Assembly: GCA_029551925.1 (NCBI GenBank)
Contig: JAKPEO010000127.1
Location: 1-40,904, forward strand
From: a bacterium
GTDB lineage: Bacteria > JAGOBX01
Reading direction: 5' to 3'
Length of the DNA: 40,904 bases
In this document: positions 1-40,904 of the stretch, piece after piece
Position numbering within the stretch: position 1 is the first letter of the stretch
How the letters are laid out: every line of letters begins with the position of its first letter
The notes under the pieces: model-generated
What the model was told of the DNA's origin: nothing
What the model saw: the letters and a program-made list of their open reading frames with translations, nothing else
The model's database searches: none
Position numbers and translations under genes: made by a program

Positions 1-103
1 GAAAAAGAAGCAGACCAGCATCGCTCGTTATATCACCGCCTTTAAATTCAGCAATTATTTCCTGTTTTTTTAATCTTTTGAATCTAATAATTTCTGATTT
101 CAT
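1..103 (-). CDS. IS1380-family transposase, N-terminal fragment
   Basis: Reading down from the ATG at 103 gives about 34 residues before the window edge, beginning MKSEIIRFKRLKK and containing GGDITSDAGLLLF. The block (G)G-x-I-T-S-D-A-G-L-L-L is the characteristic start of IS1380-type DDE transposases, which cut and paste their element through an RNase H-like catalytic core; that core is beyond the edge here. A GGAG ribosome-binding site lies about 7 bases before the ATG. Whether the gene is intact cannot be judged. Confidence 0.6.
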   Translation of the reverse strand, partial: MKSEIIRFKRLKKQEIIAEFKGGDITSDAGLLLF

Positions 104-370
104 TCAAATACTCCATTTGCTTGTTTTAATACTATTTATATCGGCAGATTTGCTCAAAATCTTTATTTTTTTTATAAATTTTTATTCCGTTTTTTGAGGA
201 ACATTTTTTCTAATTTTATTGCTGATTGTATTGATTTTATTAGTGTTTTATATGCCTTTTGTTTAATTATTATGAAATATGCAGGTTAAAAAAATTGGGA
301 TTTTTGGATTTTAGCGCTGTTTTGGCTCATTATTTTTTTGTTAAAAGGCAGTGTGCTATTGATAAATAGG
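1..370 (-). mobile_element. End of an IS1380-family insertion sequence (partial)
   Basis: The window opens inside a transposase gene read on the minus strand. To its right, about 267 bp without a gene run to a sequence that reads on the minus strand as CCTATTTATCAATAGCAC, starting at 370. IS1380-family ends begin with CCT or CCTA, and a gap of this size before the transposase is plausible, so 370 is proposed as the outer end. The bases tata follow directly and could be one copy of a short target duplication. The other end lies outside the window, so neither the inverted repeat nor the duplication can be confirmed. The family call rests on the transposase N-terminus; the boundary is inference. 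Confidence 0.45.
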
Positions 371-520
371 TATAGTAGATTCAAAACCGAGCGCTCGCAA
401 ATTATTTTGGAGCGCTGCAGTTTTACGTTTTTCTTGCAGTTTTATAATAATCGCAAAAAGAATAATAAAGAAGAATTATATTAAAAAGTAAAATATAAAT
501 AAGATTTACTCCATAATTAT
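104..520. other. Gene-free stretch: IS flank and AT-rich spacer
   Basis: No convincing gene is present. Positions 104-370 are probably the non-coding end of the insertion sequence. Positions 371-520 lie downstream of deoD and hold a 10-bp perfect palindrome (cgagcgctcg, 388-397), two copies of GAGCGCT 21 bp apart (389-395, 410-416) and two copies of TGCAGTTTTA 19 bp apart (416-425, 435-444). The spacings are close to two helical turns, as in operators, but no adjacent promoter was recognised. No clear terminator for deoD was found. Confidence 0.4.
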
Positions 521-1225
521 TTATTTTGTAATTAAGTCCAATGCTAATTCAGCCATTTGTTTGAATTTCGTTTGTCTGTCTTCCGCAGGCGCTTCTTCGC
601 CTGTTATAAAACTATTACTTACAGTCAAGATTGATAGAGCATCGCATTTATAGCGCGCTGCAAGTGTGTAAAGCGCATAACTTTCCATTTCAATGCCAAT
701 TACATTGTATTTTGCCCAGATTTTCCACCAATCCGGATCTTCATAATAATAATTATCTATTGATAAAATATTGCCGAAATGAGCTTTTAATTTTTTTTCC
801 TGTGCTATATTATATGCATCGTATAAAAGTTTGAAACTTGCAATAGGCGAGAAATGTCTATGTCCAAACCGCATTTTGTTAATATCAGAATCAGCGCACG
901 CGCCTACGCCTACGATAATATCGCGCACATCAATATAAGATTGAGTAGAGCCAGCGGTGCCGATACGCACTAATGTTTTTACATTGTATTCATTGATAAG
1001 TTCATATACATAGATTGAACAGGACGGCATTCCCATTCCAGTGCCTTGCACAGATACGCGTTTACCTTTGTAATAGCCAGTAAAACCATACATTCCACGA
1101 ATTTCGTTGTAGCATTTGGCGTCAGTCAGAAAATTTTCCGCAATGAATTTTGCGCGCAGCGGGTCGCCAGGCAATAATATCGCTTCTGCTATTTCTCCTT
1201 GCTTTGCTCCGATATGCAAACTCAT
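521..1225 (-). CDS. deoD: Purine nucleoside phosphorylase, DeoD type
   Basis: A cytoplasmic hexameric-type phosphorylase that splits purine (deoxy)nucleosides with phosphate into free base and (deoxy)ribose 1-phosphate, for purine salvage. The 234 residues match the family along their whole length: HIGA near the N-terminus, PGDPLRAKFIAE (19-30), RGMYGFTG, GMGMPSCSIY, RIGTAG (87-92, phosphate site), GIEMES (177-182, ribose site) and the DRQ arginine at 217. The residue that should be the catalytic Asp after Ser203 is Asn204 (TVSNSF instead of TVSDHx). That Asp protonates N7 of the base; Asn at the equivalent place is the normal residue of trimeric PNPs, which prefer 6-oxopurines, so specificity may be shifted to guanosine and inosine. 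A strong AAAGGAGTGA site precedes the ATG. The gene lies 55 bp downstream of tRNA-Leu and may be read with it. Confidence 0.95.
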   Translation of the reverse strand: MSLHIGAKQGEIAEAILLPGDPLRAKFIAENFLTDAKCYNEIRGMYGFTGYYKGKRVSVQGTGMGMPSCSIYVYELINEYNVKTLVRIGTAGSTQSYIDVRDIIVGVGACADSDINKMRFGHRHFSPIASFKLLYDAYNIAQEKKLKAHFGNILSIDNYYYEDPDWWKIWAKYNVIGIEMESYALYTLAARYKCDALSILTVSNSFITGEEAPAEDRQTKFKQMAELALDLITK

Positions 1226-1280
1226 TATAAATCACTCCTTTTTAAAGAAAAAAAAATTAAGATTATTATAAAAAGAAAAT

Positions 1281-1365
1281 TGGTGCGAGAAAGGGGAGTT
1301 GAACCCCTACGCCTTGCGGCGCCAGATCCTAAGTCTGGTGCGTCTGCCAGTTTCGCCATTCTCGC
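1281..1365 (-). tRNA. tRNA-Leu, anticodon UAG
   Basis: The minus strand folds into a class II cloverleaf. The acceptor stem is GCGAGAA with TTCTCGC, the long variable arm is typical of leucine tRNAs, and the T-loop is GGTTCAACTCC. The anticodon arm CCAGA-CTTAGGA-TCTGG gives anticodon TAG, which reads CUN leucine codons. The 3' end ACCA, with discriminator A, is encoded in the DNA. A promoter lies about 20 bp upstream. Confidence 0.95.
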
Positions 1366-1385
1366 TAAAAATAATAATATTATTA

Positions 1386-1414
1386 ATATTAATACAAACA
1401 AAAACAGAAGTCAA
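1386..1414 (-). promoter_or_regulatory. Sigma-70-type promoter for tRNA-Leu (and perhaps deoD)
   Basis: On the minus strand TTGACT (1409-1414) and TAATAT (1386-1391) are 17 bp apart. The predicted start lies about 14 bp before the tRNA. It stands back to back with the rplM promoter, forming a compact divergent control region. Confidence 0.65.
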
Positions 1415-1434
1415 ATAAAATTTTAAAAAAAATC

Positions 1435-1462
1435 TTGACGAATTAAAAAAAATAAATATAAT
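1435..1462 (+). promoter_or_regulatory. Sigma-70-type promoter for rplM-rpsI-argJ
   Basis: TTGACG (1435-1440) and a perfect TATAAT (1457-1462) are 16 bp apart. The predicted transcript starts near 1469, leaving a leader of about 80 bases that folds as described in the next entry. Confidence 0.75.
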
Positions 1463-1474
1463 ATCTGCACTTAA

Positions 1475-1524
1475 AAACATTTAAGAATAAAGAGCCCCGG
1501 AACTCGTTTATTCGTGAAATGTTT
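1475..1524 (+). promoter_or_regulatory. Leader hairpin upstream of rplM (candidate L13 leader)
   Basis: A long imperfect hairpin begins a few bases after the predicted transcription start. AAACATTT (1475-1482) pairs with AAATGTTT (1517-1524), GAATAAA (1485-1491) with TTTATTC (1507-1513), and GAG with CTC, around the loop CCCCGGAA. It ends 10 bases before the rplM ribosome-binding site (GAGGTG, 1534-1539). rplM operons are autoregulated through their leaders in several bacteria, so control by L13 is a reasonable guess. A match to a published L13 leader model was not tested. Confidence 0.55.
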
Positions 1525-1548
1525 AATTTTATTGAGGTGTGTTGAAAA

Positions 1549-1977
1549 ATGAAAACTAAATTTTTTAAACCAGAAGAATTAACGAAAAAATGGTATCTAA
1601 TTGATGCTGAAAATCAAGTATTAGGAAAAATCGCGACAAAAGCGGTAGAAATATTAAAAGGTAAAAACAAGCCGGAATATAGTCCAGACCGCGATTGCGG
1701 CGATTATTTAGTAATAGTGAACGCGGCGAAAATAAAGACAACAGGTAAAAAAACCGAACAAAAGACATATTTTCAACATTCGCCGTGGGTAGGCAATTAT
1801 AAATTAACAAAATTAAAAGATATGCTTGTTAAAAAACCAGAAGAAGTAATAAAACATGCAATAAAAGGGATGCTTCCGAAAAATCATTTAGGTCGCGAAT
1901 TACTTAAAAAAGTCAGAATTTACGGAGGCACTGAACATTGTCAGCAAGCGCAAAAACCGGAAAAAATCGAATTATAA
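1549..1977 (+). CDS. rplM: Ribosomal protein uL13
   Basis: A 142-residue large-subunit protein of full family length. Hallmarks are W-Y-L-I-D-A near residue 16, LGKIATKAVEILKGKNKPEY, the CGDYLVIVNAAKI segment and the KGMLPKNHLGRELLKKVRIY block. It binds 23S rRNA early in 50S assembly. The first gene of the operon, it is followed after 44 bp by rpsI, the pairing found in most bacteria. It has its own promoter and a folded leader, so expression is probably feedback controlled. GAGGTG lies 9 bases before the ATG. Confidence 0.97.
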   Translation: MKTKFFKPEELTKKWYLIDAENQVLGKIATKAVEILKGKNKPEYSPDRDCGDYLVIVNAAKIKTTGKKTEQKTYFQHSPWVGNYKLTKLKDMLVKKPEEVIKHAIKGMLPKNHLGRELLKKVRIYGGTEHCQQAQKPEKIEL

Positions 1978-2021
1978 AAAAAATAATTAATGAATAGGAA
2001 ATTTTAGGAGGAAATTATTAA

Positions 2022-2420
2022 ATGGCATCAAAAACAGACACAATATTTGGATTAGGCAGACGCAAACGCGCAATTGCGCAAGTATTTATGCGTCAGGGCA
2101 GCGGTAATATTACAGTTAACGATAAGAAATTAGAAGAATATTTTGACAAAGAAATATTGATACTAAAAGTCAAACAGCCATTAGTTTTGACAAATAACGA
2201 AAAAACTTTTGATATAAAAATTACTGCAAAAGGCGGCGGAATAACAGGTCAAGCAGAAGCGATTAGATTAGGCATAGCGCGCGCATTAGTTAAATATGAC
2301 GAAAACTTGAAAAAGGCCTTGAAAGTTGAAGGATACTTAACGCGCGATGCAAGAGAAGTTGAAAGGAAAAAATATGGACTTGCAAAAGCAAGAAAACGCT
2401 ATCAATTCTCTAAACGTTAA
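2022..2420 (+). CDS. rpsI: Ribosomal protein uS9
   Basis: A 132-residue small-subunit protein with the family signatures [13 protein letters not shown] at the start and [19 protein letters not shown] in the middle. It ends in the basic tail [11 protein letters not shown], whose last Arg contacts the anticodon loop of the P-site tRNA in known ribosomes. A perfect AGGAGG site (2006-2011) precedes the ATG. The last 47 bases also encode the start of argJ in another frame, so the invariant C-terminal tail of S9 constrains the N-terminus of ArgJ. Confidence 0.97.
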
Positions 2421-3627
2421 AAAAGATTATATTGGTGTTACAGCGGCGAGGGGGTTTCTTGCCGCTGGCATCAAAGCCGGCTTAAAAAAAAGCAATAATT
2501 ATGATTTGGGTTGTTTATATTCAGTCAAGCCGGCAGTCGGCGCAGCTGTATTTACTACAAATAAGTTCGCTGCCGCGCCAGTAGTAATTTCCCGCGATCA
2601 GCTTCAAAAATCCGAAACATTTAGATTGATTATTGTCAACAGCGGCAGCGCTAATGCCTGCACAGGCGAACAGGGCTTGAAATTAGCAAGATTCATAATA
2701 GAAAAATCAGCGAAAGAATATGATATTAATGAATCAGAAATATTAATCGCATCAACAGGTAAAATAGGCGTGCAGCTGCCGATAGATAAAATGTTAAAGA
2801 ATATTTTTACATTAAAAGATTTAATGAACAACAAGCCAAATAATAATTTTTCAAAAGCGATAATGACTACCGATACTTTTGAAAAAAAATACGATGTATC
2901 TTTTAAACTGAACAACAAAACTATTACAATCGGCGGCTGCGCAAAAGGTGCGGGTATGATTAATCCATCAATGGCTACGATGTTGTGCTTTATTACAACT
3001 GATATAGCTATCAGTAAATTTTGTTTGCAGAATGCTTTGAATAATTCTGTAAAAAAATCTTTTAATAGCATTACAGTTGACGGCGATATGTCAACAAATG
3101 ATACTGTTTTTCTTCTTGCTAATGGTATGGCTACAAATAATTTTATAGATGATATTACAAGCAAAGAATACAAAAAATTTGAAGAGAAATTATCACAGGT
3201 TTGCTTAGAACTCGCTAAAATGATAGTAAAAGACGGTGAAGGCGCCACAAAATTTATACAAGTAAAAGTTGAAAATGCAGGCACTTATGAACAAGGTAAA
3301 ATAATAGCGAATTTAGTAGCTAATTCGTCGTTAGTGAAAACAGCGTTATTCGGCTGCGATCCTAATTGGGGCAGAATCGTATCGTCAATCGGCAGCGCGC
3401 CATTTGATTTTAAACCAGAAAATGTAAACGTTTCGATTAATAATATTAAGATATTTGAAAATTGCGAAGAGACCGATTATAATCTTGTTAAATTGCAAAA
3501 AATAATGAAATTAAAAGAACTGCATATTAATATAGATATGGGAATAGCAAAATGTGAGCCAGTTATTGTCTGGACTACTGATTTAACTTATGATTATGTT
3601 AAAATTAACGCGGAATATTCTACCTAA
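2374..3627 (+). CDS. argJ: Bifunctional glutamate N-acetyltransferase / ornithine acetyltransferase
   Basis: ArgJ moves the acetyl group from N-acetylornithine to glutamate, closing the acetyl cycle of arginine synthesis in the cytoplasm. The family order is clear: [27 protein letters not shown], the self-cleavage region [14 protein letters not shown] with Thr202 as new N-terminal nucleophile of the beta chain, [19 protein letters not shown], and GCDPNWGRI near the end. I chose the ATG at 2374 (417 residues) because AAAGG sits 7 bases before it; an ATG at 2347 without such a site would add 9 residues. Both lie inside rpsI. No other arginine gene is nearby. Translation is probably coupled to rpsI. 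Confidence 0.93.
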
Positions 3628-3644
3628 AAATAAAAAATTATAGT

Positions 3645-3673
3645 TTGACATATCTCAAAAATTGAAATAAAAT
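3645..3673 (+). promoter_or_regulatory. Sigma-70-type promoter for the TPR-like gene
   Basis: A perfect TTGACA (3645-3650) and TAAAAT (3668-3673) are 17 bp apart. The predicted start near 3680 leaves about 22 bases before the ATG at 3702, with no Shine-Dalgarno sequence. Confidence 0.7.
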
Positions 3674-3701
3674 AACCGAAAAAGTATTTCAATAAAATGC
3701 A

Positions 3702-4091
3702 ATGGAACATATAAAAAAAATAGGGATAATTTTATTAATAATTGGTGCTGGCATATATGTTATATTTTTCAGTGCCGAAGAATATCAAAATAATCCTGAT
3801 TATTTTTTAATAAATAAAGATGCTTCAATAAAAAGTTCTGTTGTTACATTAGAAAAAAAATTTCACGATGAATATCAGATGGCTTTATATTTATATAAAA
3901 CTAAAAGATATGAAGAAGCCTACAATCATTTTTATAATGTTTATCATCGCTATCCGACGATTCCTAAAAGCCAAATTCATTTAGACGCTCAGATGTATAT
4001 GATATTATGCTCAAAACGAATAGAAGAAAAGAAAAAAAATGTTTTGCCGGATACGGATGTGTTAGTGGAAAAATATTATGAAACTAAATAA
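3702..4091 (+). CDS. Small membrane-anchored TPR-like protein
   Basis: A 129-residue protein of unknown function. Residues about 6-24 (IGIILLIIGAGIYVIFF) form one hydrophobic helix, with the rest probably outside the cytoplasm. Residues 55-110 (EYQMALYLYKTKRYEEAYNHF and following) look like one or two TPR-type helical hairpins, a fold used for protein contacts. The C-terminus is charged. The gene has a good promoter but no ribosome-binding site. It is followed after 18 bp by the ADP-ribosylglycohydrolase homologue and is probably cotranscribed with it. No partner can be named. Confidence 0.75.
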   Translation: MEHIKKIGIILLIIGAGIYVIFFSAEEYQNNPDYFLINKDASIKSSVVTLEKKFHDEYQMALYLYKTKRYEEAYNHFYNVYHRYPTIPKSQIHLDAQMYMILCSKRIEEKKKNVLPDTDVLVEKYYETK

Positions 4092-4109
4092 AAAGGCAAT
4101 GATTATAAT

Positions 4110-5051
4110 ATGAACAAAAATCAGATTATTAGCGCATTTTTCGGATTTTGCGTAGGAGATGCTGTCGGTCTGCCTGTTAGATTCAGCAAACGCGAAGACT
4201 TAAAGAAAAATCCGGTATTGACTATGCGCGAATACGGCGAATACAATGTTCCTGCTGGCGTGTGGTCGAGTGCTAGTTCAATGACTTTTTGTTTGACTGA
4301 GAGTTTGTGCGGCGGTTATGATTTAAAAGATATAGCGTTAAAATTTTATAAATGGGCATTTGAAAATTATTGGACTGCGACAGGATTAAATTTTGATATC
4401 GGTCGAACTGTGCTTATAGCGCTTGCGCGAGTGAACGAATTAGAAAATCCTACTGAATGCGGATTATCAGGCGATACAAATTGCGGCAATAATTCAGCGA
4501 GCAGAAGTATGCCACTGGCTTTTTATTTAGCGAACGAAAAAGATGTAAATAAAAAGCGAAAAATTATATATGATGTTTCCAAAATAACGCATTCGCATAC
4601 ACGCTGTTTAATAGCGTGCGATTATTATGTAGAATTTTTAATAAAATTAATTAATGGCGCGAAAAAAGAAGAAGCGTATCAAAATGTTCAAAAATATATA
4701 ATTGAAAATTATAATGAAGAATATAAAGACGAACTGCAATTTTATAAAAGATTAGTATTTGACGATATTTCCAAAGCGCCAGAAGATACGATAAAGTCGT
4801 CAGCATATATAGTTCATACATTAGAAGCAAGTATATATTCATTTATGAAGAATGATGATTATAAAAGCGCAGTTTTATATGCTGTTAATTTAGGCGGAGA
4901 TACAGATTCCATCGCCGCTATGACAGGCGCGCTTGCCGGATTATATTATGGGGTAAATTCAATATCAGATGAATGGATAGAGCAAATAGCGCAATACGGC
5001 AAGATTATGGAATTATTAGAAAAATTCAGCAAATCATTAAATGCTATATAA
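4110..5051 (+). CDS. ADP-ribosylglycohydrolase-family protein, metal site altered
   Basis: A 313-residue all-helical protein of the ADP-ribosylglycohydrolase (DraG/ARH) family, whose active members remove ADP-ribose from proteins or small molecules using two Mg ions. Family features are GFCVGDAVGLPVRF (12-25), an HSHTR segment and the C-terminal LGGDTDSIAAMTGALAG, which supplies metal ligands. The N-terminal ligand motif, normally W-(S/T)-D-D-T-x-M, reads W-S-S-A-S-S-M (52-58): both aspartates are gone while the flanks are conserved. It may have lost hydrolase activity and serve as an ADP-ribose-binding or regulatory protein. A weak AAGG lies about 13 bases upstream. Family membership is secure; activity is doubtful. 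Confidence 0.85.
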   Translation: MNKNQIISAFFGFCVGDAVGLPVRFSKREDLKKNPVLTMREYGEYNVPAGVWSSASSMTFCLTESLCGGYDLKDIALKFYKWAFENYWTATGLNFDIGRTVLIALARVNELENPTECGLSGDTNCGNNSASRSMPLAFYLANEKDVNKKRKIIYDVSKITHSHTRCLIACDYYVEFLIKLINGAKKEEAYQNVQKYIIENYNEEYKDELQFYKRLVFDDISKAPEDTIKSSAYIVHTLEASIYSFMKNDDYKSAVLYAVNLGGDTDSIAAMTGALAGLYYGVNSISDEWIEQIAQYGKIMELLEKFSKSLNAI

Positions 5052-5082
5052 TTTTTTTATAATTTAATTTTTGATGTTGAAT

Positions 5083-5100
5083 ATAAAAAGCGCTTTTTAT
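5083..5100. terminator. 18-bp perfect palindrome, possible weak terminator
   Basis: ATAAAAAGC is followed directly by its exact complement GCTTTTTAT, between the ADP-ribosylglycohydrolase homologue and polC. The A/T flanks make it terminator-like in either direction, but there is no loop and the core has only four G/C pairs. It could equally be a protein-binding site. Confidence 0.3.
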
Positions 5101-5161
5101 TTTTAGCACTATTTTTGTTTTTTAATTAGAAGAACTAAATTTTTTATAGTGAGCAATAATT

Positions 5162-8100
5162 ATGGAAAAAGAATATTTAATTAAACCGTGCGCTGATGTA
5201 TTTCAGAGGCTTGGCTTGAATAGCGAGAATAATCAAGCATTAAAAAAAATCACGCTTGACCAAGTGCGCGTTAATCCGTCAATTAAAACAATATATTTAG
5301 ATATTACTGCAAAAACGCAATTAACAGATAAAGTACAAAATGAAATTATTAATTCGATAATTTCAAAAAATATAGGAGTAGAAAAAGTCAAGATAAATGT
5401 TAAGGTTGTAGAGACTGCTGATACTTCCAATATCGATATAAAAAATAAAACTGAAATAGAAAAAAATGATAAATCTATAAATTTAAAAGAGTATATTTGC
5501 GATAACTGGCAAAATATTATAGCCGAGATAAAAGAGGAATATCCGTCAGCTAACGGATTATTCAATGCCTGTAATTTTGAATTTGATGATGAGTTGTCTA
5601 TTTTAACTATAGAACTTAAAACTGAAATATCTATAAAGTTAGCAAAAGAAAATAAACTTGATGAATTTATTAGGAATTATATTTTAGAAAATTGCAATAA
5701 ACAAATATTTGTAAATTTTTGTAAAGGGAGTGGGGCTGTTGAATTATTTGAAGAATTTAATAAAGATGTAGAAAAAACAGTAGAGGTTGAAATAGAAAAT
5801 ATCAAAAAACAATTTTCCGAAGACAGCCCTTTAATTTTAGGCGAGGAAATAAAAAAACCAGTTAATTCGACAATAGAAAAACTAAAAAAAGAAGAAGATG
5901 GCGTGATATTAGCCGGCGAAGTTTTGAATGTATCATCGCGTGAATGTCAGATATTCGATGGCAAACAAAAAACCACAAAAACCCTCAACAAATTTATTTT
6001 AGCTGATGATACAAGCGCAATAGAATGTATTTATTACGGCACTCGCGCTTTAAGATTAAAAGACGGAGATTATATAAAATTAAAGGGCCGAGTTAGATAC
6101 AATCGTGAAAGCGAACTTACAATAAGACCGTATGCAATAAATCGTATTGAAAAAGAATATCGAATGGATACTTGCGAATTTGGCAAGCGCATAGAATTGC
6201 ATCTACACAGCAATATGAGTAAAATGGATGCGCTGATAAATATTGATGAATTGATAAAAAATTTAAAAAGATGGGGACACAGCGCTTGCGCGGTGACTGA
6301 CCACGGAACTGCTCATATATTCCCAGATTTTTATAAAGCGTGTGTAAAAAATAATATTAAGCCGATACTTGGCGTAGAAGGCTATTTAGTTGATACTGTG
6401 ACAGCGATATTTTCTAATTTTGATGAAAACAAAGTTTATGAATTTGATAGCGAAAAAGTTTTTATACAATTATTATGCGACGATTATAGTCATTCTGAAA
6501 TATACGGTTTGAAATATTCAATTGAAAAATCTGGCGTTCGCTCAAAACCTAATGAGATATATTTTACCCAAAACTTTCAGATAGCCGGCGAAGGCAAAAA
6601 ATATTCTTGCGCAGAAAATAAGACGCTGGAAGATAAACCAACAATTTCAAAAAAATTATCTGAGTTATTTAAAAGTCGCGTGATTATTGGATATGATATA
6701 TGTTTGCAATTGAAAAAATTAGAAATTTATTTAGAGACAAAATTTGATAATCCGTTATTTGATATACGGCAAATCGGATTATTAAAAATTAATGATAAAG
6801 AAAAATTGAAGAACACATTACCGATAAGAGAATTAGTTGAATATTATAAATTAACTGATGAAATAAATATTTTTAATCTTGATATTTCGCTGCTGATAAA
6901 ATTATTCGATTGCATTATTGATGAATATAAAAAAACAGGGATTAATAATTTTAATGATTTTATCAAATTTCATAAAACAGACGAAGAAGTGCGCAAAGTA
7001 AAAGGCGCAAATCACATAGTATTTTTAGTAAAAAATCAAATCGGTTTGAAAAATTTATATAAATTAATTTCAATGGCAAATTTGCGATTTTCTTATCATA
7101 CGCCGAAACTGCCGCGTTCAGAAATAATCAAACATAAAGAAGGTTTGATATTCGGCAGCGCTTGCGAATCGAGCGATGTATATCAAGCAGTATTGCATAA
7201 TTCAAAAGATGAAAAAATAATTGAGAATATCAGATTTTATGATTATATAGAATTGCAGCCAGTAGAGAATAATAAATTTTTTATTGAAGAATATCAAAAT
7301 TTAGGAATAAATAGTTTAGATGATATTCGAGAATTAAACAAGCGATTATTGAAACTTTGCCAAAAAATGAATAAATTAGTAGTTGCGACAAGCGACGCTC
7401 ATTTTTTAGAGCCGTCTCAATCTTTGTATCGTCTGATTTTACAGCATTCGATAGGTATGAAAGAAAAGCGCGAGACTGTTAATTTATGTTTGAAAACCAC
7501 AAATGAAATGTTAGATGAATTTAGTTATTTATCAAAAGAAGACCGAAAAGCAATAGTAATAGACAATCCACAAAAGATTGTTGATATGATAGAAATAGTG
7601 AAGCCTGTGCCAGACGGTTTTTATCCGCCTGAAATAGAAAATGCCGATGAAAAATTGAAAGATATAGTAATGACTAATGCTCATAGAATATATGGGGATA
7701 ATTTGCCTGAAATAGTGAAAAAGCGAATAGATAAAGAATTGAATTCTATTATAACAAATAAATTTTCTAATTTGTATTTATTAGCGCATAATGTCGTACA
7801 AAAAGCAAAAAATGACGGAATTATCGTTGGTTCGCGCGGGTCTGTTGGGTCATCAATAGTAGCGTTTTTTGCGGGTATAACAGATGTGAATGCTCTGCCC
7901 CCGCATTATGTCTGCGCAAATTGCAAGTTGTCTATGTTTGATGCACCCGCTGAAATTGAAACAGGTTTTGATTTGCCAGATAAAAAATGCCCGAACTGCG
8001 GAGAACAATTAAATAAAGACGGGCACAATATTTTCTTTGAAGTATTTTTAGGATTTGAAGGAGATAAGGTGCCGGATATAGATTTGAATTTTCCGGGATA

Positions 8101-9499
8101 TTATCAACCGATAATACATAAATATGTCGAAGAATTATTTGGCGCCAATAATGTTTATCGCGCAGGCACAATTTCAAAAGTATCTGACGGCATAGCAAAA
8201 ATTATTGTAAATAAATTTGTAGAAGAGCGGCAGATTAATTGGACAGCGGCTGAAAAATTGCGTATAGCTAAGGGCTGCTGCGAAGTTAAAAAAACAACTG
8301 GTCAGCATCCGGGCGGAATTATAATAGTGCCAAAAAGCAAAGAAATTTATGATTTTTGTCCTATACAATATCCATCAGATGAAAACAGCGAAGAAGTTAT
8401 TACTACGCATTTTGATTATCATAAAATGGAAGAGCAACTTGTGAAATTAGATTTGTTAGGGCACGATAATCCGGCGCAATTATTGTTGCTGCGTGAATAT
8501 ACTGGTTTTGATTTTAATGATATACCGTATAATGACGAAAAGACACTGCAATTATTTTCAAGCGTAAAATCTATTGGCGTATCAGAAGAAGAGTTGGGCG
8601 CGAGCGTTGCAACTTTTGCCATACCGGAATTCGGCACTGATTTTGTGAGAGGAATGCTTGAAGATACGCGCCCGAAAAATATCGGTGATTTAATAAGAAT
8701 CTGTGGATTGGCGCACGGCACAAATGTCTGGCAAGGCAATGCCCAAGAATTAATACGTAAAAAAATTACAAATTTGAATGGCGTAATTTCAGCGCGCGAT
8801 AATATAATGCTTGATTTGATTAATAAAGGAATGGATGCGCAAAAAGCATTTAAGATAATGGAAAAAGTGCGAAAAGGCAAGGGATTGAATGACGATGAAA
8901 TAAAATTAATGATAGAACATAAAGTTGCAAAATGGTATATTGACTCTTGCAGAAAAATAGAATATCTATTTCCAAAAGCGCATGCTGTCGCTTATACCAT
9001 ATTATCATATAAAATTGCGTATTATAAAATTCATTATCCGATGGAATTTTACGCTTCGTATTTTACTATTAAAGCAACTGATTTGAATTTGGAACATTTG
9101 TTGTTAGATGTTAAATCTATAAAGAAATTATTAGACGAATATTATGATAAAAAACGAAGAAATGAACTTACAACAAAAGAATACACTGAAATAAGTATTC
9201 TTGAAGTAATAAAAGAAGCGAAGTTGCGAAATATTGAGATTATGAATGTTGATATAGAAAAATCTGAAACATTTAAAAGTTTGGTGATTGACAAAAAGAT
9301 TTTGCCGCCGTTAGTGTCAATCGAAGGGCTCGGCTCAAAAGTAGCTGAAAATATTGTCGCAGAGCGGAAAAAACAAGGATTTAGAACAATTAAAGAATTA
9401 TGCGAGAGATGCAAGATAAATAAAAAAGTGCTTGAAGCATTGAAAAAATTTAATTGTTTTGGCGATTTGCCTGAAACTGAGCAATACTCGCTATTTTAG
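5162..9499 (+). CDS. polC: DNA polymerase III alpha subunit, PolC type, degenerate exonuclease domain
   Basis: The replicative DNA polymerase, 1445 residues, as long as Firmicutes PolC. Order: N-terminal domain; OB fold (about 246-336); PHP domain starting RIELHLHSNMSKMD (342 on) and resuming after an insert; the zinc knuckle Cys918, Cys921, Cys943, Cys946; the catalytic PDIDLNF with Asp972 and Asp974; QHPGGIIIVP in the fingers; and a C-terminal HhH/tau-binding region. The insert in PHP, where PolC carries its 3'-5' proofreading exonuclease, keeps the expected length but lacks catalytic residues: motif I D-x-E is replaced by FIQLLCDDY (about 433-441), motif II NxxFD by DICLQL (about 514-519), and the motif III His by Asn. 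GTGAG lies 9 bases before the ATG. The next gene follows after 3 bp. Confidence 0.97.
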   Translation: MEKEYLIKPCADVFQRLGLNSENNQALKKITLDQVRVNPSIKTIYLDITAKTQLTDKVQNEIINSIISKNIGVEKVKINVKVVETADTSNIDIKNKTEIEKNDKSINLKEYICDNWQNIIAEIKEEYPSANGLFNACNFEFDDELSILTIELKTEISIKLAKENKLDEFIRNYILENCNKQIFVNFCKGSGAVELFEEFNKDVEKTVEVEIENIKKQFSEDSPLILGEEIKKPVNSTIEKLKKEEDGVILAGEVLNVSSRECQIFDGKQKTTKTLNKFILADDTSAIECIYYGTRALRLKDGDYIKLKGRVRYNRESELTIRPYAINRIEKEYRMDTCEFGKRIELHLHSNMSKMDALINIDELIKNLKRWGHSACAVTDHGTAHIFPDFYKACVKNNIKPILGVEGYLVDTVTAIFSNFDENKVYEFDSEKVFIQLLCDDYSHSEIYGLKYSIEKSGVRSKPNEIYFTQNFQIAGEGKKYSCAENKTLEDKPTISKKLSELFKSRVIIGYDICLQLKKLEIYLETKFDNPLFDIRQIGLLKINDKEKLKNTLPIRELVEYYKLTDEINIFNLDISLLIKLFDCIIDEYKKTGINNFNDFIKFHKTDEEVRKVKGANHIVFLVKNQIGLKNLYKLISMANLRFSYHTPKLPRSEIIKHKEGLIFGSACESSDVYQAVLHNSKDEKIIENIRFYDYIELQPVENNKFFIEEYQNLGINSLDDIRELNKRLLKLCQKMNKLVVATSDAHFLEPSQSLYRLILQHSIGMKEKRETVNLCLKTTNEMLDEFSYLSKEDRKAIVIDNPQKIVDMIEIVKPVPDGFYPPEIENADEKLKDIVMTNAHRIYGDNLPEIVKKRIDKELNSIITNKFSNLYLLAHNVVQKAKNDGIIVGSRGSVGSSIVAFFAGITDVNALPPHYVCANCKLSMFDAPAEIETGFDLPDKKCPNCGEQLNKDGHNIFFEVFLGFEGDKVPDIDLNFPGYYQPIIHKYVEELFGANNVYRAGTISKVSDGIAKIIVNKFVEERQINWTAAEKLRIAKGCCEVKKTTGQHPGGIIIVPKSKEIYDFCPIQYPSDENSEEVITTHFDYHKMEEQLVKLDLLGHDNPAQLLLLREYTGFDFNDIPYNDEKTLQLFSSVKSIGVSEEELGASVATFAIPEFGTDFVRGMLEDTRPKNIGDLIRICGLAHGTNVWQGNAQELIRKKITNLNGVISARDNIMLDLINKGMDAQKAFKIMEKVRKGKGLNDDEIKLMIEHKVAKWYIDSCRKIEYLFPKAHAVAYTILSYKIAYYKIHYPMEFYASYFTIKATDLNLEHLLLDVKSIKKLLDEYYDKKRRNELTTKEYTEISILEVIKEAKLRNIEIMNVDIEKSETFKSLVIDKKILPPLVSIEGLGSKVAENIVAERKKQGFRTIKELCERCKINKKVLEALKKFNCFGDLPETEQYSLF

Positions 9500-9502
9500 A
9501 TT

Positions 9503-11365
9503 ATGAAGAAAATTTTATTTATAATTTTTTGTTTATTGTTAAGCGGTTGTAATGTTATTTTTCAACCGGTTCAAGAAGCGCGCGAATCAACGGAATATTT
9601 ACGAATTTATGACGGCGCAGTATTAATCCAAAAAATTCCGAATATAAAATATAAAATTTCAGGATTGGTATTTTTATTATCCGGCAGTTCTGAAAAGTTT
9701 GTTTTTACTGTCGCAGCAGACGAAAATTTTCAAAATATAGTTCATATCAAAGAATATCAAAATTTTAATGCTAATATCAGAAAAAGCACGGTATTTCCGC
9801 TAAAACTTGATAAAAATTATAATAATTTATGGTGCAAATTAGAAGCGAAAAACGGGTATTTTTTGGTTGCGTATAAAAAAGGATATAATGATTTTAAATA
9901 TAATAACACGCTGTATTCTAATGCAGAAAAAATAGACGGAGCATTGTATTTCCGGACGATTTATGAATATAGTTTTGGTGGATTATTAAAAGAGATTATT
10001 TTAAAAATTTGGGATAATTATATTTTGTTGATAATTTTAACTATCTTGATTATTGCGATAATTTTCAAAAGAAAAAAAATATTCGATTTTTTATTGACAG
10101 ATGATATTAAAAATAATCGGAAAATATATAATCTGCTTGTGATTTCTGTTATTATTAGATTTTTGATTATGCCATTTTTCTGTCATATAGATTTTTTAAG
10201 CGGTATTTGGGTGCCTTTTAAAATGTATTATGATTCTTTTGCTTATTATGCGACTGACCCGTCTGCATCGTTTCATATATTAAATCAAATAATTCATTTT
10301 CCGATAATGATGTTTACAAAATTTTTAATGCCAGAACTTTATGATTTATGGATAACGCAGCCATACGATTATAATTTAAGCGGCTGGTATAATTTCAGCG
10401 CATTAAAATCTGCGCCGACTATATTGTTTATTTTAAAAATCCCATTTTTATTGGCTGATTATCTATGTCTGTATATATTATTGAGATTGTTTGCAAATGT
10501 TAATATTAAAATCAGAGCATTGTATTTTTGGCTGTTTAATCCAGTAGCGCTTTATGTTGTTTATATGATTGGAAGATTTGAGTTTTATTCGATTTTCTTT
10601 ATTTTATTTGGATTAATGCTTTTGAAAAACGAAAAGAATAAACTTGGCATCTTGTGTATTGGCATTGCCGCGGCGTTCAGGCAATATCCAATATTATTTG
10701 CGCCTTTTTTGCTGCCACTGATTTCTAAAAATATTCGGCAATTTGTTAGTAATGCGATTATAGCGATTTTGCCGTTGATAATTTTTAATGTGCTGCATAA
10801 TTTGCCAGCGTATTTTGCCGGAATATCAGCCAGCGCGCCAACGGCAGTAGTATCTAATGACGAGCATTCTAATATGTTGTTTAAATATCATATCAAAGAT
10901 TTATTTTTCTTTCCGTTTGGTTATATAATCGCTTGGCTTTTTATAGTAGATTGCAGAAAAAAAATCAGCGCTGAAAATTATTTTATCGCTGTATTGTTAT
11001 TTTTCTTGATACTTTATTCATCAAGTAATTTTGAACCGCAGTATTTTATGTGGATTATTCCTTTTTTATGTATAGCGTATTCAAAAAAAATTTTTTCATT
11101 TTATGAATTATCTTGTTATTTTCTTTTGTTTTTTTTGATTGTTATGCAGTGGGATAAAACATTTACTACTCAACTTGCAATGCCGATGTTTGCAGATTTA
11201 TTTTATTTTTTACCTAGCCCGGAGCGCATAATAAATCAATATTATTCGGTTGAGATTATTAATAGATTAGCAACTTCATTTTTTATCGGCTTTAATATCT
11301 GGTTTATTTACAAAATCTATGTTTATTTGAAAGAAATAGAAATTAATGACAGAATCAACAATTAA
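9503..11365 (+). CDS. Lipoprotein-like multi-pass membrane glycosyltransferase (GT-C type)
   Basis: A 620-residue protein whose N-terminus is a good lipoprotein signal (hydrophobic stretch then LLSGC, Cys16). A beta-rich outside domain of about 150 residues follows, then roughly ten membrane helices from residue 170. The membrane part resembles GT-C mannosyltransferase-like proteins: an Asp in the first large outside loop after a membrane helix (CHIDFLSGIW), then WLFNPVALYVVYMIGRFEFY and AFRQYPILFAPFLLPL. Such enzymes move a sugar from a lipid carrier to glycans, lipids or proteins on the outer face of the inner membrane. The substrate is unknown. It starts 3 bp after polC without a strong ribosome-binding site, and its end overlaps the convergent kinase gene by 11 bp. 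Confidence 0.65.
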   Translation: MKKILFIIFCLLLSGCNVIFQPVQEARESTEYLRIYDGAVLIQKIPNIKYKISGLVFLLSGSSEKFVFTVAADENFQNIVHIKEYQNFNANIRKSTVFPLKLDKNYNNLWCKLEAKNGYFLVAYKKGYNDFKYNNTLYSNAEKIDGALYFRTIYEYSFGGLLKEIILKIWDNYILLIILTILIIAIIFKRKKIFDFLLTDDIKNNRKIYNLLVISVIIRFLIMPFFCHIDFLSGIWVPFKMYYDSFAYYATDPSASFHILNQIIHFPIMMFTKFLMPELYDLWITQPYDYNLSGWYNFSALKSAPTILFILKIPFLLADYLCLYILLRLFANVNIKIRALYFWLFNPVALYVVYMIGRFEFYSIFFILFGLMLLKNEKNKLGILCIGIAAAFRQYPILFAPFLLPLISKNIRQFVSNAIIAILPLIIFNVLHNLPAYFAGISASAPTAVVSNDEHSNMLFKYHIKDLFFFPFGYIIAWLFIVDCRKKISAENYFIAVLLFFLILYSSSNFEPQYFMWIIPFLCIAYSKKIFSFYELSCYFLLFFLIVMQWDKTFTTQLAMPMFADLFYFLPSPERIINQYYSVEIINRLATSFFIGFNIWFIYKIYVYLKEIEINDRINN

Positions 11366-12995
11366 AAATCAGATGAGTAATTACACCGAGTATTTCATTT
11401 TTTTCGCTTTTTAAATTTTCTATTTTTATAATGCCGTTTATTTGTTTCATATAATTATAGCATAAAAATAAACCGAGCCCTGTGCCTTTGCCTTCTGGTT
11501 TTGTAGTAAAAAACGGTTCAAAAATATTCGATATTATTTTTTCATCTATGCCAGAACCATTGTCAATAATTTGGATTGTTTTATTTTCTTTGGCGATATG
11601 ACTTTGTATTTTAATTATTCCTGATTTTTTTTCATCAATAGCGTCAATTGAATTTAAGAAAATATTAATAATAACTTGTTTTAAAATATTAGCGTCTGCT
11701 TTAATTATAAAATTTTCGTCAATATAATTTTGAAATTCGATTTTTTTAGAACGAATGTGATATTTTGTCAAGCCAATACATTCGTCAATCAGTGCTTTAA
11801 TTTTACAATCTATTATCATTACATTCGTAAAGGTAGAATAAGATCTTACGCTTTTCACTATTGTCCGCGCGCGCAAAATATTCGCTTCTATTTGTTTTAA
11901 ATAATTTTGAATTTTCTGATCTTGTAAATTTTTTGATTCTAAAAGCATTTGAGTATAGCCGAGTGCCGCGACCAGTGGATTATTCAATTCGTGAGCCATA
12001 CCGCTGGCTAATTTTCCCGCTAAATAAAGTTTTTCTTGTTGAATAATATAATCCTGTGTTTTTTTTAAGTCGCTGCTCATTTTATTAAATGATTGTATCA
12101 CGCTGTTTATTTCTTTAACTGCGTTTTTTTTTAGTTGGATGTGATATTCGCCAGCAGCGATTTTATCTGCGGCTTCTGCGATTCTTTTGAGATTTTTAGA
12201 AAATAAATGTATGATAATATAACCAATCAAAAAAACAAATCCGACTATTATTAAATTTATTTTTATAAAATATCTGTTTGTTTTATACATTGCTGTTTTG
12301 ATAGGATTGAGATTTCTAACAAAAGTAAAAGTTAAAATATTTCCGTCTATATCCTTAATTTTTTTCGAAACATAGACATTTGAAAAATCTATTTTAATAA
12401 AAAAATCAGTGTCGTCAAAATACGGTTGATTATCCGTTGTTGTCGCTCTAAAAATTTTTATATTATTATTTATTTCAAAACGATTAATAAAATTTTCGCT
12501 GATTCTTTTATGAACTAATATAGCGCCGACAATTTTATCCGAATATTTTATCGGCGCGCTGTAAACAGCGTAAATTTCCGTATCTTTAAATACGATGTTT
12601 CTAATAATAGTATCTTGAAAAACTATTGTATCAATATTAACAGATTTTTCAAAATTGCTATTATATAGTATTTTTCCGACATAATTAGAAATAAGCATTT
12701 TGTCAATATTAGCGTTATTTTTAAAATTATCAGTGAAAAATTTTAATTGATGGATGTTTTCTAAAATTATTTTACTTAATACTTCGGTTTTTTTTGTGAA
12801 ATAATCAGTCATAGTTTTTAATTCGTCAAAATTGCGTATTGATAATTCAAAATATTCAAATATATTTTTTATGTTTTCAGATTCAAAATTTTCGATATTT
12901 TCTGTGTATCTATCGATGCCGTAATATATAAGCAATCCAGCTTCAAGCGAAATAATCAATAAAACAATAAACAATAAAATAATTTTTAATCTCAT
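11355..12995 (-). CDS. Membrane sensor histidine kinase
   Basis: A 546-residue sensor. Membrane helix 1 is at about 5-25, an outside sensing region of roughly 210 residues (30-240) looks Cache-like ([19 protein letters not shown]), and helix 2 is at about 244-264. A HAMP linker follows ([19 protein letters not shown]), then HisKA with phospho-acceptor His335 in [10 protein letters not shown]. The ATPase domain has the N box [10 protein letters not shown] and G boxes DNGSGI and GKGTGLGL. Having no receiver domain and no response regulator beside it, it must signal to a partner elsewhere. It is the last gene of a five-gene operon of envelope proteins and overlaps the gene before it by 4 bases, so the outside domain probably senses a state those proteins create. 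Its stop overlaps the convergent glycosyltransferase gene. Confidence 0.93.
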
Positions 12996-13702
12996 AAATT
13001 TAAGTTGATTCTATTTATTATATATTCGTAAATAGTTTGTATTTCAAATAATGTCGTGTTAAAAGTTTTTGTATCTTTATCTAAAAATGCTGCGAGTAAT
13101 TTATCATTTAAATAAAACAGATAATCGTTTAAAAATTGCACTCGCGGCTCTTTGATTTTTTTTAAGTCTTTAATGTTTTTAAATGCTTTAATCAATTTTG
13201 TTAATTCTTCAAGTTTTATTTTGCATATAGAATAATCTTTGCGCAGCTGCAATTTGCTAAAATCCTTGAAATTTGCAGAAATTAACAACTTCAAATATTC
13301 GTTATTTTCATCATTTTTTAGAAATAAATTTAAAAATTTTATTTTAAAAGCATAATACAAATTTAAAATTTTATTTTTGTCGTTTTGATTATTTATGCAA
13401 TTATATTTGAAAATTTCATAATCTGAAATCAATTTAAAAATTATATTTGTATCATTTGTAATATTTTGTAAAACATCGAATCTGAATTTATCTAAATAAT
13501 TGGCAATATAAATATTTTCATTAGTTAAATTTTTAATAAAATCAATTTCTTTATTTAAAAATAAAGTAAAATAAAAATTTGGCTGTGCAGCGTGTGTATA
13601 TTCTTGAAAATTGCAAAACAAAAAAACAATCAAAAAAAATATTTTAATTGACTGACAGTTTATTTTTGTCAAACGCAATATCGAGCGTAAAAGGATTTTC
13701 AT
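12992..13702 (-). CDS. Secreted helical protein of unknown function
   Basis: I do not recognise this 236-residue protein. A long basic start is followed by a hydrophobic stretch (KIFFLIVFLFC) and a likely signal peptidase site after THA, so it is probably exported. The mature part is Lys/Asn/Leu-rich and mostly helical, with no cysteine pair or catalytic motif seen. The ATG at 13702 has AGTGAG about 6 bases upstream, like the site before polC, which supports this start although it lies 59 bases inside the preceding lipoprotein gene in another frame. The gene overlaps the histidine kinase by 4 bases, so the two are probably translationally coupled; it could be a periplasmic partner of the kinase sensor domain. 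Confidence 0.7.
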   Translation of the reverse strand: MKILLRSILRLTKINCQSIKIFFLIVFLFCNFQEYTHAAQPNFYFTLFLNKEIDFIKNLTNENIYIANYLDKFRFDVLQNITNDTNIIFKLISDYEIFKYNCINNQNDKNKILNLYYAFKIKFLNLFLKNDENNEYLKLLISANFKDFSKLQLRKDYSICKIKLEELTKLIKAFKNIKDLKKIKEPRVQFLNDYLFYLNDKLLAAFLDKDTKTFNTTLFEIQTIYEYIINRINLNL

Positions 13703-14315
13703 TATCGCTCACTAAAATTTTAAATTTAATTGGCAAAATATAATCTCCGAATTTTTTAAAGTTATCATAAACTATTCGGACATTAGAATGCTGCGCTGAT
13801 TTTATAGTTTTGTTATTTTTATCAAAAATAATTTTAATTTTATTTTCAAAAGCTGAAAGTTCGATAATATTATCTGTTTCGTTTATAATTTGTAAATCGT
13901 CAGATTGTATCGAGCCAGTGAAAATAAATTTTATAAATTTAATGAATTTTGACGGCTCATAATTGCCGAACGCCGCGCTTTCATCTTGATTATTGACAAG
14001 CAGCAAAAAAGCAGAAGTATCTGCTATTGATTTAATTTTTACATAATTTACAGCTGAAAAAAGAGACAATTCTATTTTATGTTGTTTGATTTCAAAATCG
14101 CCATAAAGTGTATTTTTATTTTCTTTGTCAATATAAATACAGCGAATACGGGATTTTACTGCGTTTGGACTATTAGCTAAGATAGTTTTTAATTTGTCTA
14201 TTGACGAAAAATCTTTTTTTTGCGCCGGATCTAATGTATATTTTTTGTGCGCGCAATTTGCGAATAAAGATAAAAAAACAAGAAATAAAAATGTTAGTTT
14301 TGTTTTGTCATACAT
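13644..14315 (-). CDS. Lipoprotein, possibly LolA/LolB-like fold
   Basis: A 223-residue protein with a lipoprotein signal (FLFLVFLSLFANC, Cys21). The mature part alternates short beta strands, such as YGDFEIKQHKIELSLFS, FLLLVNNQDESAAFG, IIELSAFENKIKIIFD and DYILPIKFKILVSD, a pattern like the single-sheet LolA/LolB or DUF4292-type lipoproteins that carry or hold lipids at the outer membrane. That similarity is by pattern only. The start ATG overlaps the stop of the gene before it (TAATG) and the 3' end overlaps the next gene by 59 bases, so the five genes are tightly coupled. Confidence 0.7.
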   Translation of the reverse strand: MYDKTKLTFLFLVFLSLFANCAHKKYTLDPAQKKDFSSIDKLKTILANSPNAVKSRIRCIYIDKENKNTLYGDFEIKQHKIELSLFSAVNYVKIKSIADTSAFLLLVNNQDESAAFGNYEPSKFIKFIKFIFTGSIQSDDLQIINETDNIIELSAFENKIKIIFDKNNKTIKSAQHSNVRIVYDNFKKFGDYILPIKFKILVSDNENPFTLDIAFDKNKLSVN

Positions 14316-15337
14316 TACGGCAATTTAATAGTATCTGACGGTTCGCTTTCATTGCGCATTTTGTCTAATGCTGTTATGCGCACCCACGCATTTCCAGGAA
14401 TATTACGCGAAAATGTATATTCATTGCGTTTAATAAAATCATTGTCTCTATTAACTTTTTCCCAAGTGGAATTATCAAGCGAAAAATAAACATTATAGCC
14501 CAATAAATCAGGTTCAGCATTATCATTCCAGCGCAGACGAATAGTAGAACCGCTTACATTGCCTTCTAATCCCTGCGGTTTGCGCGGCTCCTCTGTGTCA
14601 TATAATTCTTTTATTGAAAATTCAGTTGCACTTTTTTCAGCACGCACTTTGATAGCGCGACCGTATCTGAAATTTGTTCGTCCTACAAATTCACCAGACA
14701 CTTTTACTTCTGCTTTATCTCTGTCAATAAAAACGAGAGCGCCAGGTTCTGTAATGCCCTCAACAACAACATAATTAAAATCGTCTTTATAAAAATCTTT
14801 AATAGTTAATTTTATTGGTTTTATATCAGGTAGAGATTTTTTTAAATCAGTTTCACTTGCTGCTCCTGTAATAGCCGCCAAATCTATTGTTTTTCCTAAT
14901 GATTTCATTGATAGCGTAGCGTATTCTTTAACGTTGTTAAATTTAGGAGATTTTGGATACATTCTCAAAAAAGTTGAAGAGTTATTAAAGCATTCAACAA
15001 ATAAATTTAAGTTGAATTCTGATAATATTCTGTTATATAAAATCCATTCGGCAAATGGCTCGTCTAAATTGATTTTCTTTTCGAGTTCTTCGATTTTTAA
15101 ATATGCGTTTTTATAATCACTGATTTTAAGATAAGCATCAATTAAGCCGAGCATTGCGGCAGTATAAATATTATCGTTTTTTGATTCTTTTGCCGCTTGC
15201 TCGTATAATTCAATCGCCTTGATGTAATTATTTTTTTTGAATTCGCTGTCCGCTTTGTGCAATTGAGTATTATATGCGCAATTAGTTAAAATAAAAATAC
15301 AAAACAAAATAAATATTTTTTTTGAATATCTAAACAT
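14315..15337 (-). CDS. TPR and fibronectin type III lipoprotein
   Basis: A 340-residue lipoprotein: signal FILFCIFILTNC with the lipobox Cys; TPR-like helices (ADSEFKKNNYIKAIELYEQA, then DAYLKISDYKNAYLKIEEL); a middle beta domain (VVVEGITEPGALVFIDRD) like the small carbohydrate-binding or Ig-like modules of surface proteins; and a C-terminal fibronectin type III domain (PQGLEGNVSGSTIRLRWND through WVRITALDKMRNESEPS). I place the start at the ATG at 15337, with GGGGG 9 bases upstream; a TTG at 15352 would add five residues. It lies 19 bp after the beta-barrel gene and probably forms an envelope complex with it. The exact role is unknown. Confidence 0.78.
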   Translation of the reverse strand: MFRYSKKIFILFCIFILTNCAYNTQLHKADSEFKKNNYIKAIELYEQAAKESKNDNIYTAAMLGLIDAYLKISDYKNAYLKIEELEKKINLDEPFAEWILYNRILSEFNLNLFVECFNNSSTFLRMYPKSPKFNNVKEYATLSMKSLGKTIDLAAITGAASETDLKKSLPDIKPIKLTIKDFYKDDFNYVVVEGITEPGALVFIDRDKAEVKVSGEFVGRTNFRYGRAIKVRAEKSATEFSIKELYDTEEPRKPQGLEGNVSGSTIRLRWNDNAEPDLLGYNVYFSLDNSTWEKVNRDNDFIKRNEYTFSRNIPGNAWVRITALDKMRNESEPSDTIKLP

Positions 15338-15356
15338 TATCATTTCCCCCAATTTT

Positions 15357-18191
15357 TTAGAAATTATATTTTACTTCTACTCTATAATTATTCTCGATGT
15401 ATCTGCTAGTGGAATATGGTTTGTAATTTTCATCTGTATATTGATATTTTGCAAATACGGATAAATCAGCATTATGTTTGTATGATACAGAATATGAAAT
15501 TTTATCAACAAATTTATCTTGATTAGCCGAAGAAGCGGGATCGTTTCTGTCTGTATTTGAAAATTTTTTGATGCCGTATTCGTATTTTACACCATTAATG
15601 AAATTTTTGTATTTGTTGCTTAATTCGCAAGCCATAAGCATATCGCGATAAGAATACGGAGCCGCATTATAATAGTTTTTATGTTCTAATTGCCAAGATA
15701 ATTTTATCGGCACTTGCTTGATTAATGAATTGTCTAATGCCACAGCGAAAAAATTTTTCTTTTCGTCGTTTGGAGCATTAGTAGATTCGTCGTATTTATA
15801 GTCGCGATTAAAGTTTAATGTGAATTTTGTTGAAATCGGCTGAACATTGAAATTTAAAATATGGTCGTAAATTTTTTCGGTTTTATCAGAACAATTTAAC
15901 GCGCACCATTCCAAATCTAATTGATATGAAAATTCATAATTAACTTTTAGTGGTAGTAATGTCTTTGTCGTTATTTTAGCAGTTGAACCGGTTTTTGATG
16001 AAGTTGAGCCGTCTAAATTATTTTTCCAATATTCATATTTATAGTCCAGACCATTAATTCTAAAAAGTTTTTCTGATTTGCGAGAATGTCTTAAAGTATA
16101 TGTCCAAGTTCTTTTACCGCCGTCGCTGCCCTGATCTCCGCCTTCTAAATACCAATTGCCAGTGATAGTTTTGACTTTTATATTAGCGTCAATATCATTT
16201 TCTTTCAGCCATTTGTCAGCATAGTTGTAAAAGAAATTCGGCAGCATAAATTTCCAATCGCTTATATTCAATTTGTAATTCAAATCAGCTTGATATGATT
16301 TATCGCTTATTGAATTTTCGCTGTCATTAATATCATCGTCATAATAAGTCCAGCCGTGTTCGAATGATAATTTTAAATTTTTCAAAATTTGATAATTGCC
16401 GTCAAATCCGAACGCCGTATTTCGTTTTGCTTTAGTCGAAGTTGTATCTACTTCCGCTGAGTTATCATCCTCTTCAATATAAACAGAAGATAAACCCAAT
16501 TCTAATTTGTTTAATATGCTAGTCCTATAATTTAAGGCAAAAGCATATTGCAAATATTGGCCAGATTCATAATTATTTTCATTTTTTTCTTTTGGCTGAT
16601 TTTTATTTAATGCTTCTTTGGTTATGCCAGCGGCAAAAGTAATAATATTATTTTTGAAGATTTTTGATTCTTCTAATGAATTATAAAATTCTTTGCTCAT
16701 TGACCGCGATAACTTGTAAATATCCGCTTCTTGCTGAGATTGTTTTAAAATATTATCTAATAAAAATTCGCCGCCTATACCGAATTCTACAGACGGATGC
16801 TTTACTAACTCGCCAAAATTTTTAGTTGAAAATTTACCGATATTTAATCTGAAATTATTATGAGAAATACTTGCTTTAAATTCATCGAAGGTTACGCCAT
16901 CCCAACGATTGCGAAAATATTTTACGCTACTTTGCACAGTATAATCGCCGATTTTATTTTGATACGCTAAATTAAAATCAAAATTTGCGCCGGGTACTGG
17001 ATTTGTCTGCGCTGTTGATGATTTTTTGTCTTTTCTCTCGAATACAGTTGTAGAATTAAATTTTGATTTGCTATAACTTTTTGCCTGTATTTCGGCTTCG
17101 CGGCGCATTGTTTCTATTTCGCGTTTGCGCAATTCTTGCGCAGCTAATAAACTTGCAATTTTCGATATTTCGATTGGCAGCGCTTCGCGTTCATTTGTTT
17201 TTAGGATTATTTGCTGGCTAATATAACCCTTGACATTATTATCAATAAAATTAACTATATCTATCGGTTCTTTGGATTTTAGTTCTGGATTGAATCTAAT
17301 AAATTTATCATAAGGTTCTTGCGCTTTATCTTTTTTGTCTGATAGCATATAAGCGCAAGCAATCAAACCAGTTTTGTTTACTTCAAAAAATTCGTTTTTA
17401 TCGGTTTCTAATTTGTTTAAAATTGCTATTGCATCGCTATAATTTTTTAAATGTATAAGATTTATTGATTTTAAAATGTCCATTTCAATAGATGGCAAGT
17501 TCATTGTTTGATTAGCCAGCGTGTATTCTTTGTATTTCGATAAAATTATTGCTAATAAAATTTTTGTCTGTTCATCTGAAAAATCAATAGAAATAATTCT
17601 TTTTGCTTTTTCGATAAATTCGTTTTCTTTTGCTAATATGAAATCAGTGATTGCCGCAGCTTTTAAAATCGTGAGATTAAATGGATTTAACTGGAGTGCA
17701 TTATCAAAATTTAAACCAGCGCGCGCATAGTTTTTTTGTTTAAAATAACACAAACCAATATTGTATATTGTCGGATAATGTTTCGGATTTTTTTCTAAAT
17801 ATAATGAATAGTATTTTATTGCGTCTTCATATTTTTCTTTTTTAAAATGAAAATTGCCTGCATCAAAAAGCGAATGATTTTTTATTGTTTTTAATTTTGC
17901 GCCTAATCTTATTTTATCGAATACTAATGGATTGACTTTTGCTAATGATTGTTTTTCTTCGACTTGAATAATATTGAAATAACCAATCTTTTGTTCGTTT
18001 TCATAAACATAAACAATACTGCCGGAATATATCCCGTCTTTTGCGCCGATGTTTAAAATTAAATCATTTGTCTCTTCTAAGTATTTTATTACTTTTATTT
18101 CGGTGAGTTCATCTTGCTGTTGAGCATTAATATATGGCAAGAATATTAGTTGACCAACAAAAATTATTAAACAACAAAAAAATTTTTTCAT
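15357..18191 (-). CDS. TPR outer-membrane beta-barrel protein
   Basis: A 944-residue exported protein. A signal peptide ends near INAQ. Residues 30-100 form a small beta domain (LNIGAKDGIYSGSIVYVY) like those of some envelope and flagellar proteins. TPR repeats cover about 105-320 (FDAGNFHFKKEKYEDAIKYY, IGLCYFKQKNYARAGLNF). A short charged helix (RELRKREIETMRREAE) precedes about 550 residues of alternating amphipathic strands ending VEVKYNF, with the terminal Phe used by the BAM machinery to recognise outer-membrane barrels. It is the strongest sign here of a diderm cell. Cargo or substrate is unknown; TPR plus barrel recalls secretion or export porins for polysaccharide. It leads the envelope operon, with TAGGG 9 bases before the ATG and a good promoter. 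Confidence 0.8.
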   Translation of the reverse strand: MKKFFCCLIIFVGQLIFLPYINAQQQDELTEIKVIKYLEETNDLILNIGAKDGIYSGSIVYVYENEQKIGYFNIIQVEEKQSLAKVNPLVFDKIRLGAKLKTIKNHSLFDAGNFHFKKEKYEDAIKYYSLYLEKNPKHYPTIYNIGLCYFKQKNYARAGLNFDNALQLNPFNLTILKAAAITDFILAKENEFIEKAKRIISIDFSDEQTKILLAIILSKYKEYTLANQTMNLPSIEMDILKSINLIHLKNYSDAIAILNKLETDKNEFFEVNKTGLIACAYMLSDKKDKAQEPYDKFIRFNPELKSKEPIDIVNFIDNNVKGYISQQIILKTNEREALPIEISKIASLLAAQELRKREIETMRREAEIQAKSYSKSKFNSTTVFERKDKKSSTAQTNPVPGANFDFNLAYQNKIGDYTVQSSVKYFRNRWDGVTFDEFKASISHNNFRLNIGKFSTKNFGELVKHPSVEFGIGGEFLLDNILKQSQQEADIYKLSRSMSKEFYNSLEESKIFKNNIITFAAGITKEALNKNQPKEKNENNYESGQYLQYAFALNYRTSILNKLELGLSSVYIEEDDNSAEVDTTSTKAKRNTAFGFDGNYQILKNLKLSFEHGWTYYDDDINDSENSISDKSYQADLNYKLNISDWKFMLPNFFYNYADKWLKENDIDANIKVKTITGNWYLEGGDQGSDGGKRTWTYTLRHSRKSEKLFRINGLDYKYEYWKNNLDGSTSSKTGSTAKITTKTLLPLKVNYEFSYQLDLEWCALNCSDKTEKIYDHILNFNVQPISTKFTLNFNRDYKYDESTNAPNDEKKNFFAVALDNSLIKQVPIKLSWQLEHKNYYNAAPYSYRDMLMACELSNKYKNFINGVKYEYGIKKFSNTDRNDPASSANQDKFVDKISYSVSYKHNADLSVFAKYQYTDENYKPYSTSRYIENNYRVEVKYNF

Positions 18192-18228
18192 AAATGTTTC
18201 CCTACTTTTTTATTTTTAATATTCTTAA

Positions 18229-18257
18229 ATTATATTTTTTTTTACAAAAAAAGTCAA
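18229..18257 (-). promoter_or_regulatory. Sigma-70-type promoter of the envelope operon
   Basis: On the minus strand TTGACT (18252-18257) and TATAAT (18229-18234) are 17 bp apart. The -35 box starts directly after the TAA stop of the upstream ATP-grasp/FMN gene, so the operon has its own promoter. Confidence 0.75.
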
Positions 18258-20495
18258 TTATTTTTTTGAATAATATAAATTATTGTTTTTTATTGAATTT
18301 ATATTTTCACAGCCGGTTAATATCATTGTCTTTTCTAATTGCTTTTTCAAATTGTTTATATATAATTTTACACCTGCTTCGCCTCCGCCGATTGCATAAA
18401 ATATCAGCGGTCTGCCAATTAGTACTGCGCTTGCTCCGAGCGCTAATGCCTTGAATATATCTTCGCCGCTGCGAAATCCGCCGTCAATCAAAACAGGGAT
18501 TTTAGATGGCGTTACTGCTTCAATGATTTCTGGTAATACATCAATTGTTGCAGGAAGATTATCTATTGTTCTGCCGCCGTGATTTGATACAATTATAGCG
18601 GAAGCACCGGTTTCAACAGCAGCAAGCGCGTCTTCTTTTGACATAATGCCTTTTAAAATAAAGTTTAATTCTGATTTTTTGATAAGATATTTTAATTCTT
18701 CGATATTTCGGCTGCGCGTATTTTTTCCGCGTAGCAGCATTGTAGTAAACATCAAAGCGTCAATATCCATCCCAACAGTTTTTACGCCGTATTTTTTTGC
18801 AGCGTCAAATCGTTCTAATAATTCTCTATCATAATTTCGCGGTTTAAATATAGGTATTGCCCAACCGTTAAATTCGTTTATTGCTTGAAATATTATTTTG
18901 TATTTATTTGTTGAAGCGCCGTCTCCGACAAATGCTATTGTGCCGGATTTGCAAGCGCCGCCGATTACTATTCTTGCGTAATCTAATTCTGAAATGCAAC
19001 CTTTAAGATTTGTCTCCATACCAGTTACAGGAGCAATCATTATAGGCGAACTCAAAGTATAATCTAAAAATTTTATGCTTGTATTAATTTCATTTATTGA
19101 ATGTATAACTCGCTGTTTTATATTTATTTTTCGCAATGATTCATAATTATTTATAAATGTCTGACCAGTGCCGACCGAGCCGATCCCCGGCATCTGCCCA
19201 GCGCAAATTACGCCATTACAATTTTTACAAACTGCGCATATTCCATATAATTTTCTGCGCGCTGTGTGTTTAATTTGGTCATCTGTTATTTCCGGCAGCG
19301 GACCTACTGCAATATTGATATTTTTCAGCGCTTCTTTAACAGATGTTTCCGCTTCTTCTAATGTATTGCCAATTGCTATAATATTACCTGCTTTATCTAA
19401 ATTACAGCGCGGTTGTGATATTATGCTGCCTATTTCAACATTTAGAAAAATATTTTTTATATTATCGATATTTAGCGCTTTGTCTATGCCTTCGATTTTT
19501 AATACCATTCCGGGCGGGCACATTATCGCGCGTTCAATAGCGAAGCGTTTATAGTTAAATTTGCGGATATATGGTTTTATGCCTAATGCGATTTCAATAG
19601 CGTATTTGATAATATTTTCATCAGTAGAATAAGGAAAAGTATAAGCGGACATATAGCCGCCGGATAAACGTGCGGCAAGCTCGCCGATTTTTATGCCGTC
19701 AGGAGTAATTTTTATATCGCCTTTTACAGCGCCTGTGTTTATTCCCAAAGCATGCGCGCCTTTTAAAGTGACCGCTATTGCTTCGTCAATTATTTTTTTG
19801 TCAAGCTGCGATGGCATTGTATGACCAATTTCGATAAAATACGGTTCATTAGTAATAATTCTATCAGCTACGCCCCAAATTAGCGGCTTGTTGTCCCAGA
19901 CTAACATATCTATGCTTAATTCAGGACCGCTCATATATTGTTCAATAATTAATTCACCGCTCGGCGACGCTGATTTCGCTTCGCTAAAAGCTGTAAATAA
20001 TTCATTTTCGTTATTTATTTTTTTTACGCCGCGCGCGCCCATATTGTCAGATGGCTTTATTACTAATGGATAGCCGATTCTTCGCGCCCCGCGCACAGCT
20101 TCTTCAATTGTCCAAACACCTTGAAAATCTGGTGATGGCACTTTATGTTTTTTAAAAGTAGCGCGCATCTTGACTTTGTTGGTAGCCCGTTCGGCAACTT
20201 CAAATTTTAAGCCGGGCAATCCGAGCGCATTCGCTACTGCTGCAACTGTCATTGACGCGTCTGTTCCGACAGTAATTACTCCGTCTATCTTAAAATATTC
20301 AGAATATGATTTTGCTACGCGCACAGTGCCTTCTATATCTTTTGTGCTCATTACTATCGGAATGTCAGCGATTTGTAAACCAATAGCATTAGGATTGAAA
20401 TCTGTAACTATTGTGCGCAAACCCATTTCTTGCGCAATTTTTATCGCCGGCTCTTGCATTACACCAGCGCCGATTATCATTAATGTCTTTTTCAT
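18258..20495 (-). CDS. Fusion of ATP-grasp enzyme and FMN alpha-hydroxy-acid dehydrogenase
   Basis: A 745-residue cytoplasmic fusion. Residues 1 to about 400 form an ATP-grasp ligase of carbamoyl-phosphate-synthase/PurK-like build: a nucleotide-fold start (MIIGAGVMQEPAIKIA), VIKPSDNMGARGVKKI for the ATP lid, and GELAARLSGG (271-280) with metal and ATP ligands. Residues from about 416 form an FMN-dependent alpha-hydroxy-acid oxidase/dehydrogenase barrel: SPIMIAPVTGM, ILKGIMSKEDA, SNHGGR with catalytic His639, IDGGFRSGEDIFKALALGA and IGRPL. Between them lie Cys420, Cys423, Cys426 and Cys431 (C-x2-C-x2-C-x4-C), a pattern that could hold an iron-sulfur cluster or zinc. Both active sites look complete. 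The expected chemistry is ATP-driven amide or ester bond formation coupled to oxidation of a 2-hydroxy acid; substrates are unknown. Confidence 0.88.
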   Translation of the reverse strand: MKKTLMIIGAGVMQEPAIKIAQEMGLRTIVTDFNPNAIGLQIADIPIVMSTKDIEGTVRVAKSYSEYFKIDGVITVGTDASMTVAAVANALGLPGLKFEVAERATNKVKMRATFKKHKVPSPDFQGVWTIEEAVRGARRIGYPLVIKPSDNMGARGVKKINNENELFTAFSEAKSASPSGELIIEQYMSGPELSIDMLVWDNKPLIWGVADRIITNEPYFIEIGHTMPSQLDKKIIDEAIAVTLKGAHALGINTGAVKGDIKITPDGIKIGELAARLSGGYMSAYTFPYSTDENIIKYAIEIALGIKPYIRKFNYKRFAIERAIMCPPGMVLKIEGIDKALNIDNIKNIFLNVEIGSIISQPRCNLDKAGNIIAIGNTLEEAETSVKEALKNINIAVGPLPEITDDQIKHTARRKLYGICAVCKNCNGVICAGQMPGIGSVGTGQTFINNYESLRKINIKQRVIHSINEINTSIKFLDYTLSSPIMIAPVTGMETNLKGCISELDYARIVIGGACKSGTIAFVGDGASTNKYKIIFQAINEFNGWAIPIFKPRNYDRELLERFDAAKKYGVKTVGMDIDALMFTTMLLRGKNTRSRNIEELKYLIKKSELNFILKGIMSKEDALAAVETGASAIIVSNHGGRTIDNLPATIDVLPEIIEAVTPSKIPVLIDGGFRSGEDIFKALALGASAVLIGRPLIFYAIGGGEAGVKLYINNLKKQLEKTMILTGCENINSIKNNNLYYSKK

Positions 20496-20523
20496 ATCAA
20501 TATTCTACCTTCCAAAAAAACAC

Positions 20524-20551
20524 ATTTTACTTTTTTTATTTTTTTTTGCAA
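20524..20551 (-). promoter_or_regulatory. Probable promoter for the ATP-grasp/FMN fusion gene
   Basis: On the minus strand TTGCAA (20546-20551) and TAAAAT (20524-20529) are 16 bp apart, about 28 bp before the ATG, with AAGG between. The surroundings are very A/T-rich, so chance matches are possible. Confidence 0.5.
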
Positions 20552-20588
20552 GTTTTTTTATTTGATTAATATTTTTTCTTCGGGCTCT

Positions 20589-20633
20589 TGGCGTCTTTGC
20601 GGAAAAATATATATAATACCGCAATTGACGCCA
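20589..20633. repeat. Long intergenic inverted repeat
   Basis: TGGCGTC (20589-20595) pairs with GACGCCA (20627-20633) and TTGCGG (20597-20602) with CCGCAA (20619-20624), around a 16-base A/T loop that contains TATAAT. It is GC-rich in an AT-rich spacer. Neither side has a T run, so it is not an ordinary terminator. No second copy was seen in the window. Confidence 0.55.
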
Positions 20634-20868
20634 GCAAAAAATAAAAAATATTATGTTTTTGTAGTATTTTCTTTATTAGTATTTTTTTTAGTTTTACGTT
20701 TAAGAATATATCTTGTTTTATTTTTATATTTTATTTCATACAAAATTTTGTTGTTATTATTTTTTTTATTTATGCTATTTAGGTTTATTTTTTTTAATAC
20801 TAAAAAAACATTTTTATATTTTTAAGTTATTGAAAAATAAGTTGATATTTAAAATATCATTTTTTTTA

Positions 20869-20896
20869 TAAAGAAAAAACAAAATTTTGTCGATAA
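20869..20896 (+). promoter_or_regulatory. Sigma-28-type (flagellar) promoter for flagellin
   Basis: TAAA (20869-20872), then 16 bp, then GTCGATAA (20889-20896). The flagellar sigma factor consensus is TAAA-N15/16-GCCGATAA, so only one of the eight -10 bases differs. Transcription would start near 20903, giving a leader of about 210 bases before flagellin. Confidence 0.7.
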
Positions 20897-20912
20897 ATAA
20901 TGTAGATTATGA

Positions 20913-21100
20913 AATAGGTATTTGACCTATTAACAATATTTTTTATTATTGTTTGGCAGGTAAAAATAAAATTGGCTGGACTCATAAGAGAAGCCGCAAA
21001 AAATCAGGGATTGACTGAACTGATTTTAGCAAATGAAATAAAATCCTGCAAACAAAAAAAATTAGCGTATTGTAAAAATAGAGAGTAGTCGCTATTTTTA
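20913..21100 (+). promoter_or_regulatory. Structured leader of the flagellin mRNA
   Basis: Five pairings can be drawn: AATAGGT/ACCTATT (20913-20919 with 20925-20931); AACAATA/TATTGTT (20932-20938 with 20947-20953); AAAATCAG/CTGATTTT (21000-21007 with 21020-21027); TAAAAATAG/CTATTTTTA (21073-21081 with 21092-21100), ending 3 bases before the GGGGG ribosome-binding site; and a long-range match of GTTT-g-GCAGG (20951-20960) with CCTGCAAAC (21045-21053) that shares bases with the second. A GGGA lies in the loop of the third hairpin, like CsrA sites. Flagellin leaders are CsrA/FliW targets in Firmicutes, so post-transcriptional control is plausible but unproven. Confidence 0.5.
20972..21088 (+). 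CDS. Possible 38-residue leader ORF upstream of flagellin
   Basis: From a TTG at 20972 an open frame runs to TAG at 21086-21088. The peptide contains AGLIREAAKNQGLTEL and ILANEIKSCKQKK, a protein-like, amphipathic helical composition that contrasts with the low-complexity frames around it. GGCAGG about 12 bases upstream is a weak ribosome-binding site; the frame is open back to 20917 but has no ATG. The stop codon lies in the loop of the hairpin before the flagellin ribosome-binding site, so its translation could affect flagellin. It may be a leader peptide, a gene remnant or chance. Confidence 0.35.
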   Translation: MAGLIREAAKNQGLTELILANEIKSCKQKKLAYCKNRE

Positions 21101-21114
21101 ATAGGGGGTTTTTT

Positions 21115-23211
21115 ATGCAATTTTCTATCCGTAATAATGTTGGGTCTTTGTTTGCTCATCGACAATTAACAATTAATATGACTGGTATTACTAAAAGTCA
21201 GCAAAAATTAGCCAGTGGTTTGAAAATCAATAATGCCGCAGATGATGCTGCTGGGTTAGCAGTTAGTGAAAAATTACGCACACAAATTCAAGGGTTAGAC
21301 CAAGCGTCGAAAAATGCGCAAGATGCTATTTCGATGATACAAGTTGCAGAAGCAGGATTGGAAGAATTAACAACTATTCTTCAAAGAATGCGTGTTTTAG
21401 CGATACAATCAGCAAATGATACATTAACCAATGAAGACAGAAGGTTAATACAATTAGAAATTACGCAATTATTAAGTGAAGTAGATAGAATGCAAACAAC
21501 AGTGCAATTCAACACAAAGAAATTATTAACAGGCGAATATTCAGAAAAACGGAGTTGGAATGTTGTTGGTAATCCTATAAATTGCGTATCTAATGTGACC
21601 TCATATAAAATGGCAGGTCCAATATCTAATAGGTTAAATACACAGATTGGAAAATTAAATGATAATTCTATTGTTTTGTCTTCAACGCAAAACTGGAAGG
21701 AAGTAATGTATCGTGATGGAAAAAGCGAATTTACAGGCATAAATCAATACAGCGTTGACTATGAAAATGGTATAATACATTTTTCATCAGCGCCAACAAA
21801 TGTTCGAATAAATTACAATTATGGCGCTACAAATATTTCAGACGCAAGAATTGCAGTGCCAGTAAATTCCAAACCGATTGCTTCACAAATAGAGTTAAGT
21901 GAAAATTATACTGGTGTTTATAAATTAGGTGGCGCGATAATTAAACCTGGTAGTAATCCACCTGTATTAGCTGGTTATGGCGATATTAATATTGTTAATT
22001 TATTCGGTACCAGCGCAACTTCTTTAACTGCTGGTTTATCATTAGAAGAAGTAATTTTCAAAAATGGTGTAAGTGAATTTCAAAATAAAAATCAGTTTAG
22101 TATTGATTATGCAAAAGGTATAATTTATTTTGCAGATTATGAAGCAGCTGTGAATACAAGCGAGCCGTATAAAGACATTACAGGAGAAGTAATAAAATCA
22201 GTTGCTGAGAACTCTACGCCTGCGAAATTTTTCTTAAATCATAATTGGATTTCATCGAATGATAAATCATCTGTTGGCGAAAGCGGCGATACTTCGATAG
22301 TATTCAGCAATACAGCAGCGCCTGCTACCACCACCCGCACTATAAATGTTGATTCAAGCGGATTAACTAAATATTCATTAGGTTCAAGTTTAATAAGTAA
22401 TGGAGGCGGCGGAGTATTCGGAGTATTAGCTAAAAATGGCGATACTGGTGTAGTAACATTAGGTGGTGCATTAGTTGGCTGGACAGAAGTGGTATATAAT
22501 AATGGCGGTACTGAATTTAATGGCTTGACTGATACTTTTAGCGTAGATTATGAAACAGGCACAATACATTTTTCAAATCCAGCGCCAATTGGCGGAACAA
22601 TAACTTACGATATTTATACAAGCGCTGGCTTTAATAATGAAGTGACAGACCCAAGTTTGGTTCAGAATATGGGCGATTACTATGTAAATCATACAACTGG
22701 CGAAGTTACGCATTTAACATTAGATGGCGGAACAGTTGACTATACTTATCGCACAGGCGTAATGATAATGACAGAAATACAGGTTGGATTAATTGAATAT
22801 AATAATTTAGCATTTCAAATCGGAGCAAATGCATACCAGACATTAAATGCCAATATCGGTAAATTATCAACTCACGGCTTAAAAATTGATACATTAGCTG
22901 CAGGCTTAAGGGATTCGTTAGAAACGCGAGAAGGCGCAGAACGCGCAATAGAATTATTATCTAATGCAATTAATAAAGTGAGCGATACTCGTGCAAATTT
23001 AGGTGCTTACCAAAATCGTATAGAACATACTTATAATTTTATAGGTATATCTCGCGAACAGCAGCAGAATTCTGAAAGTCGTATTCGCGATGTAGATGTA
23101 GCATTAGAAATGACAGAATTCACTAAACAACAGATTTTAGCGCAAGTAAGTCAATCAATGTTAGCGCAAGCAAATATGATGTCGCAATTAGTATTGCAGA
23201 TGTTAAAATAA
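21115..23211 (+). CDS. fliC: Flagellin with beta-repeat variable region
   Basis: The filament protein of the flagellum, 698 residues, larger than most. Conserved N-terminal D0/D1 helices (1-140; LASGLKINNAADDAAGLAVSE at 32-52) and C-terminal helices (about 550-698; RANLGAYQNRIEHT, then DVDVALEMTEFTKQQIL) polymerise and are the export and TLR5-type regions. The 400-residue middle is surface exposed and holds three copies of a beta module: WKEVMYRDGKSEFTG...YSVDYENGIIHFS (about 194-225), LEEVIFKNGVSEFQN...FSIDYAKGIIYF (310-339) and WTEVVYNNGGTEFNG...FSVDYETGTIHFS (456-487), plus a partial one near 521-546. Promoter and folded leader are upstream; GGGGG lies 6 bases before the ATG. No second flagellar structural gene is in the window. 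Confidence 0.95.
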   Translation: MQFSIRNNVGSLFAHRQLTINMTGITKSQQKLASGLKINNAADDAAGLAVSEKLRTQIQGLDQASKNAQDAISMIQVAEAGLEELTTILQRMRVLAIQSANDTLTNEDRRLIQLEITQLLSEVDRMQTTVQFNTKKLLTGEYSEKRSWNVVGNPINCVSNVTSYKMAGPISNRLNTQIGKLNDNSIVLSSTQNWKEVMYRDGKSEFTGINQYSVDYENGIIHFSSAPTNVRINYNYGATNISDARIAVPVNSKPIASQIELSENYTGVYKLGGAIIKPGSNPPVLAGYGDINIVNLFGTSATSLTAGLSLEEVIFKNGVSEFQNKNQFSIDYAKGIIYFADYEAAVNTSEPYKDITGEVIKSVAENSTPAKFFLNHNWISSNDKSSVGESGDTSIVFSNTAAPATTTRTINVDSSGLTKYSLGSSLISNGGGGVFGVLAKNGDTGVVTLGGALVGWTEVVYNNGGTEFNGLTDTFSVDYETGTIHFSNPAPIGGTITYDIYTSAGFNNEVTDPSLVQNMGDYYVNHTTGEVTHLTLDGGTVDYTYRTGVMIMTEIQVGLIEYNNLAFQIGANAYQTLNANIGKLSTHGLKIDTLAAGLRDSLETREGAERAIELLSNAINKVSDTRANLGAYQNRIEHTYNFIGISREQQQNSESRIRDVDVALEMTEFTKQQILAQVSQSMLAQANMMSQLVLQMLK

Positions 23212-23233
23212 TTAAAAAAAATATAAAATAATT

Positions 23234-23503
23234 ATGTTGGACAATATATTTAAAATTATTGAAGATATTGAGATTACAGATAATAATCTGAATTTTAGAT
23301 ATAAATGCGATTTATCAAAATCACAAAGCGTTAAAATGACTAATATTTTATATACGAATCTTTTTGAATTTTGTCAAACAGATACTTTTAAAATAAATGC
23401 AGCGATTCGTCATTCACTGATTGAACAAATGCGATTGAATGCTCAAATTTTAGATAATATTTCTTCAATAGCAAATACAGGGACGATACCTATTTTAAAT
23501 TGA
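23234..23503 (+). CDS. Small unknown protein downstream of flagellin
   Basis: An 89-residue protein I do not recognise. It starts 22 bp after flagellin, with no ribosome-binding site in the gap, and is probably on the same mRNA. The sequence is acidic then helical (SLIEQMRLNAQILDNISSIA), with no membrane helix or signal. Small genes after flagellin often encode filament chaperones or FlaG-like proteins, and a chaperone role is possible, but no FliS or FlaG motif is visible. The last codons lie inside a strong hairpin. Confidence 0.6.
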   Translation: MLDNIFKIIEDIEITDNNLNFRYKCDLSKSQSVKMTNILYTNLFEFCQTDTFKINAAIRHSLIEQMRLNAQILDNISSIANTGTIPILN

Positions 23504-23516
23504 ATAGGCGTCGTCC
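23481..23516 (+). terminator. Hairpin at the end of the flagellin operon
   Basis: GGACGA (23481-23486) pairs with TCGTCC (23511-23516) and CCTATT (23489-23494) with AATAGG (23503-23508), with a 2x2 mismatch between them and an 8-base loop. It covers the stop codon of the 89-residue gene. No T run follows directly, so it may be an mRNA-stabilising hairpin rather than a Rho-independent terminator. Confidence 0.5.
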
Positions 23517-23544
23517 TACTGCTATCTTTATTTAAATCATATTT

Positions 23545-24372
23545 ATGGAATTGGAATTTAATAAGATTATCCTTGCATTTTTGCTAACTTTAATCGCTGG
23601 ATTATCTACTGGCATTGGCAGCGCATTGGCGTTTTTTACTAAATCAACAAATAAAAAATTTTTGTCTGTTGCTTTGGGATTATCCGCCGGCGTAATGATT
23701 TATGTATCGTTTGTTGAGATACTTAATAAATCAAAAGAATTATTGACAACTGAATTTGGCGCGTTAAAAGGCGAAATTTTTACTATGCTTGCGTTTTTTA
23801 GCGGAATTTTTTTAATTGCTGTAATTGATAAATTCGTGCCGTCTTTTGAAAATCCGCACGAAATAAAAACAGTTGAAGATATGACCGCAACATCTTCAAA
23901 ATTTATATCTGCGCATTCTAAAACTAAACTTATGCGTATGGGCTTGATGTCAGCAATTGCTATTGCAATACATAATTTTCCAGAAGGGCTCGCAACTTTT
24001 ATTGCAGCTTTGAATGAGCCGCAATTAGGAATATCAATTACAATTGCTATTGCTATTCATAATATACCAGAAGGTATTGCAGTGTCTGTGCCTTTATATT
24101 TTGCTACTAACAATAAAAAAAAAGCGTTTTTTTATTCTTTTCTTTCAGGGCTCGCTGAACCGCTCGGCGCTGTTTTGGGCTTTACAGTTTTATCGTTTTT
24201 TATTAATAATGCGATTTTCGGATTATTATTTGGTCTTGTTGCAGGTATTATGGTGTTTATTTCAATTGATGAATTATTGCCTACGGCCCGCGAATACGGC
24301 GAACATCATTTATCTATTTATGGCTTAATTGCTGGTATGATTATTATGGCTGTTAGTTTGATACTATTTTAA
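23545..24372 (+). CDS. zupT: ZIP-family zinc/divalent metal transporter
   Basis: A 275-residue inner-membrane transporter with about eight helices, for uptake of zinc and related metals. The two metal-binding signatures are clear: HNFPEGLATF in helix 4 and HNIPEGIAVSVPLYFA in helix 5. The N-terminus (ILAFLLTLIAGLSTGIGS) and the end (AGIMVFISIDELLPTAREYG) fit ZupT/GufA-type ZIP proteins. There is no clear ribosome-binding site before the ATG, and no Zur-type operator was recognised. It sits alone between the flagellin and prfB operons. Confidence 0.93.
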   Translation: MELEFNKIILAFLLTLIAGLSTGIGSALAFFTKSTNKKFLSVALGLSAGVMIYVSFVEILNKSKELLTTEFGALKGEIFTMLAFFSGIFLIAVIDKFVPSFENPHEIKTVEDMTATSSKFISAHSKTKLMRMGLMSAIAIAIHNFPEGLATFIAALNEPQLGISITIAIAIHNIPEGIAVSVPLYFATNNKKKAFFYSFLSGLAEPLGAVLGFTVLSFFINNAIFGLLFGLVAGIMVFISIDELLPTAREYGEHHLSIYGLIAGMIIMAVSLILF

Positions 24373-24428
24373 TCATTTATTAATTGTCAATTTTTTAGTT
24401 TTTATATTTAGATAATCTTATTTTTTTC

Positions 24429-24457
24429 TTGTTTTTTTAAAATGATGATTTTAAAAT
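24429..24457 (+). promoter_or_regulatory. Probable promoter of the prfB-ftsEX-envC operon
   Basis: TTGTTT (24429-24434) and TAAAAT (24452-24457) are 17 bp apart, about 36 bp before the prfB ATG. The surroundings are A/T-rich, so this is moderate evidence only. Confidence 0.5.
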
Positions 24458-24492
24458 AAATCCGTATTTTTTAGATTTTTGGGTGATGATAG

Positions 24493-25597
24493 ATGACGCT
24501 TGACGAATTGAAGATTCAATATAAAAATATTGAAAAGATGTTAGATGATATTAGGAGGTATCTTTGACTACGATAGAAGTGTCGAAGAATTAAATAAATT
24601 AGAAAAAGATACTGAAACCTCTGAATTTTGGAATGATATAAAAAAAGCTGCGCAGATAAATAAAAAAATCACTAAATTGAAAGAAAAGATTGAGTTATTT
24701 GAAAAAATAAAAAAAGAGATTCAGGATATAACCGCTGGATTAGAACTTTTGGCCGAATGCGAAGATAATGATTTATTAAAGACAATAGAAAATCAAATTA
24801 CGCAGTTATTAACTCTGTTTGAAAAAATAGAAATAGAGACCGTATTTAATGACGAAATATATTTGAGTAATGCTATATTAAATATACATCCGGGCGCTGG
24901 CGGCACAGAATCGCAGGATTGGGCGCAGATGCTTTATAGAATGTATTTGTATTGGTGCGAAAAAAATAATTATGAAACAGAATTATTAGATTATCAAGAC
25001 GGCGAAGAAGCGGGCATTAAAAATGTGACGATATTAGTAAAAGGGAAATATGCTTATGGTTATTTATCGGCTGAACAAGGCATACATAGATTGGTAAGAA
25101 TATCGCCGTTTGATGCTAATGCTCGGAGGCATACGAGTTTTGCTGCAGTTTCAGTTTTGCCTGAAATTGATCAAGAAATAGAAATAGAAGTGCGCGACGA
25201 AGATTTGAAAATAGACACATATCGCGCGTCAGGCGCAGGCGGTCAGCATGTTAATAAAACTGAATCAGCGATAAGAATTACACATTTGCCGAGCGGTATA
25301 GTAGTGCAGTGTCAATCAGACCGCAGCCAGCATAAAAATAAAGCAAATGCAATGAAAATTTTAAAAGCAAAATTATATGAAAAACAATTGCGTGAAAAAA
25401 ATGAAGAACTCACAAAAATTTCAGGCGAAAAATCAGATATTGCTTGGGGGCATCAGATTAGGTCTTACATTTTTCAGCCCTATACATTAGTAAAAGACCA
25501 TCGTACTGATATTGAAGTCGGCAATATTCAATCAGTAATGGACGGAAATATAGATGTATTTATTAAGGGGTATTTAAAGGAAAGGATAAAAAAATGA
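24493..25597 (+). CDS. prfB: Peptide chain release factor 2, with programmed +1 frameshift
   Basis: RF2 ends translation at UGA and UAA codons. The gene starts at ATG 24493 and meets an in-frame TGA after 24 codons (24565-24567). The sequence there, AGGAGG-TAT-CTT-TGA-C, is the classic prfB shift site: an internal Shine-Dalgarno 3 bases before CTT, then TGA followed by C. Moving one base forward at 24566 continues in the frame that ends at 25597, for 367 residues, normal for RF2. Hallmarks are the SPF tripeptide (RISPFDANARRH) that reads the stop codon and GAGGQHVNKTESA with the GGQ that releases the peptide. The shift lets RF2 regulate its own level. It leads an operon, overlapping the next gene by 4 bases. 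Confidence 0.97.
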
Positions 25598-27162
25598 AAG
25601 AAAAAATACTGTATAAAATTAAAGTAGTTTTTTACAGCGCGCTTGTTATATCTATTGTTTTAAATACAATTATTTATTTTTGGAATTTGTATATAAAGAA
25701 AGTTAATAACAATGTAAGTTTGTGTATGCAAATAGATATAGCGAATTATTTTGATTTAGACGATACTGCCATTCAAAAGGTAGTAAATGATTATGAAGAA
25801 TTATTTAAAGAATATAAAATATTTAGCGTGTTATTTAGAAAATTTTCTATTGAAGATTTAATTAAAAACGGATATATCACAGTCAAAAACGGTTATGAGA
25901 TATTAGATGATTTTAAAAGTCAGGGAATAGTCAATCCCTATATTTATTTGCAGATAAAAAATAAAAATATCAAGCCGCAGTATACTTATATTTTTGCGCA
26001 TAACCAAAATTTATTTGTAAAACTTTTGCCAGCATTGGAAAATGCATTGAAAAATTATAAAGTCGCGGTTTTTGCGGATTCAAAGTTTCAATATGATGGC
26101 GATATATCGTATAATTATATAATCGAAATTAATACGCTTAAAGAAAATATTATAGAAGAATATCTTTTTTATCCTGACGAATTAATAAAAAAATTTTATG
26201 AAAAAAATATACATATTGCGCTGCTTGACCCTGATTTTTTGGATATTCAGCAAATTTATGATTTTCGTCTTACCGCTGTAATAGCGAAAAATACAATAAC
26301 TGAAATAACTGACTTTAAAAAAATCAGTCCGACAAATTTAACTATCGTTTTTGATGATAATAGATATTATGCTTTCAATTATCCGAATAAAGAAAAATAT
26401 TTGGCTATTACAGACACTTTGATAAAACGAAAAAATATATTTTATAAAAAATTGTTTTCTAATTATTATCAAATGTTGATTTATGTGCCTATTAATAAAT
26501 CAAAAGAAAAAATTGCAAATGATTTGCTGGAAATAAATAATTTTTTGAAAGAAAATAATTTGAAACTTTTGAAGCATTCGGAAATAAAACGCGTGTCATT
26601 TTTTCATATGGATACTTTTTTATTTATAATCAATACCTTGATTATTTTGTCATTTTATTTGATTTTATCATTGAAAGACGAGCGGCTGCTATTTATCGGA
26701 TATTTAGGTGTTTTCTTGGCATTTACTATTTATATGTTGAAGATACAATTTTTGACTTCTAAAATGATAGTGTGGGCAATGGGCGGCATCCAAATAATAG
26801 CAATACAAATATTTTTTAGCATCATTGGCAACAAAAAAATTGAGAATATTGTTAAAGGAATAATTTTAGTTTTTGCTTTTTATTATTTATCTGTGATTTC
26901 TACCGGCGAATATATGTATTCATTATTGAATATTCCGGATTTGGCAAAAAATATAATGATAATTTTTCAGTTATTGTCATTTATTTTTGGATTATATGTA
27001 TATCGTAAAAAATTTGAAACTGAATGGATATTTAATATGATACAAATAATGATGCTTATAACTTTTGTTATAATAATTTTTCGCAATGAAATGGGATTAA
27101 GTGAATTATTTGTTAATTTTTATAATAAAATAATTAGAACTATTTTGCTGGCGCTGAAATGA
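25594..27162 (+). CDS. DUF5693-like membrane protein
   Basis: A 522-residue protein of unknown function. One N-terminal helix (about 12-30) precedes a large outside domain of about 300 residues (FSIEDLIKNGYITVKNGYEIL; then ALLDPDFLDIQQIYDF), and about six membrane helices follow from residue 340. The pattern, with the phrase 'G.itv.nG.e', resembles DUF5693 proteins of Gram-positive bacteria; this is by memory, not by alignment. It overlaps prfB and ftsE by 4 bases each, so it is translated with them and may act in the envelope with FtsEX. Confidence 0.6.
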   Translation: MKEKILYKIKVVFYSALVISIVLNTIIYFWNLYIKKVNNNVSLCMQIDIANYFDLDDTAIQKVVNDYEELFKEYKIFSVLFRKFSIEDLIKNGYITVKNGYEILDDFKSQGIVNPYIYLQIKNKNIKPQYTYIFAHNQNLFVKLLPALENALKNYKVAVFADSKFQYDGDISYNYIIEINTLKENIIEEYLFYPDELIKKFYEKNIHIALLDPDFLDIQQIYDFRLTAVIAKNTITEITDFKKISPTNLTIVFDDNRYYAFNYPNKEKYLAITDTLIKRKNIFYKKLFSNYYQMLIYVPINKSKEKIANDLLEINNFLKENNLKLLKHSEIKRVSFFHMDTFLFIINTLIILSFYLILSLKDERLLFIGYLGVFLAFTIYMLKIQFLTSKMIVWAMGGIQIIAIQIFFSIIGNKKIENIVKGIILVFAFYYLSVISTGEYMYSLLNIPDLAKNIMIIFQLLSFIFGLYVYRKKFETEWIFNMIQIMMLITFVIIIFRNEMGLSELFVNFYNKIIRTILLALK

Positions 27163-27851
27163 TAAAATTTGTAAATATAAGTAAATGGTATCAAGATAAT
27201 ACTATTAAAGCATTAGATAATATTAATATTGAAATTAATCGCGGAGAATTAGTATTTTTAACAGGTGCGAGCGGTTCTGGAAAAACTACATTTTTACAAT
27301 TAATTTATCGCGGTATTTATCCTACTGCCGGCGAGATATATGTAGAAAATCAAGAAATTACAGAGTTGCCTGATAGAAAAGTGCCGATGATTAGAAAAAA
27401 AATCGGAGTAGTATTTCAAGATTTTAAATTGCTTTATAAAAAAACAGTGTTTGAAAATGTCGCTTATATAATGAAAATTATGAATGAAAAAAAAAGTATG
27501 ATAAATCTAAAAACTGAAAATATATTGAAAGAAGTGGGATTATGGTATAAAAAAGATTATTTACCGCATACTTTGAGCGCAGGCGAACAGCAGCGTTTAT
27601 CTATTGCGCGGGCATTAGTGAATAACCCGCCGATAATTCTGGCTGACGAACCGACAGGCAATCTTGATTTTGACAATGCTTTGAATGTTATGGAACTATT
27701 TAAAAAATTGCATTATAAAGCAGCTACGATTATTATAGTTACGCATAATTTAGAACTGCCGAAATTATTTAATGGTCGGCATATAAAATTGATAGACGGC
27801 AGTATAGTTTATGATAGCATTAAAGATAATACTAATACTAAACAGGAATAA
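27159..27851 (+). CDS. ftsE: Cell-division ABC ATPase FtsE
   Basis: The 230-residue ATPase of FtsEX, bound at the inner face of the membrane at the division site. All ABC motifs are present: Walker [10 protein letters not shown] (39-47), Q loop VVFQDF, signature [15 protein letters not shown], Walker [13 protein letters not shown] and the H loop VTHN. ATP use drives FtsX, which turns on septal wall hydrolases through outside partners such as EnvC. Order prfB-...-ftsE-ftsX-envC supports the call. It overlaps the preceding gene by 4 bases. Confidence 0.95.
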
Positions 27852-27859
27852 TTTTTTAA

Positions 27860-28750
27860 ATGTTTTTTTTTATTAAAGAAGGTATTTTGAATTTTTTTAG
27901 AAATAAATATACTAATCTGCTTGTGCTATTAGTGTTGTCTGTTTCAATTTTTTTCGCTTCGCTATTTTATTTGCTTTCTAAAAATATCGATTATTTACTT
28001 GAGCAAATTAAACGAGATATATCGATAATCGTTTATTTAGATGATAATATTAGCCTTGCGCAGAGACAAAAAATAGAAGAAGAATTAAAAACATTGCAAT
28101 CAATTATCGAAATGATAAAGTTTATTGATAAAGACGCGGCATTGGAAGATTTGCGAATGAAATCAAAGGAATTGCCGCAGTTGATAGAAGGAATAATAGA
28201 TAATCCGCTGCCAGCTTATTATGAAATAGAATTGAAGAAAATAGACGATAAAATAATAACAGCTTTCAAACAAATATTTTCAAATCTTGCCGGTATTGAA
28301 TCGGTTGATTACGGCGAAAAAAATCTTTATAGATTGGAAGAATTGCGCAAAAAAATCAATATTACAATGATCTCTGTGAGCGTTATAATGGCGTTATTTA
28401 TTTTGTTTATTATTTATAATATTCAGCAGTTAGCGATATTCAATCGCCGCGAAGAAATAGAAATCCAAAAAATGATAGGCGCTACAAAAATGAATATTAG
28501 ATTGCCGTTTTTGATAGAAACCCTGATAATTATAATAATTTCGATTATTCTTGCGCAGGGCTTTTTATTCGCTATTTACAAAGGAATAACAAATAATATT
28601 ATAAATTATTCATTTTTTAAAAATTATAATCTGCTATTTTTTGATAAATACGAATTGCTATATATTTTTTGCGGATTTTGTTTTATCGCGATATTTGCCG
28701 CTGTAATAGCAGTTTCAAAATTTTTGAATATGACAACTGATGAAGATTAG
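27860..28750 (+). CDS. ftsX: Cell-division membrane protein FtsX
   Basis: The 296-residue membrane partner of FtsE. It has the expected layout: a first membrane helix (about 18-40), an outside loop of about 120 residues (FKQIFSNLAGIESVDYGEKN), then three helices. The conserved cytoplasmic stretch REEIEIQKMIGATKMNIRLPFLIE is the FtsX/MacB-type coupling segment. The outside loop binds the hydrolase regulator, here most likely EnvC from the next gene, which overlaps by 11 bases. AGGA lies about 13 bases before the ATG. Confidence 0.93.
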   Translation: MFFFIKEGILNFFRNKYTNLLVLLVLSVSIFFASLFYLLSKNIDYLLEQIKRDISIIVYLDDNISLAQRQKIEEELKTLQSIIEMIKFIDKDAALEDLRMKSKELPQLIEGIIDNPLPAYYEIELKKIDDKIITAFKQIFSNLAGIESVDYGEKNLYRLEELRKKINITMISVSVIMALFILFIIYNIQQLAIFNRREEIEIQKMIGATKMNIRLPFLIETLIIIIISIILAQGFLFAIYKGITNNIINYSFFKNYNLLFFDKYELLYIFCGFCFIAIFAAVIAVSKFLNMTTDED

Positions 28751-30074
28751 AAAAGTATATATCTTTCCGCTACTAATATTTTTTTTTATATTTGATATTT
28801 GCAGTATCAATGCAGTTTACTGCGCTAAAAAAACAAATTCTACGCAGATAAAAAAAACAAACTCGTTGCGGCAGCAGCCACAACAGCCACAGCAACAGCA
28901 GCCGCCAAAAAAAAATGACAATATTAGCGAATTAGAATTGAAATTAAAAAAATTAAAAGAAGAAACTCAAAAAAAAGACAAAGCAAAAGAATTGAATTTG
29001 GCAGAAATAATGAGACTCGCTAATCAAATAGAATTTGAAAAAGACCGTGAAAAAAATATTACGAGCGAGTTGAATACGCTTGACAGAAAAATCGCAGAAA
29101 AAAATAAACTAATAAAAGAATTAGAAATCGAACTTGAAGAATTAAATAAAACGCTAAATATCTTAATGCAGAATATAGACGATTTAGAAAAACGGTTAGC
29201 TTCGCAGAAATCGAATCTTGCGAAAAGAATAAGGACAATGTATAAAGAATATAAGAAAAATTCTGAGCTTTATATTTTATTGCATTTATTAGAATCTGAT
29301 AATATTGCGGAATTTCGTAAAAGATTGAAATTTTCTAATGTGATAGTCGCTAATGACCGCCGAATAATAGACCAGATTATGTTTTCAATTAATGAACTGT
29401 CATTGAAAAAAAAAGAACAGGAACGGCTTAAAGATCAGCAGACGAAAATGATAGAAGAGCAGGAAACGCAAAAACGCGAATTTTTGAAAATGCGTAAGGA
29501 TCGAGAAAATATGTTGAGTATTATTTTGAAAAATCAAAAGACATACAATCAAGAAATAGAATTGCGCCGCCGACAGATGCGAGTAATTGAAGCCGCGATA
29601 AATAGTTTGCTGTTAGAACAAAAACAAACTGCGGAATTAATAGAATTAGCAAAATTAGATTTTAAAAATCGCAAAGGTAAATTATCATGGCCATTGAAAA
29701 TGACAAAAGAAAATAAGATACTCGCATATTTTGAAGATAAAGACAAAAAATACAAATATGAACTAAAAAATGACGGGATAGAAATTAAATGCCGAGAAAA
29801 TCAAGAAGTTTATTCTGTCGCGGAAGGCATTGTATTATTTGCCGGCTGGATAGATTCATTTGGTTATACAATTATTATTTCGCACGGCGCCGGCTATATA
29901 ACTTTATACGCTCATCTAAATTCTATTGAAATTAAAGTTAATGATAAAGTTAAGCCGGGAGCATTAATCGGCAGAGCCGGAGATACCGGCTCGCTTGTCG
30001 GCACAAGTTTATTCTTTCAGATACGCGAAAATAAAATACCAGTTGACCCTTTGCTTTGGCTCTCAAAAAATTAG
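28740..30074 (+). CDS. envC: EnvC-like murein hydrolase activator
   Basis: A 444-residue exported protein: signal peptide (about 1-29), a Gln/Pro-rich linker (about 44-57, QQPQQPQQQQPPKK), a long coiled coil (about 65-300) as in EnvC, and a C-terminal LytM/M23 domain (about 320-444; GWIDSFGYTIIISHGAGYITLYAHLN). The metal-binding residues of active M23 peptidases are mostly missing: no H-x3-D, and the final HxH strand reads SLFFQIRE. This matches EnvC-type regulators, which activate amidases instead of cutting peptidoglycan. FtsEX probably controls it. It is the last gene of the operon. Confidence 0.9.
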   Translation: MKIRKVYIFPLLIFFFIFDICSINAVYCAKKTNSTQIKKTNSLRQQPQQPQQQQPPKKNDNISELELKLKKLKEETQKKDKAKELNLAEIMRLANQIEFEKDREKNITSELNTLDRKIAEKNKLIKELEIELEELNKTLNILMQNIDDLEKRLASQKSNLAKRIRTMYKEYKKNSELYILLHLLESDNIAEFRKRLKFSNVIVANDRRIIDQIMFSINELSLKKKEQERLKDQQTKMIEEQETQKREFLKMRKDRENMLSIILKNQKTYNQEIELRRRQMRVIEAAINSLLLEQKQTAELIELAKLDFKNRKGKLSWPLKMTKENKILAYFEDKDKKYKYELKNDGIEIKCRENQEVYSVAEGIVLFAGWIDSFGYTIIISHGAGYITLYAHLNSIEIKVNDKVKPGALIGRAGDTGSLVGTSLFFQIRENKIPVDPLLWLSKN

Positions 30075-30107
30075 CGCGTAAAAAAGTAGAAAGTGAATTT
30101 ATTGTTT

Positions 30108-30902
30108 TTAAATTTCGCGCGGCGGATAATTTGTTAATTTTATATTTTTTATATTTTTGAGATTCGGCTCGTCGATATTTAGATATAATGTCTTTTGGAA
30201 ATCTAATGACTGATGTCTTGCAGATAAATTTTTGAAATATTCATAATTTTTGGAATAATAATTATTAGTTATTTTTATTTCAGTTTGCAATTTTAATTTT
30301 TCTTTTGTTTTTTGCGCTGCGCCGCGTAAATTTAGTTCGCCTGTTGAATTAAGTTTGGTAATCGTAAAAGAATTGTCTATATTATTAATTTCCAAATCTA
30401 TTAATAAATCTTTTTGCCTGAATTCAGGTATTTTAACGCCTACTAAGAAAATTATTGAAATTTCCTGCCAGCCGCTTTGTTCAGATACTTTTACATCATA
30501 ACATAAAATTTTAATTTTTTGATTTTTTAGGTTGTATATTAGTTTGCCATTCGAAATATTTATATTACCGAATTTTTGAGATATTGCGGCATTTTCAAAT
30601 TCAACAGATATAGCGCGGTTATCAGAAGACAGCAATTCCTGAATTTTAATTTTTGAAAAATCGCAGTTAATTTTTATAGGCATTTGTTGAAATACTAATT
30701 CTAAATTATGATGACGCAGCGCAAAATCAAGAATATTAATGTTTGCTTTATCGCTTGATATATTAATCCCGCGTTTTTTCAGCGTATTTGTTAAATACTC
30801 ACTAATTATTTGATTAGGTGGAAAGTAAAAATAAAGGGCTGTTATAATTATTAAAACGCCGAAAATTAGATAATATCGAAATTTTAGATTTCGTAACAGC
30901 AT
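30108..30902 (-). CDS. GspN-like protein of the type II secretion/pilus system
   Basis: A 264-residue inner-membrane protein: one N-terminal helix (YYLIFGVLIIITALYFYF), then an outside beta-rich region with AsmA-like strands (ISVEFENAAISQKFGNINISNG; TKLNSTGELNLRGA). The layout and its place at the end of a secretin operon fit GspN of type II secretion systems, whose role is not settled. The ATG at 30902 is preferred; a TTG two codons earlier is possible. It starts 9 bp after pilQ. Confidence 0.65.
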   Translation of the reverse strand: MLLRNLKFRYYLIFGVLIIITALYFYFPPNQIISEYLTNTLKKRGINISSDKANINILDFALRHHNLELVFQQMPIKINCDFSKIKIQELLSSDNRAISVEFENAAISQKFGNINISNGKLIYNLKNQKIKILCYDVKVSEQSGWQEISIIFLVGVKIPEFRQKDLLIDLEINNIDNSFTITKLNSTGELNLRGAAQKTKEKLKLQTEIKITNNYYSKNYEYFKNLSARHQSLDFQKTLYLNIDEPNLKNIKNIKLTNYPPREI

Positions 30903-30911
30903 CCACAAAAT

Positions 30912-33506
30912 TTAATATTCGAGAGTGTCAATATGCATAAGCTCTGTCTGTTCAGTTGCGCGATTGAGATAATCTTTTTCTTTGTCTGATATAATATTTG
31001 ATTTTGTAATAATTGTCGGAGTAATGAAAATTATAAGTTCTGTTTTTTTGATAGTAGTTGTGCGGTGCGCAAAGAATAAATTAAGAACAGGGATTTTATT
31101 AAGTATTGGCACGCCAGCATTAGAAGTAACAAGATTATTTTTGATTAATCCGCCAATCGCTATTGTATTGCCGTTTTCAATAACAATAGTAGTTTTCGCT
31201 TCGCGTTTGATTATATCCACTCCATCAGAAGTCAACACTGATTTTCGCGCTTCATTGACTTTTGGTGCGATTTCTAATGTAATATACGAATCGCTGTTAA
31301 TGCGCGGCAGCACTTCTAATTCAATACCTACTTCGCTACGGATTTGATTTCTGTAAATTGTGCCTGATTGCGATTCTGTGGTTTGCAAACCTGTGATAAT
31401 ATCATCAGAAATTTTTATTACTGCTTTTTGATTGTCTAATGTCGCTATTCGCGGCGAAGATAATAAATTTAGATTGCTGTTAGAATCCAAATTTTTCAAA
31501 AATAAATTGAATTGATTGATAGTTAATGTCCCGTAAGTTGGTTTCCAATTAGTTAAATTATAAGAAATAGGATTATCTACTTTTATATTTACATTTCCGA
31601 ACTGAGACCAATCAATACCGAGCGAATTGTCTTTATCCAATCCGACTTCTATAAATTTCGCTTCTATTAATACTTGCTTGACAGGCACATCTAATTTTTT
31701 TATTACTTCGTCTATTACTTGAAAATACGATAAAATATTGGTATTTATAATTAATGAGTTTGTTCGTTCGTCTATAACGATTCTAAAAAAGTTATTTTTA
31801 TGCGTCTTTAAAGCAGTATGCGTTTCTAATATTTTTTCTAATGTTTCTTTAACATTTGCGACTTTTGCGTAATTTAATGTATATACTTTTGTATGAGACG
31901 CTTCAATATCATTTCGCGTAGCTACATCGATTTTTTCTATAATATTTTCTATTTGCTCAACATATTCTTTTACACCTGTTACAATTACAATATTGATATT
32001 ATCGTCAAAATCTATGATGCCCGAACCGCTTGGAGTCAATCTGCTGATTACATTTTTCGCTGACGACGCTGTCATATATTTTAACTTTATTATTTTTGTC
32101 TCTTCAAAAAATTCGTTTTTCTTTTTATCCCATAATTCTTTTGAATCTAAATGTTTTATTACAGCATTAACTTTGTCAATGTATTCTTGTAAATCAGTTA
32201 TCATTAGTGAATTTGAAGACCGTAAAATTTCTATTGTGCCGTTTTTTGATAATATTGTCTTTATTGGTTTTGCCGCTTCTTCAACAAATGCAAATTGCAA
32301 TTTGTAGATTTTAGTAGTAAATGTATTCGGTAAATTTAATAATACTTGCGTAGGCGCTACTTTTATTATATTTCCTTCGATTAAATATGAATAACCATTG
32401 ACTTTTAAAATGCTGTCTAATGCATCTAATAGCGGAGTGTTTTTCAATGACACTGTTATCTTTGCTGAAATATCAGAACTTACAACAATATTCATACCTG
32501 TAGCTTGCGCTATTAAACGCAGGACATTGTGTATATCAGCGTCTTTTAGATCAAGTGTAATTAAATTTTGAGTATTGTGCGATTGTTCCTGCTCTTGCTT
32601 TTGTGGTATTGCAGACGGTGCAGATGAAGCAGCAGAAAGCATAACTGCCGTAGATGTTGTGGTTTGACGCGGTTGCTGCTGCTGAATTTTTTGCGATAAA
32701 TTATCGGATTTTATTTCTGATTTTTCTTGCTGGTCGATATTAGTTTTTTTTGAAGAAGCGGGTGTTTGCGGTTTTGGGACAATATCGATAATTTCTCTTT
32801 TTTTCGGCTCTTTTGCAGTTATCTCTTTATTTTCTGCTTGTTTTGGCGCTTGGTCTTTTGTTTGAATTTGTTGATTTTGCGGCTGTTGTTCCTCTGTTTT
32901 TAATATTGGCTGTTGTTCTTCAATTTTCTTTTCTTCTGGTTGTTTTAATTCGTTTTTTTTTTGTTCTTCTGGCGATTGTTCGGATTGAGTTGTTTGTTCA
33001 TTAAGATTTGAAGAAATTTCGTTCGGATTTTCTTTTGGCAATTCAGTTATTTTTTCTTCTTGATTCTTTTCAATTATTTGGCTGTTAGTATCAGATATTT
33101 TTTTTTGTTCGGAATTATCTAAAATTTGTTTATAAAAAATCACTGTTATTTTCTTTTCGTCTTTTATAACTTCGTATTTGCAATTATAAAATAAATCAAA
33201 AACCAAACGAGCGATAGTAGGTTTAAATTGTCCTAATCTTATTCTTTTTAATGGTTCAATATTTATTTCGTGCTTGCTATTTTTTTTTAGATTTTGCCAT
33301 TTTGCGTCAAAAAAATCTATCACGATTTTTTGAGTTTCTGATAATTCCAAAGTTTCAAAAATTATACTTTCCTGGAGATTCATTTCAAATGTTATTGTAT
33401 TATCAGCTTCATACCATTTAAAAGACGGCTTTAATGTTGCTGCTGTTAAAATACAAAAATTAAAAAATATAAAAATAATAGTTAAATAATATAACTTATT
33501 TTTCAT
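30912..33506 (-). CDS. pilQ: Type IV pilus secretin PilQ
   Basis: The 864-residue outer-membrane channel through which pili pass. Order: signal peptide (1-23); one AMIN domain (about 25-127), which binds peptidoglycan and marks PilQ rather than GspD; a disordered linker of about 180 residues rich in Gln, Glu, Pro and Lys (130-312); the STN domain (about 315-385; LDLKDADIHNVLRLIAQATG); two N domains; and the secretin barrel ending VPILNKIPVLNLFF and IIFITPTII. The linker is long for the family. GGGGAT lies 9 bases before the ATG. Genes before it encode the inner-membrane assembly platform. Confidence 0.93.
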   Translation of the reverse strand: MKNKLYYLTIIFIFFNFCILTAATLKPSFKWYEADNTITFEMNLQESIIFETLELSETQKIVIDFFDAKWQNLKKNSKHEINIEPLKRIRLGQFKPTIARLVFDLFYNCKYEVIKDEKKITVIFYKQILDNSEQKKISDTNSQIIEKNQEEKITELPKENPNEISSNLNEQTTQSEQSPEEQKKNELKQPEEKKIEEQQPILKTEEQQPQNQQIQTKDQAPKQAENKEITAKEPKKREIIDIVPKPQTPASSKKTNIDQQEKSEIKSDNLSQKIQQQQPRQTTTSTAVMLSAASSAPSAIPQKQEQEQSHNTQNLITLDLKDADIHNVLRLIAQATGMNIVVSSDISAKITVSLKNTPLLDALDSILKVNGYSYLIEGNIIKVAPTQVLLNLPNTFTTKIYKLQFAFVEEAAKPIKTILSKNGTIEILRSSNSLMITDLQEYIDKVNAVIKHLDSKELWDKKKNEFFEETKIIKLKYMTASSAKNVISRLTPSGSGIIDFDDNINIVIVTGVKEYVEQIENIIEKIDVATRNDIEASHTKVYTLNYAKVANVKETLEKILETHTALKTHKNNFFRIVIDERTNSLIINTNILSYFQVIDEVIKKLDVPVKQVLIEAKFIEVGLDKDNSLGIDWSQFGNVNIKVDNPISYNLTNWKPTYGTLTINQFNLFLKNLDSNSNLNLLSSPRIATLDNQKAVIKISDDIITGLQTTESQSGTIYRNQIRSEVGIELEVLPRINSDSYITLEIAPKVNEARKSVLTSDGVDIIKREAKTTIVIENGNTIAIGGLIKNNLVTSNAGVPILNKIPVLNLFFAHRTTTIKKTELIIFITPTIITKSNIISDKEKDYLNRATEQTELMHIDTLEY

Positions 33507-33509
33507 AGT

Positions 33510-34010
33510 TTATTTATCCCCGCTTTTTTTTAGTAATATCTCATAAAGTTTATCTTCATATTTTAATACTACTCTGTCATTTAAAATTTTTATTATGTTA
33601 GCGCCTAAAATATTATCGCCTTCTTTTACGATATTATCATTTATTATAGCATATCGCATTTTTTTTATGTCAACTATTCCAGTTAAAATTATATTTGAAA
33701 TATTAAATGCGGTTGGCTGCAAAATTTTAACTGTTTGTCTTTGACTATCGCTGCTTTTTGGCTTTTCGATAACAGTATAGACAAAAGGGTCTTTTAAATA
33801 TTGTATATTATTTTTAGGAGCAGCAGTATCAATATTGTCATTTATTTCCGGAATTGTAAAATTAGCGCGAGCATTCAATTTTGCCAATTCATCATTTATT
33901 TCTAATTTTATTGTTTGGGTGTTTGAATAATGACTGTAAAAATAATAAAACCACGATAAACAGATGATAAATATTAAAAAGTAAAATGTCGTTTTTTCTG
34001 ATGTATTCAT
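33510..34010 (-). CDS. pilP: PilP/GspC-like pilus assembly protein
   Basis: A 166-residue protein with one N-terminal membrane helix (FYFLIFIICLSWFYYFY) and a C-terminal beta domain (ILTGIVDIKKMRYAIINDNI, then KEGDNILGANIIKILNDRVVL) that matches the homology region of PilP and GspC. That domain links the inner-membrane platform to the secretin periplasmic ring. PilP is usually a lipoprotein; this one has a membrane helix instead, as GspC does. It sits between pilO and pilQ, the usual place. Confidence 0.78.
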   Translation of the reverse strand: MNTSEKTTFYFLIFIICLSWFYYFYSHYSNTQTIKLEINDELAKLNARANFTIPEINDNIDTAAPKNNIQYLKDPFVYTVIEKPKSSDSQRQTVKILQPTAFNISNIILTGIVDIKKMRYAIINDNIVKEGDNILGANIIKILNDRVVLKYEDKLYEILLKKSGDK

Positions 34011-34013
34011 ATT

Positions 34014-34550
34014 TTATTCCGTAGTATATGCAATGAATTTAATATTTAAGTTAATTGTATTTGTTTCATTTATTTTTTTTAATTCAATTTCATTCGCTTG
34101 AATTAAATATTTATTTTTGTTCACTAATTCAAAGAACGAAAGTATATTTTTGAACGATCCTTGTAAATTTATATTTAAAAAATTATTGATATAATAATCC
34201 GAATATTTTACAGATTTTCCAGTATTCGATGAAATTATCTTTGCGCCGCTGTTATTAGCCGCAGCATAAATATCTGAAATAATATTTAACAATTCACTTT
34301 TGTTTTTTATTAAATAAAATTCTAATTCTTTGTTTTTTTCTTTATTAATTAAATATTCGATTTTTTTTTCGAGCAGTTCTGCATATTTTATTTTTTCATT
34401 TGCGATTTCTGTTTTTTGCTGGATTAATAAATTTTTTTGGTCGTCGATTTTTTTTAAAGCAGCGTCTAATATGTATAATTTCCATAAAATCAAAAAAGAT
34501 ATTGTTGAGACAATTACAAGTTTTTTTAAATCTTTCGGAGATATTTTCAT
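34014..34550 (-). CDS. pilO: Pilus assembly protein PilO
   Basis: A 178-residue inner-membrane protein: short cytoplasmic start, one helix (LVIVSTISFLILWKLYIL), a coiled coil (QKTEIANEKIKYAELLEKKIEYL is within it) and a ferredoxin-like outside domain (NIFLNINLQG-type strands; SFFELVNKNKYLIQANEIEL). It pairs with PilN to carry the platform. It overlaps pilMN by 4 bases, with AGAGGCG 9 bases before the ATG. Confidence 0.85.
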   Translation of the reverse strand: MKISPKDLKKLVIVSTISFLILWKLYILDAALKKIDDQKNLLIQQKTEIANEKIKYAELLEKKIEYLINKEKNKELEFYLIKNKSELLNIISDIYAAANNSGAKIISSNTGKSVKYSDYYINNFLNINLQGSFKNILSFFELVNKNKYLIQANEIELKKINETNTINLNIKFIAYTTE

Positions 34551-36127
34551 AATAATTGCGCCTCTTTAAGCGTAGCATTTATTTGAAATCTCATTAATTC
34601 TAAGTTTCTGAATGTTCCGCGGCTGCTGTTTTCTAAATTTATAGAATGGAATAATCCGCTGCTGTCTAATTTTAAAATGAATTCAGGAATAATCTGAACA
34701 TCAGCGCTCCAGCCCTCAATAATAATTTCAGTTGGAGAATTAAAATCTTTAGTATTTATATTTATTCTTGTTAATGTTATGCCGTTTGGCGTAGAATTTC
34801 CGATCATCGTTAATATTTTTTGATAATTATAATCTTTTTTTTCTATTGCTGTTTTGAACTGTTTATTTATGGTTACTATTGTTTGCGCAGCAAGATAATT
34901 TGATAATTCTTGATTTTTATTCTTTATTTCATTTAGTAATTCATTGTATTTTTTTGTTGATTGGCTGTAAATATTGGAAATTAACGACGGTAATATCAAC
35001 ATAGTTATTATTAATAATCCGCCAGCAATTTTATTTTTTAGCGAGCCAAATAAAAAAACTTCATCAGACGATAATGTAATACTCGATTTTTGGAATTTTG
35101 TTAAATCAATAATATTTTTCTTTGATAAATTTTGAATTACTGAAATTAGATGTTTTTTTGTAAGCGGAATATCAGCTGATATATTTGGAAAATTTAATTT
35201 TGTAAATTCTTTGTTGAATTCCGTTGAGAACATTTTTTGAAGTCCGTTGATTTCGCTAAATTCGCCAAACATATAAAAGAATTCTATTTGATTTACTCTG
35301 AAATTACTTAAAATATATGCTGTTGTTTTTTTTGTCTCGTTGATAATGTTTGTAAGACTATTTTTTAGAGCATTAGAAAAGTTTATGTATTTGTCAGTAG
35401 TTTCAGAAGGAGTAGAATACGGCAGAATATGAATATTGCTTATTGTTTTTAGCAATTCATTAGTATCATCGATTTTATAATAATTTTTGATAATATCTTT
35501 TAATTGTTCGGCGGAATTTTCTAATACCCTTTTATATTTTATTACGCCGTTTTCTAAATAAGATATAACAACACTTTCAAATTCCATATCAAACAATAAA
35601 ACATTTTTATTTGCAAATAATGAGTGGTGGTATTTATCTAATAATTCTTCGATTATAGTTTCTTCTGAAATTATCAGGTCGATTTTATAATTGTATTGTT
35701 TTAAGACAGAGTTGATAATATCAATTATTTTTCGCGTTACAATTTCAATTTTGAAAATTTGCTTTTTTTGAGCATCCTCGATTATCGCATTTAATAGTTT
35801 GCAGTTCCACCGAAAATTATCTAATTTGTTAGCGTATAATTTAGCAAGTTCCCAGTAAAGCGCATCGCTGTAATTTCGTGAAAAGGGGATTTTTACAATG
35901 CGCTGAATAACGATGTCTGCCCCTAAAATTACTGACGCTTGTAAATTAGAGTGGCTTTTAGGAATGCGATTTAAAGCATCTTGCAATTGCTGTGTTAAAT
36001 CAATATCTTTATTAAGATTTTTTGAATAATGATAAAGATATTTGTCGTTTTTTAATATTGCTATCTGAATATTTTTATTTGATAAATAAATTATTAGTTG
36101 ATTGCCTTTATTAAAAAATAAATTCAT
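34547..36127 (-). CDS. PilM-PilN fusion protein
   Basis: A 526-residue fusion. Residues 1 to about 345 are PilM, an actin-like ATP-binding cytoplasmic protein (VLLFDMEFESVVISYLENG; IEFFYMFGEFSEINGL). Then comes one membrane helix (about 366-387) and a PilN-type outside domain (coiled coil, then NGITLTRININTKDF and IIEGWSADVQIIPEFI). In most pilus systems these are two proteins joined through the short PilN N-terminus; here they are one chain, as in GspL of type II secretion. It heads the operon. The promoter leaves almost no leader before the ATG. Confidence 0.88.
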   Translation of the reverse strand: MNLFFNKGNQLIIYLSNKNIQIAILKNDKYLYHYSKNLNKDIDLTQQLQDALNRIPKSHSNLQASVILGADIVIQRIVKIPFSRNYSDALYWELAKLYANKLDNFRWNCKLLNAIIEDAQKKQIFKIEIVTRKIIDIINSVLKQYNYKIDLIISEETIIEELLDKYHHSLFANKNVLLFDMEFESVVISYLENGVIKYKRVLENSAEQLKDIIKNYYKIDDTNELLKTISNIHILPYSTPSETTDKYINFSNALKNSLTNIINETKKTTAYILSNFRVNQIEFFYMFGEFSEINGLQKMFSTEFNKEFTKLNFPNISADIPLTKKHLISVIQNLSKKNIIDLTKFQKSSITLSSDEVFLFGSLKNKIAGGLLIITMLILPSLISNIYSQSTKKYNELLNEIKNKNQELSNYLAAQTIVTINKQFKTAIEKKDYNYQKILTMIGNSTPNGITLTRININTKDFNSPTEIIIEGWSADVQIIPEFILKLDSSGLFHSINLENSSRGTFRNLELMRFQINATLKEAQLL

Positions 36128-36133
36128 AAATCC

Positions 36134-36162
36134 ATTTTACTTTTTTATAAAATTAAAGTCAA
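36134..36162 (-). promoter_or_regulatory. Promoter of the pilus operon, predicting a leaderless mRNA
   Basis: On the minus strand TTGACT (36157-36162) and TAAAAT (36134-36139) are 17 bp apart. The A of the start codon (36127) is 7 bases after the -10 box, where transcription would be expected to start, and no Shine-Dalgarno sequence is present. Confidence 0.65.
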
Positions 36163-36173
36163 TAAAAAATTGA

Positions 36174-36221
36174 AAATTTAGCATTTGTGTTTGAAAATCT
36201 AAAAGTACAAATGCTAAATTT
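36174..36221 (-). terminator. glgP: Strong hairpin terminator after glycogen phosphorylase
   Basis: A perfect 15-bp stem (36174-36188 with 36207-36221, core AGCATTTG with CAAATGCT) with an 18-base loop starts 3 bases after the glgP stop. On the minus strand it is followed by TTCAATTTTTTATTG, a broken T run. The pilus-operon promoter begins 12 bases further on. Confidence 0.75.
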
Positions 36222-36224
36222 ATT

Positions 36225-38747
36225 TTATTCTTTATAATCAATTTTTATTGGTTTAACTTTCCAAATTTTTTCAGCGTATTCATTTATCGCTCTATCACTC
36301 GAAAAAAAGCCCATATTCGCAATGTTATGCAGCATCATTTTCAACCATTTATTTGTATTTCTATAATCGCGATTAATTTGCTCGTGGGTTTTTATATAAT
36401 TTTCAAAATCTGCTAATAAGAAATACTGGTCAGCGATACTGCCATGATAACCATACAACAGACTCTCATAAATCGGTCTAAATAAATTAGTATCGCCGTC
36501 CGCTAATTCGCCGGATATCATCATATCCAATACTCTTTTTAATTTTGGATTTTTTTGATAATATTCGCGCGGATTATAACGATTGGTTTTTATTAATTCT
36601 GATATTTCTTCAGCTTTTAATCCGAAAATATATATGTTCTCATCTCCGACTTCTTGCTTGATTTCAATATTCGCTCCGTCTAATGTGCCGATTGTCAATG
36701 CTCCGTTTAGTGCGTATTTCATATTGCCTGTGCCTGATGCTTCTTTGCCAGCAGTTGAAATTTGCTCGCTTACATCAGCAGCAGGGATGATTATTTGCGC
36801 TAATGAAACATTATAATTAGCTAAAAATACTACTTTGATTTTATCGTTTATTCGTTTATCATTGTTTATTAATTTAGATGTGTTATTGATTAATTTTATA
36901 ATTAGTTTTGCCATAAAATAGCCCGGCGCAGATTTGCCTGAAAATATAAATGTCATAGGATTTATATCTAAATTTGGATTGTCTTTAAGTTGATTGTATA
37001 AATGCAAAATATGCAGAACATTTAATAATTGCCGTTTGTATTCGTGCATTCTTTTAGTCTGACAATCGAATATAGAATTTATATCTAAATTTATATTTTG
37101 TTCATTTGAGACATATTGCGCCAATCTTTTTTTATTGTGTTTTTTTATTTGCGCCAATTGCTCTAAAAATTCTTTGTCATTTTCAAATTTTAATAATTTC
37201 TTTAATTCATACAAATCAATAGTCCATTTATCACCGATTTTTTCTGTTATAAGTTCCGCGAGTTTTGGATTTGCTAATAGCAACCATCTGCGCTGGGTTA
37301 TGCCGTTTGTAATATTGATAAATTTGCCTGGATAAATTTTATTGAATTCGGCAAATATTTCATTTTTTATTATTTCAGAATGCAAGCCGGCTACACCGTT
37401 CACTTTATGAGAACCGATAATAGCAAGATTCGCCATTTTTACAAATTTTTCACCGCCTTCTTCAATAATCGAAAGTTCGCGCACCATACTATCTGTCGCT
37501 GAATGTTCAACTCTTATTTTTGTTAAAAATTGACAATTGATGTCAAATATTAATTGCATATGTCTCGGCAGTAAATTTTGCATTAGATTTAATGGCCATT
37601 TTTCTAATGCTTCCGGCAGAACAGTATGATTGGTATAGCCGAAAGTTTTTGATGTTATCTCCCACGCTTTTTTAAATGGGAGATTATACTCGTCAACTAA
37701 TATTCTCATTAATTCCGGTATTGCTAATGTAGGATGAGTATCGTTTAATTGTATTGCGACTTTATCTGGAAGTTTGTTGAAATCATCATAACTTTTTGTG
37801 AAGCGTCTCATTATATCTTGCAATGTAGCCGAAACAAAAAAATACTGCTGTTTTAATCGCAATTCTTTACCTTCGTATATATTGTCGTTTGGATATAAGA
37901 CGCGCGAAATATTTTCAGAATAATTTTTGTCTTCGACAGCTTTGATATAATCGCCGTGATTGAATATTTTTAAATCAAATTGTTTTGATGAGCGTGCACC
38001 CCATAATCGCAAAGTATTAACAGTGTTATTGCGATAGCCAATTATAGGAATATCGTATGGTATTGCTAATACTTCTTTGGTATCAACCCATTTATAGCGT
38101 TCTTTACCGTTTTCATCAAAATATCTTTCTAATTTTCCAAAGAATTTCACAGTCTGCGAATATTCAGGTCTCTCTATTTCCCAAGGATATCCGTATTGCA
38201 GCCAGACTTCTGGTTCTTCAACTTGATAACCGTCTTTTATTATTTGATTGAATATTCCGAATTCATATCTTATTCCATAGCCGTAGCCCGGATAACCTAA
38301 TGTCGCCATTGAATCTAAATAACAAGCGGCTAATCTTCCTAAACCGCCGTTTCCCAAGCCGGCGTCAGATTCTATTTCGATTAATTTTTGAAAATCATAA
38401 CCGAAATTTTTTACTACATATTTTGTTTTTTCGTATAAATCAATGTTGATTAAATTATTTAAAATTAATCTGCCTAATAAAAATTCTAATGATAGATAAT
38501 ATACTCTTTTCGCATCTTTAGTATAATATGTTTGCTGTGTCTTATTCCAACGCTCTACTATTCTATCTCTTATAGCCCAGCATAAACTTAAATATTTATC
38601 ATAGTCAGTCGCTAAAAAATCTTCTTTTGCTCGCGTGTAATGGAGATGATCAAGAATGGATAATCTTAATCCTTCGGCAGTCATTTGTTTTCTATATGTC
38701 GCTAAAAATTCTTCGTTTGTTATTTCATTGTTTTTTTTTTCAACCAT
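36225..38747 (-). CDS. glgP: Glycogen/starch phosphorylase
   Basis: An 840-residue cytoplasmic enzyme that removes glucose 1-phosphate from the ends of alpha-1,4-glucans with phosphate. It has full family length and the PLP site EASGTGNMKYALNGALTIGTLDGANIEI, where the Lys of NMK holds the cofactor. Other matches are ESDAGLGNGGLGRLAACYLDSMATLGYPGYGYGIRYEFG-type segments, AIQLNDTHPTLAIPELMRIL, NGITQRRWLL and RMHEYKRQLLNVLHI. Regulation by phosphorylation or AMP cannot be judged. GGGGAGG lies close before the ATG. It stands alone, with promoter and terminator, and no other glycogen gene is in the window. Confidence 0.97.
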   Translation of the reverse strand: MVEKKNNEITNEEFLATYRKQMTAEGLRLSILDHLHYTRAKEDFLATDYDKYLSLCWAIRDRIVERWNKTQQTYYTKDAKRVYYLSLEFLLGRLILNNLINIDLYEKTKYVVKNFGYDFQKLIEIESDAGLGNGGLGRLAACYLDSMATLGYPGYGYGIRYEFGIFNQIIKDGYQVEEPEVWLQYGYPWEIERPEYSQTVKFFGKLERYFDENGKERYKWVDTKEVLAIPYDIPIIGYRNNTVNTLRLWGARSSKQFDLKIFNHGDYIKAVEDKNYSENISRVLYPNDNIYEGKELRLKQQYFFVSATLQDIMRRFTKSYDDFNKLPDKVAIQLNDTHPTLAIPELMRILVDEYNLPFKKAWEITSKTFGYTNHTVLPEALEKWPLNLMQNLLPRHMQLIFDINCQFLTKIRVEHSATDSMVRELSIIEEGGEKFVKMANLAIIGSHKVNGVAGLHSEIIKNEIFAEFNKIYPGKFINITNGITQRRWLLLANPKLAELITEKIGDKWTIDLYELKKLLKFENDKEFLEQLAQIKKHNKKRLAQYVSNEQNINLDINSIFDCQTKRMHEYKRQLLNVLHILHLYNQLKDNPNLDINPMTFIFSGKSAPGYFMAKLIIKLINNTSKLINNDKRINDKIKVVFLANYNVSLAQIIIPAADVSEQISTAGKEASGTGNMKYALNGALTIGTLDGANIEIKQEVGDENIYIFGLKAEEISELIKTNRYNPREYYQKNPKLKRVLDMMISGELADGDTNLFRPIYESLLYGYHGSIADQYFLLADFENYIKTHEQINRDYRNTNKWLKMMLHNIANMGFFSSDRAINEYAEKIWKVKPIKIDYKE

Positions 38748-38791
38748 AAAGCCTCCCCAAAAAAAATATCAAAAAACATAATAAAAAAAAT

Positions 38792-38819
38792 ATTATACTT
38801 TATTTTTTTAAATAATCAA
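38792..38819 (-). promoter_or_regulatory. Promoter of glgP
   Basis: On the minus strand TTGATT (38814-38819) and a perfect TATAAT (38792-38797) are 16 bp apart. A leader of about 38 bases leads to GGGGAGG and the ATG at 38747. Confidence 0.65.
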
Positions 38820-38839
38820 ATGTTTTTTTGAAAAAATAC

Positions 38840-38867
38840 TTGATAAATTATAAAATTTATATAAAAT
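38840..38867 (+). promoter_or_regulatory. Promoter of the RMD1-family gene
   Basis: TTGATA (38840-38845) and TAAAAT (38862-38867) are 16 bp apart, with the start expected near 38874 and GTGGGA before the ATG at 38900. It lies back to back with the glgP promoter, the -35 boxes 20 bp apart. Confidence 0.6.
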
Positions 38868-38899
38868 ACTAATTAATTTTTTAAGTGGGATAATTTTAG

Positions 38900-39721
38900 A
38901 TGAAAATAAAAATAAGAGCATTTGATTTAGGCGAAAATATAGATTTTTCTAAACTTTCTAATGCATTAGGCGTAATGCAAGTAACGAAATGGGAAGATCC
39001 ATTAATTGTAGATTATTTGGATAATCGCGTATTTATTTATCAATTTGGTGCGATTGTATTTCTTAATCATACAGAAAAAGAATCGTTTGATTTTATAGAA
39101 GAATTACAAACTAAAATTTTTAAAAAGTTTAATTTTGGCAGAACAGATACAATTGATTATTCTATAGTTTCATCTGCGCCAGCCAGTGAAATAAAAAATT
39201 GGAATGACGAGGAATTTTATTTTGACCATTATGATGAAACTATTTATTTTAATGCTAATTTTTTTAGCGAGAAATATCTAAAAATTATTGCTTTTACAAT
39301 AGCGCAAAGCGTAGTATTAGATAGATATAATAAACTTTCAGAAGAATTAGAAGAAGAAGTTGAGCGCATATTAAATTGGTTCAAGCGCTATAAAAAGATT
39401 TTGCCGATTTTGACGAATCGCGCGCTTGATAAAACTATAAAAGTTTTGAAATTGCGCCACAATATTATTTCAGATTTGATGATTTTGGATAAGCCGGCGC
39501 TTACTTGGGAGAATACTGCATTTGACGAATTTTATAATGTCTTATCTAATCATTTGGAGCTTACGCGCCGCTATCGAACAATATCGTCAAAACTTGATTA
39601 TGCGTTGGATACAGCGCAGTCATTATCTGGTATGTCCGAACACAGCCGCGCAAATTTTTTGGAATTATTGATTGTTTTACTGATACTTTGGGAAATTATT
39701 TGGGCGATATTTAAAAAATAA
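38900..39721 (+). CDS. RMD1/DUF155-family protein
   Basis: A 273-residue protein of the RMD1 (DUF155) family. The family pattern is clear: an N-terminal beta domain with the phrase VFIYQFGAIVFLNHT, a helical core (FTIAQSVVLDRYNKLSEELE), RHNIISDLMILDKPALTWEN, and a single C-terminal membrane helix (LELLIVLLILWEIIWAIFKK). Eukaryotic members are mitochondrial membrane proteins; the bacterial function is not known. It is followed after 18 bp by the aldolase gene and is probably cotranscribed with it. Confidence 0.88.
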   Translation: MKIKIRAFDLGENIDFSKLSNALGVMQVTKWEDPLIVDYLDNRVFIYQFGAIVFLNHTEKESFDFIEELQTKIFKKFNFGRTDTIDYSIVSSAPASEIKNWNDEEFYFDHYDETIYFNANFFSEKYLKIIAFTIAQSVVLDRYNKLSEELEEEVERILNWFKRYKKILPILTNRALDKTIKVLKLRHNIISDLMILDKPALTWENTAFDEFYNVLSNHLELTRRYRTISSKLDYALDTAQSLSGMSEHSRANFLELLIVLLILWEIIWAIFKK

Positions 39722-39739
39722 TCTTTTGTGGTGATATTT

Positions 39740-40528
39740 ATGAATATTGGTAAAAAAGTGCGATTAGAACGAATATTTAATAGAATGACAAAAAGAACTG
39801 TTATTGTGCCGCTTGACCACGGATTGACAGTCGGACCTATTGATGGAATAGTGAATATTCCGGAGACAGCAAATAAAATAGCGGACGGTGGAGCAAATGC
39901 TGTAATTATTCATAAAGGCATAGCGCTGTATGGTCATCGTGGCTACGGTAAAGATTTAGGATTGATTATGCATTTATCCGCAGGCACAATTTATTCTAAT
40001 GACGAAAAAGTAATAATTACGACAGTAGAAGAAGCACTTGAATACGGCGCTGACGCTGTGTCAGTGCATATTAATATCGGCGCTGACAGCGAAATAAAAA
40101 TGCTTAAAGAATTAGGTGAGATTTCGCGTAGCTGTAAACGCTGGGGTATGCCGCTTTTAGCAATGATGTATCCGCGCGGTCCGAAAATATCCAATCCATT
40201 TGATGTTAATTGCGTTAAACATTCAGCGCGAATCGGCGCGGAATTCGGCGTGGATATTGTAAAAACAAATTATACTGGAAGTTATGAAACTTTTAAAGAA
40301 GTAGTTGCCGGCTGCCCTGTGCCTATTGTCATTGCCGGCGGTCCGAAAATGAATAATGATATTGAATTTCTGACTATGGTCTATGATGCGATTCGTGCTG
40401 GCGCTGTCGGAGTGTCAATTGGTCGCAATATATTTCAACATCAAAATGTTATAGGTATAACAAGAGCGGTTAATGAAATTGTGCATAATAATGCAAGCGT
40501 AGAAGAAACATTGAAATTTATCAAATAA
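39740..40528 (+). CDS. 2-amino-3,7-dideoxy-D-threo-hept-6-ulosonate synthase-like aldolase
   Basis: A 262-residue class I aldolase of the DhnA/MJ0400 group. In archaea this enzyme makes the first intermediate of the alternative route to 3-dehydroquinate and aromatic amino acids; relatives act in other bacteria. Signs are [14 protein letters not shown] (substrate site), [24 protein letters not shown] with the Schiff-base Lys, IVIAGGPK and [11 protein letters not shown]. The ATG at 39740 is chosen because GGTG lies 6 bases before it; a GTG at 39728 would add four residues. No dehydroquinate synthase gene is in the window, so a role as ordinary fructose-bisphosphate aldolase is also possible. 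Confidence 0.88.
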
Positions 40529-40552
40529 TTTTTTTTAGGAGCAAATATTAAT

Positions 40553-40666
40553 ATGGAAAAATCAGACAAAGTTGAATTGATAGTTTATGTAATTTTATTT
40601 ATTATTTTTTTTGGAATTTTATCGTCGCTCGGATTGTATATACCGATAATTTTTTATGGTATTTAG
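40553..40666 (+). CDS. 37-residue membrane microprotein
   Basis: A short gene with TAGGAG about 11 bases before its ATG. The peptide starts MEKSDKVELIVYVILF and continues with a hydrophobic stretch to a final GI, so it forms one membrane helix with the charged end probably in the cytoplasm. It lies in the 164-bp gap between the aldolase and the amidohydrolase, in the same direction. No family is recognised; it could be a small subunit or regulator of a membrane protein. Confidence 0.6.
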   Translation: MEKSDKVELIVYVILFIIFFGILSSLGLYIPIIFYGI

Positions 40667-40692
40667 CCAATTAAGAAAGGCGGTAACAATAA

Positions 40693-40904
40693 ATGATATT
40701 ATTGAAAAACGGAAATATTGTTCTTGAAAATTCCGTGATAACTGCGGATATATTGATAGAAAAAGATAAAATAAAAAAAATCGGCAAACTCGCAATTAAC
40801 GAGACAAATAAATTAAAAATTATCAATGCAAGCAATAAATATATTTTTCCCGGTGCGATAGATCCGCACACTCATCACGAATTGAATTTAGGAAAAGATC
40901 GAAT
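40693..40904 (+). CDS. Dihydropyrimidinase/dihydroorotase-like amidohydrolase, N-terminal part
   Basis: The first 70 residues of a gene that runs off the window. It begins with the small beta domain of cyclic amidohydrolases (LLKNGNIVLENSVITADILI, DKIKKIGKL), followed by FPGAIDPHTHHELNLG, whose H-T-H binds the metal. Dihydropyrimidinases and hydantoinases have nearly this sequence (IDPHTHxE); they open pyrimidine or hydantoin rings. The exact substrate cannot be fixed from this part. AAAGGCGGT lies 9 bases before the ATG. Confidence 0.85.
   Translation, partial: MILLKNGNIVLENSVITADILIEKDKIKKIGKLAINETNKLKIINASNKYIFPGAIDPHTHHELNLGKDR

Follow-up and report, generated by a model that had tools for sequence, protein, structure and literature searches.

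A fusion of an ATP-grasp ligase with a four-cysteine FMN 2-hydroxy-acid dehydrogenase-like domain, and its predicted role in flagellar-glycan biosynthesis

In this study, we describe a protein that joins an ATP-grasp ligase and an FMN 2-hydroxy-acid dehydrogenase-like half in one chain, encoded in a 40,904-nucleotide stretch of bacterial DNA (the window). The fusion is a real, widespread and uncharacterised enzyme, and it probably makes an unusual acid group and attaches it to a sugar that coats the flagellum; its assignment to a pathway is a good and testable prediction. More specifically, we tentatively propose, with slightly less than even confidence, a bifunctional enzyme of flagellar-glycan biosynthesis that performs both a redox step and a ligation on a 3-deoxy sugar acid. 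The pathway assignment draws on both folds, most of the catalytic residues, co-occurrence with an HpcH/HpaI-like (HpcH-like) gene, operons with PseG, SpsF and Maf genes, and the presence of flagellin in every fusion genome tested. The glycan role is supported, in addition, by a solo form of the ligase found beside SpsF and PseG-methyltransferase genes and by precedents from Shewanella (SfmE) and Treponema denticola.

In the window translation the fusion is one unbroken open reading frame (Table 1). Pfam recognises ATP-grasp_4 (PF13535, 56.4 bits against a cut-off of 27, residues 140–281) and LAL_C2 (PF18603, 54.2 bits against 29.4, residues 324–397), followed in the C-terminal half by FMN_dh (PF01070, 231.9 bits against 24.9). 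An AlphaFold model computed with 81 sequences has a mean pLDDT of 90.8 and a pTM of 0.61, so that the mutual placement of the two halves is uncertain. In this model, residues 1–399 resemble the L-amino acid ligase 3vot (Z 41.5, 2.4 Å, 24% identity) and residues 403–743 resemble human hydroxyacid oxidase 1 (HAO1, 6w45; Z 38.2, 2.4 Å, 317 residues). The best 80 genome matches are all full-length fusions of 709–781 residues, 43–74% identical. Together these data bear out the fusion called in the initial annotation, and the 80 independent full-length copies rule out a chance fusion, a frameshift or a chimeric contig. That annotation also knew of no named enzyme with this order of domains; our literature search likewise gave no published account of the fusion and, of the 73 NCBIfam families matched, none among the best 25 scored above its own cut-off as an equivalog.

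Table 1. Features of the fusion gene and of the adjoining flagellin gene in the window.
Feature	Position	Strand	Basis
ATP-grasp / Cys4-FMN fusion gene, 745 aa	18258..20495	-	ORF, Pfam, 80 full-length homologues, AlphaFold model
ATP-grasp ligase half with LAL_C2, residues 1-400	19296..20495	-	Pfam, fold match, invariant residues
FMN 2-hydroxy-acid dehydrogenase-like half, residues 403-743	18267..19289	-	Pfam PF01070, HAO1 fold match
C-x2-C-x2-C-x4-C motif, residues 420-431	19203..19238	-	Invariant in 81/81 fusions; present in standalone relatives
Flavin active-site segment K615...H639-G-G-R642	18570..18653	-	Aligned to glycolate oxidase
Flagellin gene with long variable insert, divergent neighbour of fusion	21115..23211	+	Flagellin_N, Flagellin_C (Pfam)
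FliA (sigma-28)-like promoter TAAA-N16-GTCGATAA, before flagellin gene	20869..20896	+	Direct sequence match

By family and predicted fold, the N-terminal half is an ATP-grasp ligase of the L-amino acid ligase type. Across 81 fusions (here and below, the 80 homologues plus the window protein), K107, M110, R111, K147, E185, E192, E272 and R276 are invariant. Of these, K107, K147, E185, E272 and R276 are candidate ATP and metal ligands; the residue two past E272, which is Asn in many ATP-grasp enzymes, is Ala in all 81. The fold and the LAL_C2 domain are common to BL00235 (3vot) and its LAL family, which synthesise dipeptides and are unfused, whereas the present protein carries a flavin half.

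That flavin half is, by profile and by the whole-barrel fold of the model, a member of PF01070, although its active site is only partly canonical. Tyr24, Gln127, Tyr129, Asp157, Arg164, Lys230, His254 and Arg257 are residues in the numbering of glycolate oxidase. In the alignment, D579 corresponds to Asp157, K615 to Lys230, H639 to His254 and R642 to Arg257, and the fusion shares these counterparts and the entire barrel with glycolate oxidase, HAO1 and lactate oxidase. Those enzymes have the Tyr24 loop, Tyr129, Gln127 and Arg164, whereas the fusion has a Cys loop about 13 residues longer, R553, K551 and no residue aligned to Arg164, respectively. Tyr24, Tyr129 and Arg164 are carboxylate and catalysis residues of FMN 2-hydroxy-acid oxidases. 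The earlier view that both halves keep their active-site motifs is only partly right for the flavin half: it holds for D579, K615, H639 and R642, but not for the counterparts of Tyr24, Tyr129, Gln127 and Arg164, which are changed or missing. Among the 81 fusions, the counterparts of K615 and R642 are present in all and that of H639 in 71, the other ten having Arg or Lys.

The four cysteines (C420-x2-C423-x2-C426-x4-C431) are likewise invariant in 81/81 fusions, which settles the matter of their conservation among relatives, and they are not spaced as in a classical ferredoxin site. The initial annotation had placed them exactly at the joint between the halves. The motif is there, but since the flavin fold starts at about residue 403 in the model (the HAO1 match spans 403–743), it lies inside the N-terminal segment of the oxidase fold rather than in a separate linker. 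A special role as a joint is also ruled out by standalone Cys4 FMN relatives (e.g., L010 and L174–L178), whose own N-terminal end bears the motif, as had been stated, and which share the SNHGGR motif with the fusion but, unlike it, have no ATP-grasp half. Standalone proteins of this kind (L173–L178 and L183–L189) have about 290–355 residues, with shorter divergent ones among them, and we found no function assigned to them.

Fusions occur in Spirochaetota (including Leptospiraceae and Brevinema), Nitrospinota, Coatesbacteria, Lindowbacteria, Hydrogenedentes and unnamed groups, and they form an old family. The closest relative of the window (L018, JAGOBX010000032.1) is labelled Candidatus Dependentiae, a label that we consider doubtful; its genome is 3.8 Mb, with 12 flagellin matches. 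Among 295 sampled Spirochaetota genomes, the fusion is intact in about 83 and degenerate in 23. The ten fusions that lack the active-site histidine (L081, L084, L086, L087, L088, L090, L091, L094, L095 and L097) still have the complete Cys4 motif and the residues of the FMN site, and their flavin half has diverged faster (35% identity to the window protein vs 46%). In one clade of degenerate fusions (L144:6021-8174, L145:6009-8219, L146:6042-8192 and L147:6027-8195) the length is kept and the ligase half is still 53–58% identical, while the cysteines and catalytic residues of the flavin half are gone; judged from these sequences, that half has become a pseudo-enzyme domain that stays in position. 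In a tree of ATP-grasp domains, whose root and some deep branches are unsure, two His-less fusions fall together with the degenerate ones (support 100), and the solo ligases form one group (98).

Clustering of neighbouring genes gave a single recurrent partner, the HpcH-like protein, adjacent and co-directional in 10 of the 80 fusion loci, or in 12, from several phyla, when two open reading frames first missed are included. Pfam HpcH_HpaI was confirmed for it, its nearest solved sequences (YfaU, HpaI and GarL) are 2-keto-3-deoxy sugar acid aldolases, and the E and D that bind metal in this family appear conserved. Its AlphaFold model has a PEP/pyruvate-superfamily fold, to which SbnG and pyruvate kinases match equally well, so that no single fold identity emerged. 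In 60 bacterial genomes, the HpcH-like profile was found in five of six with the fusion and in none of 54 others (p ~1e-6, kinship ignored). In a separate set of named fusion genomes, it was found in 27 of 50. Within Spirochaetota, the corresponding counts are 43/83 for intact fusions vs 9/208 for other genomes, in a test that again ignores kinship, and 0/23 for degenerate fusions; some of the spirochaete matches are weak relatives. About half of the intact-fusion genomes are without an HpcH-like gene, which argues against the proposed pathway. The HpcH-like protein need not stand in for NeuB, because NeuB was found in 23 of 24 genomes; NeuB is common in general, and it is absent from a Nitrospina genome (G090).

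Sugar-pathway genes accompany the fusion in several phyla, although direct links to PseG, SpsF or Maf are confined to a minority of loci. The clearest operon (L049) encodes an SpsF-like cytidylyltransferase, PseG (166.4 bits against a curated equivalog cut-off of 153.55), the HpcH-like protein, the fusion and a Maf/MptE-like protein. Another (L063) has an SpsF~PseG fusion, the HpcH-like gene and the ATP-grasp/FMN fusion; in a third genome (L080), fusion and Maf genes lie together, with SpsF, PseG and HpcH-like genes on another contig. The window's own genome has a PseG-HpcH operon on contig C26 and an SpsF-like gene on C29. The PseG model matched four of six fusion genomes vs 6 of 54 others. 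In most spirochaete fusion loci the neighbours are uninformative, as are, as operon partners, those of the fusion in the window (TPR/beta-barrel proteins and flagellin). One of these, 66 bases after the fusion on the same strand (15357–18191), is a 944-residue secreted TPR and beta-rich protein, and no family was found for its C-terminal 550 residues. Elsewhere in the window (30108–36127) there is a type II secretion/type IV pilus-like cluster (secretin, PilO, PilN and GspB-like).

Some spirochaetes, probably Treponema-type as judged from gene content, encode solo ATP-grasp orthologues of about 520–560 residues, without the flavin half and 41% identical to the family. In 10 of 12 spirochaete loci, the solo ligase comes after SpsF and PseG-methyltransferase proteins; spiro-SPASM (TIGR04321) lies upstream of this set, and genes for amidase and GerMN lie downstream of it. 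At one locus (L149), SpsF, PseG and methyltransferase form one protein. The tie between the ligase and the sugar pathway therefore does not depend on the flavin half. The ligase of this TIGR04321-type operon is orthologous to that of the fusion (hhalign E 5e-140) but, unlike the fusion, has only a tail of about 130 residues and no flavin barrel. The end of this tail shows weak similarity to the final helices of the flavin half (probability 8.5%, E 0.004, in one hhalign comparison), which is only suggestive of a possible remnant. Since some lineages retain the ligase while their flavin half has decayed or gone, the pathway does not require that half in every lineage, a point against the proposed scheme. 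The order spiro-SPASM/unknown/SpsF/PseG-methyltransferase/ATP-grasp/Amidase_3/GerMN is conserved in L139:1432-9759 and similar spirochaete loci; the second gene encodes about 320–400 residues, often with an 'IPTTFN' motif, and is without a Pfam match.

The flagellin encoded beside the fusion is a candidate glycan acceptor. Its insert of about 400 residues contains at least three related segments (WKEVMYRDGKSEFTG.., LEEVIFKNGVSEFQN.., WTEVVYNNGGTEFNG..). The promoter-like sequence in front of this gene is one mismatch away from the FliA consensus; no FliA promoter was found facing the fusion in the window or, with a strict pattern, before the fusions of the 80 loci. Flagellin is present in 55/55 fusion genomes tested, about 15 of them non-spirochaete; in the spirochaetes this is weak evidence, because nearly all of them swim.

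The glycan of T. denticola flagellin reportedly (Kurniyati, 2017) consists of mono-N-acetyl pseudaminic acid with a 2-methoxy-4,5,6-trihydroxyhexanoyl group at N7. Such an acyl group is an O-methylated 3-deoxyhexonic acid. It would be the expected output of an aldolase reaction between pyruvate and glyceraldehyde, reduction at C2, O-methylation and ATP-dependent amidation, and the calculated mass of the whole glycan is 274.116 + 176.068 = 450.185. The T. denticola glycan measures 450.2 Da and is essential for filament assembly (PMC9481697). In Leptospira biflexa, whose family Leptospiraceae is among the fusion carriers, FlaB1 shows glycan-like densities on Ser/Thr, and the glycans appear to glue the sheath to the core (PMC13144727). 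The nonulosonic flagellin glycan of Shewanella, which bears an additional group of 236–264 Da, depends on NeuB, a methyltransferase and an ATP-grasp gene. In S. oneidensis, flagellin is not fully modified without the ATP-grasp protein SfmE (SO_3265); deleting it reduces the glycan mass by slightly less than does removal of the sugar (PMC3765264), which is what one would expect of an added acyl group. By description, SfmE is an ATP-grasp_4 protein like the ligase half; unlike the fusion, it has 412 residues and no flavin half.

We propose that an HpcH/HpaI-type pyruvate aldolase, encoded elsewhere, would make a 2-keto-3-deoxy sugar acid, whose C2 keto and hydroxy forms the flavin half would interconvert, reduction to the 2-hydroxy acid being the likeliest direction. 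A metal or an Fe-S cluster through which electrons enter probably sits in the Cys4 site, adjacent to the flavin. The ATP-grasp half, as its fold implies, would use ATP to turn the acid into an acyl phosphate and may couple it, through an amide bond, to the free amino group of a UDP-4-amino-sugar or a pseudaminic-acid-type nonulosonic acid; a PseG-like hydrolase, a NeuB-type synthase, an SpsF-like cytidylyltransferase and a Maf transferase would complete the sugar and its transfer to flagellin. The initial suggestion of redox and ligation around a 2-hydroxy or 2-oxo acid is partly supported, since it agrees with this anatomy and with the fact that a keto-acid-aldolase-like gene tends to occur alongside the fusion. 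Oxidation as the direction and the iron-sulfur relay that it raised stay conjectural, and the likely flagellar-glycan setting had been missed. In its boldest form, which we regard as rather doubtful, the proposal amounts to an undescribed two-step class, with Fe-S/FMN reduction of the aldolase-made 2-keto-3-deoxy acid and ATP-grasp N-acylation of a pseudaminic precursor in the same chain.

The pathway and the ligase role could both be right with the flavin half working on something other than the acyl group, that is, at another sugar redox step or as a scaffold or regulator, with structural zinc in the Cys4 site. A pocket that departs from the canonical one (Y129→R, Q127→K, no R164), the loss of His with all four cysteines retained in 10/81 fusions, and the degeneration of the flavin half in one clade and its replacement in another beside a ligase still 53–58% identical all speak for this; we nevertheless consider it unlikely, as His is retained in 71/81 and the aldolase-like gene accompanies intact flavin halves and none of the 23 degenerate ones.

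About equally improbable is decoration of another surface glycan (LPS, exopolysaccharide or S-layer), with flagellin co-occurring simply because these phyla are motile. SpsF/PseG/NeuB-type genes also serve the legionaminic acid of the Bacillus subtilis spore crust (PMC7439481), a polysaccharide pyruvyl transferase adjoins one fusion (L048), and the Nitrospina fusion has neighbours that look ATP-citrate-lyase-like by eye. Set against this are the Maf genes that adjoin the fusion in L049 and L080, the flagellin gene beside the fusion in the window, and the non-spirochaete genomes within the complete flagellin count. Very unlikely, in our view, is a stand-alone enzyme of 2-hydroxy-acid metabolism (e.g., dipeptide-like or depsipeptide formation) with coincidental glycan neighbours: the closest solved ligase does make L-amino acid dipeptides (3vot) and a CimA/LeuA-like gene lies upstream in L042, but the same glycan genes recur across phyla and in the solo-ligase spirochaetes.

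All together, the fusion introduces a large, uncharacterised Cys4 flavin family. The literature examined names no gene for the acyl chain of the spirochaete flagellin glycan; the fusion, the HpcH-like aldolase and the PseG-methyltransferase are candidate enzymes for it, and their chemistry can be checked by mass spectrometry. If the proposal is true, a two-step class of enzyme combining Fe-S/FMN and ATP-grasp chemistry would build the unusual acyl chain of spirochaete flagellins.
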